From positions 304,814 through 368,813 of the forward strand of contig JAIXUD010000009.1 of assembly GCA_027483645.1 (NCBI GenBank): 64,000 nt of DNA, read 5' to 3'. The notes under the pieces are model-generated. The model saw nothing but the letters and a program-made list of their open reading frames with translations. It was not told the DNA's origin and did no database searches. The stretch's first letter is position 1, and each line of letters begins with the position of its first letter. Below, piece by piece: positions 1 to 64,000 of this stretch. Source of the stretch: Sphingobacteriales bacterium. Lineage in GTDB: Bacteria; Bacteroidota; Bacteroidia; Chitinophagales; CAIOSU01. The translations under genes and the position numbers were made by a program.

Positions 1-83
1 AGCATATTTCCGCGAACGACAACTAAAAAAGTGGAAAAGTAGGTTAAGGATAGAAGAGTTAATAAACAAAGCCTAAAAATTCC

Positions 84-161
84 CAGCGCTTAGTTCAGCT
101 GGTTCAGCGCATCCCGACCAATAAGTCGGGAGGGTCGTAGGTTCGAATCCTACAGTGCCCA
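84..161 (+). tRNA. tRNA-like sequence, probably a degenerate tRNA
   Basis: A clear T arm (stem GTAGG/CCTAC around TTCGAAT, 138-154) and a D-arm-like segment at 91-110 show that this is a tRNA or was one. The rest is damaged. The 3' acceptor AGTGCCC (154-160) pairs with CAGCGCT (84-90) at only five of seven positions, the two outermost pairs being lost. The D stem carries a mismatch. The anticodon arm (112-130) has a stem CCGAC/GTCGG enclosing only six bases (CAATAA), with no T33, so no anticodon can be assigned. The body resembles Ile or Val tRNAs of Bacteroidota. No CCA is encoded at the 3' end. It is followed by a good terminator, so it may still be transcribed. Confidence is moderate for tRNA origin and low for function. 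Confidence 0.5.
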
Positions 162-172
162 CACCCACCACC

Positions 173-206
173 AAAGCCTTTCAGGAAACTGAAAGGCTTT
201 TTGTTT
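173..206 (+). terminator. Rho-independent terminator after the tRNA-like sequence
   Basis: A perfect 12-bp stem (173-184 pairing with 189-200) closes a GAAA tetraloop and runs into a T-rich tract (TTTTTGTTTT). It lies 11 bases after the tRNA-like 3' end and is in the right place to end that transcript. Part of the same motif (CTTTCAGGAAACTGAA) recurs at 347-362 without the T tract. Confidence 0.85.
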
Positions 207-454
207 TAGAGAATGTTAGGGAAGGACCTGTTGAAAAATCATACGGTGCCCGCAAGGATTCCAAACTTTCGGCTGGAGACTCTTGCGAGTTTTTGCACAT
301 TATCTCTGTACGTGGCAAAGCAATGACATTTACAATCGAAAAAAACTTTCAGGAAACTGAATAGGTATTACTTGGACACTTTAAGAATTAGCAAGTAAGA
401 GATACTTCCTATTCAAAACGATTCATAAAGTAACGCCTTTTTGAAATCAATACA
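207..454. other. Non-coding stretch with an imperfect hairpin
   Basis: No gene is supported. An imperfect inverted repeat (CGCAAG at 251-256 with CTTGCG at 282-287, plus further pairing inwards) is followed by AGTTTTTGC, so it could act as a second weak terminator. An open frame across it reads ISVRGKAMTFTIEKN near 290-350, which is faintly like the end of GIY-YIG nucleases often found after tRNA genes. That is only a suspicion of a decayed gene. Confidence 0.25.
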
Positions 455-1075
455 TCACTCCTTATTCGGTAACCTATAGGTAAACCCTAAACGAAACTCG
501 GGGTTGGTGGTGAAGTTCGTACCACTATTGAGTACACTGAACATGATGCCAATGTAATAACCAAAACCATTTTCAAAGCCATCATGGAAACCACCGCCAA
601 GCAGCAATGAGTTGTTACGAAGCGTAAAATCGGCGTTGAAAGTTGGGTCATTGATTGAACCTAGCAAATTAGAAATTTGGTATTCTGCTTGTCCATAAAG
701 GCCTTTCCAAATGTATCCACGCAGGTATGGACTACCGGCTATAAGATGCAATTTTTGTGAAGAGTTGTTACCATAGCGATAGTTGCTGAAAATATAAGAA
801 GTACGAACCCCTACCGATACACGCTCATGTACAAAATAGCCAGCTTCGGCGGAGATACCGGCGGAAATGGATAACCCAGCATTGCCGCCGCCGATACCAA
901 ATACAGGGAAACCGCCGAAATAAAAGTTATTCCATTTCCATGCCTTATCCTCATAATCGCGGCTAGGCCGTTCCTTTGGTTGCGGTTCTTCTTCTGTTAC
1001 TATTTGCGCATGGGCTGTGTTGCCTAATAGCAACAGCGCAAGCGAGAAAAGGATAAGAAGTTTATAAATTTTCAT
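455..1075 (-). CDS. Exported outer-membrane beta-barrel-like protein
   Basis: A 206-residue protein with a standard signal peptide (MKIYKLLILFSLALLLLGNT, cleavage likely after AHA-Q). The mature part begins with a charged, proline-rich stretch (about 25-50) and then alternates aromatic and glycine-rich short strands (YFGGFPVFGIGGG, LRGYIWKGLYGQAEYQ, FGYYIGIMFSVL, FRLGFTYRLP), typical of small 8-strand barrels. It ends in an aromatic/charged tail without a T9SS sorting domain, so BAM-dependent insertion in the outer membrane is inferred. It is transcribed alone, downstream of the GlcD gene on the same strand with a 79-base gap. No specific function is recognised. Confidence 0.75.
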   Translation of the reverse strand: MKIYKLLILFSLALLLLGNTAHAQIVTEEEPQPKERPSRDYEDKAWKWNNFYFGGFPVFGIGGGNAGLSISAGISAEAGYFVHERVSVGVRTSYIFSNYRYGNNSSQKLHLIAGSPYLRGYIWKGLYGQAEYQISNLLGSINDPTFNADFTLRNNSLLLGGGFHDGFENGFGYYIGIMFSVLNSGTNFTTNPEFRLGFTYRLPNKE

Positions 1076-1154
1076 CGTCTGAATCAGAATTTGCAGAATT
1101 TAAGAATTATAGAATTCAAAAATTCATTGTAAAATAACAAATTAACCAATCAAC

Positions 1155-2579
1155 CTAAAAAATCTTCCCAGGGTTTAATATGCTATTGGGGTCAAACACC
1201 TTTTTTATGCCGCGCATCAAATCTAGTTGTACTTCATTAAAGGCAATATCCATATACGGCTTCTGTACATATCCTATGCCGTGTTCGCCGCTAAGGGTAC
1301 CCCCTAATGATACAACGAGTTGAAACAGCTTTCGGATGCCTTGTGGCAATCTTTCGTCCCATTCTTGGTCGCTAAGGTCGCCTTTTACGATATTCACGTG
1401 CAGGTTTCCATCACCCGCATGGCCGTAACAGATGCTCTTAAAGCCATACTCGCGCCCCAGTTCTTTTATCCCACGCAATAGCACCGCCAACTCTGCACGG
1501 GGCACTACAGTATCTTCTTCTTTATAGATGGAAGTTGCCCTTACACCGTGGGCTACATTGCGGCGCAGCATCCACAGTTCCTTCTTTTGTTGCTCGGCAT
1601 CGGCAAAGAGAATGTCACCGGCCTCAAACTGCTCTACTACTTCGGTTATCTTCTCGCAATCCTGCATCATCACATCCAGGTTATTGCCATCCACTTCTAT
1701 TAGCAGGTGGGCGTTATCATCATCGGCTACCGGCACGGTTACCTGGTCTCCCAAATAACTCAAGGCCAAATCAATGGCATCGCGCTCCATAAACTCCAAA
1801 GCCGATGGCGTGATACCGCTGCGGAAAATGGCCGAAACCGCTTCACAAGCCTTCTCTGGCGAACGGAAAGGTACCAGCATTACCAAATTATACTGAGGAT
1901 AAGGTATCAACTTCAGCACTATTTTAGTTACAATGCCGAGGGTGCCCTCGCTGCCAACCAACAATTGCGTAAGGTTGTAACCAGTTGAATTCTTTAGTAC
2001 GTTGGCGCCGGTCCAAACTATCTCGCCATTAGGCAAAACTACTTCCAGATTCAATACATAATCTTTCACCACGCCATACTTCACCGCACGCGGACCGCCG
2101 GAGTTCTCGGCTATGTTGCCACCGATAAAGCAGGTACCGCGGCTAGATGGATCGGGTGGATAAAACAACCCAACCGCTTGCACGGCTTCTTGCAATACTT
2201 GGGTTATAACGCCTGGCTCGGTTGTTACCTGCAGGTTGCGCTCATCAATATGCAAAATTTTGCCCAGCCTTTCTGTGCTTAGCACAACCCCACCGTGTAT
2301 GGCCAGGGCACCACCGCTAAGGCCAGTACCGGCGCCACGAGGGGTGACAGGAATCAGCTCATCGTTGCAAAGGCGCAGCACCTGACTAATTTCTTCCGAA
2401 TTTGCTGGTTTCACAACCACTTCTGGGAAAAAACTAAAGTCTTCCGTTTCATCATGGTCATAGCCTTTCATAGCTCCGCGGTCATGGATTAGGTAATCCA
2501 AGCCAACTATTTCGGCTAAACGGTCGATAATGGCCGGCGTAACCGGTTTGTAGGTACTAGTTGCAGTAGAATTTCCCAT
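1155..2579 (-). CDS. GlcD-type FAD-linked oxidase (glycolate / D-lactate dehydrogenase family)
   Basis: A 474-residue flavoprotein of the FAD-linked oxidase family (GlcD/D-2-hydroxyacid dehydrogenases), the usual full length. The N-terminal PCMH FAD-binding domain (about 45-225) shows the signature PRGAGTGLSGGA near 80 and the GGNIAENSGGPRAVKYG segment near 155. The C-terminal domain has the GHAGDGNLHVNI and SGEHGIGYVQKPYM motifs near 390 and 435 that contribute to substrate and metal binding. It should oxidise a 2-hydroxy acid such as glycolate or D-lactate to the 2-oxo acid. No GlcE/GlcF subunit or iron-sulfur partner is adjacent, so substrate and electron acceptor are open. The gene is divergent from proB. 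Confidence 0.9.
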   Translation of the reverse strand: MGNSTATSTYKPVTPAIIDRLAEIVGLDYLIHDRGAMKGYDHDETEDFSFFPEVVVKPANSEEISQVLRLCNDELIPVTPRGAGTGLSGGALAIHGGVVLSTERLGKILHIDERNLQVTTEPGVITQVLQEAVQAVGLFYPPDPSSRGTCFIGGNIAENSGGPRAVKYGVVKDYVLNLEVVLPNGEIVWTGANVLKNSTGYNLTQLLVGSEGTLGIVTKIVLKLIPYPQYNLVMLVPFRSPEKACEAVSAIFRSGITPSALEFMERDAIDLALSYLGDQVTVPVADDDNAHLLIEVDGNNLDVMMQDCEKITEVVEQFEAGDILFADAEQQKKELWMLRRNVAHGVRATSIYKEEDTVVPRAELAVLLRGIKELGREYGFKSICYGHAGDGNLHVNIVKGDLSDQEWDERLPQGIRKLFQLVVSLGGTLSGEHGIGYVQKPYMDIAFNEVQLDLMRGIKKVFDPNSILNPGKIF

Positions 2580-2698
2580 GAAGCAAAGTTACGTAAGCGT
2601 AATGATAATAAAACGATTGAGACGGGTGGAAAGTTGCACATTCGGACAATGAACCATAGACGATAGACCATGGACTTATAAAAAACCACAAAAAATAC

Positions 2699-2727
2699 TT
2701 GATACTTGATACTAGCAACTACTTTTG
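2699..2727 (+). promoter_or_regulatory. Putative Bacteroidota-type promoter of proB
   Basis: TTG at 2699-2701 and TACTTTTG at 2720-2727 (consensus TAnnTTTG) are 18 bases apart. The box ends only five bases before the proB ATG, so transcription from it would give a nearly leaderless mRNA. The TTG lies in a repeated TACTTGATACTTGATACT tract that recurs at 15294-15353. Confidence 0.5.
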
Positions 2728-2732
2728 CATCC

Positions 2733-3818
2733 ATGTCCACCAAGTTCGCCAAGAAAGTAGTCATCAAAGTAGGCTCTAACGTCATTACCCGTGCCGATGG
2801 GTTGCCGGATGAGGAGCGCATGGAGCACTTGGTAGAGCAGATAACGGTGCTGGCGAAGCAGCATATTGGGGTAGTGCTAGTATCATCGGGTGCGGTGGCT
2901 TCTGGTCGAAGCATTATTACCATAAAAGACAAAACCGACCCCGTTGCCGCCCGCCAGCAATTGGCAGCTGTAGGACAAATCAAGCTAGTAAATACATATG
3001 CACAACTTTTCGGTAAGCAGGGAATTGTGTGCGCGCAAGTGTTGGTTACCAAAGGCGATTTTAGGGACCGCAGGCACTACCTGAACATGAAGAGCTGCGT
3101 AAACAAACTGATGGAAAGCCACATTGTGCCTGTAGTAAACGAGAACGATGTAATTGCGGTAACGGAGCTGATGTTTACCGACAACGACGAGCTGAGCGCC
3201 TTGATAGCTTCCATGATAGGGGCCGATGCCTTAATATTGCTCACCAGTGTGGATGGGCTATACACAGGCAACCCAAGCGACCCAGCATCTCAATTGATAC
3301 CACTAATCGATAAGGCCAAAATGGACTTCTCCTTTATCGGTACCGAGCGCTCCAACTTCGGGAGGGGCGGTATGGTTACCAAGGCACGTATGGCTCACAA
3401 CCTAGCTAAAGTAGGTATAACGGTATACATAGCTAATGGCAAGAAAGACAACATATTATTGGATATACTGGGCGGTAAAGAACATGGTACTCGGTTTGCC
3501 CCGCATAAGTCTGCATCCAACCTAAAGCGCTGGGTAGCCAATGCTGATGGATTGGCGAGGAGCAAGGTGTTTATCAACCAAGGCGCAATAGATGCTTTGC
3601 TGAATACGGGCAAAGCCATTAGCTTGTTGCCAGTGGGTATCATCAAAATTGAAGGGGCTTTTGAGAAGGGCGATGTGGTGCGTATAGTAACCGAAAAGGG
3701 CCAATCGATTGGGATGGGTATAGTGAAGTATGGCTCCGACAAGGCATTGGAGCGCTTAGGGCAGAAAAGCCAACCTGCACTGGTACACTATGATTATCTT
3801 TATTTAAATGCAGAGTAA
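2733..3818 (+). CDS. proB: Glutamate 5-kinase
   Basis: Catalyses ATP-dependent phosphorylation of glutamate to gamma-glutamyl phosphate, the first step of proline synthesis, in the cytoplasm. The start is taken at ATG 2733, where the protein begins [17 protein letters not shown]; the frame is open further up to a TTG at 2706, but the promoter box lies in that extension. Family marks are the N-terminal KVGSNV phosphate loop, [12 protein letters not shown] near 50, the VVNENDVI segment near 137, TNDELSA-like [12 protein letters not shown] near 152 and [13 protein letters not shown] near 211. The last 90 or so residues match a PUA domain, giving the 361-residue two-domain form. It is followed directly by proA. 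Confidence 0.95.
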
Positions 3819-3847
3819 TTTACCGTGGTATGCGGTGGTACGATTTT

Positions 3848-3882
3848 TAACCACGGAAAAAGCACGGAAGCAATACGGAGAA
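3848..3882. repeat. Short dispersed repeat between proB and proA (AACCACGGA family)
   Basis: The 64 bases between proB and the proA start contain TTTAACCACGGAAAAAGCACGG and CAATACGGAG, a degenerate copy of the ACCACGAAG/ACACAAAGG repeat that forms a large inverted repeat at 19900-19999. Its insertion keeps an open frame with proA, which is why the ORF appears 25 codons longer than the protein family. Confidence 0.45.
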
Positions 3883-5145
3883 ATGACTTTACACACGAAC
3901 ATCATACAACAACTTGCCCTTACCCAAAAAGCCAGCCGAGCACTTGCTTTGCTGGAGGTGCATATCATTAATACCATATTGCTGCAAATTGCCGACGAAG
4001 CCGAGAAGCAAACCGCCCATCTACTGGCCGAGAACCAAAAGGACCTGAACCTGATGGATGCCGCCGACCCTAAATATGATCGCCTGAAACTTACCGAAAG
4101 CCGCATAAAGGGAATAGCGGATGATATACGGAATGTGGCAACGCTGGATTACCCGATTGGTATTACGTTGCTTGAAAAGACCTTGCCTAATCAATTACAT
4201 ATCAGCAAGGTAACGGTACCACTTGGCGTGGTTGGGGTGATATACGAATCGAGGCCGAATGTAACGTTTGATGTGTTTTCGCTGTGCCTGAAATCGGGCA
4301 ATGCCTGTGTGCTTAAGGGTAGCCGGGATGCGGCAAACTCCAACCAAGCCATTACCAAATTGATAGGCGATATACTGGTTGCAAACAACATCAACCCGAA
4401 CCTACTATGCTTGATGCCACCAGACCGTGAGGCCACTGAAGTGCTACTAAAGGCCGTTGGTTATATTGATGTATTGATACCCCGTGGTAGCCAAGGGCTG
4501 ATTGACTATGTGAGAGAAAACGCCAAAGTACCCGTAATTGAAACCGGTGCCGGTATTGTGCATACTTACTTTGATGCTAGTGGCGATTTGCAAAAGGGTA
4601 TTGCCATAATAGATAATGCCAAAACGCGCAGGGTGAGCGTTTGCAATGCGTTGGATTGCCTCATCATCCACCAAAGTAGGCTTGCCGATTTACCCGCGCT
4701 TGCTTTGCCGCTGGCGGAAAAGGGTGTAACCATCTATGCAGATGCATCGGCATACCAAGCCCTGCTGCCCTCCTACCCTAGTGAATTGCTGCAACAAGTT
4801 GATGAAGCTGCTTACGGCACGGAGTTTTTATCTTTGAAAATGTCCATCAAAACAGTGGCTGATTTGGCCGAAGCGCTTGAGCATATTGCCACTTATAGCT
4901 CTAAACACAGCGAAGCCATCATAGCCGAAGACCAAACTGCCATTAATACCTTCCTTAAAAGCGTGGATGCGGCGGCTGTATATGCAAACGCCTCTACTGC
5001 CTTTACCGATGGCGCACAGTTTGGGATGGGTGCAGAAATAGGCATCAGCACTCAAAAAATACACGCACGTGGGCCTATGGGCCTAGCAGAATTGACCAGC
5101 TATAAATGGGTAGTAAGGGGCGATGGGCAGGTGCGGAAGGGGTGA
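3883..5145 (+). CDS. proA: Glutamate-5-semialdehyde dehydrogenase (gamma-glutamyl phosphate reductase)
   Basis: NADPH-dependent reduction of gamma-glutamyl phosphate to glutamate-5-semialdehyde, the second step of proline synthesis. Start chosen at ATG 3883 ([18 protein letters not shown]), which gives 420 residues, the normal length; the open extension up to 3808 lies in repeat DNA and overlaps proB. Visible family marks are [17 protein letters not shown] near 135, [11 protein letters not shown] near 165, and the catalytic-cysteine region [13 protein letters not shown] near 250, with C in VCNALD as the nucleophile. The conserved tail [20 protein letters not shown] is intact. It forms an operon with proB; proC is not in the window. 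Confidence 0.95.
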
Positions 5146-5146
5146 T

Positions 5147-5431
5147 TTACTTCCTCCCCAACCTCAACTTGTCAGCCAGCGCCTTTAGCGCACCACCTTT
5201 GCGAAGAGTAATGAGTGCCACAGCAACCCAAATAATGTTTACCCCCATGGATGGCCAGGCACCTACATAGGCGGTATTAATGATAAGGCAAAGCGCCCCG
5301 ATGATGTTGTAGAACTGGTAGTGCAGGGAATCACCCTGAGTGCGATTGGTGCTTACCATGTAATAGGCATAAAGGGTAAGGATGCCACCAATAGTGCCAA
5401 TAGCAAGAATAATTAAATCGTTAGTATTCAA
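5147..5431 (-). CDS. Small membrane protein of the CBU_0592 type
   Basis: A 94-residue protein with three hydrophobic segments (about 6-25, 40-55, 58-77) and a basic C-terminus (KALADKLRLGRK). The central HYQFYNIIGALCLIINTAY pattern, with Asn-Ile-Ile-Gly in the second helix, matches small CBU_0592-like membrane proteins, whose role is unknown. Its stop is one base from the convergent proA stop. It starts 25 bases after the SDR gene, so it is probably the last gene of the accD-led operon. Confidence 0.7.
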   Translation of the reverse strand: MNTNDLIILAIGTIGGILTLYAYYMVSTNRTQGDSLHYQFYNIIGALCLIINTAYVGAWPSMGVNIIWVAVALITLRKGGALKALADKLRLGRK

Positions 5432-5456
5432 AGTCCCCGGGGATTTGCATACGAAG

Positions 5457-6302
5457 TTACGCTAGCCCCGTGAGCTTTTCGCTTACTTGCCACAGGCGGG
5501 CAGCTATATTTTTATCCATTGCTTTTGCGGATGCAGGTATTGCCTTGCTCTTATCGAAATACTTGCCTGTAACGCCCGCTACCGCTGGGCTGCTTGCTAG
5601 GTATATGCTTGTTGCGGCACCCTGCTCGGTGGTAATCATAAAGTGTTTAGCCAACCACCAGCCAAAGCGATATATGCCTTTCGATTCTTTCAGGGCAATA
5701 TCAGTAGCCACCACGCCCGGGTGCAGGCTGTTAACGGTTATGCCCGTGCCTTCCAACCTGCGCGCCAGCTCATTGGTAAAAAGCACATTAGCTAGTTTTG
5801 ATTGACCATATGCCTTTATAAACCCGTCGTACTTCTTTTTAAAATTGAGGTCATCAAAATTGATCCAACCACGATAGTGCGCCCTGCTGGCAACGTTTAC
5901 AATTCTCGCCGGAGCCGAGGCTTTTATTAAATCCAACAAGAGATTCGTAAGCAAAAACGGCCCCAAGTGGTTGATGGCAAACTGCCGCTCGATGCCATCT
6001 TCGGTTTCGCCATACTCGGAGAAGAAGGCACCTGCGTTGTTTACCAATACATCCAACCTAGTATGCTTGGCCTTAAAATCGGCAGCGAGCTGGCGCACCT
6101 GCTTTTGGCTACCTAGGTCGCACTTCATAAAGCTTACCTTATTGTTGCCAGTGGTTTTGATGATGTCGGCTATGGCTAGCTCGCCTTTGGCTGCATCTCG
6201 GGCCACAATAACTACAGTGGCGCCTTGCTTGGCAAGTGCTCGGGCGGTTTCAAGGCCAATACCGGCGTTGCCGCCAGTGATGAGTACGGTTTTGTTTTGC
6301 AT
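5457..6302 (-). CDS. Short-chain dehydrogenase/reductase (retinol-dehydrogenase-like)
   Basis: A 281-residue classical SDR. Motifs seen: TGGNAGIGLETA (nucleotide binding, about 9-20), NNAG near 88, catalytic Ser in NVASRAHYRG near 137 and the YGQSK catalytic Tyr/Lys near 165. The long C-terminal region and PGVVATDI motif resemble RDH11/13-like SDRs. The VIVARD segment after strand 2 favours NADP(H). The substrate cannot be read from the sequence. It sits 19 bases after a 61-codon membrane-protein gene in the accD operon. Confidence 0.9.
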   Translation of the reverse strand: MQNKTVLITGGNAGIGLETARALAKQGATVVIVARDAAKGELAIADIIKTTGNNKVSFMKCDLGSQKQVRQLAADFKAKHTRLDVLVNNAGAFFSEYGETEDGIERQFAINHLGPFLLTNLLLDLIKASAPARIVNVASRAHYRGWINFDDLNFKKKYDGFIKAYGQSKLANVLFTNELARRLEGTGITVNSLHPGVVATDIALKESKGIYRFGWWLAKHFMITTEQGAATSIYLASSPAVAGVTGKYFDKSKAIPASAKAMDKNIAARLWQVSEKLTGLA

Positions 6303-6321
6303 GGGTCGGTGGGTGTGTTGA

Positions 6322-6507
6322 TTAATTAAGGTATCTTATTAAACTAACAATACCCCAGATTGTAACAAACATACCGCCTAACCTAAAAAACCATTTTAAT
6401 CTTGGTGTAATAGGCCTGCCAATATTTACCTTTCCGAGGCTTACATAAAATATAACCAAGCCGAATACAATATTCAAAATTGCGAAAAACAGTTCAGCGT
6501 GTTTCAT
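6322..6507 (-). CDS. Small two-helix membrane protein
   Basis: A 61-residue protein with two hydrophobic helices (about 5-24 and 40-58) joined by a short basic loop ([13 protein letters not shown]). Its ATG overlaps the accD stop by four bases (ATGA), good evidence for translation in the accD operon. No known function is recognised. Confidence 0.65.
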
Positions 6508-7361
6508 TTTGAACAGTTCATGTGCAGCAGCAAATCAGCAATCGTAAGCTTTAGATTTTTGCGCTCCACCAACAAATCAAGGAAGCCGTGTTCCAACAAA
6601 AACTCGCTGGATTGAAAGCCCGCCGGGATTTCTTTCTTAATGGTTTCTTTGATTACCCTTGGCCCGGCAAAGCCTATCAAAGCGCCTGGCTCGGCAATAA
6701 TAACATCGCCCAGCATGGCGAAGCTGGCCGTAACACCGCCTGTAGTGGGGTCAGTGAGTAAGGATATAAAAGGCAATTTGTGCTCAGCCAATTGGGTAAG
6801 TTTGGCAGAGGTTTTGGCCATCTGCATAAGCGAGAAAGCCGCTTCCATCATACGCGCCCCGCCTGATTTGGAAATGATGATCAAAGGCAAACGGTTGGCG
6901 ATGCAATAATCTATGCTTCGAGCTATCTTCTCCCCCACTACCGAGCCCATAGAGCCGCCAATGTAAGCAAAGTCCATAGCGGCAATTACTACCCGTAGCT
7001 CGTTCATGGGGCCAACGGCCACTTGCATAGCGTCTTTAAGGCCTGTCTTTTCGGTAGATTCAATAATACGCTCATCGTAAGGCTTCAAATCCTTAAACTT
7101 GAGCATATCCTTCGGGGTAAGGTTATCAAAAAGTATTTGCACCTCTTCTTCCTTCTCGTCAAAAAGGAATTCAAAATACTCAGTAGAACCTATACGGTGA
7201 TGGTAGTTGCAATGCGTACATACATGCAAATTACCCTTCAATTCAATCTGGGTTAAAGTAGCCTTGCAGCCAGGGCATTTAATCCACATGCCATCGGGGG
7301 CTTCTTTCTTCTCCCTAGTGCTCGTGGTAATGCCATCCTTAATTCGCGTGAACCAACCCAT
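6504..7361 (-). CDS. accD: Acetyl-CoA carboxylase carboxyltransferase subunit beta
   Basis: Cytoplasmic; with AccA it transfers the carboxyl group from carboxybiotin to acetyl-CoA to make malonyl-CoA for fatty-acid synthesis. The 285-residue length is normal. An N-terminal four-cysteine zinc ribbon (CPGC near 29 and CTHC near 52) precedes the carboxyltransferase core with [11 protein letters not shown] near 165, [18 protein letters not shown] near 202 and IGFAGPRVI near 229. A strong Shine-Dalgarno AAGGAGG lies five bases before the ATG (7367-7373), which is unusual in this phylum. It leads a four-gene minus-strand operon. Confidence 0.95.
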
Positions 7362-7483
7362 ACTATCCTCCTTATCCGATAACTAATTTGGCTGCTAAGT
7401 TAACTAAATAGGAAATGAGATATGAAATATGAAAGGAGAAATGTGAAAAGGTCAGTTATAACTACCTAATTCCTATTTCCGAT

Positions 7484-7945
7484 TTACTTGCCTGCCTTAT
7501 TCTCCCAATATACCTTTTGAGCATTAAGCACATATGGCCAAGCTTTTTCGAAATACGCTCGGGTAAAGTCCCACTCATTGCCAACGGGCCAGCCCGTATG
7601 TACCAATCGCACTTCAGTGCCTTCTGGTACTGTTTTAAAAAATATTGTTACCCAAGTCTTGTAATCGTGGTTGCGAACGTATGCTTGCTCAGGTGGGGCG
7701 TTCCAAGAGAAACTTATCATCTCCCTGGGTACAAAACTTATTACGGTGCAACCTTCCGAACCTCGCTTACCCGTTTCGCCCTCTCCAAAGAGCAGTTCAA
7801 ACTTCCCGCCCCTCCAAAGCTCAATATTGGCTTCCACGTCCATAAAAGCTGCCATGCCCGCACTGGTGCTCCAGCCTTGCCATACGCTGTCAATAGGTGC
7901 AGGAACAGTTATGCTTATAATGATTTGCTTATCGTTTATCTCCAT
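7484..7945 (-). CDS. AHSA1-like SRPBCC domain protein
   Basis: A 153-residue single-domain protein of the activator-of-Hsp90-ATPase-1 homologue (AHSA1)/SRPBCC family. It opens with the typical ITVPAPIDSVWQGWSTSAGMAAFM strand-helix, then WRGGKFELLFGE, ISFSWNAPP and VRLVHTGWP strands, and ends with a long helix (FEKAWPYVLNAQKVYW). These folds bind hydrophobic ligands; the ligand is unknown. It lies 32 bases after the rhomboid gene on the same strand, so the two are probably cotranscribed. Confidence 0.85.
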   Translation of the reverse strand: MEINDKQIIISITVPAPIDSVWQGWSTSAGMAAFMDVEANIELWRGGKFELLFGEGETGKRGSEGCTVISFVPREMISFSWNAPPEQAYVRNHDYKTWVTIFFKTVPEGTEVRLVHTGWPVGNEWDFTRAYFEKAWPYVLNAQKVYWENKAGK

Positions 7946-7977
7946 GTTTAGGCAAATACCAAGTAAAAATAGGAATT

Positions 7978-8526
7978 CTATTTCCTTCCAATAAAACCAA
8001 ACAAACTGCCAATGATACCCCCCATGATATGGGCAAATTGGGAAACGTTGTCGTCATCAAAGCTATTGTAAACCTCCCTGCCGATGAACAACACCAATAT
8101 CAGTATAAAAGTGATGGGGATTTTGCCTGCCTGCACGTTTACAAAACTGATGAGCATTATAAACATAAACACAATGCCGCTGGCGCCCCAAAGCCCTTCA
8201 TGAAAGAACAATAGGTTAAGCACGGCAGTAAACATTGCCGTTGCAGCCATTAGCAATAGTATCTTTTTCGCACCATACTTTTCTTCGAGCACGGGCCCCA
8301 ATAGCAGGATGAATGTAAGATTGCCCAGCAGATGGTCTGCACTTGCATGGCCGATGCAGTGGGTAAAAAGGGTGATGTAGTCAAATGGATTAGCCCAACT
8401 AAAATGGCTCAAACTTACCCATGGGGTAAGGGCGCCACTGGTAAAAGCATTGATAACAAATACCACGGCACACACCAAGCTGAAGGTGAGTATTACGGGT
8501 GCATTGTAATGAAGGCGGAAGTTCAT
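7978..8526 (-). CDS. Rhomboid family intramembrane serine protease
   Basis: About 182 residues with six predicted membrane helices. Rhomboid signatures: the HLLGN loop/helix near 65-70, the catalytic serine in GASGIVFMF near 115, and the catalytic histidine in AHIMGGIIG near 167. The serine and histidine needed for the dyad are both present. Start is set at ATG 8526 (MNFRLHYNAPVIL); the frame is open to 8571, but that extension runs through the terminator of the upstream gene. Substrate unknown. Confidence 0.85.
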   Translation of the reverse strand: MNFRLHYNAPVILTFSLVCAVVFVINAFTSGALTPWVSLSHFSWANPFDYITLFTHCIGHASADHLLGNLTFILLLGPVLEEKYGAKKILLLMAATAMFTAVLNLLFFHEGLWGASGIVFMFIMLISFVNVQAGKIPITFILILVLFIGREVYNSFDDDNVSQFAHIMGGIIGSLFGFIGRK

Positions 8527-8553
8527 GGTGCAAAGAAACTCAACTAAATTCCA

Positions 8554-8590
8554 ATAAAAAAAGGCAGCCACATTGCTGTAGCTGCCTTTC
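8554..8590 (-). terminator. Rho-independent terminator of the secreted-protein gene
   Basis: Read on the minus strand, AAAGGCAGC (8581-8589) pairs with GCTGCCTTT (about 8560-8568) around a 12-base loop and is followed by TTTTTTATT. It lies between the gene ending at 8613 and the rhomboid start at 8526 and separates the two transcripts. Confidence 0.8.
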
Positions 8591-8612
8591 TGGCTGTAAA
8601 GTTCATTACGCT

Positions 8613-9182
8613 TTAATCCCTTGGTGTATTTGCCACAGTAGTTACTGGGCCATAGTACTTGTATGATTCTACCATCGCTTGGAAAGCAGGCAAATATTTG
8701 TTGAAATCTTCTTCGGATGTTGCACTGAAAACAAAGAATGGCACAATTTCCCCTTGATCAACATAGGCTACAGCTTCATAAGTGTTAGCGCTTTTGTTTA
8801 CCATTTTCAATACAATAGCACTGCCCTTGCCACGGTTAACCGTAATGCGGCCACCATCTTGTATGTGGATACCTGGTGAGGATATCTTGTACATATCAAT
8901 ATCGTAGCTCATCAAATCGTACACGTTATCTCCACTACCGGCCAAGCTGGTAGTGTTCACGAAAATATAGGCTCCCGTGTTCTCCCAGACCGTCCCTTCC
9001 GGATGGAATGCAGCGCCGAGGCCCATTTCTGTCGATATTTCTTTGTTGGATAGCCAACCATCAGGTGCAGCTACTGCATATGCGCTGCCTTGCTGATTGA
9101 TCAAAATGCTTTTACTGTCTTCTTGTGCGTAGGCGCCCACCATCATGCAGCTGGCCACTACTGTTAAAATCATTGTCCTCAT
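8613..9182 (-). CDS. Secreted protein of unknown function
   Basis: A 189-residue protein with signal peptide MRTMILTVVASCMMVGAYAQ (cleavage before Q or E). The mature domain is soluble, mixed alpha/beta, with no motif recognised; it has the PDGW...KEISTEMGLGAAFHPEG pattern seen in small uncharacterised exported proteins and a C-terminal segment EEDFNKYLPAFQAMVESYKYYG. A good Shine-Dalgarno GAGGAGG precedes the start by about nine bases. It is transcribed alone and ends at its own terminator. Confidence 0.75.
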   Translation of the reverse strand: MRTMILTVVASCMMVGAYAQEDSKSILINQQGSAYAVAAPDGWLSNKEISTEMGLGAAFHPEGTVWENTGAYIFVNTTSLAGSGDNVYDLMSYDIDMYKISSPGIHIQDGGRITVNRGKGSAIVLKMVNKSANTYEAVAYVDQGEIVPFFVFSATSEEDFNKYLPAFQAMVESYKYYGPVTTVANTPRD

Positions 9183-9451
9183 AACCTTTCCTCCTCAATT
9201 TATCCCGTGAATGATATATAAGCATACGGGGATTAGGTTAAAAGGTTACAACGATAGGTACGTATTAATGCGTAGCTTTATTAACAATGTAGGTCTAGCT
9301 ATAATTTGCGCTTATAAATCCCCCAAGCAAAGTGCATTTTTCATATAACCCGTTGTAAATCATTTGTTAATGTAGCCCTCCAAATAATACCCGAAGGATG
9401 TGCGGAACATTATCGTCTAACCTCTTGCACACTCTTAAAAACTACCCTTCC

Positions 9452-10873
9452 ATGAAAAAGACACTGCTATTTTTGCTAATGAGTATGAGCCTAATGGCTG
9501 CCCAAGTAGCCCTTACCGATTTTGAAGGAGTTGATGAATATCTATGCTTGGATATGGATAACTTGGACAACTACGCTAACCCCACCTTCCCTGTACACTA
9601 TGGCCCACCTGTTTTTGCAGCTTTTGATAACACGCCTGCCGATAATGCGGTAACCGATAAAGGCGCAACGCTAGGAAGGGTATTGTTTTATGACAAACAA
9701 TTAAGCATTAACAATACCGTGGCATGCGCCAGCTGCCACATGCAGGCACTCGGCTTTACTGATACGGCTGCACTGAGTACGGGTTTTGATGGCGTGGGCC
9801 TTACAGGCGCACATAGTATGCGGTTGGGCAACGCCCGCTTTTACCCTGATAGCGTAATGTTTTGGGACAAGCGCGCTGCCGACCTAGAGGCACAAAGCAC
9901 CCAGCCCATACAAAATGAAGTAGAAATGGGCTATGATGCCGCGCATGGTGGGTTTGACACCTTGATACCTAAACTGAACGCCCTACCTTACTACCCTGAG
10001 CTGTTCGAGTTTGTGTATGGCGATACCATTATTACCGAAGAACGTATACAACTCGCACTTGCCCAGTTTATACGTAGCATGGTATCAGTTAACAGTAAAT
10101 TTGATACCGGCTTTGCAGCCGTGTTCAACCCACAACAGCCCGGGGCCAATATTGGAGCCAACTTCCCAAATTTTACTGCACAAGAAAATCGCGGTAAAAC
10201 CTTGTTCCTAGCTGCACCCAACAATGGCGGTGCCGGTTGTGCAGGTTGCCATGCACCACCGACTTTTGGCTTGAATACCAACGTAAATAGTAATGGCCTA
10301 GATGCTGGCGAAACAATCATTTTCAAATCGCCTTCATTAAAAAACATTGCCCTTGGCGGCACCTTCATGCACGATGGCCGCTTTACTACCCTTGCCGAAG
10401 TAGTGGAACACTATAACAGCGGTGTGCAAGTAGGCCCTGCTACCGATGCCCGACTGCTATTGCCACCCGGTGGCCCCGGCGGACCGCAGCCTATACGCCT
10501 AAACTTAGTTGCGGCGGATAAGGCCGCACTGGTAGCATTTCTGCAAACGCTTACTGATAATGTGCTGATAGCTGATGCCAAGTTCTCTGACCCTTTCTGC
10601 AAGACGGCTACAGGAATTAAAGAAGTAGCCAATGGATTTGATTTGCAAGTATACCCTAATCCGGTTCAAAATGCAGCAACCATCCGTTTCGCCAATCCAA
10701 ATGCATCCACTTATCGCCTATCCCTTACCGACCTAAGTGGCCGCACCGTTTGGCAGCAAGCCAATAATACCAGCGAAGCACAGCTACATACTGATGGTTT
10801 GGCTACGGGGCTGTATATATTGGTAATTGAAGGGAATGGAAATAAGGAAACCCGCAAACTGATTGTAGAATAA
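9452..10873 (+). CDS. Di-haem cytochrome c peroxidase family protein with T9SS sorting domain
   Basis: A 473-residue exported protein. Start at ATG 9452 gives a signal peptide (MKKTLLFLLMSMSLMAAQVA); the open extension to 9398 would precede it. Two c-type haem sites, CASCH at 92-96 and CAGCH at 263-267, fit the MauG/bacterial cytochrome c peroxidase family. The second domain has FKSPSLKNIALGGTFMHDGRFTT-like features with a possible distal haem ligand Met. The last 75 residues (from LQVYPNPVQN to TRKLIVE) are a type A T9SS sorting domain, so the protein is predicted to be exported beyond the outer membrane instead of staying in the periplasm. Physiological substrate unproven. Confidence 0.92.
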   Translation: MKKTLLFLLMSMSLMAAQVALTDFEGVDEYLCLDMDNLDNYANPTFPVHYGPPVFAAFDNTPADNAVTDKGATLGRVLFYDKQLSINNTVACASCHMQALGFTDTAALSTGFDGVGLTGAHSMRLGNARFYPDSVMFWDKRAADLEAQSTQPIQNEVEMGYDAAHGGFDTLIPKLNALPYYPELFEFVYGDTIITEERIQLALAQFIRSMVSVNSKFDTGFAAVFNPQQPGANIGANFPNFTAQENRGKTLFLAAPNNGGAGCAGCHAPPTFGLNTNVNSNGLDAGETIIFKSPSLKNIALGGTFMHDGRFTTLAEVVEHYNSGVQVGPATDARLLLPPGGPGGPQPIRLNLVAADKAALVAFLQTLTDNVLIADAKFSDPFCKTATGIKEVANGFDLQVYPNPVQNAATIRFANPNASTYRLSLTDLSGRTVWQQANNTSEAQLHTDGLATGLYILVIEGNGNKETRKLIVE

Positions 10874-10893
10874 CTAAAGAACACGCGTTCCTT

Positions 10894-10943
10894 TGAAGCC
10901 CCTATGCGTTGCTGCCTGCGGCGTTTAGGGGTTTCTTTTTTTA
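10894..10943 (+). terminator. Terminator after the cytochrome c peroxidase gene
   Basis: GAAGCCCCTA (10895-10904) pairs with TAGGGGTTTC (10926-10935), closing a GC-rich loop, followed by TTTTTTTA. It ends 12 bases before the convergent PIN gene stop and may serve both directions, although the T tract favours the plus strand. Confidence 0.7.
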
Positions 10944-10954
10944 TCGTACCTATA

Positions 10955-11356
10955 TTAAAATGGGTTCTTAATTGTCAATACTTGCTCAATGATTTGTCCG
11001 TGCTGTAAATCTTCAGAAAAAAGTATTGTTGCTCCCGATTCTAATGCTGAAGCAATAATCATACTATCATAAAAGGAATATTTATACTTAGAAGCGATCT
11101 TGCAAGCAGTTAATATGGTTGTAGTAGTGTTTACATGCAGTTGATTATTTTGGCTACACTCCAAAATTGCCAAAGATGCCTGTTCAAATGGTACCTTAAA
11201 CTTTCTGGTGATAATATTGCATAATTCTTGAAGAACTTGGGTGCTAACCACAGTTTCATTATCGTTTACCAAAGCTTGGGCTTTTAGCTTTTTCTCTGGT
11301 TCAGAAACTGAATAAGTATAGACAAGGATATTGGTATCCAAAAAAATCCTAACGCT
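10955..11356 (-). CDS. PIN-domain ribonuclease, VapC-like toxin
   Basis: About 133 residues from ATG 11356 (MSVRIFLDTNILVYTYS). The PIN acidic site is seen as D8 in FLDTNI, a mid-domain Glu in VLQELCNII, D in KYSFYDSMIIASAL and D in ILFSEDLQHG, so all four metal-binding acids seem present. VapC-type toxins cleave tRNA or other RNA in the cytoplasm. Its start overlaps the 3' end of the upstream small gene by eight bases, the usual antitoxin-toxin arrangement. A longer open start (11398) lies inside the antitoxin gene and is not preferred. Confidence 0.85.
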   Translation of the reverse strand, partial: SVRIFLDTNILVYTYSVSEPEKKLKAQALVNDNETVVSTQVLQELCNIITRKFKVPFEQASLAILECSQNNQLHVNTTTTILTACKIASKYKYSFYDSMIIASALESGATILFSEDLQHGQIIEQVLTIKNPF

Positions 11357-11558
11357 CATTGGCTTCATCTCTACTAAATTTAAACCCTCTGGTATCAATA
11401 GTTAGAGCTGAAAAAGTTGCCTGTTTTTTAATAACATTATTTTCTGTTAAGCCCTCGTCTTTTGAGAAAACAATTACTTCCAACTGCTTCCCTACATAAT
11501 CTTTAGGAATAGCCACAGAAATGGAATCTTTGTGAGGTATGATGATAGTCCTAATCAT
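11349..11558 (-). CDS. Probable antitoxin partner of the PIN toxin
   Basis: A 69-residue protein, first gene of the pair. The N-terminal MIRTIIIPHKDSISVAIPK-DYVGKQLEVIVFS pattern resembles AbrB/SpoVT-like or similar small swapped-hairpin DNA-binding antitoxin folds (ISVAIPKDYVGKQLEV), and the charged C-terminal tail (RGFKFSRDEANER) is suited to neutralising the toxin. The assignment rests mainly on position and overlap with the toxin gene. If it binds DNA it would repress its own promoter, as type II antitoxins do. Confidence 0.65.
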   Translation of the reverse strand: MIRTIIIPHKDSISVAIPKDYVGKQLEVIVFSKDEGLTENNVIKKQATFSALTIDTRGFKFSRDEANER

Positions 11559-11651
11559 GTAATTACTTTAATTGTTAAGATAACACCCTTTTTGGCTTTA
11601 AACAAATACCTAGTAATAACTTGACCTTATATACAATTAGTTCAATGACCC

Positions 11652-12671
11652 CTACACAGTCAAAAATCTATCCTCCACATAAGCCACACACAAATCAATA
11701 GTAGCTTGTATGCCTTGCTTGTGGGTGCGCTCAATGCCATGGCTGGCACTTACACCAGGGCCAATAAGACCAACCCGTAGGTTTTTCCCGGCACGTAAAG
11801 CTGCGGAACCATCGGAGCCGTAGTATGGGTAAACATCGAGCATATACGGTATCTCGCGCGCCTCGGCCAATTGCACCAGTTTCTTGCGGAAGGCGTAGTC
11901 ATACGGCCCGCTGCTGTCTTTGGCGCAGATGGAGCAATGGGTTTCTTTACCTGCACAGCCGTCGCCCACCACGCCCATGTCTATAACCAACATCTCGTCG
12001 GCAGTTTCGGCGTAGCCGCCTGTACCACCGTGGCCTACTTCTTCATAATTACTGAAGTATAGTTCCACGGGCACATCCCAACCTTTTTCTTTGGCAATGC
12101 GGGCCAATTCAAACAGCACCAAACAGCCCGCTTTGTTATCCATAAACTTGGATTTGATAAAGCCGCTCTTGTATTCGGTATAGTGGGTCTCGAAACAAAC
12201 AAAGTCCCCCACCCTAATGCCGAGTTGTTTTACCTCGTTCTCGTTGGTTACCACCTCATCCAAGCGCACGTGCATGGTATCAAAGTCCCGCTTGGTAGTG
12301 CTCAGGTCTTTATTAACATGCGTAGCTGGATTGTTGAGCAATAGCGTGCCATTGTAAGTATGCCCATCCAACGTACGAACCCGCAAGTAGCTGCCCTCAT
12401 AGGCATTAAGCGATACGCCTCCAATGGTGGATATGCGCAACGTGCCGTCACCCTTAATACCAGTAACTATCCCGCCCAGGGTATCAACGTGGGCAGCGAT
12501 AACAAGCTGTGGAGCCTCGCCCAAGGCGCAGCGAACCGCCCCTTTGTTGGTAAACTCCGGCAACCAGCCGTAGCTCTTCAATAGGTCGTAAATATACACG
12601 CTGGCTTCTTCGGTATAGCCACTGGGCGAATCAATATTCACCAATTCTTCGAGGGTTTTGCAGTCTAGCAT
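11652..12671 (-). CDS. M42 family metallopeptidase (glutamyl aminopeptidase / endoglucanase-M type)
   Basis: A 339-residue cytosolic aminopeptidase-like enzyme, normal for family M42. Di-metal site residues are visible: His in AAHVDTLGGIV near 70, bridging Asp in DNKAGCLVLFELA near 180, the EEVGHGG general base/ligand near 212, DMGVVGD near 234 and the C-terminal His in SHGIERTHKQGI near 317. These form dodecameric tetrahedral aminopeptidases that trim peptides; substrate preference is not readable. It is monocistronic and divergent from ftcD. Confidence 0.9.
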   Translation of the reverse strand: MLDCKTLEELVNIDSPSGYTEEASVYIYDLLKSYGWLPEFTNKGAVRCALGEAPQLVIAAHVDTLGGIVTGIKGDGTLRISTIGGVSLNAYEGSYLRVRTLDGHTYNGTLLLNNPATHVNKDLSTTKRDFDTMHVRLDEVVTNENEVKQLGIRVGDFVCFETHYTEYKSGFIKSKFMDNKAGCLVLFELARIAKEKGWDVPVELYFSNYEEVGHGGTGGYAETADEMLVIDMGVVGDGCAGKETHCSICAKDSSGPYDYAFRKKLVQLAEAREIPYMLDVYPYYGSDGSAALRAGKNLRVGLIGPGVSASHGIERTHKQGIQATIDLCVAYVEDRFLTV

Positions 12672-12710
12672 GGTGCTAAATTAGGGAAATTGGTTGATTG
12701 GACTAACTGG

Positions 12711-12775
12711 GACGACAGACGACGGACGACAGACCACGTTTAGACCTGGTCTGTCGTCCGTCGTCCTTTTTTTTT
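12711..12775. repeat. GACGACAGACCA-family hairpin with T tract upstream of ftcD
   Basis: A perfect 19-bp inverted repeat (12718-12736 with 12747-12765) built from repeated GACGAC/GACAGACC units closes a 10-base loop and is followed by C and nine T residues. It has the shape of a strong terminator pointing right, towards the ftcD start 26 bases downstream. Related sequence occurs at about 2643-2672 and 56669-56697, so this is a dispersed repeat family. Confidence 0.8.
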
Positions 12776-12800
12776 AACTTTATACCAAACCCCACTCAAC

Positions 12801-14486
12801 ATGACCCGTAAGCTGGTAGAATGTGTGCCGAATTTTAGCGAAGGCCGAAACATGCAGATCATCAAACAGATAACCGACGCCATTGAAAGCGTGGAGGGTG
12901 TGAAGCTGCTGGATGTAGACCCGGGCAAGGATACCAACCGCACCGTGGTTACGTTTGTGGGTGAGCCTGAGCCAGTTGCCGAAGCGGCCTTTCGTGCCAT
13001 TAAGAAGGCCAGTGAGGTGATAGATATGAGTAAGCACAAGGGCGAGCACCCGCGCTTTGGTGCTACGGATGTTTGCCCGTTTATACCCATTAGCGGCGTA
13101 ACCATGGAAGAATGCGTGGAGATAGCCCGCAAGGTGGGCGAACGCGTGGGAAATGAACTGAGCATACCCGTATATCTATATGAATATGCCGCCACCGAGC
13201 CAAAGCGCAAGAACCTGGCCAGCGTGCGCGCTGGCGAATATGAAGGAATACCTGAAAAGATAGCCAAACCTGGGTGGAAACCAGACTTCGGCCCAGCTAA
13301 GCTAAATGCAAAGAGTGGCAACGTGGCCATAGGGGCTCGAGAGTTTTTGGTGGCGTATAATGTAAACTTAAATACCACTTCCGTTCGCAGGGCGAACAGT
13401 ATAGCTTTTGATGTTCGCGAAGCGGGCCGCACCAAGCGCGAAGGCGACCCTATAACTGGCCCAATTGTCAAGGACGAAAAGGGCGTAGCCGTACGCATAC
13501 CCGGTACATTAAAGGCGGTAAAGGCTATCGGCTGGTATATTGAGGAATACGGTGTGGCGCAGATTAGCATGAACCTTACAAACGTGGCGATTACCCCCGT
13601 GCACGTTGCCTTTGATGAGGTAAGCAAAAGCGCCATCAGCCGCGGCATACGGGTAACTGGTTCGGAATTGGTGGGCTTGATACCATTGAAGAGTTTGGTG
13701 GATGCAGGCAAATACTTTCTGGAGAAGCAGCAGCGCTCCGCGGGCGTATCAGAAAGCGAGCTGGTGAAGATAGCGGTAAAGTCGCTGGGGCTGGATGAGC
13801 TGAAACCGTTCGACCCACAGAAACGGGTAATTGAATACTTGCTAAACGACCCAGCCGATAGCAAGCTAGTAAGCATGAACCTTAAAGCCTTCGCCGACGA
13901 AACCGCCAGCGAATCGGCGGCACCGGGCGGGGGCAGTATTTCGGCTTACGCGGGGGCGCTGGGTATATCATTGGCCACCATGGTAGCAAACCTTAGCAGC
14001 CACAAGCGTGGCTGGGATGCCCGCTGGCAGGAGTTTGGCAATGCTGCGGCAAAGGGCCAAGGCATAAAAGACCAACTGATAAAAATGGTGGATGAAGATA
14101 CCCGTGCCTTCAACGGCATTATGGCGGCCTTTGGATTACCTAAAGGCAATGATGCCGAAAAAGCTGCCCGCAAGCAAGCCGTGCAAGCAGCCACAAAGTA
14201 TGCCATAGAGGTACCTTTTAAAGTAATGGAGCTAAGCCTGCAAAGCTTGCCCATCATCAAGGCCATGGCCGAAACCGGCAACCCCAATAGCGTAACTGAT
14301 GCAGGGGTGGGTGCCCTTTGTGCCCGTACCGCGGTGCTTGGTGCCTTCCTCAATGTTAAGGTAAATGCTGGCGGACTGGATGACAAAACCTACGCCACCG
14401 ACATCGTACAACGCGGCGAAGCCCTAGTAGCCGAAGCCAACAAACTGGAGCAAGAGATTTGGGCCGTGGTGAATGGGAAGATATAA
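12801..14486 (+). CDS. ftcD: Bifunctional glutamate formimidoyltransferase / formimidotetrahydrofolate cyclodeaminase
   Basis: A 561-residue two-domain cytosolic enzyme, close in length to animal FTCD. Residues 1 to about 340 are the formimidoyltransferase (start MTRKLVECVPNFSEGR, then RTVVTFVGEPEPVAEAAF, HPRFGATDVCPFIPISG), which moves the formimino group from N-formiminoglutamate to tetrahydrofolate. Residues about 355-561 are the cyclodeaminase (SESAAPGGGSISAYAGALG, then NPNSVTDAGVGALCARTA), which releases ammonia. Together they finish one branch of histidine degradation, matching hutU at 33.4 kb. Many bacteria keep the two activities on separate genes, so the fusion is worth noting. It is transcribed alone. 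Confidence 0.95.
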   Translation: MTRKLVECVPNFSEGRNMQIIKQITDAIESVEGVKLLDVDPGKDTNRTVVTFVGEPEPVAEAAFRAIKKASEVIDMSKHKGEHPRFGATDVCPFIPISGVTMEECVEIARKVGERVGNELSIPVYLYEYAATEPKRKNLASVRAGEYEGIPEKIAKPGWKPDFGPAKLNAKSGNVAIGAREFLVAYNVNLNTTSVRRANSIAFDVREAGRTKREGDPITGPIVKDEKGVAVRIPGTLKAVKAIGWYIEEYGVAQISMNLTNVAITPVHVAFDEVSKSAISRGIRVTGSELVGLIPLKSLVDAGKYFLEKQQRSAGVSESELVKIAVKSLGLDELKPFDPQKRVIEYLLNDPADSKLVSMNLKAFADETASESAAPGGGSISAYAGALGISLATMVANLSSHKRGWDARWQEFGNAAAKGQGIKDQLIKMVDEDTRAFNGIMAAFGLPKGNDAEKAARKQAVQAATKYAIEVPFKVMELSLQSLPIIKAMAETGNPNSVTDAGVGALCARTAVLGAFLNVKVNAGGLDDKTYATDIVQRGEALVAEANKLEQEIWAVVNGKI

Positions 14487-14543
14487 TGTGCAGGTATTTG
14501 TATCTTTTTAAGGTTTTGTGATTGTAAAGGGAAAGCCAATACC

Positions 14544-15239
14544 ATGTTGCGAAAGTTTGCATTTATTCTAGTGATGGTTGCCTTTGCGGATTTCTATGGG
14601 TTTGCCCAAACACCGGGGCAAATGAAGGTGGTGAAGCCCAAACCAAGCTATACACAATGCAAAGTGATAGATACATTGGGGATAGACGGTAAGGAGTATT
14701 TTGTTCTAAGCCAATCCTATGCCCCGAACAGCGACAGGTTCCATTGCCAAGACCCTGATTACCCAGACGGTAACTTCCTAGCCTATTATGATAAAAACTA
14801 CGCTCCCACCAAAGGCGGAGCAGAAGTTGCCTATACATTTACCTTAAAAAATCATATAGTAGTTGGGGAGTACATGTACTATTCGCCTACTGGGCAATTG
14901 TTATCTGTCGATTATTTCGTGACAGGCATAATCGAAAGCACTGGTACATACTGCAAAGGCTGGCGCTGCATGAAAACTTTTTACAATAGCAACGGGCTAC
15001 CCATAAAGGAAATACAATATTACCAAGATAGCAGCATCTATAGAGAAATCAGGCTTGAGACAAACGACACCTTGGGATATCGGCAAACTAGCACGATATC
15101 AGCCTTAGAATATGATATTAACGGTACATTACTTTATAAATACAACTGCCAAAATCTCACCCGCATTTCACTAAATGCTGATGGTAGTATTAAACGAGTT
15201 GATCCTATTGAAAGCTGTAGCTTTCAGTTGGAGCGATAA
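14544..15239 (+). CDS. Secreted protein of unknown function, MORN/YwqK-like strands
   Basis: A 231-residue protein with signal peptide MLRKFAFILVMVAFADFYGFAQ. The mature part repeats short Y/G-rich strands such as VGEYMYYSPTGQLLSVDYF, IIESTGTYCKGWRCMKTFYNSNGLPIKEIQYYQD and TLLYKYNC, which recalls MORN-like or YwqK-type repeats, but the match is weak. Six or so cysteines in the mature part could form disulfides. It lies 57 bases after ftcD on the same strand; no functional link is apparent. Confidence 0.7.
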   Translation: MLRKFAFILVMVAFADFYGFAQTPGQMKVVKPKPSYTQCKVIDTLGIDGKEYFVLSQSYAPNSDRFHCQDPDYPDGNFLAYYDKNYAPTKGGAEVAYTFTLKNHIVVGEYMYYSPTGQLLSVDYFVTGIIESTGTYCKGWRCMKTFYNSNGLPIKEIQYYQDSSIYREIRLETNDTLGYRQTSTISALEYDINGTLLYKYNCQNLTRISLNADGSIKRVDPIESCSFQLER

Positions 15240-15288
15240 TACACGCCATATACCACCCTTAATACCCTTTCTGTATTATCTTTACCGC

Positions 15289-15353
15289 GTAAAGTACTTG
15301 ATACTTGATATTATTGTCACCCTGAGCCTGTCGAACGGGCACTACTTGATACT
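15289..15353. repeat. Dispersed repeats before gldC (TACTTGATACT and CACCCTGAGCCTGTCGAA)
   Basis: TACTTGATACTTGATA (15294-15309) and TACTTGATACT (15343-15353) flank GTCACCCTGAGCCTGTCGAA (15316-15335). The first motif also lies upstream of proB at 2696-2713. The second belongs to a CCTGAGC-TGTCGAA repeat class seen in many bacterial genomes. The tract occupies almost all of the gap right up to the gldC start. Confidence 0.7.
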
Positions 15354-15359
15354 AAAAAG

Positions 15360-15713
15360 ATGACCACTAAGAGACAAATAATAATTACTGTAGAACTGGA
15401 CGACGACAAACTACCGCAGCGAATTTTTTGGCAAGCCGATGACGCTGGCATGAACGAGCCGCGCGACACGAAGAGCATGATGCTCTCGTTCTGGGACCGG
15501 GATGAGGACAATACCCTTCGATTCGACCTACATACGAAAGACTTGTATGTGGACGAGATGAAAAACCACTTTTTGCAAACCCTAGTAAGCATGGCCGAAA
15601 CCTACCGCCGCGCCACTGGCCACGACTTTGTGCTGGGCGAAATGAAAACCTTCACCACCCAACTAAGCGGCAAAATACAAGATGCCGAAGACGAGAAGGA
15701 AGGTAGGAAGTAA
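15360..15713 (+). CDS. gldC: Gliding motility protein GldC
   Basis: A 117-residue cytosolic protein that matches GldC along its length: VELDDDKLPQRIFWQADD near the start, the diagnostic KSMMLSFWDRDEDNTLRFDLHTKDLYVDEMK centre and an FLQTLVSMAETYRRATGHD helix. GldC is restricted to Bacteroidota and is linked genetically to gliding motility, though cells lacking it still move partly; its biochemical role is unknown. No other gld or spr gene is adjacent. The start at 15360 abuts a TACTTGATACT repeat, so its promoter must lie in repeat DNA. Confidence 0.9.
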   Translation: MTTKRQIIITVELDDDKLPQRIFWQADDAGMNEPRDTKSMMLSFWDRDEDNTLRFDLHTKDLYVDEMKNHFLQTLVSMAETYRRATGHDFVLGEMKTFTTQLSGKIQDAEDEKEGRK

Positions 15714-15751
15714 ATGTGAAATAGGAAATAGGAAATCAAAAACTGTTACCT

Positions 15752-16162
15752 ATGAGGACTGCTAACTTGTTTGGGGCATTATTAATGATTTCATTAACTT
15801 TTGCTTCTTGCTTTTCCAAAACATCCCTGCCCAAAGATAGAAATGCGGTTTCTATTTCATTTAATGATGGCTTAATAACATGTTCTTATCCTGATAACGA
15901 ACTAACCGAAGAAATAAAGCTGGAGGAGGTGGGGCTAGTGGCCGTAGTAACCACCAACCAAGGTCCTGCAGTAAATGATTGGTTTTTAATATTGGGGCAT
16001 GAAGACAAAACCACTGGTGTTGTGCTTCCCATGGATAGAGACGAAACCAAACCAATACTAGATACCGTGATTAAATTTCCCGGATTTGATCATTTGAGAT
16101 TTATTGAAGCTAGTGGCTCAACCAGTAATGCTTACTTTGTGGTATGGAATAAGCAGAGATAA
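15752..16162 (+). CDS. Small lipoprotein of unknown function
   Basis: A 136-residue protein with a lipoprotein signal peptide (MRTANLFGALLMISLTFASC); the lipobox FASC places the lipidated cysteine at residue 20. The mature domain is beta-rich (ISFNDGLITCSYPDNEL, LVAVVTTNQGPAVNDWFLILG, NAYFVVWNKQR) with no family recognised. It begins 38 bases after gldC on the same strand, separated by an AATAGGAAATAGGAAAT repeat, so cotranscription is possible. Confidence 0.75.
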   Translation: MRTANLFGALLMISLTFASCFSKTSLPKDRNAVSISFNDGLITCSYPDNELTEEIKLEEVGLVAVVTTNQGPAVNDWFLILGHEDKTTGVVLPMDRDETKPILDTVIKFPGFDHLRFIEASGSTSNAYFVVWNKQR

Positions 16163-16169
16163 TTGCCTT

Positions 16170-16230
16170 TGCAAGGTTGGAGCCTAGGCTCGCCCGGAAC
16201 TCCTCTAGCGAGGTGGTTGGGCACAGAGCC
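16170..16230. repeat. Imperfect palindrome in the gap after the lipoprotein gene
   Basis: GCCC-AAC-CCTC (from 16192) pairs imperfectly with GAGG-GTT-GGGC around TAGC, flanked by GAGCCTAGGCTC (about 16180-16191), itself a palindrome. There is no T tract. It could be a small dispersed repeat or a folded RNA; nothing else is seen between 16163 and 16315. Confidence 0.35.
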
Positions 16231-16315
16231 ATCAATCCTCGAGCATAGCTAATTATATAATCCCATCTAGCCAAGTTTGAACTCTGCGCAATTTACCTAT
16301 TCGTACAACACCACC

Positions 16316-16358
16316 AAAAAATAAAACTCCCACCTCGGAAGCCAAGGAGGGAGTTTCT
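16316..16358 (-). terminator. Terminator of the thiolase gene
   Basis: On the minus strand AAACTCCC and CCTTGG pair with CCGAGG and GGGAGTTT around a short loop, followed by TATTTTTT. It starts about 20 bases after the thiolase stop. Confidence 0.8.
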
Positions 16359-16378
16359 CTCAGTGATGGCATTAATCT

Positions 16379-17554
16379 TTATAGTTTCTCTATAACCATT
16401 GCACTGGCACCACCGCCCCCGTTGCAAATCGCAGCGCAGCCATATTTGCCGCCCTTGTTAGTCAATACCGAAATCAAAGTAGCTACAATGCGTGTGCCCG
16501 AAACACCTACTGGGTGACCCAGTGATACGGCACCGCCATATACGTTTACCTTAGCTGGATCCAAATTTAATAATTGATTGTTGGCAATGCAAACAACCGA
16601 GAACGCTTCATTGATTTCGTAGAAATCTATTTTATCGGCGCTCAAGCCCGCTTTGGCCAAAGCCTTAGGGATAGCCTTACTTGGTGTGGTGGTAAACTGC
16701 TCCGGCTCTTGGCTGGCATCGGCAAAGCTTACTATGCGCGCCAATGGCTTAATGCCCAATTGCTCGGCCTTCTCTTTGCTCATCAATACTACTGCAGCGG
16801 CACCGTCGTTAATCTTGCTGGCGTTCGCAGCGGTTACGGTACCGTCTTTAGTAAAGGCAGGCTTCAGGCTCGTCATTTTGCTTACGTCCTTGCTGTACTC
16901 CTCGTCTTTGTCAATCAAAATCGGGTCGCCTTTGCGCTGCGGCACGGGTACTGCAACCAGCTCTTTGTTGAAAGCACCTTCGGCATACGCTTGGGTAGCG
17001 CGGCGGTAACTCTCGGCAGCATACTCGTCCTGCGCTTCGCGGCTAATGCCGTAGCGGGTAGCACATATTTCGGCAGCGTTGCCCATCATGTACTCTTTAT
17101 ATGGGTCTTGCAGTGCATCGCGAACGATACCATCTAGCAATTGGCCATTGCCGTAGCGGTAGCCATTGCGCCCTTGCGGAATGTAGTATGGTATGTTGCT
17201 CATGCTTTCCATGCCACCGGCTACTACTATGTCGTTATCCCCAATCATAATGGTTTGGGCGGCTAGCATAATAGCCTTCATGCCACTGGCGCACACTTTG
17301 TTCACTGTAGTGCAAGGGGTTTCGGTTGTTAGGCCAGCTTTCAGCAACGCTTGTTGTGCAGGGGCTTGGCCAAGGTTGGCGCTCACCACGTTGCCCATGT
17401 ACACATCTTGTACTTGCTCGGGCTGTATACCCGCACGCTCTACAGCAGCTTGGATGGCGATAGCGCCCAACTCAATAGCCGTAAGCGGCGACAATACTCC
17501 GTTGAATGCGCCAATAGGTGTGCGGGCGATGGATACTATATATACTTCTTTCAT
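16379..17554 (-). CDS. Acetyl-CoA C-acetyltransferase (thiolase)
   Basis: A 391-residue thiolase of the biosynthetic/acetoacetyl-CoA type. The nucleophilic cysteine is in NKVCASGMKAIMLA near 88; the NEAFSVV motif near 317, the catalytic His in GGAVSLGHPVGVSGTRI near 350 and the second Cys in CNGGGGASAM near 380 are all intact. It condenses two acetyl-CoA or cleaves acetoacetyl-CoA in the cytoplasm. No beta-oxidation or PHB partner gene is adjacent, so the pathway is open; ketone-body or branched-chain use are candidates. Monocistronic. Confidence 0.93.
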   Translation of the reverse strand: MKEVYIVSIARTPIGAFNGVLSPLTAIELGAIAIQAAVERAGIQPEQVQDVYMGNVVSANLGQAPAQQALLKAGLTTETPCTTVNKVCASGMKAIMLAAQTIMIGDNDIVVAGGMESMSNIPYYIPQGRNGYRYGNGQLLDGIVRDALQDPYKEYMMGNAAEICATRYGISREAQDEYAAESYRRATQAYAEGAFNKELVAVPVPQRKGDPILIDKDEEYSKDVSKMTSLKPAFTKDGTVTAANASKINDGAAAVVLMSKEKAEQLGIKPLARIVSFADASQEPEQFTTTPSKAIPKALAKAGLSADKIDFYEINEAFSVVCIANNQLLNLDPAKVNVYGGAVSLGHPVGVSGTRIVATLISVLTNKGGKYGCAAICNGGGGASAMVIEKL

Positions 17555-17557
17555 TTG

Positions 17558-17600
17558 GGTTACGGGTTATTAGTTACGGGTTACGAGTTAATGGCTAGGT
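17558..17600. repeat. TTACGGGTTA short tandem repeats upstream of the thiolase gene
   Basis: Just upstream of the thiolase start the sequence repeats TTACGGGTTA/TTAGTTACGGGTTACGAGTTA. A different AACCAATAACCAAT run occurs further right (about 17723-17755), before the PgpH gene. The stretch 17601-17720 holds nothing recognisable apart from AT-rich promoter-like DNA between the two divergent genes. Confidence 0.5.
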
Positions 17601-17776
17601 ATTATCGGTAGATCAGCTATTAGGTATTGATATCGGTAAAAAAGTATTTAGCAAATACAATTGCTAAATCAGTTTAGGGTATAATTGGTTCAAAGTGCAT
17701 TAATATCCTAACTTCACAAAACAAACCAATAACCAATCCACCGATAACCAATAACCGCACCGCAAATATCCAATAA

Positions 17777-19867
17777 TTGAAGCAGTTTTTCACATTTTTA
17801 GTTAACCGTCACCAAGAGATTATCAAATATCTCTTCGTGCTGTTGGTGGCTTTGGTAATGACGACGCTCTTCCCGCGGTACGGCAAGTTCCGCTATGAGT
17901 TTGAAGTGGGCCGCCCGTGGAAATATGAATCGCTTATCGCCCCTTTCGATTTTGGTATTCTGAAATCGGAAGCCGTTATCGAAAGTGAGCGCGAAGCCAT
18001 CGGAAAAAACTTTATCCCTTATTATCGACTCGATACCATTACCGAGTTGAATGCGAAGAAAAACTTTAACGAAGCCCTAGCAACCAGGCTTCAACGCCAG
18101 CGAGAGCTTGACGACATCCCGAAAGACCACATCATAAAAGACTCCGCCCGAACGCTGGCATTAGGCATAAAGCTAATTGACGATATTTATGACTTTGGGG
18201 TAATCAACGTAACCAAAGAGCACCACGATAAGGGCCTGAGCGAGCTGTATGTATTTGAAGGCCCAGCTGAGGCCAACCGCAAACGGATTGATCAATACTA
18301 CACGCTGCAAGAAGCCTTTAGTGTAATGCGCGATAAGCTTACGGGCAATCGCCTGGCGCACGTGGATGTACTGTTGCCACTGCTGGAAGAATCGGTGAAA
18401 TACAACATAACCTATGATGGCACCACTACCGATAGGCTGCTGGATGAAGCGGTAGAATCTATCTCCACCACCCAAGGTGGTATTGTAGAGGGCGAAAAAA
18501 TAGTAAGCGAGGGTGAAATAGTTACATTGGATAAATACCAGGTGCTGATGAGCTATAAGGATGCCGAGGCCAACCGCACCCTTACCGAAGACAAAATGTA
18601 CATGATCGGGCTGGGTAACTTTATCCTCTGCCTTATTGTGTTGGTGGTGTTTATGATAAGTATGCGCTCGTTTGCGCCTGAGGTATTCCTAAGCAATCAA
18701 AAGCTCTTTTTCACCCTCATCATTATGCTGTTGATGGTGGCCTTGGTAAGCACCTTGGTAAAAAGCCAGTTAAATATCCTTTACGCCATCCCCTTCTGCA
18801 TAGTACCCATTATATTGCGCACCTTTTTTGGCTCTCGTGTGGCCATGTATGCCCACGCCAGCTTAGTGCTGCTATGCGGGTTTATAGTGCCACTAGGCAT
18901 TGAGTACATTTTTATGCAATTTATGGCGGGCATGATAGCCATTTTCACTACTATCCGGGCATATTACTGGTCGCAGTTCTTCATCTCCAACGCCTACATA
19001 CTTATTACCTATCTAGTGGGATACTTTGCCGTATCGCTCATACAGCATGGCAACTTACAAGATATTGATACCAGCAATGCAGGTATGCTAGCGCTCAACG
19101 TACTGCTCACGCTTTTGGCCTATCCCCTTATACCGGTGTTCGAGAAGCTTTTTGGCTTTGTGTCGGAGATTACCTTGCTGGAGCTTTCTGATATAAACAA
19201 ACCCGTGCTTAAGGAGCTTTCGCTAAAGGCTCCGGGCACTTTCCACCACTCGCTTTCAGTTGCCAATATTGCCGAAGCCGCTGCCTATGAGATTGGTGCT
19301 AACACCATGCTAGTGAAAGTTGGCGCGCTGTACCACGACATCGGTAAAATGGACAACCCTATTTACTTTATCGAAAACCAACATGCCGACATAAACCCGC
19401 ACGACGACCTACCCTACGAGGAAAGCGCGCGCATCATCATCGGCCACGTAAAGAAGGGCGTAGAGCATGCGAAGAAGCACAAGGTGCCTGATGTAATTAT
19501 AGACTTTATCCGCACGCACCACGGTACTACTAGGGTGGAATATTTCTGGCAAAGCTTCCTTAAAAGTTCGCCCGACCAAGAGCATACCGATGAGCGTTTC
19601 CGCTACCCTGGGCCCCTACCCTACAGTAAAGAAACCGCTATACTGATGATGGTGGACAGCTGCGAAGCGGCCAGCCGTAGCCTAAAAAACCCTACCAACG
19701 ACGATATAGAAAGTTTGGTGGAAAGGCTAGTAAATAACAAAATAGACCAAAACCAATTCGCCAACTCCGATATTACCTTCCGCGAAATAACTCAGGTGAA
19801 AAAGCTCATCAAAAAAATGCTAAACAGCATGTACCACGTGCGGATTGCATATCCCAAGAGTAAATAG
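17777..19867 (+). CDS. 7TM HD-domain phosphohydrolase, PgpH/YqfF family (c-di-AMP phosphodiesterase candidate)
   Basis: A 696-residue membrane protein. Order: one N-terminal helix (about 14-33), an extracytoplasmic 7TMR-HDED domain (about 35-265), seven membrane helices (about 275-470) and a cytoplasmic HD domain (about 480-690) with TFHHSLSVANIAEAAA, H520-D521 in GALYHDIGKM, HDDLPYEES, GHVKKGVEHAKKH and RTHHGT. This matches PgpH, which hydrolyses cyclic di-AMP in Firmicutes; in Bacteroidota the substrate is inferred. The start is TTG at 17777: a TAA codon immediately precedes it in frame and the next ATG is inside the first membrane helix, so an ATG start is excluded. Confidence 0.9.
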   Translation: MKQFFTFLVNRHQEIIKYLFVLLVALVMTTLFPRYGKFRYEFEVGRPWKYESLIAPFDFGILKSEAVIESEREAIGKNFIPYYRLDTITELNAKKNFNEALATRLQRQRELDDIPKDHIIKDSARTLALGIKLIDDIYDFGVINVTKEHHDKGLSELYVFEGPAEANRKRIDQYYTLQEAFSVMRDKLTGNRLAHVDVLLPLLEESVKYNITYDGTTTDRLLDEAVESISTTQGGIVEGEKIVSEGEIVTLDKYQVLMSYKDAEANRTLTEDKMYMIGLGNFILCLIVLVVFMISMRSFAPEVFLSNQKLFFTLIIMLLMVALVSTLVKSQLNILYAIPFCIVPIILRTFFGSRVAMYAHASLVLLCGFIVPLGIEYIFMQFMAGMIAIFTTIRAYYWSQFFISNAYILITYLVGYFAVSLIQHGNLQDIDTSNAGMLALNVLLTLLAYPLIPVFEKLFGFVSEITLLELSDINKPVLKELSLKAPGTFHHSLSVANIAEAAAYEIGANTMLVKVGALYHDIGKMDNPIYFIENQHADINPHDDLPYEESARIIIGHVKKGVEHAKKHKVPDVIIDFIRTHHGTTRVEYFWQSFLKSSPDQEHTDERFRYPGPLPYSKETAILMMVDSCEAASRSLKNPTNDDIESLVERLVNNKIDQNQFANSDITFREITQVKKLIKKMLNSMYHVRIAYPKSK

Positions 19868-19899
19868 GAATTACTTTTTACTATTGACATGCATGCGAT

Positions 19900-19999
19900 T
19901 TTAACCACGAAGTACACAAAGGAAATCACTAAGAACACAAAGCAAAACTATGTACCTAGTGACCTTTGTGCCTTTTTCTTAGTGTTCTTCGTGGTTTAA
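19900..19999. repeat. AACCACGAAG-family inverted repeat
   Basis: TTTAACCACGAAG (19900-19912) is repeated inverted as CTTCGTGGTTTA (19988-19999). Inside, CACTAAG (19928-19934) and CTTAGTG (19978-19984) pair, and ACACAAAGG has an inverted partner CCTTTGTG (19963-19970). The whole 100-bp unit can fold into a long imperfect stem. A partial copy lies between proB and proA. It fills most of the gap before the pirin gene. Confidence 0.8.
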
Positions 20000-20106
20000 T
20001 CTTCCCCACATAGCCGCACTTCCTCCCAATTTTTTAAGGTTTGTTATATTTGCTAATGGGTTGTTCTTCCAGTTGTACACCCTTATTCAACCTAACTCCC
20101 CTGTAT

Positions 20107-20988
20107 ATGTCCAACATCAATCTAATTATAGAAGAACGCGCCGCCAGCATCGGTAAATTTATGGTGGGGAGGCTATTGCCCTTTCGCCAAAAACGGATGG
20201 TAGGGCCATTTATCTACATCGACCACATGGGGCCCGTTAAGCTTGATGAGCGGGAAAACTTTGATGTATTGCCCCACCCGCACATTGGCCTCTCCACGCT
20301 CACATTTTTGTTTGAAGGCAGCATTATGCACCGCGATACACTAGGCAACGAAGTAGAGATAAAGCCCGGCGCGGTAAATTGGATGACCGCCGGTAAAGGG
20401 ATTGTACACTCTGAGCGCACACCGGAGTATTTGCGGCACGCCGATAAAACTATGCACGGCCTACAAATATGGGTAGCACTGCCCAAGGAGTTGGAGCAGA
20501 TGGACCCGGAATTTTTCCACATCAACCAGGAGCAAATACCGTCATGGACGGATGGCGACCTTCAATATAAACTGGTAGCAGGGGAAGCCTTTGGTAAAAA
20601 ATCGGCGGTGCCGGTGTATAGCAAGCTGTTTATGATTGAGATAAAAAGTACCGCCAAGCAGACTGTAAGCATTGGGCATGAGCTGTATGGTGAAGCGGGT
20701 TTGTACATTTTGGAAGGTGCGATAGAGAGCGAGGGGCACACCTACGAGCCTAAGCACCTACTGGTAGCTAACGATAGCAACCTCTGCGATTTTACCATGG
20801 AGGCGAACACCACCATTTACCTGTTTGGCGGTGAACCGTTTGCCGAGGAACGCTTCATAGATTGGAATTTTGTATCCTCCACCAAAGAGCTGATAACAGA
20901 GGCCAAACAGAAATGGGAGGCACAAACCTTTGATAAAATCAAGGGCGACGAAGTAGAGTTTGTTCCTTACCCAACTTTTAAAAAATAG
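20107..20988 (+). CDS. Pirin family protein
   Basis: A 293-residue bicupin. Start at ATG 20107 (MSNINLIIEERAASIGKFMV); the frame is open to 20041, but that extension is not conserved-looking. The N-terminal cupin shows the metal-ligand pattern HPHIGLSTLTFLFEG and GKGIVHSE (three His and one Glu), normally binding Fe(II). VGPFIYIDHMGP and LQIWVALPKELE are pirin signatures. Pirins include quercetin dioxygenases and transcription cofactors, so the role is open. The OsmC gene begins four bases after the stop, suggesting a shared oxidative-stress operon. A possible -7 box TATATTTG lies at 20046-20053. Confidence 0.9.
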   Translation: MSNINLIIEERAASIGKFMVGRLLPFRQKRMVGPFIYIDHMGPVKLDERENFDVLPHPHIGLSTLTFLFEGSIMHRDTLGNEVEIKPGAVNWMTAGKGIVHSERTPEYLRHADKTMHGLQIWVALPKELEQMDPEFFHINQEQIPSWTDGDLQYKLVAGEAFGKKSAVPVYSKLFMIEIKSTAKQTVSIGHELYGEAGLYILEGAIESEGHTYEPKHLLVANDSNLCDFTMEANTTIYLFGGEPFAEERFIDWNFVSSTKELITEAKQKWEAQTFDKIKGDEVEFVPYPTFKK

Positions 20989-20992
20989 CAAT

Positions 20993-21388
20993 ATGGCAAA
21001 GATATCATCAACCATTAAAAACGAGCTTTACAAAATTGAGATAACCTCCGAAACGGGCAACCAGCTCATTGCCGACGAACCCATAGATAAAGGAGGGAAA
21101 GATTTAGGATTTTCGCCGAAAGAACTATTGATTGCAGCCCTGGCAGCTTGCACCAGCGCCACCCTTAAAATGTATACCAACCACAAGGGATGGGACTTGC
21201 AAGAGGTAAATATAGAGATTGAGCTCGACCGCGACGACAAGGAAAACAAAACTACGATTAACCGAAAAATTACCGTGGTAGGCAACCTTGATGAAGCACA
21301 AAGAACCAGGCTGCTTGCCGTAGCCAATAGCTGCCCGGTACATAAAATGCTGAGCACCCCCAACGAAATCAACACACAATTAACCTGA
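20993..21388 (+). CDS. OsmC family peroxiredoxin-like protein
   Basis: A 131-residue OsmC/Ohr-fold protein from ATG 20993 (MAKISSTIKNELYKIEI). Both redox cysteines of the family are present: ALAACTSATLKMY near 52 and ANSCPVHKML near 118. OsmC proteins reduce organic hydroperoxides with thiol cofactors; this YhfA-like subgroup is less well studied. Translation is probably coupled to the upstream pirin gene (four-base gap). It ends with a GAGGAGGATAG tract just after the stop that precedes no gene. Confidence 0.88.
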   Translation: MAKISSTIKNELYKIEITSETGNQLIADEPIDKGGKDLGFSPKELLIAALAACTSATLKMYTNHKGWDLQEVNIEIELDRDDKENKTTINRKITVVGNLDEAQRTRLLAVANSCPVHKMLSTPNEINTQLT

Positions 21389-21534
21389 GGAGGATAGCTC
21401 GGCTAAAATTGGGAAACGCATAAAACACTTTAACAAAACCAATATCTAATAACTTGAGCGCTATTGTGCACAAAATGCAATGAAAATATCCAAATAAATA
21501 ACAAAATTTGCGGCTCGAAACAACAAAATTAGCC

Positions 21535-22899
21535 ATGACCACCACTCAAAAGAAAAAATACGGCACCATTGCATTTTACATCTTCCTTGTTTTGGTGCTA
21601 TTCTGTTGTTTTTGGCCGAGTACCCATCCAGAGAGCACTTTACCTTTCGATAGTGGCACTATGGCTTGGATGCTTACTGCTTCGGGCTTGGTATTGTTGA
21701 TGACACCGGGCCTGAGTTTCTTTTACGGCGGGATGATCAACCCCAAGAACGTAATAAGTACTATGCTACAAAGCTTTGTGGCGCTTGGTGTGGTGAGTTT
21801 ACTATGGTATATGGTGGGCTTTAGCCTCGCCTTTGGCGATAGTATAGGGGGCTTTATTGGCAACCCGCTCAGTTTCTTGTTTTTTGATAATGTGGGCACT
21901 GCCCCTCACAGCACCTTAGCCACTGGGCTGCCCTTTATCTTGTTTGCGGCCTTTCAATTAAAGTTTGCCATCATTACCCCGGCGCTTATTACTGGCTCGT
22001 TTGCCGAGCGTGTGCGGTTCTGGGCTTACCTCATTTTTGTGTGCCTGTTCTCTCTATTGATTTACTGCCCCCTAGCCCACTGGACCTGGCACCCAGAAGG
22101 TTTCTTATTTAAGTGGGGCGTCCTCGACTTTGCAGGCGGAACGGTAGTGCACATATCCGCGGGCTTTGCCGCGCTGGCAGGCGCCATGGTATTGGGCAGG
22201 CGCAAGTCTCACCTAGAAAACAAGGAGCACCGCACCCCCAACGTACCTTATGTAATACTGGGCACTGGCTTACTTTGGTTTGGTTGGTTTGGTTTTAACG
22301 CGGGCTCTGCATTAGAGCCTAGCTCGTTGGCGGTGGTTGCCTTTATCAATACCCACATGGCTAGCGCCGCTGCGATGATGGCGTGGATGCTGTTGGATGC
22401 TGCCAAAGGCCGCAAAGCCACCGCAACAGGTGCCTGCATAGGCGCGGTGGTGGGCTTGGTGGCCATTACCCCAGCAGCGGGCTTTGTGAGCTTCGGGCCG
22501 GCTATATTTATTGGTTTAGTGGCCAGCATCATCAGCAACTATGCCGTACACTGGAAAAACAAAAGCACTATTGACGACACGCTGGATGTGTTCCCCTGCC
22601 ATGGTGTTGGCGGCATAGTGGGTATGATACTTACAGCAGTGTTTGCTACCAAAGATGGCTTAGTAAGTACCGGCAATCCTGACCTACTTTGGAAACACTT
22701 GCTTGCGCTAGTAATTGTATCGGTATTTACTTTTGTTGGCGCGTATGCGCTGCTCAAGTTCACCAACTTTATTATCCCGCTTCGGGTAAAAGCAGCGGAT
22801 GAGGAAATCGGTTTGGATATCAGCCAGCATAATGAGTCGGTGTTTGGGGAAGAGCAGGAGACAATTGAGGTAAGAAGAGCCGCTGGAGTGTTGAATTAA
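21535..22899 (+). CDS. amt: Ammonium transporter
   Basis: An inner-membrane Amt/MEP/Rh channel for NH3/NH4+, 454 residues with 11 or 12 membrane helices. Start at ATG 21535 (MTTTQKKKYGTIAFYIF), not the TTG 27 bases upstream. Family marks: LMTPGLSFFYGGMINPKN, FAERVRFWAYLIF, the twin pore histidines in TVVHISAGFAALAG and DVFPCHGVGGIVGM, and the conserved cytoplasmic tail start LKFTNFIIPLRVKAADEEIGLD. No GlnK/PII gene follows, which is unusual because most bacterial amt genes are linked to glnK. Confidence 0.95.
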   Translation: MTTTQKKKYGTIAFYIFLVLVLFCCFWPSTHPESTLPFDSGTMAWMLTASGLVLLMTPGLSFFYGGMINPKNVISTMLQSFVALGVVSLLWYMVGFSLAFGDSIGGFIGNPLSFLFFDNVGTAPHSTLATGLPFILFAAFQLKFAIITPALITGSFAERVRFWAYLIFVCLFSLLIYCPLAHWTWHPEGFLFKWGVLDFAGGTVVHISAGFAALAGAMVLGRRKSHLENKEHRTPNVPYVILGTGLLWFGWFGFNAGSALEPSSLAVVAFINTHMASAAAMMAWMLLDAAKGRKATATGACIGAVVGLVAITPAAGFVSFGPAIFIGLVASIISNYAVHWKNKSTIDDTLDVFPCHGVGGIVGMILTAVFATKDGLVSTGNPDLLWKHLLALVIVSVFTFVGAYALLKFTNFIIPLRVKAADEEIGLDISQHNESVFGEEQETIEVRRAAGVLN

Positions 22900-23013
22900 A
22901 TAAGCTGACTTCAAGCAGATAGACCGTGATAGCCAATATTGTCTATAAGGATTGATAGTCATTTCTGAATATCCTTAAACCAATAAACCTCTTATTGGAA
23001 AAGAGAAATAGTT

Positions 23014-23048
23014 GAGATGCGATTCCTCGACCCCGACATTGGCAAGGG
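23014..23048 (-). pseudogene. Remnant of a tRNA-Gly 3' half
   Basis: This stretch matches the intact tRNA-Gly(GCC) at 24577-24649 over its anticodon loop, variable region and part of the T arm: CGACCCCGAC-TTGGCAAGG is shared with one substitution, and the flanking GAGAT-CGA bases also match. It lies in the same orientation as the intact gene. The rest of the tRNA is missing, so it cannot fold. Together with the intact gene it makes a direct repeat around about 1.5 kb containing one membrane-protein gene. Confidence 0.65.
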
Positions 23049-23082
23049 AGGCAAATATGAAATCGGGTGAAAATGTACTACT

Positions 23083-24006
23083 TTATCGCTCCATATTATC
23101 AGCCATCTCGTCATTCCTTAATTGCTTTTCAAATTTATTATGTATGACCACTACTAAGAGTCCAAATATAACGGCAGCGAGAATTAAAGAGTTATTGATT
23201 ATTCCGTCTACCGAAAACGATATTCTTATTAAGATGGTTGAAATGATGAAACCAGAATTTCTAATCACTTTGTGGAAATGATCGGTATGGAAAAAAGAAA
23301 AAAGGAGTAGTAAAACATCCGTAATAATTAAGATGGTAAAGAACTGCTCAAAGAAAATATTATTTATGTTTTTGAAAGACAAAACGGTTATATAATCAAG
23401 TTGAAAAACCCCGAGCGTCCAGCCAAGAAATGAATGAATAGAAACCACAACTAGTATAGGCACTAGTGCAATGGCAATCCACTTTTTAACGCCAATAAAT
23501 TCCTTTATCCGTCTTAAATCCTGCTTCTTTTCATTAATTGTTTCATGGATTTTAGAGCGATGAATGTGAAACAAATAGATTAAATAAAACAATAGGATGG
23601 CCGTTATTAAGTCAAAAGTAAACTGTAGGTCATTTTTGTCATTAAACCAGTTCTCAGTTAGGTTCAGGTTTGATAAGTCCTTAAATAAACGCCTAAAGAC
23701 AATGAGCGTAATAATTTCGTATTGTTTTGATACGTATATAGATGTTGACTTGGGCAGGTAAAAAATCAATAAATACACCTCATATACCAATATAAAAGAA
23801 AAAGGTGTGTAAATGGCGGCAACAGGATTTTTCAATAAACTCGATTCTCCGATGTCAATGATGTTAAAATGAACTAATCCAATCAGCGTTAGGTGAATCA
23901 AAAAGCTGATTATAGCTACTATTAAGATGATTTTTTCGCTTTTTTCCTTACTATTATCGGAGAGAAATTTCTGATATAGCGTTTCTGATAGTTTATTAAT
24001 CGTCAT
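23083..24006 (-). CDS. Multi-pass membrane protein of unknown function
   Basis: A 307-residue protein with about seven hydrophobic helices (near 26-45, 63-85, 130-150, 175-200, 220-240, 250-270, 272-290) and a short charged C-terminus (KFEKQLRNDEMADNMER). The stretch YLPKSTSIYVSKQYEIITLIVFRRLFKDLS between helices is amphipathic and looks conserved in type. Base composition is clearly more AT-rich than the amt gene beside it, with many AAA, ATT and TTA codons. It lies between a tRNA-Gly remnant and a tRNA-Leu duplication, so transfer or insertion is possible. No domain recognised. Confidence 0.75.
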   Translation of the reverse strand: MTINKLSETLYQKFLSDNSKEKSEKIILIVAIISFLIHLTLIGLVHFNIIDIGESSLLKNPVAAIYTPFSFILVYEVYLLIFYLPKSTSIYVSKQYEIITLIVFRRLFKDLSNLNLTENWFNDKNDLQFTFDLITAILLFYLIYLFHIHRSKIHETINEKKQDLRRIKEFIGVKKWIAIALVPILVVVSIHSFLGWTLGVFQLDYITVLSFKNINNIFFEQFFTILIITDVLLLLFSFFHTDHFHKVIRNSGFIISTILIRISFSVDGIINNSLILAAVIFGLLVVVIHNKFEKQLRNDEMADNMER

Positions 24007-24240
24007 AGCATAAAGTAAAAAAACAATTAAAAATTCACGAACCTACAGCTGTAAATTAAATAAAAATAATTTTTAAAAATTAAAAATACTTTACAACAAC
24101 AAAAGATGGATATCAAAAATAGTCGCAAGCGGCTATGATAAATTTAGGAGCGACACAATGTTTCACGAATTATTTCTCCGAAGGTTACCTTTCAGGGAAA
24201 CAAGTTTTTTGGAAATCAGTTTAAACAAAAACGTTTAAGG
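24007..24240. other. AT-rich non-coding stretch
   Basis: No gene seen. The part next to the membrane-protein start (24040-24110) is very AT-rich and is a reasonable promoter region for it. The remainder contains no recognised RNA or repeat before the tRNA-Leu duplication begins at 24241. Confidence 0.4.
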
Positions 24241-24350
24241 CATAAAAAAAGCCGCCAATTGGCAGCTTATCTTTTCGTTAGTATCCCGGGCGGGACTTGA
24301 ACCTGCCTGCCGGTAGGCGGGCCAGCAAAGACATTGCATCCAACAGGATT
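24241..24350 (-). pseudogene. Duplicated tRNA-Leu 3' end with its terminator
   Basis: 24241-24306 matches 24411-24476 at 61 of 66 positions, an exact 170-bp offset. The copied segment holds the terminator and the 3' acceptor/T-arm part of tRNA-Leu(TAA). After an inserted GC-rich palindrome (CCTGCCGGTAGGCGGG at 24306-24321), weaker similarity continues (AGACATT, CAGGATT-AA) into the variable loop and anticodon 3' stem, then stops. No complete tRNA is encoded. Confidence 0.75.
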
Positions 24351-24410
24351 AAAATTGACAGTGCAACTTGAAATGTCCCCTCAAAAATAATGTAAAACCA
24401 ACCTTTCTGA

Positions 24411-24440
24411 CATAAAAAAAGCCGCCAATCGGCAGCTTGT
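24411..24440 (-). terminator. Terminator of the tRNA-Gly/tRNA-Leu transcript
   Basis: On the minus strand AAGCTGCC pairs with GGCGGCTT around GATT and runs into TTTTTTTATG. It lies 11 bases after the tRNA-Leu 3' end. A near-identical terminator at 24241-24270 belongs to the duplicated copy. Confidence 0.85.
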
Positions 24441-24451
24441 CTTTTCTTTAG

Positions 24452-24536
24452 TACCCCGGGCGGGACTTGAACCCGCACAGACATTACTGCCTACAGGATT
24501 TTAAGTCCTGCGTGTCTACCATTCCACCACCAGGGC
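24452..24536 (-). tRNA. tRNA-Leu (anticodon TAA)
   Basis: An 85-base class II tRNA. Acceptor GCCCTGG pairs with CCGGGGT (two G-T wobbles), discriminator A; the anticodon loop CTTAAAA in stem CAGGA/TCCTG gives anticodon TAA. A long variable arm (GTAGGCAGTAATGTCTGT region) and T arm GCGGG-TTCAAGT-CCCGC are intact. CCA is not encoded. It is cotranscribed downstream of tRNA-Gly, 40 bases away. Confidence 0.95.
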
Positions 24537-24576
24537 CTCTTAAAATTGTAGTGTATTTCTCTTAGGAGGGAAAAAG

Positions 24577-24649
<73 letters not shown>

Positions 24650-24696
24650 TTGGTATATTGTTTCAAAAAGAACGCTGTATTCCGTAATTGTGGATG

Positions 24697-24728
24697 CAAA
24701 TATAAGCACTCTAATCTTACTTGTGCAA
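24697..24728 (-). promoter_or_regulatory. Promoter of the tRNA-Gly/tRNA-Leu operon
   Basis: On the minus strand TTG (24726-24728) and TATATTTG (24697-24704) are 21 bases apart, an exact fit to the Bacteroidota TTG / TAnnTTTG pattern. Transcription would begin near 24690, about 40 bases before the tRNA-Gly 5' end. Confidence 0.7.
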
Positions 24729-24743
24729 CCTTTTTTGAAAAAA

Positions 24744-24911
24744 TTATACGCCCACAGCAAAGATTTGTTTCAACTCATTGAGTTTCATGAGGCTTTCTAC
24801 TGTCATCAGGGTGCTAATGCGTATCTTTTCCAAGGGTTTACGGGCTTCTAGGGCGGTGCAGCAGTACACTTGAATCGGTGCTGCAAAACCATATCGTTCA
24901 AAGCGCTTACG
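24744..24911 (-). pseudogene. 55-codon open remnant without a start codon
   Basis: On the minus strand a frame opens after a TAG (24912-24914) and closes at TAA (24744-24746). It reads like real protein, for instance PIQVYCCTALEARKPLEKIR and ISTLMTVESLMKLNELKQIF, with an amphipathic helical character, but there is no ATG, GTG or TTG start at its head. It may be the C-terminal end of a gene cut off by rearrangement next to the tRNA cluster. The family is not recognised. Confidence 0.35.
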
Positions 24912-25003
24912 CTAATAAACTAAAGACAACCCCCAAAACCCTCATCAATACTCACATCCTAGACGACAACACCCACTATTTGAACACCGCGCATAACACC
25001 ATA

Positions 25004-25073
25004 CTAATTCCTAATTCCTCTTTCCTAATTCCTAATTCCTAATTCCTATTTCCTATTTCCTATTTCCTATTCC
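25004..25073. repeat. TTCCTAA/TTCCTAT tandem repeat tract
   Basis: About nine units of seven or eight bases, first CTAATTC then CTATTTC, run without interruption and end in a CCACCCCCCCC run. Single or double units of the same motif (AATAGGAAAT on the other strand) occur at about 7409-7425, 7467-7476, 7965-7984, 15717-15735 and 19862-19870, always between genes. Confidence 0.8.
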
Positions 25074-25090
25074 ACCCCCCCCTAAAAACC

Positions 25091-26896
25091 CTACTGCTTC
25101 ACAAACTGTCTAATCATGGCACCTTCGGCAGTAACAACTTGTATAATGTAAATAGCTGGTTGCAGGTTGCCCGTGTAAATGCGGTAAGTGCTGCCCCCTG
25201 CCGACTTGCGAACATCAGTAAGCTTGATGACCTTACCCGCTATATTGAACATTTTTACTTGGGCGGCCGCTGGGTTTTGGCTTTCTATATCAAACTCTAT
25301 CCAATCGTTTGCAGGGTTCGGCCTTATAAGCGAAACAAACTCGGTAGGTGCGGTAGAGATAATAGGCGCTACACTGGTAGGCAAATTCCGTTTCCAATGC
25401 CCAGCGCCGTCTTCCATCACCAAGCTTTGCCCAAGGGTTTCGGTGGTGGTTTCGGTTAATATGGGCGAATACCAATACTCTGCCGTAATGCTGTCTTTAT
25501 TTATGCTAAGCACCCCATAGCCATGTTGAACCACCTCCATAAACACATGGTGCGGATTGGCGTTCAGGCTTATTTCTACGGCAGCAGGTACCAAGCCTAC
25601 AGAAATACCCATTTCATCAAAGTTGCCGCGGGTAACACTAGTGGGCAAAAACTCCGTGCCCACCGCCCCGGCACCGGTAAGGGCCGAATACTGCAGACTG
25701 TCAAAAGGATCGATGGCCAAATCCAAAGCAAGAGACATGTGCGCATCGCCGCTAATAAACATATTGTTTCGCCTATCCAAAGAATCGAACAGGTTAAACA
25801 GCCGCCTGCGGTCTTCTACATAGCCATCCCAGCTATTGGTGCTAAAAAAATCGCCATCGCGCGGTATTTGCGGTATTTGGGGTACGCCACGGGCATACCA
25901 GCCACCCACCATTTTCTGGCTGCCCAGCAGGTTCCATTTGGTGGTTGATGCCAGCCAAGAGTTGATAAACCAGTTGTGCTGCACGGTCCCTAAAATGCTG
26001 GTTTCGCCAGGCGCAATGGTATCCCTATCGCGAAACAGCAGAATATCCAGCATATGTAGGTCAAACAAATCGCCATATTGAAAGGCCCTGTAAATGCGGG
26101 TTGGCTGCGTAGTATCGGCCATCCTTATGGGTACCCACTCGGTAAAGGCAATACTGCCGTTTAGTGGCGTGCTTTGGTTTACATCGTGGTTGTCCCAAAA
26201 AGTTACCCATGGAAACTGGGCACGGGCATCGCGCAAATCAGGGTCAAGCAGGTAATACTCATGCCTGTCCCGCCACTCATCTACGGTTCTGGGGCCAATG
26301 GGCGCGGGGCTGGGCACGCGCACCTGCTCGTTGGGGTCTACAAAATCATACAGGTAGTCGCCCATGTGTATCACCAAATTAATATCCTTGCGCTCGGCCA
26401 AGCGGGCATAGCCATTAAAGTAGCCGGAGTAGACGCTGCTGCACGATAGTACCGCCACCTTCATACTATCGGTGCTGCCCTGCGGCGCGGTTTGGGTGCG
26501 CCCCCGGCGCGAAGTAGCTCCATTGGGCGACTCAAAGCGATAATAATAAACCGTATTGGGGGTAAGGCCCGTGGCATCTACCGTTAAGGTAAAATCTCTT
26601 GCGGCAGAAGCAGTGCCGGTTCCATTAGCCACCACATTGGCAAAGCCAGTATCGGTAGCAAGCTCCCAAGTAAGGGAGATAGGCGCAGCCGTGGCGCTAT
26701 CGGGTGTTACGCGCGTCCATAGCAAAACCGCATTGGGCAGTGGATCGCCGCTGGCCACACCATGATAGAATGGGGCATTGGCGGTATCGCCGTACAAGCG
26801 GGGCGGGTATTGGGTTTGGCCTGAAACAGGACACCAGGAAAAAACGAAGCATGCCAAAACTAAGGCAGGGTGTAGCAGGGGTAATAAGTTGCGCAT
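25091..26896 (-). CDS. PhoD-like alkaline phosphatase/phosphodiesterase with T9SS sorting domain
   Basis: A 601-residue exported protein. Signal peptide 1-26 (ending VSGQ), an N-terminal Fn3-like PhoD domain (about 40-140, FYHGVASGDPLPNAVLLWTRVTP, YYYRFESPNG), then a metallophosphatase domain (about 145-500) with LSCSSVYSGYFN, HMGDYLYDF, WDNHDVNQ and FISGDAHMSL metal-binding motifs. The C-terminal 75 residues (FVSLIRPNPANDWIEFDI to IRQFVKQ) are a T9SS sorting domain. Members release phosphate from phosphomonoesters or diesters outside the cell. The cysteine that ligates iron in PhoD is present in VAVLSCSS. Monocistronic, no Pho box identified. Confidence 0.92.
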   Translation of the reverse strand: MRNLLPLLHPALVLACFVFSWCPVSGQTQYPPRLYGDTANAPFYHGVASGDPLPNAVLLWTRVTPDSATAAPISLTWELATDTGFANVVANGTGTASAARDFTLTVDATGLTPNTVYYYRFESPNGATSRRGRTQTAPQGSTDSMKVAVLSCSSVYSGYFNGYARLAERKDINLVIHMGDYLYDFVDPNEQVRVPSPAPIGPRTVDEWRDRHEYYLLDPDLRDARAQFPWVTFWDNHDVNQSTPLNGSIAFTEWVPIRMADTTQPTRIYRAFQYGDLFDLHMLDILLFRDRDTIAPGETSILGTVQHNWFINSWLASTTKWNLLGSQKMVGGWYARGVPQIPQIPRDGDFFSTNSWDGYVEDRRRLFNLFDSLDRRNNMFISGDAHMSLALDLAIDPFDSLQYSALTGAGAVGTEFLPTSVTRGNFDEMGISVGLVPAAVEISLNANPHHVFMEVVQHGYGVLSINKDSITAEYWYSPILTETTTETLGQSLVMEDGAGHWKRNLPTSVAPIISTAPTEFVSLIRPNPANDWIEFDIESQNPAAAQVKMFNIAGKVIKLTDVRKSAGGSTYRIYTGNLQPAIYIIQVVTAEGAMIRQFVKQ

Positions 26897-27007
26897 GTTC
26901 TAAGATAAGCAAGGAATGTATAAAACAATCGGGTAAGGGAGCTTATACAAACATTTTATTTTTTTATTGATGATTCATACCAGCTAGAGGAAGGAAATAA
27001 ATAAACT

Positions 27008-27145
27008 ATGAGCAACGATGATTATCGCACCAGAAGGCGCATTATTGATGGTATGTTAAATTTTATAAAAAAAGAACAAACAGCTAAAGTTGATTTTTGG
27101 AACAAAACTATTAATTTAACAGCATTATTAACCTATATAAACTAA
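27008..27145 (+). CDS. 45-codon small ORF leading the hydrolase cassette
   Basis: ATG at 27008, preceded by GGAAGGAAATAAATAA, runs 45 codons to TAA at 27143-27145, four bases before the hydrolase start. The product is basic and helical at its N-terminus (RTRRRIIDGMLNFIKKEQ) with a hydrophobic end (INLTALLTYIN). It could be a true small protein, a translated leader, or the stump of a longer gene. No family recognised. Confidence 0.4.
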   Translation: MSNDDYRTRRRIIDGMLNFIKKEQTAKVDFWNKTINLTALLTYIN

Positions 27146-27149
27146 AAAC

Positions 27150-27860
27150 ATGCAAATCAAACATCTTACATTGGTATTTTTTATTGCAGTATTATTAAGC
27201 AGCAACCTTTTGGCCCAAAATCCCAGCTCCAAATTGCTAACCCCTACAAACCATACCTTGGTGCTCATTGACCATCAGCCTCAAATGGCCTTTGCCACAC
27301 AATCTCACCCTATTGAGATCATTCGTAACAACACGGCGCTTATATCCAAGGCAGCAAAAGCATTCAATGTGTCAACAGTAATTACATCTGTGGCAGCTAA
27401 ATCCTTCAGTGGACCAGTTTTTAGCGAGATTACCGAAGTTTTTCCTAATATACCTGTTATCGACCGCACTACCATGAACACTTGGGAAGACCCTGCGGCA
27501 TACAAAGCAATTACGAGCAAGGGTAAAAAGAAGATTGTTTTTGCAGGCTTATGGACCGAAGTATGTATTGTAGGCCCTGTGCTTAGTGCCATAGCAGATG
27601 GTTACGAGGTTTATTTTATTACCGATGCTTGCGGCGGTGTGAGCAAAGAAGCCCATGACATGGCAGTACAACGTATGATACAAGCTGGAGCACAACCAAT
27701 GACTAGCTTGCAATACATGCTTGAGTTGCAGCGCGATTGGGCAAGGCAATCTACATATGACATAGTGAACGATATTGCCAAAGAACATGGCGGTGGCTAT
27801 GGATTAGGCATTAAGTACGCCAAAGAAATGTTTAATGCATCTGAAGGCAGCAAAAAGTAA
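27150..27860 (+). CDS. Exported isochorismatase-like (YcaC-type) cysteine hydrolase
   Basis: A 236-residue protein with signal peptide MQIKHLTLVFFIAVLLSSN-LLAQ. The domain matches the YcaC branch of the isochorismatase superfamily: Asp in LVLIDHQPQMAF near 40, Lys in TSKGKKKIVFAG near 128 and the nucleophilic Cys in GLWTEVCIVGPVLSA near 138 form the usual triad, and the ITDACGGVSKEAHD and MIQAGAQPMTSLQYMLELQRDW segments are typical. YcaC proteins are normally cytoplasmic, so export is odd. The reaction is unknown. First enzyme of a four-gene cassette; the next gene starts 30 bases on. Confidence 0.88.
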   Translation: MQIKHLTLVFFIAVLLSSNLLAQNPSSKLLTPTNHTLVLIDHQPQMAFATQSHPIEIIRNNTALISKAAKAFNVSTVITSVAAKSFSGPVFSEITEVFPNIPVIDRTTMNTWEDPAAYKAITSKGKKKIVFAGLWTEVCIVGPVLSAIADGYEVYFITDACGGVSKEAHDMAVQRMIQAGAQPMTSLQYMLELQRDWARQSTYDIVNDIAKEHGGGYGLGIKYAKEMFNASEGSKK

Positions 27861-27890
27861 ACAAAACTAACTTCTTTAACCCCTAATCGC

Positions 27891-29675
27891 ATGAAGACCT
27901 GCTTCCTCTCATTTTTGCTTTTTGCTAATGTGTTTTATGTTTTTGCGCAAGGTAAAGCCGATTTAATATTGCACAATGCCCTCATTTATACTTTAGATCC
28001 TGAAAAACCCAAGGCAGAAGCAATTGCCGTGAAAGACGGAAAAATAGTAGCAATAGGCACTAACAAGCAAGTATTGAGCTACAAAGACAACAAAACAAAG
28101 ATAGTTGATGCCAAAGGAAATACTTTAATTCCTGGCATCTTCGATTCGCATTTGCATGTAATAAGGGGAGGCAGGTTTTATAATGCCGAGTTGCGTTGGG
28201 ATGGTGTAAAAAGTTTGAAAACTGCTTTGTTAATGTTAAAAGAGCAAGCAGCGCGCACCCCCCAAGGCCAGTGGGTTAGGGTTGTTGGCGGTTGGAGCGC
28301 TTACCAGTTTGATGAGAAAAGATTGCCAACACTTGCAGAAATTAATGAAGCAACGGGCTCTGTACCAACTTTTATACTGCATCTCTATGGCCATGCCTAC
28401 ATAAACAAGTCAGGCCTTAAAGCCTTAAATATTAACAGAGATACTCCAAACCCTCCAGGTGGTTTGATTTCGAAAGACGAAAACGGAGAACCTAACGGGC
28501 TCTTAGTTGCCGAGCCCAACGCTTTTTTGCTCTACTCTACCTTGGCGCGGCTGCCAGAGTTATCTTATGAAGAAAAGATTAACTCAACCAAAAGATTCAT
28601 GCTCGAGTTGAATAGATTCGGTATAACATCAGTAATGGATGCTGGAGGAGGATTTCAAAATTACCCAGATGACTACGGTACTACTGCACTACTTTGCGAG
28701 AAGAATGAATTGACCGTGCGATTACCTTATTATCTGTTTGCACAAAAATCTGGCAAAGAGCTTATAGATTTCAGCGGGTGGATAAACACCGTTGATATTG
28801 GCCAAGGTTGTGGTGATGACCATAACGAAAACCATCATCTAGAATATTATGTGCAGGGCGGTGGAGAAAACTTAGTTATGAGCGCTGCTGACTTTGAAAA
28901 CTTTGACCAACCAAGGCCCGAGCTAAACCCAGCTATGGAGGCACAATTAAAAGAAGTGCTATCTCTATTGATTAAAAACCGATGGCCATTTAGGCTACAC
29001 GCAACCTATAATGAAAGTATTAGCCGTTTTCTTAACGTAATTGAAGAAATAGACCGCGAAACACCGCTAAACGGATTGCTTTGGTTTTTTGACCATGCTG
29101 AAACCGTATCTGATGAAAACCTTTTGAGAATTAAAAAACTTGGTGGTGGTATAGCCATACAACATAGAATGGCTTACCAAGGCGAAGCGTTTATAAAAAG
29201 ATATGGTTTAGCAGCAGCTGGTTTCACGCCACCAGTAAAAAAAATGCTGGATATGGGTATAAAAGTTGGTATGGGCTCAGATGGCACTAGGGTGAGCAGT
29301 TATAACCCGTGGATAGGACTCTATTGGCTAACAACTGGAAAAACCGTTGGCGGAACCAAACATTTTGCTAATGACAACTTACTTGATCGCGAAACCGCTT
29401 TAAAACTATATACGCAAGGAAGCGCAGCCTTGGTTAACCTTGAAAAAGATAGGGGGATGCTTAAAGAAGGATTTGTAGCCGACTTTGCATTACTCACCAA
29501 AAATTATTTCGAAGTACAAGAAGAAGAGATAAAGTCGATTGAGGCTTTTATAACTGTGGTAGATGGGAAAATTGTATATGCATATGGCGATTATGCTACT
29601 CTTGCACCAAGCATTTTTCCTGCAATACCCCAATGGTCGCCAATCAATTTTTATGGCGGACATCAAAATAAATAA
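27891..29675 (+). CDS. Exported YtcJ-like metal-dependent amidohydrolase
   Basis: A 594-residue protein with a signal peptide (1-20, ending VFAQ). It belongs to the amidohydrolase 3/YtcJ group: ADLILHNALIYTLDPEKP and GKIVAIG at the start, the metal-binding pair in IPGIFDSHLHVIRGG near 85, HATYNES near 365, a DHAE motif near 400 and the GMGSDGTRVSSYNPW segment near 463, with the C-terminal DRGMLKEGFVADFALL strand. It should hydrolyse an amide or related C-N bond in the periplasm; the substrate is not readable. It is flanked by the YcaC-like hydrolase and a small transporter in the same direction. Confidence 0.9.
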   Translation: MKTCFLSFLLFANVFYVFAQGKADLILHNALIYTLDPEKPKAEAIAVKDGKIVAIGTNKQVLSYKDNKTKIVDAKGNTLIPGIFDSHLHVIRGGRFYNAELRWDGVKSLKTALLMLKEQAARTPQGQWVRVVGGWSAYQFDEKRLPTLAEINEATGSVPTFILHLYGHAYINKSGLKALNINRDTPNPPGGLISKDENGEPNGLLVAEPNAFLLYSTLARLPELSYEEKINSTKRFMLELNRFGITSVMDAGGGFQNYPDDYGTTALLCEKNELTVRLPYYLFAQKSGKELIDFSGWINTVDIGQGCGDDHNENHHLEYYVQGGGENLVMSAADFENFDQPRPELNPAMEAQLKEVLSLLIKNRWPFRLHATYNESISRFLNVIEEIDRETPLNGLLWFFDHAETVSDENLLRIKKLGGGIAIQHRMAYQGEAFIKRYGLAAAGFTPPVKKMLDMGIKVGMGSDGTRVSSYNPWIGLYWLTTGKTVGGTKHFANDNLLDRETALKLYTQGSAALVNLEKDRGMLKEGFVADFALLTKNYFEVQEEEIKSIEAFITVVDGKIVYAYGDYATLAPSIFPAIPQWSPINFYGGHQNK

Positions 29676-29693
29676 CACTATAATATAAAGGTT

Positions 29694-30137
29694 TTGGGAA
29701 ACTTGGTATGGATGTTATTAGTAGTGCTCGCAGGAGCATTCCTACCTGTGCAAGCCGGGTTAAATACACGAGTAGGCCGGGTATTATCAAGCCCTATATG
29801 GGCAACATTTATATCATTTTGCGTGGGCGGCTTAGCACTGCTAGCATACATTTTAATAAGCAAGCAGCCAGTAAATTTAGAAGCAGTTAAAAATGTGCCT
29901 ATTTATGGTTGGCTTGCTGGTGTTTTAGGTGCTGCCTATGTTGCCATAGTTGTTATGGCATTCCCAAAGCTAGGGCCAGCACTCAGCTTTGGGTTAATTG
30001 TTTTAGGCCAAATGATAATCTCATTACTGCTTGATCATTTCAAAATTTTAGTGCTAAACCAGCAAAGTATTAATATTTACCGCTTGATAGGCGTGGCGCT
30101 TATTGTGTTTGGAGTTGTATTGATAAGAAAATACTGA
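29694..30137 (+). CDS. DMT-type transporter of the YdcZ/DUF606 family
   Basis: A 147-residue inner-membrane protein with five hydrophobic helices, matching DUF606/YdcZ: LLVVLAGAFLPVQAGLNTRVGR at the start, ATFISFCVGGLALL, WLAGVLGAAYVAIVVMAFPKLGPALSFGLIVLGQMI and IGVALIVFGVVLIRKY. These are half-size members of the drug/metabolite transporter superfamily and probably dimerise. The start is the TTG at 29694 (MGNLVWM) or the ATG at 29712; the family usually has the longer N-terminus. Its TGA overlaps the next ATG by one base (TGATG), so translation is coupled. Confidence 0.85.
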   Translation: MGNLVWMLLVVLAGAFLPVQAGLNTRVGRVLSSPIWATFISFCVGGLALLAYILISKQPVNLEAVKNVPIYGWLAGVLGAAYVAIVVMAFPKLGPALSFGLIVLGQMIISLLLDHFKILVLNQQSINIYRLIGVALIVFGVVLIRKY

Positions 30138-31498
30138 TGTACATACAACTTATATTACTTATCACTCTTGTTCCAGCAATTGCTATTGCCCAACAATACG
30201 GCATAAAAAACCCTCGCTATCAAGATGACTTCTCATATCTCAAGAACGACACTAATCCCAACTTCTATAAAAAGCTTAAATATTTAGAAATAAGCCCTAC
30301 TCAACAATTTTATGTATCGCTTGGTGGTGAAAATAGATTTCAAATACAATTTTACCAAAACGAAGATTGGGGAGATGCTCCCAAAAAACAGTATACAGCC
30401 GTTTACAATCGATACTTACTACATGCCAGCCTACATGCCACCCAACATTTTAGGTTTTTTGTTCAATTTAACAGTACTTCGGCAGTCGGTAGGCCAACTC
30501 CAAACAGAAGCATCGATGAAAACCTTGCTGCGTGGCAACAACTGTTTTTGGATGTTTCGCCTTTCAAAAAAAAATTTGCCAATATCCGTGTAGGTAGGCA
30601 AGAGCTTTTATTCGGTTCGCAAAGAATTGTTTCGGTGAGGGAAGGTCCAAACAACCGATTAAGCTTTGATGCCGCGAACCTTACTTTAAGATCGAAGAGA
30701 ATTGAAACCCATATGCTTTATGGTAATCCTGTTTCAATACAAAATGGTTTTTTCGACGATCATCTAAACACCTCTCAAAAAATTTGGATTTTTTATAATG
30801 CCATCCCCAATATTAAACACATTGGAACGCTTGATGCATACTACATAGGTTATGCCAACGCATTGAAAAGATATACTACTTCTTCTGGTGCAGAACTTCG
30901 CCACTCATTTGGCATAAGACTTTTTAAAAGAACAAATAGCTACTTTTATGATTTTGAAAGTTTGTACCAGTTTGGAAGGTTTGGCTCAAAAAAAATTAAC
31001 GCATACACCAGTTCTATTGATGTAGGATACATTTGCACACTTTCAAAGTTAAAACCTACCATAAGGTTGAAGACAGAATTAATAAGCGGAGATAAAGATG
31101 AAAACGACCAAGTGCTGAATACATTTAACCCATTGTTTCCGAGAGGTGCTTATTTTGGTTTAGCCGCTTTGATAGGGCCGGTAAACCTCATTGATTTTCA
31201 TCCATCAGTTGCCATTCAATTGACTAAAAACCTAAATTTTTCATTTGACTATGATGTGTTTTGGCGATTTAGTGTAAATGACGGTATTTACGGGCCAAAC
31301 GTAGCTGTTATTTATGCCAACCTAAACAATCAAAAGCTTATTGGCCATCAAGTAAGCTTGAACTTTGAATATAGCCCAATTGATAATGTATCGATAGTTC
31401 CAGAGTTAACATGGTTTAAAGCTGGTCCATATATAAAAGAGAGTAGTACCGGAAAGGATGTGTTGTTTTCAGCAATTACGGTTCAAGTAAAATATTAA
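30137..31498 (+). CDS. Alginate-export-type outer-membrane porin
   Basis: A 453-residue protein with signal peptide (1-18, ending AIAQ). The mature part is an 18-strand-like barrel with the pattern of the alginate export (AlgE-like) domain: FYVSLGGENRFQIQFYQNEDWG, YNRYLLHASLHATQHFRFFVQF, VRVGRQELLFGSQRIV-like segment near 155 and repeated aromatic-glycine strands to the terminal ITVQVKY, ending in an aromatic residue as BAM substrates do. It most likely admits an anionic small compound for the two exported hydrolases encoded upstream. Last gene of the cassette. Confidence 0.85.
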   Translation: MYIQLILLITLVPAIAIAQQYGIKNPRYQDDFSYLKNDTNPNFYKKLKYLEISPTQQFYVSLGGENRFQIQFYQNEDWGDAPKKQYTAVYNRYLLHASLHATQHFRFFVQFNSTSAVGRPTPNRSIDENLAAWQQLFLDVSPFKKKFANIRVGRQELLFGSQRIVSVREGPNNRLSFDAANLTLRSKRIETHMLYGNPVSIQNGFFDDHLNTSQKIWIFYNAIPNIKHIGTLDAYYIGYANALKRYTTSSGAELRHSFGIRLFKRTNSYFYDFESLYQFGRFGSKKINAYTSSIDVGYICTLSKLKPTIRLKTELISGDKDENDQVLNTFNPLFPRGAYFGLAALIGPVNLIDFHPSVAIQLTKNLNFSFDYDVFWRFSVNDGIYGPNVAVIYANLNNQKLIGHQVSLNFEYSPIDNVSIVPELTWFKAGPYIKESSTGKDVLFSAITVQVKY

Positions 31499-31527
31499 AG
31501 TCATATTTCGACGAAACAATTTTTAAT

Positions 31528-31636
31528 CCCCGCCCCTTCGGATGTGAACATCCGAAGGGGCGGGGTACATCAGCACATTTGCACATCAGCACATCTCAAC
31601 ATCAGCACATCGGTACATCAGCACATTAGCACATTA
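31528..31636. repeat. 17-bp GC-rich hairpin followed by ACATCAGC tandem array
   Basis: 31528-31544 pairs perfectly with 31549-31565 around TGAA, giving a very stable stem (CCCCGCCCCTTCGGATG) at the end of the cassette but without a T tract. From 31566 to 31636 the sequence repeats ACATCAGCACAT and ACATTAGCACAT with about ten-base spacing, seven to eight units. The purC promoter begins directly after. Confidence 0.85.
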
Positions 31637-31638
31637 AC

Positions 31639-31671
31639 TTTGGTACATCCGCACATTTTTCACCAACTTTG
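31639..31671 (+). promoter_or_regulatory. Putative purC promoter at the edge of the repeat array
   Basis: TTTG (31639-31642) and CAACTTTG (31664-31671; consensus TAnnTTTG with one mismatch) are 21 bases apart and lie 23 bases before the purC ATG. No PurR-like or guanine riboswitch signal was seen. Confidence 0.45.
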
Positions 31672-31694
31672 CGGCAGCATAACCCACCCACCCC

Positions 31695-32639
31695 ATGAGC
31701 ATCCTCCGCACCGAATTCCAGTTGCCCGGCCAAGTAAGCGTTTACCACGGCAAAGTACGCGACGTGTACAACATCGATAATAAGTACTTGGTAATGGTGG
31801 CCAGCGACCGCATTTCGGCTTTCGATGTGATACTGCCCCGCCCGATACCTTATAAAGGACAGGTGCTGAACCAGATTGCAGCAAAGTTCCTCAAAAGCTG
31901 TGTGGATGTATGCCCCAACTGGTTTATCGATTCGCCGGACCCGAACGTGGCCATTGGTAAAATATGCGAGCCCATCCGCATCGAAATGGTGATACGTGGC
32001 TACCTTACCGGCCATGCTTGGCGTACTTACAAGAGCGGCCTGCGCGAACTATGCGGCGTGGCGCTGCCCGAAGGGCTGAAAGAGCATGACAGACTGCCAA
32101 GCCCTATTATTACCCCAGCCGCCAAAGCCGCTGAAGGACACGATGAGGACATTAGCCGCGAAGAGATACTACAACAAGGCATAGTAAGCGAAGCCGACTA
32201 CATAACCATGGAGCGCTACACCCGCGACCTGTTTGACCGCGGCACCGAAATGGCCGCCGAGCGCGGTTTGATATTGGTGGATACCAAGTATGAGTTCGGA
32301 TTCCACAATGGGCAGGTAACCTTGATGGACGAAATACATACACCCGACTCATCGCGCTACTTCTATGCCGAAGGCTACGAGCAGCGCCAAACCAATGGCG
32401 AACCACAAAAGCAATTGAGCAAAGAGTTTGTACGCGAGTGGTTGATAGCCAACAACTTTCAAGGCAAAGAGGGCCAAACCGTACCCGAAATGAGCGACGT
32501 GTGGGTAGATACTATTACCAACCGCTATATTGAGCTATACGAACTACTACTGGGCCGAACCTTCCAACGCACTGATACTAGTAATGTGCTAGAAAGGGTT
32601 GAAGGTAATATACTGAAAGCGCTGGAGAAGCTGGGGTGA
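31695..32639 (+). CDS. purC: Phosphoribosylaminoimidazole-succinocarboxamide synthase
   Basis: Joins aspartate to CAIR with ATP to form SAICAR, in purine synthesis. The 314-residue form is the longer type seen in Bacteroidota and eukaryote-like PurC. Signatures: [32 protein letters not shown] at 15-50, the [20 protein letters not shown] core near 96-115, [21 protein letters not shown] near 135 and [11 protein letters not shown] near 194, with the [11 protein letters not shown] metal/nucleotide site near 216. Monocistronic. Confidence 0.95.
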
Positions 32640-32670
32640 TTTTCTGATGTACGATGTGTTTTCCCCGTCT

Positions 32671-32825
32671 GTCATCCCGAGTTTTTCACGAGGGACCTTC
32701 GGGCGGTTGGGTTCAAATCTTGAATTACCTAGAGATTTATCTACATAATACGGGATTGATGCAGGGGTAATTAAACAGTAATACTTCGGTGCCAGGAGAT
32801 CCCTCGCGGAAAAGCTCGGGATGAC
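32671..32825. repeat. Inverted pair of GTCATCCCGAG repeats
   Basis: GTCATCCCGAGTTTTTCACG (32671-32690, then AGGG) is repeated inverted as CCCTCGCGG-AAAAGCTCGGGATGAC (32801-32825). About 105 bases between the arms hold nothing recognised. The motif is a known type of dispersed repeat in many bacterial genomes. It sits between the convergent ends of purC and the DUF4259 gene, where it may also end transcription. Confidence 0.8.
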
Positions 32826-32852
32826 AATGTTTTGAGTTTTTCAAGAAACGCT

Positions 32853-33269
32853 TTACTTCAACCGCTCCACCAACCCTTCTACATTTGCCTTCCAAAGCGG
32901 GTAGAGTTCTTCATTTTCAGCCCACAGTTCTTTCAACTCCGATTTATCGGAAAGCACTACTTGTAAGGCCTCTATGGCAATGGGCTTCAAATCGGTCACG
33001 TTGAGGGCAATTTGCTTGCGAGCGAAAGTGCCCAAGTAATCATCGTCTTCGCAACCTTCAATAATGTAGGGGGTGCCGTTGAGCAGCGCATCCATAAAAG
33101 CGGCGGAGATAATTACCGCGTGGCAATCATCGTACTCCAGGTTATCCGTCTCCAAAGCATTATCAAAAGCAGCGGCAAAAAACTGATGTGGATGCTCGCT
33201 ATGGCTTATCTCCACTACGGTATCCATAGCGGTATCATCGTCAAATATTCCGTGTCCCCAGGCGCCCAT
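32853..33269 (-). CDS. DUF4259 domain protein
   Basis: A 138-residue protein beginning MGAWGHGIFDDDTAMDTV, the opening that defines the DUF4259 family. It continues with acidic helices (EYDDCHAVIISAAFMDALL, AIEALQVVLSDKSELKELW) and ends WKANVEGLVERLK. The start at 33269 is chosen from this motif; the frame continues upstream, antisense to hutU, but that part is not protein-like. Function unknown; members often occur near immunity or stress genes. It is divergent from hutU. Confidence 0.8.
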   Translation of the reverse strand: MGAWGHGIFDDDTAMDTVVEISHSEHPHQFFAAAFDNALETDNLEYDDCHAVIISAAFMDALLNGTPYIIEGCEDDDYLGTFARKQIALNVTDLKPIAIEALQVVLSDKSELKELWAENEELYPLWKANVEGLVERLK

Positions 33270-33443
33270 TGGTCTGTTGTTTTTGGTAAAAATATGGTAA
33301 TGGGAAGTAGCATGCAAAAGTAAGCCTGCCTTTCCTATAGTGTGCTTCATACGATATGCCTGCGACATTAACTTTCCATAACCATCAACCGTCAATCGTC
33401 CACCCAAATTCCATATCTTAGCAATCATGCAAATAAGCCGATT

Positions 33444-35105
33444 ATGACCACTACCTCCCGCACGCTCAAAGCCCCAACCGGCAACCAACTTACCTGCAAA
33501 GGCTGGGTGCAAGAGGCGGCCCTGCGCATGTTGCTTAACAACCTTGACCCCGAGGTGGCCGAGCGCCCCGAAGACCTGATAGTATATGGCGGCACCGGCA
33601 AAGCAGCCCGCAACTGGGAGGCCTTTGAGCTGATAGTAAAGGCCCTGAAAGACCTTAACGACGACGAGACACTGCTGGTACAATCGGGCAAGCCGGTGGG
33701 TATATTGCCTACCCATAAAGATGCCCCGCGGGTACTGATAGCCAACAGCAACCTGGTAGGCCACTGGGCCAACTGGGAGCACTTCCGTGAGCTGGAGGCC
33801 AAGGGCTTGATGATGTATGGCCAAATGACCGCCGGTAGTTGGATATACATCGGCTCGCAAGGCATTGTGCAGGGTACTTACGAAACCTACCTATCATTGG
33901 CTACCAAGCATTTTAACGGCAGCTTAAAAGGTACCCTGAACGTAACTGCTGGCCTAGGCGGCATGGGCGGTGCACAGCCGCTCTCCATCACCATGAACGA
34001 GGGCGTATGCCTAGCTGCTGAAATTGAGGAATGGCGAGTGCTGAAACGCATTGAGACCCGCTATTTAGACGAAATGACCCACAACATTGATGAGGCTATT
34101 GACCGCGCGCTAGAAGCGAAAGCCAACGGCGAGGCTGTTTCCATTGGTGTGGTATGCAATGCCGTTGACCTGCTGCAACGCCTGCTGGATCGCAACATTA
34201 CCCCCGATACCCTAACTGACCAAACCAGTGCGCACGATGAACTGGTGGGCTACTTTCCCGAATCACTAAGCGTAGCCGAAGCCAATAGCCTTCGCGAGCG
34301 TAGCCCCGATACTTACCGTACCCGCTCGCTGGATACCATGGTAACCCACGTGGGCCTGATGCTGGAGCTACAAAGCCGCGGTGCCATTACCTTCGACTAT
34401 GGGAACAACCTGCGTGGGCAAGCATTTGCCCGTGGATTGAAAGGCGCCTTCGGTTTCCCAGGGTTTGTGCCTGCATATATAAGGCCACTTTTCTGTGAGG
34501 GCAAAGGGCCGTTCAGGTTTGTGGCTTTAAGTGGCGACCCTGAAGATATTTACACCTGCGACGAGGAACTGAAACGCCTCTTCCCTACCGATACGGGGCT
34601 GCTGCGCTGGCTGGCCATGGCCAAAGAGCGCATTGCCTTTCAAGGACTGCCTGCCCGCATTTGCTGGCTGGGTATGGGCGATAGGGAAAAGGCTGGCCTT
34701 GCCATCAATAAGCTAGTAGCCGATGGCAAAGTAAAAGCTCCAATTGTAATCGGGCGCGACCATTTGGATACCGGCTCGGTAGCATCGCCTAACCGCGAAA
34801 CGGAGGCTATGCTTGACGGCAGTGATGCGGTGGCCGACTGGCCAATACTGAACGCCCTCATCAACACCGCTGGTGGTGCCAGTTGGGTAAGCTACCACCA
34901 TGGCGGCGGGGTAGGTATTGGCTATTCATTACACGCAGGCATGGTAATAGTCGCCGACGGAACACCCGATGCCGAACGACGCTTGAAACGGGTACTACAC
35001 AACGACCCCGCCATGGGCGTTATCCGCCATGCCGATGCAGGATATGACATCGCCAAAGACACCGCCCGCAAACATCGGTTGGATATTAAGGAGCGGTTGG
35101 GGTAA
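33444..35105 (+). CDS. hutU: Urocanate hydratase
   Basis: Converts urocanate to imidazolone propionate, step two of histidine degradation, using tightly bound NAD+. The 553-residue length is standard. Visible marks: [22 protein letters not shown] near 18, [15 protein letters not shown] near 48, the GMGGAQPLS Gly-rich segment near 172 and [13 protein letters not shown]-like near 318, with the catalytic Cys region around [19 protein letters not shown] near 350 and [18 protein letters not shown] near 485. No hutH, hutI or hutG is adjacent; ftcD at 12.8 kb carries out the downstream step. Monocistronic. Confidence 0.95.
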
Positions 35106-35129
35106 TTGTTTTAGCTGCCTCATGTTTGA

Positions 35130-35390
35130 TGCGGTCAGACGACTACCTTTGGGCGGGTATAAACTAGCTTGTGGCTGAACATTTTAATCGGAAAGGGCGT
35201 CCGACCGCTGCAGTTAGGGAGTCCAAGGTTATCGCAAAGGTGCTTACACATGTATTTATAATTACTTCATCATAGAAAGATAGACCTCTCGGTAAATAGC
35301 GGTCGGCCACGCCTGAAGCGTGGCCTCTGCGAATGAGAGCCTCTCGATTCCTCAACTTTCTACCCGTACAACCATAGTCGTCTGACCGCA
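35130..35390. mobile_element. 260-bp non-coding element with terminal and nested inverted repeats (MITE-like)
   Basis: TGCGGTCAGACGACTA (35130-35145) is perfectly inverted at 35375-35390, and the similarity extends inwards to about 34 bp at 28 of 34 positions (GGGT-A-AAA shared). Inside, CCGACCGCT (35200-35208) pairs with AGCGGTCGG (about 35301-35309), and next to it GGCCACGC-CTGAA-GCGTGGCC forms a perfect hairpin (about 35308-35328). No ORF is supported. The layout fits either a small non-autonomous transposable element or a structured RNA gene. It occupies most of the 382 bases between hutU and the antiporter; the remaining 97 bases hold the antiporter promoter region. Confidence 0.7.
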
Positions 35391-35487
35391 ATGCTTGTAC
35401 TGATACCGAGGGACCGCATCTTTAAAAAACCCCATAATCTCCGTATCTTGCAGGCGACCAGATTGACCAAATAACCAAACGACCAGC

Positions 35488-37668
35488 ATGAAGAAGACCG
35501 GATGGTTCTATACCATAATGGTAGGCGTAACAGGCCTGCTTATTTGGCTATTGCTTACCAACGGTCCTGATGCCGCCTCCCCCTTACCCGAAGTCGGAAC
35601 CGAAATAACCAATACTAGCACCACTGTCTGGAATAGTTTCGTTACGCAATTGCACCACCCGCTGGCGATACTGTTGCTACAAATCATTACCATTATCTTG
35701 GCAGCGCGTATAATTGGCACCCTGTTCCATAAAATTGGCCAGCCAACAGTAATCGGCGAGATTGTAGCAGGTATTGCTCTAGGTCCATCATTACTAGGCT
35801 GGCTTTGGCCCGAAGCTACCCTGTTCCTTTTCCCCGCCAACTCGTTGGGCAACTTACAGTTCCTCAGCCAAATAGGCTTGTTGCTATTTATGTTCGTTAT
35901 CGGTATGGAGTTGGATATCCGCTCCATCCGCAAAAAGGCGCACGAAGCGGTAGTTATTAGCCATGCCAGTATCATCATCCCATTTGCATTGGGGGTTGGC
36001 GTTTCCTACTTTTTGTTCGAGAACTTTGCCATGCCCGGCATATCGTTCACGGCATTTGCTTTGTTTATGGGCATCAGCATGAGCATTACCGCATTTCCGG
36101 TACTGGCTCGTATTGTGCAAGAGCGGGGCCTAAGCCGCACACCGCTCGGGAACTTGGTGCTCACTTGCGCCGCAGCCGATGATGTAACCGCTTGGTGCTT
36201 GTTGGCAGGGGTAATAGCAATGGTAAACGCAGGTGGCATTGGCCCAGCATTCGCCACTATTGCGCTTTCGGTGGCCTTTGTGCTCTTTATGTTTTGGGTA
36301 GTTAAGCCCTTTTTAGCCCGCATAGCCAGTGGCCGGGTTAATAAAGAAACGGTGAACCGACCAGTAGTAGGCATCATGTTCCTTACGCTATTGGTATCTG
36401 CGTATACCTGCGAAATCATTGGCATCCATGCGTTGTTTGGGGCATTTTTGGCAGGGGTTATTATGCCCGATAGCTTCAGCTTTAAAAAAGTAATTACCGA
36501 AAAGATAGAAGACGTGGCGCTGGTATTGCTACTGCCGTTGTTCTTTGTATTTACCGGCTTACGAACCGAAATTGGCGTACTCAACACACCAGGATTGTGG
36601 CTCACCTGTTTTGGCGTAACCGCTGTGGCAGTAGCTGGTAAGTTTGGCGGCAGCACCATAGCAGCAAGGGTGCTCGGCCAAAACTGGCGCGATTCCTTGA
36701 GCATAGGAGCGCTAATGAACACCCGAGGCTTGATGGAACTAGTGGTACTCAACATTGGATACGACCTTGGTATCCTTGGGCCACAGATATTCACCATGAT
36801 GGTGTTTATGGCACTTATTACCACTTTTATGACCGGCCCAGCCCTTAGCTTGATTGGGCGCATCTGGCCTGAGAAAATTTCTGCAGCGCAATTGGCCAGC
36901 GGGCAAAGCTTAATGATATCATTCGGAAAGGCCAATATGGGGGCTAAGCTTTTGCGCTTGGTACATGCTTTTGGTGGTAATACGGGTACCAAGGTTTCGG
37001 CATTACACGTATCGCCCATTACCGATATCTCTCCCGCCGACGCTACCCTTTTTGAGGCAGATAGCTTTGCGCCCCTCCAAGAAGAATCGAAACGCTTGCA
37101 GTTGCCGGTAGAAGCCATTTACCGCGCCAATGAAGACATTGATCAAGAAATAATGGACGTTCACGACACCCTACAACCTGAGCTCCTACTAATGGGCGGT
37201 GCCGAAACCATGTTTAGGGAGCAGCCCATGGGGCTTAAGATAAGGAAGGTACTGGCGCAAGTGGAGTGTGACGTATTACTCTTTACCGATCATAGCTTTA
37301 TAGCTCCAAACCGCATTGTGGTTGCCTACTATGATGAAAACGACCTGCCCCTGCTGAAGTATGCCAATATCCTATCGCAATCGGCAGGTAGTGTGGTGAC
37401 GGTGCTGTTGCTCACCGAGAACCGGCAGGTATACGAAACGGAAATGGCTCGATGCAGCTATAGCTTTGCCACCATCGTTAAGCAAGATTTCGACCATAAA
37501 TTCCTTAGCCATTTCGACCTGTTGCTGCTTACCTCGGCTAGGTGGGAGCACATCTTTAAAGATGAAGGCCTGCATATAGATTATCTGCCTTCGGTACTGG
37601 TGCTGCAAAAAGGCAAAAAGGAGTTCCACTCGCTCAACTTACTCAATGCCCCTAGCCAAGTGGCATAA
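35488..37668 (+). CDS. Cation:proton antiporter (CPA2/KefB-like) with C-terminal USP-like domain
   Basis: A 726-residue inner-membrane protein. After one N-terminal helix and a short loop, about 12 helices (50-440) form a Na+/H+ exchanger (CPA2) domain with PTVIGEIVAGIALGPSLLG near 90, ILVIGMELD-like MFVIGMELDIRSI near 133, FPVLARIVQERGL near 195, CAAADDVTAWCLLA (the conserved Asp pair) near 230, FLAGVIMPDS near 325 and LMNTRGLMELVVLNIGYDLG near 413. The soluble C-terminus (about 475-726) resembles paired universal-stress-protein folds that bind nucleotides. It moves K+ or Na+ against protons; ion and regulator unproven. Monocistronic. Confidence 0.9.
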   Translation: MKKTGWFYTIMVGVTGLLIWLLLTNGPDAASPLPEVGTEITNTSTTVWNSFVTQLHHPLAILLLQIITIILAARIIGTLFHKIGQPTVIGEIVAGIALGPSLLGWLWPEATLFLFPANSLGNLQFLSQIGLLLFMFVIGMELDIRSIRKKAHEAVVISHASIIIPFALGVGVSYFLFENFAMPGISFTAFALFMGISMSITAFPVLARIVQERGLSRTPLGNLVLTCAAADDVTAWCLLAGVIAMVNAGGIGPAFATIALSVAFVLFMFWVVKPFLARIASGRVNKETVNRPVVGIMFLTLLVSAYTCEIIGIHALFGAFLAGVIMPDSFSFKKVITEKIEDVALVLLLPLFFVFTGLRTEIGVLNTPGLWLTCFGVTAVAVAGKFGGSTIAARVLGQNWRDSLSIGALMNTRGLMELVVLNIGYDLGILGPQIFTMMVFMALITTFMTGPALSLIGRIWPEKISAAQLASGQSLMISFGKANMGAKLLRLVHAFGGNTGTKVSALHVSPITDISPADATLFEADSFAPLQEESKRLQLPVEAIYRANEDIDQEIMDVHDTLQPELLLMGGAETMFREQPMGLKIRKVLAQVECDVLLFTDHSFIAPNRIVVAYYDENDLPLLKYANILSQSAGSVVTVLLLTENRQVYETEMARCSYSFATIVKQDFDHKFLSHFDLLLLTSARWEHIFKDEGLHIDYLPSVLVLQKGKKEFHSLNLLNAPSQVA

Positions 37669-37794
37669 CTTTGCTTTGCAAACTTTTCGTCCGAAATTAG
37701 CACAGATCAGGCTACATGATGGTACAACGGAAATATAGTATTTATATCTTCACCTGCGGCTAATCCATAGCCCGCAACTTCATAACTACTATCA

Positions 37795-38460
37795 TTGAAC
37801 CACCCTATACGTTGGCGCATAGCGCAACATTTCGAGCAGTACTGGTGGCGGCGATACCTGCACGGTAAAGATTGGCCTACCTACTACCAATGGAAGTGCG
37901 ATTATTGGAACAATCTGTTACAACAGGCTACAACCATAGCGCCAGGTTTGGGCACTGCACTGGCACAACCACAACATGTTTTGGATGCTGGCTGCGGACC
38001 CGCAGGTATCTATATGGTGCTAGAGAAACATCAGGTGACGGCCATCGACCCCTTGTTGGATACTTATGGGCACTGGCTGGAGCACTTCAAACCGGCGTCT
38101 TACCCATGGGCTACGTTCCGCAACCTGCCATTAGAGCTCTTCAAAACCCGAGAACCATTTGATGTGGTGTTTTGTATGAACGCCCTCAACCATGTAGCCG
38201 ACATACACCTTGCCACTGAAAAACTGGTTGCCGCCACCAAACCCAGCGGATGGATAGTAATGACCCTAGATGCGCACAACTACCCTGCGATGCAAAAACT
38301 TTTCGAAATAGTGCCAGGCGACATACTGCACCCCCACCAATACACGCTAGAGGGCTACTTGCAATTATTTAATTTGCACGGTTTGCAGTTACAAGGCAAC
38401 CTTAACCTACGCCCTGGCCGTTTATTCAAGCACGAAGTTCTGGTGTTTACTAAAAGATAA
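37795..38460 (+). CDS. SAM-dependent methyltransferase
   Basis: A 221-residue class I methyltransferase. Motif I is VLDAGCGPAGIYMVLEKH near 62, motif II acidic end AIDPLLDTYG near 85 and motif IV FDVVFCMNALNHVADI near 122, followed by LKPGG-like TKPSGWIVMTLDAHN near 150. The N-terminal part is rich in Trp and Arg (RIAQHFEQYWWRRYLHGKDW). Substrate unknown. The start is TTG at 37795, because an in-frame TAA lies nine bases upstream and there is no ATG before motif I. Confidence 0.82.
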   Translation: MNHPIRWRIAQHFEQYWWRRYLHGKDWPTYYQWKCDYWNNLLQQATTIAPGLGTALAQPQHVLDAGCGPAGIYMVLEKHQVTAIDPLLDTYGHWLEHFKPASYPWATFRNLPLELFKTREPFDVVFCMNALNHVADIHLATEKLVAATKPSGWIVMTLDAHNYPAMQKLFEIVPGDILHPHQYTLEGYLQLFNLHGLQLQGNLNLRPGRLFKHEVLVFTKR

Positions 38461-38558
38461 ATTTGGCATCACGCTTGTTACTATTTCCTAAACAATTTAT
38501 TTGGGCAAGCCTATACTCCCTATTAAAATAGCTTAATTTTGCACGTTCTTTTGAGTAA

Positions 38559-41087
38559 ATGATTTTGAAGCAAACACACTACCTACTAAGCTTTATCCTT
38601 GCGTCTCTACTAGCAAGCATTGGGTTGCAGGCGCAAAACACTATTATAAAGGGCCGCGTAACCGATGCAGCCACTGGCGAACCTATGCCATATACCAATG
38701 TGTATGTGGAGGGCAAGTTTATTGGTACCATGACCAATGATACTGGCTACTATGAGCTAAATGTAAACAAGCGTGCCGATACCCTTGTGGCCTCGGTAGT
38801 GGGGTATAAAGTGCTTAAAAAGCTCATCTCTACAGAAGCCACGCAGACCATCAACTTCGAAATGGAAGTAGACGCCATTTCGCTAGAAGGAGCAGTAGTA
38901 GTTGCTGGTGAAAACCCCGCCGATGTATTACTACGCCGCATAATCGCCAATAAACCATTCCTTAATACGGCGCAATTCAACACCTTACAATACGAGGCTT
39001 ACACCAAATACCAGATTGACCTAGCCGACTTTGCGCCTAAGAATATTGACGAAAGCAAACTGCTTTCTCGCTTTCCGCACTTGAAAGATTATGTGGATAC
39101 CGCTTCGGGGAGTGGCACCTCTACCCTACCCATTTTCTTTATCGAAAACATAAGCGACAACTACTTGCAAAACAACCCTAGCAAGGCTACTGAGCATGTG
39201 GTAGGCGTAAAAATGTCGGGCGTGCAAAAGCAGGATTTTATAACAACCCTGCTAGGTGGCGTAAACCAAAACCTAAATGTATACGAAAACTTAATAGCGG
39301 TAATGGGCAAAAACTTTGTGAGCCCCGTTGCCGATTATGCTTTGGGCGTGTACAAGTACACCCTATATGCCTACGACACGCTATACGTAAACGGAGAGCC
39401 GCACCTAGAGATGGCCTTTAAGCCTAAGCGTAAGGGTGAGAATACCTTTACTGGTAAAATGCTGATAAACATAAAGAGTAATGCCATCCGTAGTATTGAG
39501 ATGGAGCTATCAGAAGGGGTGAATATTGGTTTTATAGAAAAGCTATGGTTTTACAACGACTTTGAACCCTATCAACCTGATAGTACTGGCAACGATAGCA
39601 CCACATACTGGATGCCGAACCGGGAAAAACTGAAAATACAGTTTACGTACTACATTGGCGGGGAAACCAAAATCATTGGGCAGAAGAATAAGAGCTACAA
39701 AAAGGTAAAAATTAATGAGCCTATTGACGATGATGCCTGGTCGGCATTTGACGCCACGGATATTGACGAAGAAGCCTACGAACAAACCGACGAATACTGG
39801 GATACCATGCGCCACGTGGAGCTGGGCGAAACCGAAGCCGGCATTTATGATATGGTGGATAGCTTAAAGCGCACCAAGCGATTTAAGACTATATTTTTTG
39901 CCGCCCAAACCCTCACCAGCGGCTACGCCCGGGTGGCCAAGGTTATTGAATTTGGCCCCATCTCCAACACCTTTAGCATTAATGATGTGGAAGGCTTCAG
40001 GCTTCGCTTGGGTGCCCGTACTACCCCCAATTTTAGCGAGCGCATACAATTTGAGGCTTTTATAGCTTATGGTTTTAAAGATGAAAGGGTAAAGTACGGT
40101 GGCAAAACCCAGTTCATCATTTCCAGAAAACCTTGGAATAAAATAGCCATAAGCGCCTTTACCGACGTGGACCTGAAAAGCCGCAATGCCGAGGAAATGG
40201 ACTATGACAACGTGTTCAGCATATTACAAAAGAAAAACGCCGTACAGCGGTTGTACAATGTGGAGTCGTTCAAGTTTGTTTGGGATACCGAATTGCATAA
40301 AGACTTAACGGCATACTTTACGCTATTGCACCGCCGCTTTAAACCAGCTTTTGACTTTGGCTACACGAAAGAGGGCGTGGTTCGAAACGATTTAATCTCA
40401 TCCGAAGCATCGCTTTCGTTTAGGTGGCAATACCGCAGCAAGCCCTTGCCGGGCACCTTCCTGCGCGAGGCGCAGATGGCGCGGTTCTTCGGCCAGTTCC
40501 GTAAAAAGAATGAGTGGCCTATAGTGCGCCTGATGTATACTGCCGGTATACCCAACTTCCCGGATAGCGACTTTAAATACCACGACATTGCCTTTGGCCT
40601 GCAAGGCGATATACAAGCTACCGCCAAAATGAGCTTCTATTACAATGCTTGGGTAGGTAAAATTATAGGTACGGTGCCTTACCTGCTGCTGCGTAACCCT
40701 GAGGGCAACTTTAGCTACGTGCACAACAAGTACTTGTTCAACAATATGAACTTACTAGAGTTTAGTGCCGACCAATATGCTAGCCTCAACTTCCAGTGGT
40801 ACTTTGGCGGCATGTTGTTCGATAAAATACCTTGGATAAAAACACTGAAACTGCGCGAGGTAATCACCACCAACGTTTTCTATGGCAATATGAGCCAAGC
40901 AAACAGAAAGTACAATAAGCTCAATGCCTTTGATGTAGCCTACCCAGTACCTTATGTAGAGGCGGGTGTAGCCATTGAAAACATCTTCAAATTCATTAGG
41001 ATAGATTATATACATCGCCTTACCCACCTTGATAATCCTAATATTGCGAAATGGGCTATCTATGCCAGCCTTTTCATAAAAATTTAG
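38559..41087 (+). CDS. DUF5686 outer-membrane protein with carboxypeptidase-regulatory-like N-domain
   Basis: An 842-residue outer-membrane protein. Signal peptide 1-25 (ending GLQAQ), a CarboxypepD-regulatory-like plug (about 28-105: IIKGRVTDAATGEPMPYTNVYVEG and DTLVASVVGYK), then a DUF5686 region with the characteristic ADVLLRRIIANKPFLN and YEAYTKYQIDL at 125-155, ending in a beta barrel to IYASLFIKI. The family is abundant in Bacteroidota and may be TonB-linked, but lacks the canonical plug; function unknown. A -7 box TAATTTTG is at 38534-38541, 18 bases before the ATG. Confidence 0.88.
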   Translation: MILKQTHYLLSFILASLLASIGLQAQNTIIKGRVTDAATGEPMPYTNVYVEGKFIGTMTNDTGYYELNVNKRADTLVASVVGYKVLKKLISTEATQTINFEMEVDAISLEGAVVVAGENPADVLLRRIIANKPFLNTAQFNTLQYEAYTKYQIDLADFAPKNIDESKLLSRFPHLKDYVDTASGSGTSTLPIFFIENISDNYLQNNPSKATEHVVGVKMSGVQKQDFITTLLGGVNQNLNVYENLIAVMGKNFVSPVADYALGVYKYTLYAYDTLYVNGEPHLEMAFKPKRKGENTFTGKMLINIKSNAIRSIEMELSEGVNIGFIEKLWFYNDFEPYQPDSTGNDSTTYWMPNREKLKIQFTYYIGGETKIIGQKNKSYKKVKINEPIDDDAWSAFDATDIDEEAYEQTDEYWDTMRHVELGETEAGIYDMVDSLKRTKRFKTIFFAAQTLTSGYARVAKVIEFGPISNTFSINDVEGFRLRLGARTTPNFSERIQFEAFIAYGFKDERVKYGGKTQFIISRKPWNKIAISAFTDVDLKSRNAEEMDYDNVFSILQKKNAVQRLYNVESFKFVWDTELHKDLTAYFTLLHRRFKPAFDFGYTKEGVVRNDLISSEASLSFRWQYRSKPLPGTFLREAQMARFFGQFRKKNEWPIVRLMYTAGIPNFPDSDFKYHDIAFGLQGDIQATAKMSFYYNAWVGKIIGTVPYLLLRNPEGNFSYVHNKYLFNNMNLLEFSADQYASLNFQWYFGGMLFDKIPWIKTLKLREVITTNVFYGNMSQANRKYNKLNAFDVAYPVPYVEAGVAIENIFKFIRIDYIHRLTHLDNPNIAKWAIYASLFIKI

Positions 41088-41260
41088 TACATTTAGCTGC
41101 TATTTTATTCTATATTTTCATATTTATTAGCACATTTGGGTAATGTGCTGATAAAAGTCATGAAATAACTATTGATAGCTAAGTACCTTTACGACACCTA
41201 GAGCGCATATTGAATAAGATTTAACGAATGGTATTATACTGCCAGTTAACATAGCGTACT

Positions 41261-44200
41261 ATGGAACCAAGTTCTGCACAATCAGCCAGTATCGAGTTTC
41301 TGTTTAACCATACTCGAGATGTAATTTGGTCGATAGACCAAGAACGGAACCTTATTTGCAGCAATCGCGCCTTTGATGAGTTTATCGTTAATGTTACTGG
41401 CCAAACACCTAAAGTAGGCGAAAGTATTGCCTTTAAAGAATTTGGTGAGGAAAGCCTGGTGTTCTGGGAAATGCAGTATGCCCGGGTGCTAGCAGGGGAG
41501 CGGTTTTCTATTGAGCGTATTCATGATCAGAAGCCAAGCTTTTGGAATGAGATTACCTTCAACCCTATATTGGATGATAGTGGCGCGGTGGTAGGGGCCG
41601 GTTGTTTTTCAAGGGATATTTCGGTATACAAAATAAAGGAATTGGAGTTACAGCGACTACAAGAGGAGTTAGCTAACAACGAGGACCGATATAAGGCAAT
41701 GATACAAAGCAGTAGTGATATAATTCTGCTTACCGATGCGCAAGGCAACAGGACTTATGTGAGCCCTGCCATTAAAACGATGCTGGGGTACGACACTGAC
41801 GAACTGTTGGGTAAGCCCGTGTTTGACCATGTTCACCCTGATGACCTGCAAAACTTGTTGCAGACCTTTGCTGAAGCTACAGCCAATACAGAGGCACAAG
41901 TACCAGTTTTAGTGCGCTTTAAACATAAAAATGATACTTGGCGCTACCTTCACGTAAATGGCAGCAACCAGCTGGCCAACCCTGCCGTAAATGCTATGGT
42001 AGCTAATATAAGGGATGTAACGGAGCAGGTAGAAGCCCAAAAAAAGCTTGAAGAAAGTGAGAAGCTGTACCGCTCTTTGGCAGAAAACTTCCCGAACGGC
42101 AACATCGGTATACTTGATTTAAATTTAAATTTTCGCTATGCTGCCGGCGACGATATGAAGGCCTTCAACATTGAGCCCCACACCCTTATCGGTACTAATT
42201 ATATCGCCAATTTTGAGTTGGAGCATCAAGCGATGATAAAAGAAAATATGGCCCATGTGCTAAAGGGCAAGCATATTTCTTTTCAAGTTCCTTTTGCCGG
42301 CTTCATTTATATAGTAAGTGCAGCGCCCTTGTTCGATGACGAAAGCAAGGTAAAAGAAGTGCTGGTAGTTGCTCAAAACATAACCCAGCTAAAAAAAGTG
42401 GAAAATGCCCTTCGCGAAAGCGAAGAAAAATTCCGCATGTTGAGCGAGCACTCGCCAGTAGGCATTTTTCAAGTCGCACCCAATGGCTATTGCACTTGGA
42501 TGAACGAGCGCATGTGCGAGATATTCGGCTTTGAAGGAAATGAAGGTTTAGGGTTTGGTTACCTTGGCTGCTTTCATACCGACGATGCTGAACGAATAAA
42601 GAAAACGTGGATAGAATACGTAGATAGAAAAGAAACGACCCCGCTGATTACCTACCGCATAATGGGCCGCGATAGGCAAGTTAGGTGGGCCTATTCGCAA
42701 GCGGCACCGCTACGCAATACTAACGGAGAGGTGGTGGCGTACGTGGGTACTGTGGAAGATATAAGCGAGCTGAAACACTACCAAGATGAGTTGCTAGCAT
42801 CAAGAAACCAACTGGAGATAGTGCTAAGTAATATGCCCGATGGGGTACTTTTTTTTGATAACGACTGGGTGATTACCTATGTAAACGATAGCGCCATTGG
42901 AATTTTAGGAATTTCGAAGAGAGATTTGCTCGGCTGGATAATGTGGGAGCGTTTTCCAGAAGCAGTGGGCACTGAGTTTCAAAAACATTACCTAGATGCT
43001 AAAGAAAGCGATACGCCATTTAGCTACACTGGTTTTTATGCCCCGCTTAATAAATGGCTTGAACTTAGAGGAGTGCCGCACATAGAGGGCTTTCTGGTGT
43101 ACTTTAGTGACGCAACAGGGCGTAAGGAACTGGAACAGCACATGCAGCGCATTTATGAAATGTCGCCAGCCATGTTGGGTATAGTAAACGATGATTTGTA
43201 TTTCTCCAACTTTAACCCTGCCTTATCCAATGTTTTAGGATACACTAATGCCGAATTGACGGCAAAACCGTTTCACGAATTTGTACATCCTGACGACAAA
43301 AAGGTAGCAATTCGCTCAGCAAAAACTATTTTGAAAACCCAAGGCCAAACCCGCAACTACGAAAACAGGTTTATTACCAAAAGTGGCGAATACAAATGGA
43401 TATCGTGGGCAGTGTATGGCGAGCCTGAGCGCAAACTCTCCTACTTTGTGGCACAAGACATTACCGAGAAAAAGCAAGAAGAGGCTTACCTGCGCATGTT
43501 ACAATCAGTAGTTACCAATGCCAAAGATGGTGTAATAATAACCGCTGCAGAGCCATTAGACCTCCCCGGCCCGCGCATTGTTTACGTAAACGATGCTTTT
43601 ACCCGCATAACTGGCTACGCAGCCGAGGAGGCCATAGGCCAAACCCCGCGGATGCTGCAAGGCCCCAAAACTGACTACAACGAGCTGAGGAAGTTAAAGG
43701 AATCTTTAAACACCTTGCAACCTTGCAGCATTGAAGTAATAAACTACCAAAAAAACGGAAGCCCTTATTGGATAAATATAACAGCAGTGCCGGTACTAAA
43801 CAAGCACGGCCAGGCTACCCACTTTATAAGCATACAGCGAGATGTAACGGAGGCCAAAAACGCCCAGCAAAAGCTGCAGTTGTTTGCGCGCCAGCAAGAA
43901 AATCTAGCCCTGCTTGGATTTTCAATGGTGACAGTTGATGACTTGGAAACAATTTACCGAACCTGTGTGGCAACAATAATGCTTACTATTGAAGTGGAGA
44001 TTGTAGTAATAGCAATTTTGGATGCCCACAACAATAAAGTAAAGCAAGCCTTTTGTACCGGCATAGCCAATGATGATTGCAACGATGTTGATACACACGA
44101 AGATTCGCCCACTGGCTTTTGCCTAAAAGTTGGTAAAGAACTGGTGGTGAGCGATTATGAAGGGCACCCGAGGGTGAAACCTACCGGTGCATTAAAAAAA

Positions 44201-45481
44201 GCAGGGGCGCGCAGCGGCATTACCCTGCCGCTACAAGGCGATTTGGGTTCTCATGGTGTGCTGGGTATCTTCAGCACCAATGTGAAGCAGTATACACCCG
44301 ATGAAATAAACTATGTAAAAGCCGTGACCAATATCCTATCGGGCGCTATCAAGCGTATAGAAGCTACCGATAAGCTAAACCAATCAGAGAAAAAATACCG
44401 ACTGATTTTTGAAGAAAACCCATTGCCGCTTTGGATATACAACGTAGAGACACTGCAGTATAAAGATGTAAACGAGGCTGCCATAAAGCACTACGGCTAT
44501 AGCAGAAAAGAGTTTTTGAACATGAAAATTTCTGACATTACGCCCACCGAAGATGTAGCCAAACTTACTGAAACCATAATGCAATTGGGCAACAAACCAA
44601 CTATAGCCAGCCCATGGCTGCATGTTAAGAAAAACGGGGAAACAATACAAGTAGAAGTATCATCGAACCCCATTACTATAAATAATAAAGAACACCGCCT
44701 AACCTTGGCGAACGATGTAACCCGGCGCAAAGAACTGGAGGTGGAGCGAGAACGCTACCAAGAGCAGCTAGAGCTTACAGTAGAACACCGAACCGCCCAA
44801 TTGTTGGAAAGTAACCATGAGCTTGAGGCATTTAACTATACCGTATCGCACGACTTGCGAACGCCCATACGCGCCATACAAATGTTTACTACCTTGCTTG
44901 AAAGGGATTGCATAAGCACAACAAACTGCAAGGAGTACACCAACAGCATAAAAGCGTGTACCGATGAGATGGGCACCTTGATTAGCGCTTTGCTCGAGTT
45001 TTCAAAATTGAGAAGGCAAGAACTCACACTTACCAAAATAGATATGCAAGCGGTAGCCCTTAGCACCGCCAATAGCTTAATTTTAGTAGAAGGGCGTAAT
45101 GATTTAAATATTAACATTGCTAAATTGGCACCTATAAATGGAGATGTAACTTTGATAAAAAGTGTTTGGCAAAATTTAATATCGAATGCCATTAAATATA
45201 GTAAACACTCCAGCCCCATAAACATTAACATAAGCTCAGTAATTGAAGGTGATATGGCTACGTACTATATTGAAGACAATGGCACAGGCCTTGATATGAA
45301 GTATGCCGATAAGCTCTTTAAACCGTTCTCTCGCCTTCACTCTGGCTCGGAGTATAAGGGTACGGGCGCGGGCCTGGCCATTGTTGAACGCATAGTGAGC
45401 CGCCATTGCGGTAAAGTAGCAGTGGAATCAGAAGCTGGTAAGGGCAGCAAATTTTCCTTTTCATTACCAATATATAATTAA
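41261..45481 (+). CDS. Multi-PAS/GAF sensor histidine kinase
   Basis: A 1,406-residue soluble hybrid-free sensor kinase with no membrane helix. Eight PAS-like units are seen (starting about 12, 142, 270, 388, 517, 635, 750 and 1045), a GAF domain at about 890-1035, and a coiled linker. The dimerisation domain has H1197 in YTVSHDLRTPIRAI; the ATPase domain has NLISNAIKYSK, IEDNGTGLDM and YKGTGAGLAI. The seventh PAS resembles a LOV domain (GQTPRMLQGPKT) but lacks the photoactive Cys of the NCRFLQG motif, so flavin photochemistry is not expected. The response regulator gene follows after 14 bases and is the likely partner. Confidence 0.93.
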   Translation: MEPSSAQSASIEFLFNHTRDVIWSIDQERNLICSNRAFDEFIVNVTGQTPKVGESIAFKEFGEESLVFWEMQYARVLAGERFSIERIHDQKPSFWNEITFNPILDDSGAVVGAGCFSRDISVYKIKELELQRLQEELANNEDRYKAMIQSSSDIILLTDAQGNRTYVSPAIKTMLGYDTDELLGKPVFDHVHPDDLQNLLQTFAEATANTEAQVPVLVRFKHKNDTWRYLHVNGSNQLANPAVNAMVANIRDVTEQVEAQKKLEESEKLYRSLAENFPNGNIGILDLNLNFRYAAGDDMKAFNIEPHTLIGTNYIANFELEHQAMIKENMAHVLKGKHISFQVPFAGFIYIVSAAPLFDDESKVKEVLVVAQNITQLKKVENALRESEEKFRMLSEHSPVGIFQVAPNGYCTWMNERMCEIFGFEGNEGLGFGYLGCFHTDDAERIKKTWIEYVDRKETTPLITYRIMGRDRQVRWAYSQAAPLRNTNGEVVAYVGTVEDISELKHYQDELLASRNQLEIVLSNMPDGVLFFDNDWVITYVNDSAIGILGISKRDLLGWIMWERFPEAVGTEFQKHYLDAKESDTPFSYTGFYAPLNKWLELRGVPHIEGFLVYFSDATGRKELEQHMQRIYEMSPAMLGIVNDDLYFSNFNPALSNVLGYTNAELTAKPFHEFVHPDDKKVAIRSAKTILKTQGQTRNYENRFITKSGEYKWISWAVYGEPERKLSYFVAQDITEKKQEEAYLRMLQSVVTNAKDGVIITAAEPLDLPGPRIVYVNDAFTRITGYAAEEAIGQTPRMLQGPKTDYNELRKLKESLNTLQPCSIEVINYQKNGSPYWINITAVPVLNKHGQATHFISIQRDVTEAKNAQQKLQLFARQQENLALLGFSMVTVDDLETIYRTCVATIMLTIEVEIVVIAILDAHNNKVKQAFCTGIANDDCNDVDTHEDSPTGFCLKVGKELVVSDYEGHPRVKPTGALKKAGARSGITLPLQGDLGSHGVLGIFSTNVKQYTPDEINYVKAVTNILSGAIKRIEATDKLNQSEKKYRLIFEENPLPLWIYNVETLQYKDVNEAAIKHYGYSRKEFLNMKISDITPTEDVAKLTETIMQLGNKPTIASPWLHVKKNGETIQVEVSSNPITINNKEHRLTLANDVTRRKELEVERERYQEQLELTVEHRTAQLLESNHELEAFNYTVSHDLRTPIRAIQMFTTLLERDCISTTNCKEYTNSIKACTDEMGTLISALLEFSKLRRQELTLTKIDMQAVALSTANSLILVEGRNDLNINIAKLAPINGDVTLIKSVWQNLISNAIKYSKHSSPININISSVIEGDMATYYIEDNGTGLDMKYADKLFKPFSRLHSGSEYKGTGAGLAIVERIVSRHCGKVAVESEAGKGSKFSFSLPIYN

Positions 45482-45495
45482 AAACAAACCCCAAT

Positions 45496-46146
45496 ATGTC
45501 AAACCCGATAAAATTGATAATTGTTGATGACCACAAAATTATTCGCGACGGTTTACGTGCCATCATTAAAGCCGATGTGGATATTAATGTAGTGGGAGAT
45601 GCGGAATCGGGAGACGACTTAATGGTGCTATTAACAACCCAACCGGCCGATGTAATATTGCTTGATATGCACCTTCCCCGCAAAGACGGCATAGATATAA
45701 CTAAAGACTTAAAAGCATTGTACCCTGATATCAAAATACTCATACACACCATGAGCGAGCTGATAGAAGAAATAGAAACCGTGGTAAAGCTTGGGGTAAA
45801 CGGATACATACTGAAAACCGCCGGTAGTGATGAACTTATATCTGCCATAAAACTGGTTGCACATGGCAGTAGCTACTTTAGCCACTCAGTAATGAACAGC
45901 TTTATACGCAGTGCTATGGATGGCAAGGTGACACCCCTACGAACCTTAACCCCTACCGAGATTAAGCTGCTAAACTTGGTATACTTGGAGCGCAACCACG
46001 ACCAAATAGCAATGGAAATGGACATTACCAAAGGCACACTTAAAAACCACCTACGCAATATGTTCCGCAAGCTGAATGTGAAGAGCGAAGTGGGTTTGAT
46101 CAAATATGCGTTGATAAATCGCTTGATAACAGAAGGCAATAAATAA
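45496..46146 (+). CDS. LuxR/NarL-type response regulator
   Basis: A 216-residue DNA-binding regulator. The receiver domain (1-125) has the acidic pair DD at 11-12, phosphoacceptor D57 in ILLDMHLP, a Thr/Ser switch region in ILIHTMSE and Lys in GYILKTAG. The C-terminal LuxR-type helix-turn-helix (about 150-212) has LTPTEIKLLNLVYLERNHDQIAMEMDITKGTLKNHLRNMFRKLNV. It is almost certainly phosphorylated by the multi-PAS kinase encoded just upstream. Targets are not known; no repeated operator was seen nearby. Confidence 0.92.
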   Translation: MSNPIKLIIVDDHKIIRDGLRAIIKADVDINVVGDAESGDDLMVLLTTQPADVILLDMHLPRKDGIDITKDLKALYPDIKILIHTMSELIEEIETVVKLGVNGYILKTAGSDELISAIKLVAHGSSYFSHSVMNSFIRSAMDGKVTPLRTLTPTEIKLLNLVYLERNHDQIAMEMDITKGTLKNHLRNMFRKLNVKSEVGLIKYALINRLITEGNK

Positions 46147-46190
46147 TACGTTGTTAAACTTGCAGTTGCTCTTTAAATAGCATCGGCAAA

Positions 46191-47606
46191 CTAATACACT
46201 GGCGTGCGCTGTAGCATTTGTTTCAGCCAAGCACGGTCGCCGATAGGTTCTGGGCTGCTTATCAGTTTTTCCAGGGCGGGCACTACGCGCCTTTCTTTAC
46301 GGGCCAATAAGGTGAGGGCCTGTACAAAGTTTTGGTAAGCTACCTTGTTGGCGGCCGATATAAGCTTGGTGCGTTTTAGGAACATCTTAAAACTAGCCAA
46401 GAGCGACAAAAGCGCATCAATCTCATCTAGCTCAAAGTATATCTTCAGCATCATTTTCTTGGTATCCAGATTGTAGTAGATGTCGCTAAACTCTACCTTG
46501 TTAAGGTGGCTAAGGGCAGCATCATGGTCTTGCTTATAGTAGTATAGCTCTGCTAGGTTGTAGTGTAGTGCATTCGCCCTGGCCTCAGGCACCAGCTTAT
46601 CGTTATACTGCCTTATGAAATCCTCCGTCCAATCGAACTTCTTTAAGCGCAGCCCCACCCCTATCAAGTTTTTATATGCCCATGGCGAAAGAAAGCCCCC
46701 ATCCATTAGCGTTCCTGCCTCCAACGATTTAAGGTATTGCTGGAACAGCTCATCCAAAAACTCCGGCGCGCCTTGGTTTACCCGCCTTATGCAATAGTTG
46801 ATGGCGTAAGAGTACAAATCCTTTAGCTCCTCCATGGGGAAACTACCTTTGTATCGCTCCGTAAGCGCCACCAGCTTGTTAAAATGCCCTGCATTGCCCA
46901 TATCCAGCAGCATGTTCAACAGGGTATGGTACACGGCAATGGGCGGCGTTTGCAACTGCGGGTTGGCCTCCACTAGCTGGCTTACCACATCGGCAAAGCG
47001 TACTTCGTACTCCGCGGCTATACTCATCTTGCGGTCCAGCATTTCGCAGCTATACTTTAGCTTGGCTGCAAGGTAGTATTGATCCAGATAGTCGGCGGCC
47101 AATTGCAGCCTATCGTCAAACCGGCGTATCTGTTGTTTCAGGAAGTGGCGGTTGCTAATGTCGGCATGTAAATATTGTAGCTGGTAAAACTCTAGGTTGC
47201 GGCTGGGCCACTCTTCCAGCAGCTTGGTTGTTTGTCCATATACAAACTGGTAGTGCTTATCCAGGTTTCGCTGCGTATAGGATTCCATTAACTGATACCG
47301 TTCCAGTAGCTCGTTTTGACGGAAACGGCCATAAGCTACAAACTGCTCCGCCAGTTTCAGCAAGAAGTTGTTAAGGTAGTTAAGCTGTTTTTCGTCGTAA
47401 GGCTTTTGCGGATAGAGCACCGCAAAAACGGCCTCGCGCTCCACCTTAGCAGGTGGGAAAGTAGGCGCCAATGAGCGAAGGTGCTCGTAAAACCGCACCA
47501 GCTCTACATTTTTATTAAAAAACGGTGACTGCGCAAATTCATGGAACTCCCGTAGCTCCTTAGAACTGAATGTCTTGAGCAATTCAATCAGTTTGCTGTG
47601 CTCCAT
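46191..47606 (-). CDS. Conserved Bacteroidota helical-repeat protein of unknown function
   Basis: A 471-residue soluble protein from ATG 47606 (MEHSKLIELLKTFSSKELREFHEF), a start I judge typical of a family found widely in Bacteroidota but without a known role. It is almost all alpha-helical with TPR/SARP-like spacing (LHYNLAELYYYKQDHDAALSHLNKVEF near 350). No signal peptide or catalytic motif. The frame continues 13 codons upstream but that part looks like leader. It is convergent with the response regulator, separated by 44 bases. Confidence 0.75.
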   Translation of the reverse strand: MEHSKLIELLKTFSSKELREFHEFAQSPFFNKNVELVRFYEHLRSLAPTFPPAKVEREAVFAVLYPQKPYDEKQLNYLNNFLLKLAEQFVAYGRFRQNELLERYQLMESYTQRNLDKHYQFVYGQTTKLLEEWPSRNLEFYQLQYLHADISNRHFLKQQIRRFDDRLQLAADYLDQYYLAAKLKYSCEMLDRKMSIAAEYEVRFADVVSQLVEANPQLQTPPIAVYHTLLNMLLDMGNAGHFNKLVALTERYKGSFPMEELKDLYSYAINYCIRRVNQGAPEFLDELFQQYLKSLEAGTLMDGGFLSPWAYKNLIGVGLRLKKFDWTEDFIRQYNDKLVPEARANALHYNLAELYYYKQDHDAALSHLNKVEFSDIYYNLDTKKMMLKIYFELDEIDALLSLLASFKMFLKRTKLISAANKVAYQNFVQALTLLARKERRVVPALEKLISSPEPIGDRAWLKQMLQRTPVY

Positions 47607-47866
47607 AAAATTGGTGGAATTTGAATGTACCTTTAAAGGTAGCATATATTAATATCAAACCTCCATGGCTTATTTACTTTCGTATTGATTTTACAAAAAA
47701 ACAAGACGATTCAAATTATTGATAATCAATAGTAAATGACTAATTACTGTGAAAAAATAAAATTATTAAGATTGATTTTTTGCGAAAAATGTATTTCCGA
47801 AGCTACTATTATAGGCATACCTTTATTCTTGATAAAAAAGGCAATTACAAAACGAATACTGATACG

Positions 47867-48967
47867 ATGAAAAGTACTACCGCAAAACTTTGGATAATAA
47901 CCGTAGCCCTGTTGCTTTCGCTGCCATCTTTTGCCCAAGTATCGGTTTGGCCTGGAGATGTAAACAACGATGGTATAGTAAATACCGTTGATGTGCTTTA
48001 CTTGGGGTTGGGTTTCAATACCCAAGGCCCGGCGCGCAACAACACAAGCACCGTGTGGCAAGCAAGCCAAGGCAGCCCTTGGAACGACATACTGCCCGAT
48101 AGCACCAATTATGCCTATCTAGATTGTGATGGCAACGGTTTTGTTGGCACCAGCGATTTTAATGCCATACAACAAAACTATGACTCCACTCATGGCACAA
48201 TCATAGTAGACCCATTTCCACTTCCTGATTCAACCAGCCCTGCCTTTTACTTCAGTGGGCTGCCCGATTCGTTGCAAGCTGGTGATACAATAACCATTGA
48301 TATTTTTGCAGGCAGCGCATTACTTCCTGCTAACTTTTTCGGGTTGGCTCTTTCCTTTAATTATGACACATCGTTAATTGTTGCCAACAGCGTATCGGTA
48401 ACTCCCGATTCGTTGCTAGACTCGCCCGTCGATAGGATATTTCTACTGTCAACCGACAACAATAACTCTGGCACCTTTGATTTAGCACTAACCCGGTTGG
48501 CAAACGCGGGTGGCTCAACAGGCAACCCCGTTACGGTTGTATCGCAACGTATCCTGTCCATAACCTTTATTATCGAAGATAACTTAATTGGTAAAATGGT
48601 TGCCGGCCCGCTTGAACTTAGCTTGAGCAATATAAGGATGACCTCAAAGAATTTAGCTAAATCATCGGGCAATACCGATGCCGTAACCCTGCCATTTGTT
48701 GATGTGGCAGCAAGTGTATCAATGCCCGAATTTAACAACCTAAGGGTATACCCTCAGCCTAGCAACGCATTCGTTATTGTGGACGGACTAGCAGAAAATG
48801 GTTTTGCAACGCTTACTGACCTAACTGGCAAAACCATTTCTTACCAAGCAGTTGTAAGAGATAATAAAAACACTATCGACTGCACACAATTGGCCGCGGG
48901 GATGTATTTATTGCACATCGAGACCCGTTTTGGAAGTACTGTGAAGAAAATAATGATTGAAAAATGA
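47867..48967 (+). CDS. T9SS-secreted protein with dockerin-like and cohesin-like domains
   Basis: A 366-residue exported protein. Start at ATG 47867 gives signal peptide MKSTTAKLWIITVALLLSLP-SFAQ; the frame runs 29 codons further up but without a signal sequence. Residues 28-105 hold two EF-hand-like dockerin loops, D31 to D42 (DVNNDGIVNTVD) and D86 to D97 (DCDGNGFVGTSD), which should bind Ca2+. Residues about 125-285 are beta-rich and cohesin-like (SLQAGDTITIDIFAGS, ALSFNYDTSLIVANSV). The last 70 residues (LRVYPQPSNAFVIV to VKKIMIEK) are a T9SS sorting domain. Surface or extracellular; partner unknown. Confidence 0.82.
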   Translation: MKSTTAKLWIITVALLLSLPSFAQVSVWPGDVNNDGIVNTVDVLYLGLGFNTQGPARNNTSTVWQASQGSPWNDILPDSTNYAYLDCDGNGFVGTSDFNAIQQNYDSTHGTIIVDPFPLPDSTSPAFYFSGLPDSLQAGDTITIDIFAGSALLPANFFGLALSFNYDTSLIVANSVSVTPDSLLDSPVDRIFLLSTDNNNSGTFDLALTRLANAGGSTGNPVTVVSQRILSITFIIEDNLIGKMVAGPLELSLSNIRMTSKNLAKSSGNTDAVTLPFVDVAASVSMPEFNNLRVYPQPSNAFVIVDGLAENGFATLTDLTGKTISYQAVVRDNKNTIDCTQLAAGMYLLHIETRFGSTVKKIMIEK

Positions 48968-49172
48968 CCCAAAGAGTTGATAACAATGGATTTTTGTATC
49001 GATACAACCTGACATAAATCAATTGAAAATCAACTACTTAATTCAAAATCAACATCAATAATCAACAGATAATGCTTAAATAAACCCAAAAATACCGCTG
49101 ATAAAGCCTAGAAATTGTAATTGTAAAGGGTATTTATCGAAAGTAGATTTACAGAAACAAAAAACAAGAACA

Positions 49173-51419
49173 ATGAAAAACCTATTAATCACGCTAACCC
49201 TAATTATCGCCGGTTATACCGCGAGTATGGCACAATGCAATGCTTGGTGGATGGGCTGGAGCACCCCAAACTATACAGCAACGTTTGTTGACAGCTCAGG
49301 CACTGACCCTAGCACCACCCTTTACGCTTGGGACTTTGGCGACGGTAGCACTAGCACCAATCAAAACCCCACACACCAATACGCTACTGGCGGTTGGTAC
49401 TTAGTTTGCTTATCAATTGAAGCGCAAGTGAACGGAGCAATATGCAGAGACACCTATTGCGACTCATTGTATGTAGGCCAGCAACCCAGCATTTGCCAAG
49501 CTTATTTTGGATCGACCGTTTCACCAAATGGTAACAACACTTTTTCCTTTACCAATTACACGCAAGCATCGGGCGGAAACATTTATTACTCATGGGATTT
49601 TGGTGATAGCACAACCTCAACAGCTACTAGCCCTACACACACCTATTCAACAAGCGGAACCTATACCGTTTGCTTAACGGTTGCAGTGGGTGCTAATGGC
49701 GGTATAGTTTGCACAGACACTTATTGCGACACCATTTCTATAGTCGTGGCAAGTGGCTGCCAATCATACTTTGCTTATACTTTCTCGCCGGCCAACAATA
49801 ACACGGTTTCGTTTACCGACTATTCACAAACTTCGGGGGGAACGGTAGGTTACGCTTGGAGTTTTGGAGATAGCACCACTTCTACTTTGGCAAATCCAAC
49901 TCATACTTATGCCACAAACGGAACTCATATTGCCTGTCTAACAATCACAGTTGTAAATCCAAATGGAGTAATAACTTGCACTGATACATATTGCAAAACC
50001 GTTACCATTTCAACATCTGGCGCTTGCGATGCTACCTTTGGCTTTCAAAATGTGGGGCTAACCGCTGATTTTTACTCGAACGCATTAAACAGCTACAGCT
50101 ACAACTGGGATTTTGGCGACAGTTCCTTTAGCTATGTAGCCAATCCGAGCCATACTTACACAACGGCTGGTACCTACAATGCTTGCCTAACTGTGATTGA
50201 CTCGGCTAACTCATGCATAGATACATATTGCGTTACAGTTACGGTTAACGGAGGCGGCAATGGTAATTGCTCTGCAGTATTTAGTTACCAAAATGCAACT
50301 GCAGGTACCTACTTCTCAGCAGGAGCAAACACCAACAACCAATATTATTTTTGGGACTTTGGCGACGGCAGTACTAGCAACCAGCAAAACCCGGTACACT
50401 TTTACAGTGCCGTTGATACATACTATGTGTGCCTAACCGTAGTAGATGTTGCCAATAGTTGCACCACCACACACTGCGACTACGTTTATTCGGGTACTAA
50501 TACTAACCCAAACAACGTATTCGACCTGCAAGGCCTAGCCTATAGCGATTCATCGTCGGGTACCTGGAGCGAAGCACTAATATATTTGATTAGCTACGAC
50601 TCGCTTACACAAACCCTTAGCGTGGTTGACACCCAAACTACCCAATATGGTTATTTCATTTTCCGCGGTGTGCCTGCAGGCAATTATTTGCTAAAAGCTG
50701 CTTTAGTGCCAAGTGCCCCTGCATACAATGACTTTTTGCCTACTTACTACCAAAGCGTATTGTTTTGGTACGATGCTGCTACCATTTCGGTACCAACCGG
50801 ACCAAACAACTTCTATAGTATCTATATGGTGCCTGGCAATAACCCTGGTGGCCCAGGCTTTATTGGCGGCAACGTGAGCCAAGGTGCCAACAAGCAAGCC
50901 GGCGACCCCATTGAAGGAGTACAGGTAATGCTATTGAACACCGATGATAGCCCGGTGCAATACACCTACACCGCTGCAGATGGTAGTTTTAGCTTTGATG
51001 ATGTGGCTTACGGCACCTACCAAATATATGCCGAGGTGCTGAACAAACCTACCTTCCCGCCTATTGTAACCATATCAGCCGCTAAAGAAATGGTGGATGG
51101 CGTAGCGATTGTAGTAGAAAGCGAAGGCGTGTATACCAGCCTTGCCGAGGTAGAGCTTACCTACATTGAGCAAACCAAGTTTTACCCTAACCCAGTTGCT
51201 AGCACGGCTACCCTGAGCTTTAATGCTAAAGAGGCAGGCAGTGTAACCCTGCAAGTGATAAACATGTTAGGCCAAGTAGTAGCTGAGCAAGAAATGGAAG
51301 TATTGCCGGGCAACCAGTTTGCCACCGTTGATATGGCTAGCGAGCAAGCCGGAGTATATTTCTTGAGTATTAGTTTCAACAACCACGTAGCTGCTCATAT
51401 TCGCTTCATTAGGGATTAG
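49173..51419 (+). CDS. T9SS-secreted multi-PKD protein
   Basis: A 748-residue exported protein with signal peptide (1-20, ending SMAQ). Five PKD domains (about 30-105, 110-195, 200-285, 288-365, 370-445) each carry the WDFGDGSTS motif or a variant; most have a Cys in the CLTV strand and a CTDTYC-like pair at the end, suggesting disulfides. A strand-rich region follows (455-570), then a CarboxypepD-regulatory-like domain (about 575-670, IEGVQVMLLNTDDS, ADGSFSFDDVAYGTYQIYAEV) and a T9SS sorting domain (672-748). Probable role in adhesion or surface structure. Same direction as the dockerin-like gene, 205 bases away. Confidence 0.9.
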   Translation: MKNLLITLTLIIAGYTASMAQCNAWWMGWSTPNYTATFVDSSGTDPSTTLYAWDFGDGSTSTNQNPTHQYATGGWYLVCLSIEAQVNGAICRDTYCDSLYVGQQPSICQAYFGSTVSPNGNNTFSFTNYTQASGGNIYYSWDFGDSTTSTATSPTHTYSTSGTYTVCLTVAVGANGGIVCTDTYCDTISIVVASGCQSYFAYTFSPANNNTVSFTDYSQTSGGTVGYAWSFGDSTTSTLANPTHTYATNGTHIACLTITVVNPNGVITCTDTYCKTVTISTSGACDATFGFQNVGLTADFYSNALNSYSYNWDFGDSSFSYVANPSHTYTTAGTYNACLTVIDSANSCIDTYCVTVTVNGGGNGNCSAVFSYQNATAGTYFSAGANTNNQYYFWDFGDGSTSNQQNPVHFYSAVDTYYVCLTVVDVANSCTTTHCDYVYSGTNTNPNNVFDLQGLAYSDSSSGTWSEALIYLISYDSLTQTLSVVDTQTTQYGYFIFRGVPAGNYLLKAALVPSAPAYNDFLPTYYQSVLFWYDAATISVPTGPNNFYSIYMVPGNNPGGPGFIGGNVSQGANKQAGDPIEGVQVMLLNTDDSPVQYTYTAADGSFSFDDVAYGTYQIYAEVLNKPTFPPIVTISAAKEMVDGVAIVVESEGVYTSLAEVELTYIEQTKFYPNPVASTATLSFNAKEAGSVTLQVINMLGQVVAEQEMEVLPGNQFATVDMASEQAGVYFLSISFNNHVAAHIRFIRD

Positions 51420-51450
51420 ATAGTGTCGGATTGTCGTACCCCTTTTGTTC

Positions 51451-51487
51451 ACCGGCCCCTTGCTTTGCGAGGGGCCGGTTTTTTATT
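51451..51487 (+). terminator. Terminator of the PKD protein gene
   Basis: ACCGGCCCC (51451-51459) pairs with GGGGCCGGT (51471-51479) around an 11-base loop that can itself pair, followed by TTTTTTA. It lies 31 bases after the stop codon. Confidence 0.9.
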
Positions 51488-51575
51488 GGCTAGTTTTTCA
51501 AAGAAAAAGACCGATTAAAGCATTGCTACCGTGGACAATTCTTTATATTTAGGTAACTAAAAGAAGAAAATCAAA

Positions 51576-53522
51576 ATGAGGTACTTATATCTATCGCTTC
51601 TTTTCTTTAGCATTTGCTATCAAGCACGTGCGCAAACCATTGTGCTAGACTCTACAACCTTAGTAGCAGATACCCTAATAACAGGCCTAAATGTGCCTTG
51701 GGAGATATTATGGGGCCCTGATGACCATATTTGGATGACCGAGCGCGACGGTAAAGTAAGCCGCGTAGATCCACTAACCGGAGTGCGCGAGGTGATTGCC
51801 GACCTGCGCGATGATAACGGAGGCCCGGTATTGCAAATCTCCGAATCTGGATTACTAGGGATGGCGCTGCACCCTAACTTTCCTGATAGTAGTTATGTGT
51901 TTTTGGTTTATACCTATCGTCCAGCCTCTACCATTTTGGAGCGCATGGTGCGCTACGAATATGATGGCGATACGCTGCTCAACCCTGTTACCTACATCGA
52001 AAACATACCAGGCAACACCACACACAACGGCTCCAGGCTGGTAATTGGGCCTGATGGCAAGCTTTATATGACCACTGGCGATGCTCAAAATCAGCCTAGT
52101 GCACAGAATTTGAACATCAATAACGGGAAAGTGCTCCGCTTTAACTTAGATGGCAGCGTGCCTGGTGACAACCCTATTGCAGGAAGCTATGTTTGGAGCT
52201 GGGGCCACAGAAACCACCAAGGCTTGCAGTTTGGCCCTACGGGCATATTGTACAGCAGCGAGCACGGCCCAAATAGCGACGATGAATTAAACATCATACT
52301 CAAAGGGCGCAACCATGGTTGGCCTACGGTAAATGGCTATTGCAACCTGCCAGCGGAAACTACTTTCTGCGCTGACTCAAACGTGGTGGAACCATTGGCT
52401 AACTGGACGCCTACCATAGCACCAGCCGACTTGATTTACTACAGCCACCCATCCATACCCGAGTGGCAGGGTACCTTGTTGATGACAGTGCTTAAAAACA
52501 AGCAATTAATCAGGTTTGACTTAAACAGCACAGGTGATAGTGTCATCACCCAAACCATTTTTTTAAATAACCTTAAAGGACGTTTGAGGGACATTTGTGC
52601 CGCACCCGATGGCACTATATACATTGCCACGAACGGTGCTAATGCCAGCAATACCGACCCTAATACCCACACCATCATCCGCTTGCGGAATCCCTTTTAT
52701 GTGGAGCCTTTGATAGTGGATGCAGGGCCAGACCAGAGCGTGTGCGCGGGTAGTAGCACGCAACTGGTACCTACCATTACAGGCGGGGCAACACCACTAA
52801 CCTACTCTTGGACGCCATGGGCAGACTTAAGTTGTTCAGTTTGTGACAGTCCACAAGTGGTTTCTTTAAATACGCCCACCGAGTTTATCTTAACCGTAAC
52901 CGATACCCAGGGCACCAGCGTGAGCGATACTGTTTTGGTAAATGTAGTGGCACAGCCTGGAGTGCCAAGTTATGTGATTACTGTTTTGGACTCTTCGGGA
53001 ACAGATGTGCCAGTAGAGATTGAAATAAACGCCCCGGCAGCCGATTCGGTTTCCGTATTACTTTATGGTACAGGGGTGGGTCCTATTAGCTTTAATAGCA
53101 ATGTGCAGCAATTTACCATAAATGATACGCTCCCGGTAACTATTGTTGAAGGAAATGATATTACCACTAACATACTTTACTACAATATTTGCATTTATTC
53201 CTATTCTTCCTGCGGCTCGAACATGCTGTGCGATACACAATCAATAGTGCTGAGCGAATTAACAGGAATCTTTGAAGTTGCTAAACCCATTTTCACCCTT
53301 TACCCTAACCCATCTTCAGACATTGTTACGCTATCGGGTATTCAGCAAGCAGATAAGATTGTAGTGATGAATGTGCTGGGTGCCGTGGTCAGGGAGGTAA
53401 ACAAACCCGTGCTGCAAGGGCAGGATTTCTCCCTAAACCTGAGCAGCTTAGAGCCAGGCATTTACTTTATCGGCGTGGAGCGGGATGGGGTTTTGGGCGT
53501 GCAAAAATTGATAAAAGAGTAG
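51576..53522 (+). CDS. PQQ-type glucose/sorbosone dehydrogenase-like protein with T9SS sorting domain
   Basis: A 648-residue exported protein with signal peptide (1-19, ending ARAQ). Residues about 30-380 form the GSDH six-bladed propeller: LNVPWEILWGPDDHIWMTERDGKVSRVDP, GLLGMALHPNFP, NTTHNGSRLVIGPDGKLYMTTGD, YVWSWGHRNHQGLQFGPTGILYSSEHGPNSDDELN, DICAAPDGTIYIATNG. These include the usual His and Arg of the PQQ site. A Ig/PKD-like segment (385-470) and another beta domain lead to a T9SS sorting domain (from LYPNPSSDIVTLSG). PQQ use is inferred; soluble sugar dehydrogenases of this kind oxidise aldoses. The next gene starts four bases on. Confidence 0.9.
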   Translation: MRYLYLSLLFFSICYQARAQTIVLDSTTLVADTLITGLNVPWEILWGPDDHIWMTERDGKVSRVDPLTGVREVIADLRDDNGGPVLQISESGLLGMALHPNFPDSSYVFLVYTYRPASTILERMVRYEYDGDTLLNPVTYIENIPGNTTHNGSRLVIGPDGKLYMTTGDAQNQPSAQNLNINNGKVLRFNLDGSVPGDNPIAGSYVWSWGHRNHQGLQFGPTGILYSSEHGPNSDDELNIILKGRNHGWPTVNGYCNLPAETTFCADSNVVEPLANWTPTIAPADLIYYSHPSIPEWQGTLLMTVLKNKQLIRFDLNSTGDSVITQTIFLNNLKGRLRDICAAPDGTIYIATNGANASNTDPNTHTIIRLRNPFYVEPLIVDAGPDQSVCAGSSTQLVPTITGGATPLTYSWTPWADLSCSVCDSPQVVSLNTPTEFILTVTDTQGTSVSDTVLVNVVAQPGVPSYVITVLDSSGTDVPVEIEINAPAADSVSVLLYGTGVGPISFNSNVQQFTINDTLPVTIVEGNDITTNILYYNICIYSYSSCGSNMLCDTQSIVLSELTGIFEVAKPIFTLYPNPSSDIVTLSGIQQADKIVVMNVLGAVVREVNKPVLQGQDFSLNLSSLEPGIYFIGVERDGVLGVQKLIKE

Positions 53523-53526
53523 GGCG

Positions 53527-54123
53527 ATGCCTAAAGAAAAAATACCCAAGCCAGAGCAGCCCGTTATGTTTTTCGAAACTCCTCAAGAGTTTGAACAATG
53601 GCTGGTACAAAACCATGTAGGCCATCAAGGCATTTGGCTGCGCATGTTTAAAAAAGGCACCAAAAAGCCTAGCCTAAACTATGCCCAAGCCTTGGATGTG
53701 GCCCTTTGCTATGGCTGGATTGATGGGCAATCAAAAAGCTATGATGACGAATCGTGGATACAACGATTTACCATTCGAGGCAAAAAGAGCATTTGGAGCA
53801 TCAGGAATACCGAGCACGTGGAGCGCCTTACCAAAGCAGGGCTTATGAAGCCTTCGGGCCAAGCGGCTATAGATGCTGCCAAAGCCGACGGCCGCTGGGA
53901 TAACGCCTACGCATCGAGCAAAAATGCCGAGATGCCACCAGACTTTATTGCGGCGCTTAACAACAACCCGAAAGCTAAAGCTTTCTTCGAAACGATTAAT
54001 TCGGCTAATGTGTATGCGATATACTTCCGCATAAAAACCGTAAAAAAAGCCGAAACCCGCGAAAGGAAAATAAAGGAGTTTGTGGTTATGCTAGAGCGAG
54101 GCGAAACCGTGCATGTGATGTGA
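53527..54123 (+). CDS. YdeI/OmdA family protein (bacteriocin-protection type)
   Basis: A 198-residue cytosolic protein with MFFETPQEFEQWLVQNH near 14, GIWLRMFKKGTKKPSLNYAQALDVALCYGWIDGQ at 37-70, FTIRGKKSIWSIRNTEHVERLTKAGLMKPSG near 80-110 and the helix-rich C-terminus. This is the YdeI/OmpD-associated family, with reported links to peptide and bacteriocin resistance in a few species; the mechanism is unknown. It starts four bases after the dehydrogenase stop, so it is likely cotranscribed, but a functional link is not evident. Confidence 0.85.
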   Translation: MPKEKIPKPEQPVMFFETPQEFEQWLVQNHVGHQGIWLRMFKKGTKKPSLNYAQALDVALCYGWIDGQSKSYDDESWIQRFTIRGKKSIWSIRNTEHVERLTKAGLMKPSGQAAIDAAKADGRWDNAYASSKNAEMPPDFIAALNNNPKAKAFFETINSANVYAIYFRIKTVKKAETRERKIKEFVVMLERGETVHVM

Positions 54124-54136
54124 TTACCGCAAAACC

Positions 54137-54862
54137 CTACATCAAATCAAAAAGATTCTTCACACCCACATACCTGTTTGCGATAAAGCCTTCAGCATAC
54201 TGGCTGTTGATAATAGTGCCGAACTCAATGGCCCGCGCACGTACCATTTCTAAAAACTGCGGACTGGAGATAAACGTATCAGGTTCTTTAAAGTCAGCCT
54301 GTGGATTGAAGAACTGCGATTTATAGGCCAATACCGATTCCATCTTTTTATCCAAATGGCCACTAATATCCACCACCAAATCAGGCTTTAAATACAAGGC
54401 TTGAATGTAATGGTAAAGCACCTTTGGCCTCCAGTGCTTCTGGGGTTGGCCGTTTTCATCGTTGGTTTCGATGCGAATTAATCCTGAAAGGAATGCAGCA
54501 TCAGCCACCAGTTTAGAAGAGCGCCCATGGTCAGGGTGTCTATCATTGGGGGCGTTGCAAAGCACGATATCGGGCTGATATTTGCGTATAGCGCGTATTA
54601 CCGCTAATTGAGAATCTTGATTATTCTGGAAAAAACCATCGGCCAAGCCGAGGTTTTCGCGGGCATGTACGCCCAAAATTATTCCTGCGGCATCAGCCTC
54701 TTGTAAGCGTATCTCACCACTGCCCCTGCTGCCTAGCTCGCCTTTCGTAAGGTCGAGTATGCCCACTGTATAGCCTTGCTTTATGTGCGAGAGGATGGTT
54801 CCGCCGCAGCCTAGTTCAACATCATCGGGGTGTACGCCAACGGCTAACAGGTTCAGTTTCAT
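54137..54862 (-). CDS. bshB1: Bacillithiol biosynthesis deacetylase BshB1
   Basis: A 241-residue zinc-dependent LmbE/PIG-L deacetylase. It removes the acetyl group from GlcNAc-malate to give GlcN-malate in bacillithiol synthesis. Signatures: [18 protein letters not shown] (His-Pro-Asp-Asp metal site, 9-26), [20 protein letters not shown] near 38 and the second metal motif [18 protein letters not shown] near 107. [16 protein letters not shown] and the [11 protein letters not shown] end are typical of the BshB1 subgroup. Its ATG overlaps the upstream gpx stop by four bases. Confidence 0.94.
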
Positions 54863-55356
54863 TTCTTCAATAACTTTTCAATGGCACTCTTTACCCTCGA
54901 TGCCGTAGGGCTGGTAAAAGTATAAAAATAATCTACCACCTTACCATCTTTGTCAACCAAGTATTTATGGAAATTCCATTTAGGAATTGAGGATAGAACC
55001 CCATTCTGTTGCTTATCCGACAGAAATTGGAATACCTTGTTCGTTTCTGGGCCTTTTACATGTACCTTCTCCATCATCGGGAAGGTAACGCCGTAATTGA
55101 TTTCGCAAAACTCCGTTATAGCCTCGCCTTCGCGGGGTTCTTGATTTTGAAAGTCGTTAGAGGGGAAGGCCAATATCTCAAACCCTTTGGTATGGAACTC
55201 CTTATAAAGCACTTCCAAGTCTTTCAACTGCGGGGTAAAGCCGCACTGGGTAGCGGTGTTTACCACCATCACCACCTTGCCTTTATAATCGGCTAAATCC
55301 ACTTCCTTACCTTGCAAATTTTTCACCTTAAACTGGTGTAAACTCTTACTGCTCAT
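54859..55356 (-). CDS. Glutathione peroxidase-like thiol peroxidase
   Basis: A 165-residue member of the Gpx family (thioredoxin fold), cytosolic. The peroxidatic Cys lies in VNTATQCGFTPQ near 39, with the LAFPSNDFQNQEP motif near 69-80 (Gln in catalytic tetrad) and PKWNFHKYLVD near 131 (Trp and Asn). The Cys form, not selenocysteine, is used. Such enzymes in bacteria usually take electrons from thioredoxin, and trxB lies directly upstream. Translation is coupled to bshB1 by ATGA overlap. Confidence 0.92.
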   Translation of the reverse strand: MSSKSLHQFKVKNLQGKEVDLADYKGKVVMVVNTATQCGFTPQLKDLEVLYKEFHTKGFEILAFPSNDFQNQEPREGEAITEFCEINYGVTFPMMEKVHVKGPETNKVFQFLSDKQQNGVLSSIPKWNFHKYLVDKDGKVVDYFYTFTSPTASRVKSAIEKLLKK

Positions 55357-55398
55357 ATCAATATCTTTTGGTAATGCAACAAGCTTTATAGCCTATTG

Positions 55399-56364
55399 TT
55401 ATCGTTCTAGCTCCTGCAATTCTAGTTCTTTCGCAGCTAGGTAACGCTCGGCATCCAAGGCGGCCATACAGCCAGTTCCGGCAGCGGTAACAGCTTGGCG
55501 ATAAATCTTATCCATCAAGTCGCCGCAGGCAAACACCCCTTCTACATTGGTGCGGGTTGAGCCGCTTTCTACCAACACATACCCTTGGTCGTCCAAATCA
55601 ATCTGCCCCTGCAGCATTTGTGAATTTGGCGTGTGGCCAATTGCTACAAAGAAGCCCGTAATTGGTAATATCTGGACCTCGTTAGTGGTTTTGTTTCTTA
55701 TGCGCACCCCATCAACACCATGGTCGCCCAAAATCTCTTCGGTCTCAGTGTTCCAATACACGGTAATATTCTTGGTCTTCATTACCCGCTCTTGCATAAT
55801 TTTCGAGGCACGCATTTCCTCGCGGCGCACCAGCATGTGTACCGACTTACAAAGCTTAGACAGGTAGAGTGCCTCTTCGCAAGCAGTATCACCAGCACCT
55901 ACAATCGCCACATCTTGACCACGGTAAAAGAACCCATCGCAAACCGCACAGGCCGATACACCATGACCATTCAATCGGCTCTCGCTCTCAATGCCCAACC
56001 ACTTGGCCGAGGCACCAGTAGATAAGATAATAGCCTCAGCCTCAATCACTTTTTTGCCATCAACGGTTACGCGCTTGTGCTCTCCGCTAAAGTCCACTTC
56101 TGTTATCAAACCAAAGCGCACGTCGGTACCCATACGGGCAGCTTGGGCTTCTAGGTCGGCCATCATAGCTGGACCTTCCACCCCTTTCGGATAGCCAGGG
56201 AAGTTCTCCACCTCGGTGGTAATCATCAACTGCCCACCTGGCTGCAACCCTTGGTACAAAACCGGGAACAGATTGGCACGTGCCGCATAAATGGCAGCAG
56301 TATAGCCAGCAGGGCCTGAGCCAATAATCAAACACTTAATTTTTTCAACGCTAGTATCGCTCAT
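55399..56364 (-). CDS. trxB: Thioredoxin-disulfide reductase
   Basis: A 321-residue FAD/NADPH flavoenzyme that reduces thioredoxin. The FAD motif GSGPAGYTAAIYAARA is at 13-28, the redox-active CAVC in SACAVCDGFFYRG near 138, the NADPH motif GAGDTACEEALYLS near 155, and the C-terminal GVFACGDLMDKIYRQAVTAAGTGCMAALDA FAD segment is intact. It starts the minus-strand run trxB-gpx-bshB1 (gap 42 bases to gpx), which links thioredoxin reduction, peroxide removal and bacillithiol synthesis. Confidence 0.95.
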   Translation of the reverse strand: MSDTSVEKIKCLIIGSGPAGYTAAIYAARANLFPVLYQGLQPGGQLMITTEVENFPGYPKGVEGPAMMADLEAQAARMGTDVRFGLITEVDFSGEHKRVTVDGKKVIEAEAIILSTGASAKWLGIESESRLNGHGVSACAVCDGFFYRGQDVAIVGAGDTACEEALYLSKLCKSVHMLVRREEMRASKIMQERVMKTKNITVYWNTETEEILGDHGVDGVRIRNKTTNEVQILPITGFFVAIGHTPNSQMLQGQIDLDDQGYVLVESGSTRTNVEGVFACGDLMDKIYRQAVTAAGTGCMAALDAERYLAAKELELQELER

Positions 56365-56695
56365 AGGTAATTCATTCAGCTATTGAGTAAACAGGGTTTC
56401 AAGTATCAAAGTTCAAACAACGATAGTGTGTTATTTGAGCCTTTTTGACAAGACGCTAAAGTAACAATTACGGGCGGGAAAAAGGACTAGAAAAACAGGT
56501 AATTCATCAACATTTGGTTGATAAGGTTGCAAATACACCCATTAAAAAAATCATGTAGTATGTGCTACCAAGGAAGCGGGTAAACTTGCCTTGACTTGCG
56601 TGGCGATTTTAACTGAAACGAACGCAAATAAATGACGCAGTGCCAATCCACTAGTAATCATTTGCATCTGTGGTCCGTGGTCTGTCGTCCGTGGA
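56365..56695. other. 331-base gap between the DUF4249 gene and trxB
   Basis: The right half (56365-56480) is the trxB promoter side, AT-rich with no clear operator. The left end carries a GTGGTCCGTGGTCTGTCGTCCG repeat of the GACGACAGACCA family (56669-56697), which even runs over the DUF4249 stop codon. No ORF or RNA gene is supported in between. Confidence 0.6.
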
Positions 56696-57655
56696 CTATT
56701 CTGGCACAATAATTTCGACAGTATTGCTGCCATAACCGCCCCAAATGCCTAGGCCACCGTTGATGTTTGTTTTGATTTTGGTGGGGGTACTAAAGGGGCT
56801 ATCGCCGCCATCGTTCTCAATGGTGCGCCAAAAGTCGTAGTGCGATTTGCTAAGGGAGCTAAACTTTACTTGCACTGTATCGCCTCTCCAAAAGTATCCG
56901 TAAGTCTCCCGCTCAATATCATCTTCCTCAGGTTGGCCACGCTCCACTGGCAAGGTTACTGTTTGGCCATTTACTAAATTGTCATCATAAGCCGAGGCGC
57001 TCAAAGGATAGTAAAAGCTCTCGCTATTGCGCTTGGTGCTGTAGCGAAGGAAGTTGCCCGTGGTATCAGGATCGGAGTAGGTAACCAGTACGCTCACCAA
57101 AGAATCTCGAGTGGGATTATCATTGGGGCGTATACCAAGGCTTATATCAAGTGTACCTGGTATGTAGGTGGTTGCGGTGAGTGTTTTTCCATCAACCTCA
57201 ATCAGCAAATCGTAGTAGGTATTCAGTTTACCTACATACACGCCAGCAGTATCGCCTAAGTAATAACTGATGATATTGGGAACGGTATAGATGCAGATAT
57301 TCGGTATTTCGGCGGTGGAATCTTCGAACGAAAAACCAAACGCCGCTGCTGCTTGTGCTTGTACATCGGCTGGGAGATCTTGCACGCAAATCTCAATCAG
57401 TTGTATGGTATCGGTCGCGTTTGCAACTCGAATGTAAGCACCATTAACAAAGTACTTGCCCAGATCATTTAAATCGACCCCGCCAAAAAAGGATGAATTA
57501 CGGGTAAGCAACACGTATGGCGGCACACCGTTTTCGATAAAACCCTCTACCACAATCGCTTCTTCTACTGGCGGCAGGTCCAAATCAATTACCTTGTTGC
57601 ATGATGCAAAGAGCGCCAAGCAAACAAGGAGGCCATATAAGCGAAGGCTTTTCAT
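56696..57655 (-). CDS. DUF4249 domain lipoprotein
   Basis: A 319-residue lipoprotein (MKSLRLYGLLVCLALFASC, lipobox LFASC with Cys 19) of the DUF4249 family: IDLDLPPVEEAIVVEGFIENGVPPYVLLTRNSS, followed by DLLIEVDGKTLTATTYIP and a FRR-type FLRYSTKRN segment. The family is found almost only in Bacteroidota, paired with a TonB-dependent receptor, as here (stop of the receptor two bases before this start). A role as a surface lipoprotein feeding substrate into the receptor is inferred from the SusD analogy. Its stop lies inside a dispersed repeat. Confidence 0.9.
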   Translation of the reverse strand: MKSLRLYGLLVCLALFASCNKVIDLDLPPVEEAIVVEGFIENGVPPYVLLTRNSSFFGGVDLNDLGKYFVNGAYIRVANATDTIQLIEICVQDLPADVQAQAAAAFGFSFEDSTAEIPNICIYTVPNIISYYLGDTAGVYVGKLNTYYDLLIEVDGKTLTATTYIPGTLDISLGIRPNDNPTRDSLVSVLVTYSDPDTTGNFLRYSTKRNSESFYYPLSASAYDDNLVNGQTVTLPVERGQPEEDDIERETYGYFWRGDTVQVKFSSLSKSHYDFWRTIENDGGDSPFSTPTKIKTNINGGLGIWGGYGSNTVEIIVPE

Positions 57656-57657
57656 GA

Positions 57658-60057
57658 TTAAAACTTAAAATTCCAGGTTAGTGACGGTAAAACAGGGAAC
57701 AGCGACGATTGCTTTGCCTGTACTTCCAAATTGCCCGACGACACATCGCCATCCACATCATAATAGATGAAGTACGGGTTCATACGGTTATAAACGTTAT
57801 AAATCGACACGGTAATGTCGGAGTAAAACTTCGTTTTCTGGAAGGTGTAAGTAGCCGATAAATCCATCCGGTGATAAGGGTCCAATCGGTAGCTATTGCG
57901 CTCGCCATATTGGTTTACAATTTTACCATCTATAAAGTACCTACCTATTGGCAAAGTGGTGGTAGAACCGGTACCATATACAAATGTGGCCGCAATACGC
58001 CACCTCTTGTTCACCTCATACATTACCACCACCGAAAGGTCGTGCCTGCGGTCAAATTTAGCCGGGAACACTTCACCATTATTTATATCAGGGAACTGAC
58101 GGGTGGTCCAAGCCAGCGTATAACCAACCCAACCAGTGAGTTTGCCAGTAGCCTTCTTAAAGAAAAACTCCGCACCATATGAGCGGCCACGGCCAAATAC
58201 AAACCCTTCCTCAATGTCAGTATTCAGCTCTATCGAGAAACTTTCGCCATATTCTATCTGGTTGAACATGTCTTTGTAATACACCTCAATAGAAGTCTCG
58301 AACATGTTTTTCTTAAAGTTGCGGAAGTAGCCCACAGCATACTGTATACCCAATTGAGGCTTCACTTTCTGGGTACTCGGCACCCAAAGGTCGGTAGGCA
58401 ATGAAGTAGTACTGCTGCTCACCAAATGTATAAACTGGTTGTTTACAGTTACGCCAGCCTTAACCGATGAGGATTCGTCAATCAAGAAACGCACATTCAT
58501 CCTAGGTTCGCCGCGCACATAGGTTGCAATGTTATCGTTGCGCTGGTATTGGATGGTATCGGTAATGCTACCAGTGTTTGGGTCAACTACCTTCTTATCA
58601 AGCGGGCCTACATGGCTAAACAATGAGCCGCGAATGCCAAAGTTGAATCGCAAGCGGGTAGTGATGTCTACCTCATCTTGCACATAAATGGCCGCTTCAT
58701 GGGCATGCTTTTGCGAGCGCGGCTCAGGTTCAATAACCACATCACCAAAGTCGCCACTGGCAGTATATGGGGTGAAAATATGGTAGGTATAAATGGCCCC
58801 TATTTTAATTTTGTTCTTTTGGTTGGGAATAAAATCAAAATCCACCTTGGCCGATGCATCGCGTATGCCCGAACTCAAGCTGAATTTAACATCTTGAAAC
58901 TGTGAGTTAAGTGCAAACTTATAATCATTATAAATGGCGGTTACGTTCATAAACAACCGGTCATTGAACAAGTGGTTCCAGCGCAGGGTGGCGGTTTGGT
59001 TTCCCCAAGGTATATCTGCCGAGAAGGCACCATCTTGATCTTTAAATACAAACACATCCCTACCGAAGTATCCGCTGGCATATAGCCTATCCTTATCGCC
59101 AAAGCGATAGTTCAGCTTCATGTTGACATCATAGAAATAATAACCGTTGCCGTCATATAGGCCGTCTTCCACTCGCTTCAAAATAGGTTTGGTAATCAAA
59201 TCAATATAAGTACGCCTGCCAGAAACGATAAACGAAGCTTTATCTTTTTTGATAGGCCCTTGCACTGTGAGGCGAGATGAAATCAATCCGATACCACCAT
59301 CCACTTGAAATTTCTTCATGTTGCCCTCCTTCATCTGCAAATCGATAACAGACGAAAGGCGACCACCATACTGTGCCGGCATACCACCCTTAATAAGCGT
59401 TGTGTTTTTAATAGCGTCGGCATTAAAAACCGAGAAGAAACCGAATAAGTGGCCGGTATTGTATACCACGGCATCGTCCAGAATCACTAGGTTTTGGTCG
59501 GGGCCGCCACCGCGAACGTAAAAGCCCGAGTTACCCTCCCCTGCCGACATTACGCCTGGCAGCAATTGCAACGTGCGCATCACATCCACTTCGCCAAGCA
59601 GGGCTGGTAGCTGCTTTATCTCTTCAATACTCATTTCCACCTTGCCCATGTCCGAGCTTTGCACGTTGGCATCCTTTCTTTTACTGGTCACTTCTACCAC
59701 ATCGGTGGTTACGGTGTTGTTACCCAATTCAATATTAATGCGTTGGTTGGTTTTGGTAAGGTCTACCTTTACTTCTTTCGATTCAAACCCTAGGTAAGAG
59801 AACACCAAATTGTACTCCCCTGCAGGTAGCGTTATGGAGTAAAAGCCATACTCGTTGCTGGTAGAGCCCAACCCGGTTTCTTTTACCTGTACCGTTGCCG
59901 AAAAAAGACTTTCTCCATTGCTGCCATCTTTCACATAGCCACTCACCGTATATTTGGTTTGTGCTTGGGCTGAAAATGGTAAATAAATGCAGCACACCGC
60001 CAATAGGCAATACTTGATAAACACCGTAATAAAACCTGAGGATTGCTGAAGAGGCAT
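57658..60057 (-). CDS. TonB-dependent receptor with carboxypeptidase-regulatory-like N-domain
   Basis: A 799-residue outer-membrane transporter from ATG 60057 (MPLQQSSGFITVFIKY, signal peptide ending AQAQ); the 25-codon upstream extension is Cys/Lys-rich and not signal-like. Order: CarboxypepD-regulatory-like domain (about 36-115, YTVSGYVKDGSNGESLFSATVQVKETG), a plug (about 120-260, VDVMRTLQLLPGVMSAGEGNSGFYVRGGGPDQNLVILDDAVVYN) and a 22-strand barrel to the terminal aromatic residue (SLTWNFKF). It is energised by TonB and imports an unidentified ligand. Operon with the DUF4249 lipoprotein, and divergent from the TMTC-like gene. Confidence 0.93.
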   Translation of the reverse strand: MPLQQSSGFITVFIKYCLLAVCCIYLPFSAQAQTKYTVSGYVKDGSNGESLFSATVQVKETGLGSTSNEYGFYSITLPAGEYNLVFSYLGFESKEVKVDLTKTNQRINIELGNNTVTTDVVEVTSKRKDANVQSSDMGKVEMSIEEIKQLPALLGEVDVMRTLQLLPGVMSAGEGNSGFYVRGGGPDQNLVILDDAVVYNTGHLFGFFSVFNADAIKNTTLIKGGMPAQYGGRLSSVIDLQMKEGNMKKFQVDGGIGLISSRLTVQGPIKKDKASFIVSGRRTYIDLITKPILKRVEDGLYDGNGYYFYDVNMKLNYRFGDKDRLYASGYFGRDVFVFKDQDGAFSADIPWGNQTATLRWNHLFNDRLFMNVTAIYNDYKFALNSQFQDVKFSLSSGIRDASAKVDFDFIPNQKNKIKIGAIYTYHIFTPYTASGDFGDVVIEPEPRSQKHAHEAAIYVQDEVDITTRLRFNFGIRGSLFSHVGPLDKKVVDPNTGSITDTIQYQRNDNIATYVRGEPRMNVRFLIDESSSVKAGVTVNNQFIHLVSSSTTSLPTDLWVPSTQKVKPQLGIQYAVGYFRNFKKNMFETSIEVYYKDMFNQIEYGESFSIELNTDIEEGFVFGRGRSYGAEFFFKKATGKLTGWVGYTLAWTTRQFPDINNGEVFPAKFDRRHDLSVVVMYEVNKRWRIAATFVYGTGSTTTLPIGRYFIDGKIVNQYGERNSYRLDPYHRMDLSATYTFQKTKFYSDITVSIYNVYNRMNPYFIYYDVDGDVSSGNLEVQAKQSSLFPVLPSLTWNFKF

Positions 60058-60258
60058 GTCCGTTTGAGAGTTTTTAGCGCACCAGTTACACTCGCAACTT
60101 TTTGTTATGTATTTTTGACCCGTCGAAGGCAATACAACCTATTAAACGGCAAATGGTTTACAGCAAAAAGAGCCAAAATGGCGTAAGAAGGTTGTAAGCT
60201 CTATAAAATATCATAAAGCTGTTTTCCGTCCTGTGCGAAATTACAAAAAGCGTTAAGA

Positions 60259-62355
60259 ATGAAGCCTCCTATTTGGGTTAATATTTTGGTAAGTATAATC
60301 ATTGCGGTACTCGTATTTATAGCCTATCACAAACATTTCGACAACGACTTCCACTTCGATGACTCCCATACCATTGAGGGAAACATCTATATCCGCGATT
60401 TAGGGAACATCCCTAAGTTCTTCACCAGCTCCGAAACCTTTAGCGCACTTACCACCAACCAAAGTTATCGCCCTATTGTAACTACCACGCTTGCTATTGA
60501 TTACTGGGTAGCCAAAACCTTTTATGGCGATGGCTACAACACTAACGCTTACCACATTACCAACTTTGGGTGGTTTCTGTTTCAGGTGGTGCTGATGGTA
60601 TTGCTGTTCAAAGCGATATTGGATAAGGCGAAACCCCACGACTGGAACCTGCTTATCTCCATCATGATGGCTGGCTGGTACGCGGTGCACACTGTAAATG
60701 CCGAAACCGTAAACTACATCATCGCCCGAAGCGATATTTTATCTACTGTGGGTGTGGTGGCGGCTATGCTCATTTATATAAATGGTGGCATCGGCCGCAA
60801 ATACTTTTTTTACCTGCTACCGTTTATCTTCGGTATGCTGGCCAAGCCAACGGCCATTATGATGTTGCCGATATTAGGCGTTTACATATTCCTTTTTGAG
60901 TGGCGGCTCTCTATCTTGGAAATATTCAAATCGTTTAAGAGCGAGTTTTCCCATAGTTGGGTACATATTATACTGGTAGGGGTTATTGGCGTAAGTGGGT
61001 TTGTGTTTATGCAAAAAATGGAGCCTAACTGGATACCTGGAGGCACCTCCCGCTTCGATTATCTTATTACCCAGCCGTATGTTATTTGGCACTATTTCAA
61101 AATGCTGTTTTTGCCAACCGAATTGACAGCAGATACTGATTTACAACCATTTACCACTATTTGGGATGCTCGCTTCTTCGCCGGTATGCTCTTTATGGGG
61201 GCTATGCTGGCCATAGCAGTTTGGGCTTCCAAATTCCAGCACCTTCGTCCAGTTACATTTGGCATATTGTGGTTTTTCTTTGCCTTGGTGCCTACTTCCA
61301 GCATCATTCCACTATCGGAAGTAATGAACGACCACCGGATGTTTTTCCCTTTTATTGGGTTGATATTAGCCGTGGGCTGGCCTATTGCGCTTTGGGTAAT
61401 GAGCCAAACCTTTGCCCGTACGGAGAAATCGGCTGCCAAAAACAAAACTGTTAAAAAGTTCGAGCCAAAACCTTGGGTACCGAAAGCAACTGTGGCGGCA
61501 TGTTTGCTATTGTTTGCTGGCTTTGCCTATGGCGCATACGAGCGCAGCGAGGTATGGCACAGCGAGGAGAGCCTTTGGCACGATGTTACCATCAAAAGCC
61601 CCAAAAACGGCCGTGGGTTAATGAATTATGGCCTAGTATTTATGGGCAAAGGGGAATATGACAAAGCCTTGGAGTATTACCTAAAAGCACTGGAATACTC
61701 GCCCAACTATGCTTACCTGCACATCAACCTCGCTATCACTTATGAGCGATTGGGGAAGAATGATTTGGCTAAAAAGCATTTTGAGTACGCCAAAGTGGTA
61801 GGCGATTTCTTCCCTGAAGTGCACTTCCACTATGGCAGTTGGTTGTACCGGCAGAAAAACTACGGCGATGCAAAGTTTGAGCTACGCAAAACCATACAAA
61901 TGAGCCCAGGTCATGCCGCGGCGCGCTATGCCCTAATGCAACTGCACTTGGATAACCAAGAAACCGAAGAGCTGCGCAAACTGGCCGAAGAAACCCTGCA
62001 AGTGCTACCAGGCGACGAGCAGACCCAAAAATACTTGGCTGGCCTTCAAAGCGACGATCAATTGATAGCCACCGCCAAAACCACAGCTGAAACCACGCCG
62101 AACGAAGCTAACTACCTCAACCTAAGCCTTACCTACTATAATGTAGGCCGCTATCAAGATTGTATTGATGCCGCTTACAAAGCGCTGGAGTTTAAGCCCG
62201 ATTTCCCAGAGGCGTACAATAACATCTGCTCTGCCCACAACGAGCTAAAGCAATGGGATTTGGCAATTGCTGCCTGTAGCAAAGCCTTGCAATTGGCCCC
62301 GAATTATCAATTGGCCAAGAACAACTTGAACTGGGCGAAGGGGCAGGTCAAGTAG
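60259..62355 (+). CDS. TMTC-like membrane protein with TPR domain
   Basis: A 698-residue protein. About 10 membrane helices fill residues 7-430; the first loop carries the FHFDDSHTIEGN acidic motif (DD at about 35) typical of GT-C mannosyltransferase-like folds (PMT/TMTC, DUF1736). The C-terminal 230 residues form about six TPRs (GEYDKALEYYLKALEYSPNYAYLHINLAITYERLG; QDCIDAAYKALEFKPDFPEAYNN), facing the periplasm if the topology is as in TMTC proteins. Eukaryotic TMTCs are O-mannosyltransferases; the bacterial ones may transfer a sugar to exported proteins, which would suit this T9SS-rich genome. Monocistronic. Confidence 0.82.
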   Translation: MKPPIWVNILVSIIIAVLVFIAYHKHFDNDFHFDDSHTIEGNIYIRDLGNIPKFFTSSETFSALTTNQSYRPIVTTTLAIDYWVAKTFYGDGYNTNAYHITNFGWFLFQVVLMVLLFKAILDKAKPHDWNLLISIMMAGWYAVHTVNAETVNYIIARSDILSTVGVVAAMLIYINGGIGRKYFFYLLPFIFGMLAKPTAIMMLPILGVYIFLFEWRLSILEIFKSFKSEFSHSWVHIILVGVIGVSGFVFMQKMEPNWIPGGTSRFDYLITQPYVIWHYFKMLFLPTELTADTDLQPFTTIWDARFFAGMLFMGAMLAIAVWASKFQHLRPVTFGILWFFFALVPTSSIIPLSEVMNDHRMFFPFIGLILAVGWPIALWVMSQTFARTEKSAAKNKTVKKFEPKPWVPKATVAACLLLFAGFAYGAYERSEVWHSEESLWHDVTIKSPKNGRGLMNYGLVFMGKGEYDKALEYYLKALEYSPNYAYLHINLAITYERLGKNDLAKKHFEYAKVVGDFFPEVHFHYGSWLYRQKNYGDAKFELRKTIQMSPGHAAARYALMQLHLDNQETEELRKLAEETLQVLPGDEQTQKYLAGLQSDDQLIATAKTTAETTPNEANYLNLSLTYYNVGRYQDCIDAAYKALEFKPDFPEAYNNICSAHNELKQWDLAIAACSKALQLAPNYQLAKNNLNWAKGQVK

Positions 62356-62690
62356 TTGTTCAAGGTCTAGGATGACATAATTCGATAAACTGAACGTCAT
62401 TGCGAGGATTGAAACGTAGCTTTTCGCGTAGTTGAATGACGCGGCAATCCCTACCCCCGGAGAATAGTGTGCCCAGACCAATGCCCCCAATACATAATAA
62501 GGTTAGTGCAGCCATATTAGTTAACTCAATACCCCAAGCATGGGATTACTGCCCGAGGCAGTGAGAATAGTTGCTTCGTCGCTCCGTTGCGCGAAGGGCA
62601 CAAAGTCGCTCCTCGCAATGACGACCGTTTTTTCCTAATACATTCGTTTTGTCCATAATGTCCCTTTTGCAACGCAATGACGTTCGTTTT
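62356..62690. repeat. CGTCATTGCGAGG repeats in inverted orientation
   Basis: CGTCATTGCGAGG begins at 62395 and its unit runs to GCGGCAATCC (62441-62450). An inverted copy ends at CCTCGCAATGACG (62611-62623), with GCTTCGTCGCTCCGTTGCGCG before it (62571-62591). A third, short CGCAATGACGTTCG lies at 62672-62685 next to the promoter of the following gene. A small ACTGCC-CGA-GGCAGT hairpin sits between. No gene is supported in this stretch. Confidence 0.75.
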
Positions 62691-62699
62691 GTATCTTTG
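62666..62699 (+). promoter_or_regulatory. Putative promoter of the DUF6913-dapA operon
   Basis: TTTG (62666-62669) and TATCTTTG (62692-62699, exact TAnnTTTG) are 22 bases apart and end seven bases before the ATG at 62707, giving a nearly leaderless transcript. This position decides the start of the downstream gene. Confidence 0.55.
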
Positions 62700-62706
62700 T
62701 AATACT

Positions 62707-63261
62707 ATGCTGTTGCTTGACGCCATTAAACGATATGTGTTTTGGAGGAGTTTGAAAGCCGAAACAATCTTGTTGAAACGCAACGGGGAGGTGAAGAATT
62801 ATGCCAACTCGCGCTTCATCGGTATCTGGTTTGATGCCAGCAATAGGGAGCAGTATACCGTAATCGATGCCTTTGCTCGCAAGCTTACCGCCCAGGGTAA
62901 AAAAGTAGATTTGTTGGCGTATGTAGGCGCGGTGAAGAAGAGCGAGGTAATCAAGTTTGAACACCTGGAGCCCAAAGAGATTAGCTGGGCCGGCGTACCG
63001 AACGCCAATGCGATAGAGAACTGGGCCGATAAACCATATGACTTACTGCTATGCCTTCACCCTACTAGTTGCCGGCCATTGGAGTACCTAGCGATGTTGA
63101 GCAAAGCCACATGCCGTGTAGGCCGTTACAGCGAAGATACCGTGGAGTGCTACGATTTGATGGTTTCGCTGGGTGATAGCAAGGATTTGGAGGCCATGAT
63201 TAACCAAGTGGACAAGATATTGACACAGATAAATAAAAACCAACAACAAAATGCCGCATAA
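62707..63261 (+). CDS. DUF6913 family protein
   Basis: A 184-residue soluble protein from ATG 62707 (MLLLDAIKRYVFWRSLK); the frame reaches 62677 but that lies across the promoter box. It has a basic N-terminal helix, an alpha/beta core (FIGIWFDASNREQYTVIDAFARKLTAQGKKVDLLAYV) and PYDLLLCLHPTSCRPLEYLAMLSKATCRVGRYSED. This matches a Bacteroidota family (DUF6913) that commonly precedes dapA; function unknown. Its stop overlaps the dapA start by 11 bases, so the two are translationally coupled. Confidence 0.82.
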   Translation: MLLLDAIKRYVFWRSLKAETILLKRNGEVKNYANSRFIGIWFDASNREQYTVIDAFARKLTAQGKKVDLLAYVGAVKKSEVIKFEHLEPKEISWAGVPNANAIENWADKPYDLLLCLHPTSCRPLEYLAMLSKATCRVGRYSEDTVECYDLMVSLGDSKDLEAMINQVDKILTQINKNQQQNAA

Positions 63262-64000
63262 GTTTAAAGGTACCGGTATCGCCTTAGTTACCCCCTTTTT
63301 AGAAGATGGAAGCATTGATTTCGATAGTTTGAAAAAACTCATCGAGCATGATATAAAGGGCGGAGTGGAGTATTTGGTATCACTTGGCACCACTGGCGAA
63401 ACAGCTACTTTGAACAAGGAAGAGAAGTTGCAAGTATTGCGCTTTACTGCCGAAGTGGTTGATGGCCGCGTGCCATTGGTAGCTGGCTTTGGAGGCAACG
63501 ATACCCGCGAACTGTTGGAAAGTATCAAAGCATTTGACTTTAAAGGTTACGATGGTTTGCTTTCTGCCAGCCCATACTATAGCAAACCTACGCAAGAGGG
63601 CATCTACCAGCATTACAAGGCAGTTGCCTATGCTTCGCCGGTGCCGGTTATATTATACAACGTACCAGGCCGTACCAGTAGCAACGTAACTGCGGAAACT
63701 ACCTTGCGCCTGGCACGAGACCATAAGAACATTATCGCTATCAAAGAAGCGTCGGGTAACTTCGACCAAGTGATGCAGATTATCAAAAACAAGCCTGATG
63801 GCTTTTTGGTGATTTCGGGCGATGACCTCATTACCTTGCCATTGATTGGTTGTGGTGCTGATGGCGTTATTTCTGTAATTGGCAATGCGATGCCTGCAGA
63901 CTTTAGCGAAATGGTGCGCCTGGCATTAAAAAATGACTTTGTAGCCGCCCGCAAACTGCACTATAAGCTTACCGACCTCACTAACTTACTATTTGTTGAG
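63251..64000 (+). CDS. dapA: 4-hydroxy-tetrahydrodipicolinate synthase (partial, runs off the window)
   Basis: The first 250 residues of DapA; it condenses pyruvate with aspartate semialdehyde in lysine and diaminopimelate synthesis. Visible: GTGIALVTPFLEDGSIDFD near the start, SLGTTGETATLNKEEK near 44 (Thr-Thr of the proton relay), the Tyr in VILYNVPGRTSSN near 135 and the Schiff-base Lys in IIAIKEASGNFDQ near 164. The gene is open to the last base of the window, so about 45 C-terminal residues are missing. It starts inside the DUF6913 gene. Confidence 0.94.
   Translation, partial: MPHKFKGTGIALVTPFLEDGSIDFDSLKKLIEHDIKGGVEYLVSLGTTGETATLNKEEKLQVLRFTAEVVDGRVPLVAGFGGNDTRELLESIKAFDFKGYDGLLSASPYYSKPTQEGIYQHYKAVAYASPVPVILYNVPGRTSSNVTAETTLRLARDHKNIIAIKEASGNFDQVMQIIKNKPDGFLVISGDDLITLPLIGCGADGVISVIGNAMPADFSEMVRLALKNDFVAARKLHYKLTDLTNLLFVE

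Follow-up and report, generated by a model that had tools for sequence, protein, structure and literature searches.

A dispersed REPIN-like element with two inverted long-loop hairpins, probably mobilised by a RAYT transposase, in a Sphingobacteriales genome

What kind of element lies between the genes named urocanate hydratase (hutU) and cation/proton antiporter by the initial annotation, and does it move? We analysed a window of 64 kb (the whole 64,000-nucleotide stretch) that contains this locus. The initial annotation, made from the letters alone, had described 34-bp terminal repeats enclosing two further nested stems. The 34-bp imperfect terminal inverted repeat proved to be real (35130-35163 and 35357-35390, 82% complementary, 193 nt between the arms), and the exact 16-mer TGCGGTCAGACGACTA occurred in the 64-kb window only at the two ends of the element; with up to 3 mismatches allowed, 0.19 chance matches are expected in 64 kb and none of 100 shuffles reached 2. 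In addition, the element folded far better than its shuffles on both strands (z = -4.95 and -5.92, one per strand). The inner pair CCGACCGCT / AGCGGTCGG was also present as described and is conserved in nearly all members of the family; its two parts are the inner arms of the two half-units listed in Table 1. The element starts 24 nt after the end of hutU and ends 97 nt before the antiporter gene. An Rfam search of the 64-kb window returned two tRNAs only and no match in the element.

Table 1. Features of the putative REPIN-like element and its surroundings (window positions)
Feature	Position	Strand	Basis
Upstream neighbour, urocanate hydratase (hutU; name from the initial annotation)	33444..35105	+	ORF
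Left flank ATGTTTGAT, fits WTGTTKGAW	35122..35130	+	flank information content
Family-A REPIN-like element, complete copy	35130..35390	+	inverted repeat and 13 full-length genomic copies
Element layout: two inverted long-loop hairpins and spacer	35130..35390	+	pattern scan, alignment
Left half-unit (78-nt hairpin with GCGGTCAGACG as outer and CGTCCGACCGC as inner arm)	35131..35208	+	pattern scan and covariance model
Inter-half spacer, poorly conserved	35209..35298	.	multiple alignment of copies
Right half-unit, inverted, 91 nt	35299..35389	-	pattern scan and covariance model
Nested small palindrome GGCCACGCCTGAAGCGTGGCC	35305..35325	.	present in the right half of the window copy
Downstream neighbour, cation/proton antiporter (name from the initial annotation)	35488..37668	+	ORF

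The element is not a single-copy feature of this place. Searched by blastn in its own genome, the element gave 55 matches (E ≤ 10), in many of which one end matched the other; when these matches were read together with their flanks, 13 dispersed full-length copies of ~240-260 bp were recognised (family A), with solo half-units in addition. The copies were 66-79% identical to the window copy by blastn, a divergence of ~21-34%, so the family is old, and its transposition is probably rare or over. All 13 copies were intergenic, in tandem, convergent and divergent gene gaps; three overlapped short ORFs only, which are probably spurious. The absence of an obvious target duplication, remarked on for the window copy, was found in all 13: the longest string shared by the two flanks averaged 3.0 nt, compared with 2.94 nt for mismatched flanks. 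The information content of the flanks showed the motif WTGTTKGAW 5′ of the left end in most copies. The 5′ flanks of the hairpins were TGA/GAW-like and a GT[AG]G foot was not present. Judged from these flanks, WTGTTKGAW may be a target motif or a foot sequence, the latter because similar TGA/GAW bases precede the hairpins of other families.

The relatives that could be checked carry the two neighbouring genes and lack the element between them. The hutU orthologues in same-genus genomes were 90-91% identical, antiporter orthologues adjoined hutU in three of these genomes (G001, G002 and G003), and none of the three had a copy at the syntenic place, the gap in G003 being short and free of the element. 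Furthermore, the half-unit covariance model found no match at hutU in G001-G004. For another copy (L036), the orthologous gap in G001, G002 and G003 was shorter by more than the length of the element. The orthologous intergenic regions were too diverged for a base-precise empty site to be aligned. The element is probably mobile, and the result that would have refuted the initial annotation, a single copy kept in place in all relatives, was not obtained. When 100 relatives were searched by blastn, the element matched in its own genome only; detection of the diverged relatives required the half-unit covariance model.

Each copy consists of two inverted half-units, which measure 76-83 nt (mostly 78-80) when nested palindromes are excluded. 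The half-unit stem has 13 positions (GCGGTC-A-GACGNC / GNCGTC-C-GACCGC) and keeps one central mismatch; in family A, the outer arm GCGGTCAGACG pairs with the inner arm CGTCCGACCGC across a loop of ~52-55 nt, and the left half-unit of the window copy has a loop of ~52-56 nt and the central A.C mismatch. An A stood opposite a C at the centre of each of the 28 distinct halves of family A, and across families the central position was unpaired in 78 of 79 halves and a standard pair in one. At position 12 of family A, the left halves mostly have A facing G and the right halves G-C. The 79 halves, with 33 distinct stems, were taken from five genomes, the own one and four others of the same genus; across them, position 2 was T-A or C-G and position 12 was G-C or A-T, in near-equal numbers. 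Compensatory cells with changes on both sides numbered 33, compared with 12.4 on average (sd 4.8) in a shuffle that ignores kinship, and none of 1000 shuffles reached this value. RNAalifold on the full element favoured one long cruciform, with few both-side changes; because such changes are few, family A alone leaves one cruciform and two hairpins undecided. It is the sequence covariation between families that supports half-unit hairpins over a long cruciform.

The perfect GGCCACGC hairpin, which had been counted among the nested stems, is present in the window copy (Table 1) and is a copy-specific extra found in 2 of 13 copies. It stands in place of four bases, at equivalent inner positions, in the right half of the window copy and in the left half of copy c43, and it is absent from the other eleven full-length copies. 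Since only these two copies have one, it lies outside the basic unit; the right half-unit of the window copy reaches 91 nt because this palindrome is nested inside it. The pattern CCACGC(4-6)GCGTGG occurred 14 times in the genome, compared with 0 for the reversed control pattern, which marks GGCCACGC as a separate small palindrome. The 14 sites include window positions 35307-35323, C10:412959, C1:301921 and C2:37347, and three of them lie in or beside REPIN-like hairpins.

The initial annotation had suggested looking for a transposase with these ends. Such a gene was found on contig C21, where family-A arms (L039:2807-2885 and 3654-3732) flank an intact 203-aa ORF of the RAYT type. The two flanking halves are both of the left type, in inverted orientation; in the dispersed copies, one half is of the left type and the other of the right type. 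The ORF matched Pfam Y1_Tnp (PF01797) above the cut-off. Its genome encodes two paralogues, on C1 (64% identity) and C22 (60%); the C22 protein was also above the PF01797 cut-off and the C1 protein just below it (22.1 of 23 bits). The NCBIfam model NF047646 (REP_Tyr_transpos) gave 48.5-61.5 bits for the RAYTs here (53 for C21), below its cut-off of 80. A RAYT profile searched against PDB had TnpA_REP 4er8 as its sole match, a weak one (E 0.0043); a PDB search with the single C21 protein, a plasmid megablast with the RAYT unit and a pattern scan of viral contigs gave no match. PNH[YF]H and YIHQN were invariant in the RAYT alignment, each of its nine proteins having NHYH or NHFH, and the HuH-to-Y spacing was ~81 residues (H54 to Y135). 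The G002 and G005 homologues and the paralogues on C1 and C22 have YIH[QN]NP; C21 reads YIHQNI for YIHQNP, and, given this substitution, the family-A RAYT may be impaired.

Both paralogues have hairpins of their own. The C22 gene is followed, at a distance of a few nt, by a long-loop hairpin pair with the stem GTGGTCTGACGGC / GCCGTCCGAACAC, and about a dozen dispersed pairs with this stem (family B; long-loop halves of 76-83 nt, ~30 nt between halves) were found. Compact 31-nt hairpins, GTGTTCGGACGGCTCGCAGCCGTCTGACCAC, stand on either side of the C1 gene, and family C consists of dispersed compact pairs of 31-nt hairpins whose covarying stem is GCGGTCAGACGGC / GCCGTCCGAACGC. With C21 beside family A, C22 beside B and C1 beside C, each of the three RAYT paralogues thus has a hairpin family at its side in the same genome.

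The association extends beyond this genome. Among genomes of the same genus and family with RAYTs of the same clade, the half-unit model matched 72 times in the own genome (3 RAYTs), a count inflated because the model was built from own-genome sequences, 10 times in a genome with 2 RAYTs and 28 times in G005, which has several RAYT matches; four relatives without RAYTs had 0-4 matches. Among the 74 RAYT homologues with enough flank, nearly all from Bacteroidota, at least 28 had matching-arm hairpins on both sides under a strict criterion, compared with 0-3 (about 1) in controls that paired the flanks of different RAYT genes. The loops of these flanking hairpins were ~3 nt (2-4 nt) or ~15-70 nt long, and nearly identical arms enclose 3 nt at locus L194 and 56 nt at locus L175. 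At locus L089 (G002:C10), the RAYT gene is flanked on either side by a complete four-arm element of ~217 bp, whose hairpins have a relative order opposite to that of the window family.

The reading that we favour, with a probability of roughly 0.85, is that the element is a non-autonomous REPIN-like unit of two inverted hairpins mobilised in trans by a RAYT; as part of this reading, each half-unit would be a REP with its loop expanded to ~55 nt, the halves standing ~90 nt apart in the window copy. RAYTs, HUH nucleases acting on single-stranded DNA, bind REP hairpins in a strand-specific way and cleave next to them, and E. coli REPs need a stem bulge for cleavage (PMC8266576). On sequence and known RAYT activity, the C21 RAYT most likely moves the element as a single-stranded hairpin pair, and such mobilisation fits the absent target duplications and the asymmetric left-flank motif. 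The RAYT would bind the hairpin while the DNA is single-stranded, probably in the template of the lagging strand at replication, and would tell the strands apart by the mismatch and the flanking bases. Its active-site tyrosine would then cut at the foot of the hairpin, and the excised or copied hairpin pair would be joined elsewhere without target duplication.

Other explanations were weighed against this one. The terminal inverted repeats, the size of ~250 bp and the dispersed intergenic copies are also what a classical MITE offers, that is, a deletion derivative of an insertion sequence with a DDE transposase that moves by double-strand cut-and-paste with target duplication. Such an origin is highly improbable: 13 copies lack a target duplication, the only gene found bearing family-A ends is a Y1/HUH transposase, and conservation goes beyond the termini to the internal hairpin arms and the fixed half length. 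Even less credence goes to a structured RNA that folds after transcription, as a 3′ UTR element, attenuator or terminator. A DNA hairpin explains the compensatory stem changes equally well, and the strong predicted fold, which appears on both strands, meets with no Rfam match; moreover, copies are not conserved at orthologous places and occur in gene gaps of all three kinds, divergent, tandem and convergent, so the folded-RNA role proposed in the initial annotation was not supported. Individual copies may still act at the RNA level. A further possibility is that another enzyme moves the hairpin family and that the RAYT gene landed in one copy by chance, for which the two left-type arms of the RAYT-bearing copy would speak, the dispersed copies having left and right arms. 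We consider this very unlikely, because two own-genome paralogues are flanked by, or lie next to, their own matching hairpins, as do 28 of 74 homologues across the phylum.

IS200/IS605 insertion sequences use Y1/HUH chemistry, carry subterminal hairpins and make no target duplication (see also PMC6006769). The family described here shares the Y1/HUH enzyme, the hairpins and the absent target duplication with them, but it ends in inverted copies of one hairpin, and its transposase is of RAYT type, encoded by a gene of low copy number. In TIRYT/TIRtrons (PMC3733652), as here, a RAYT-like gene lies between long inverted repeats, and these repeats also make up dimer families of moderate abundance; however, their TIRs are mostly unrelated to REPs, whereas the terminal repeats here are REP-type hairpins. 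The element also resembles REPIN/BIME elements with their RAYT (TnpA_REP; Pseudomonas fluorescens, E. coli), which likewise consist of two inverted REP hairpins dispersed between genes and have these hairpins on the two sides of a Y1/HUH transposase gene. Both keep an irregularity in the stem, a bulge in E. coli REPs (PMC8266576) and a mismatch here. The REPs given in PMC8266576 and in the main text of PMC6006769 measure ~20-65 nt, a range that includes the 31-nt family-C hairpin, whereas the halves of families A and B measure 76-83 nt, with a loop of ~55 nt; canonical REPs have a GTAG foot and hundreds of copies, compared with no such foot and tens of copies here. The element thus cannot be called undescribed without qualification: it is dispersed, probably mobile and has conserved nested pairing, but RAYT-associated inverted hairpin pairs (REPINs/BIMEs) are known.

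Within the RAYTs, TnpA_Y1 subclass 2.6 (Bertels group 5) provides the best comparison. According to the main text of PMC6006769, this subclass belongs to Bacteroidetes, lacks a GT[AG]G foot and has 'atypical secondary structures' beside the gene that are copied elsewhere in the genome, all as here. The same text gives a Y motif YIH[QN]NP, shared by the C1 and C22 paralogues, a median HuH-to-Y distance of 82 residues (~81 here) and a HuH motif NH[LIV]H, which differs from the NHYH/NHFH found here. The element probably works like a REPIN and its RAYT probably belongs to the subclass 2.6 branch; since the Y motif and spacing given there fit and the HuH motif differs, we do not call it a canonical REP. 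A long fixed-length loop, an invariant mismatch and a pattern of one RAYT with one family are not described in the main text of PMC6006769, although long loops may already be recorded in its supplementary structure tables.

A bolder proposal is that these elements form a distinct Bacteroidota class of RAYT elements, in which the near-fixed loop (~52-55 nt in the genus, up to ~73 nt elsewhere) would itself be recognised or cut, switching between short and long loops would have occurred repeatedly with the arms kept, and enzymes and hairpins would have co-diversified as private pairs. We regard this as rather doubtful. The RAYT/REPIN pairs treated in the papers cited here are mostly proteobacterial, with small GTAG hairpins. 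Here, one Bacteroidota genome holds three RAYT-hairpin pairs, two with long and one with short loops, and having them side by side allows a test of which part of the hairpin is read by the enzyme, why the mismatch is kept and how enzyme and target diverge together. Palindrome scans limited to short loops would miss such long-loop elements.

Several minor observations were made at and around these loci. On the 3′ side of hutU in G001 (L105 632-1541) and G002 (L102 632-1541), a ParD/ParE toxin-antitoxin module precedes the antiporter gene and lies between direct repeats of the hutU 3′ end (exact over 22-25 bp, imperfect over a longer stretch). G004 has an antitoxin-like remnant directly behind hutU, where G001 and G002 have the ParD/ParE module; the 3′ end of hutU appears to be a site of insertion. 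Four same-genus genomes have a solo half-unit hairpin upstream of apparently the same gene (G000:C19:6764-6844, L151 in G001, L155 in G002 and L149 in G003), so at least one copy seems to be vertically inherited. Upstream of a gene at L041 (3245-3291), a TGTCTAA/CTTGTGTC-rich stretch has ~23 matches in four same-genus genomes at 81-95% identity and is possibly, judging by these matches, another short dispersed repeat. Finally, at ~2600-2760 of L047 (G000:C19), several CCCACGGTTTCAACCGTGGG / AACCGTTTTAACGGTT hairpins, another class of palindrome, follow a solo half-unit.
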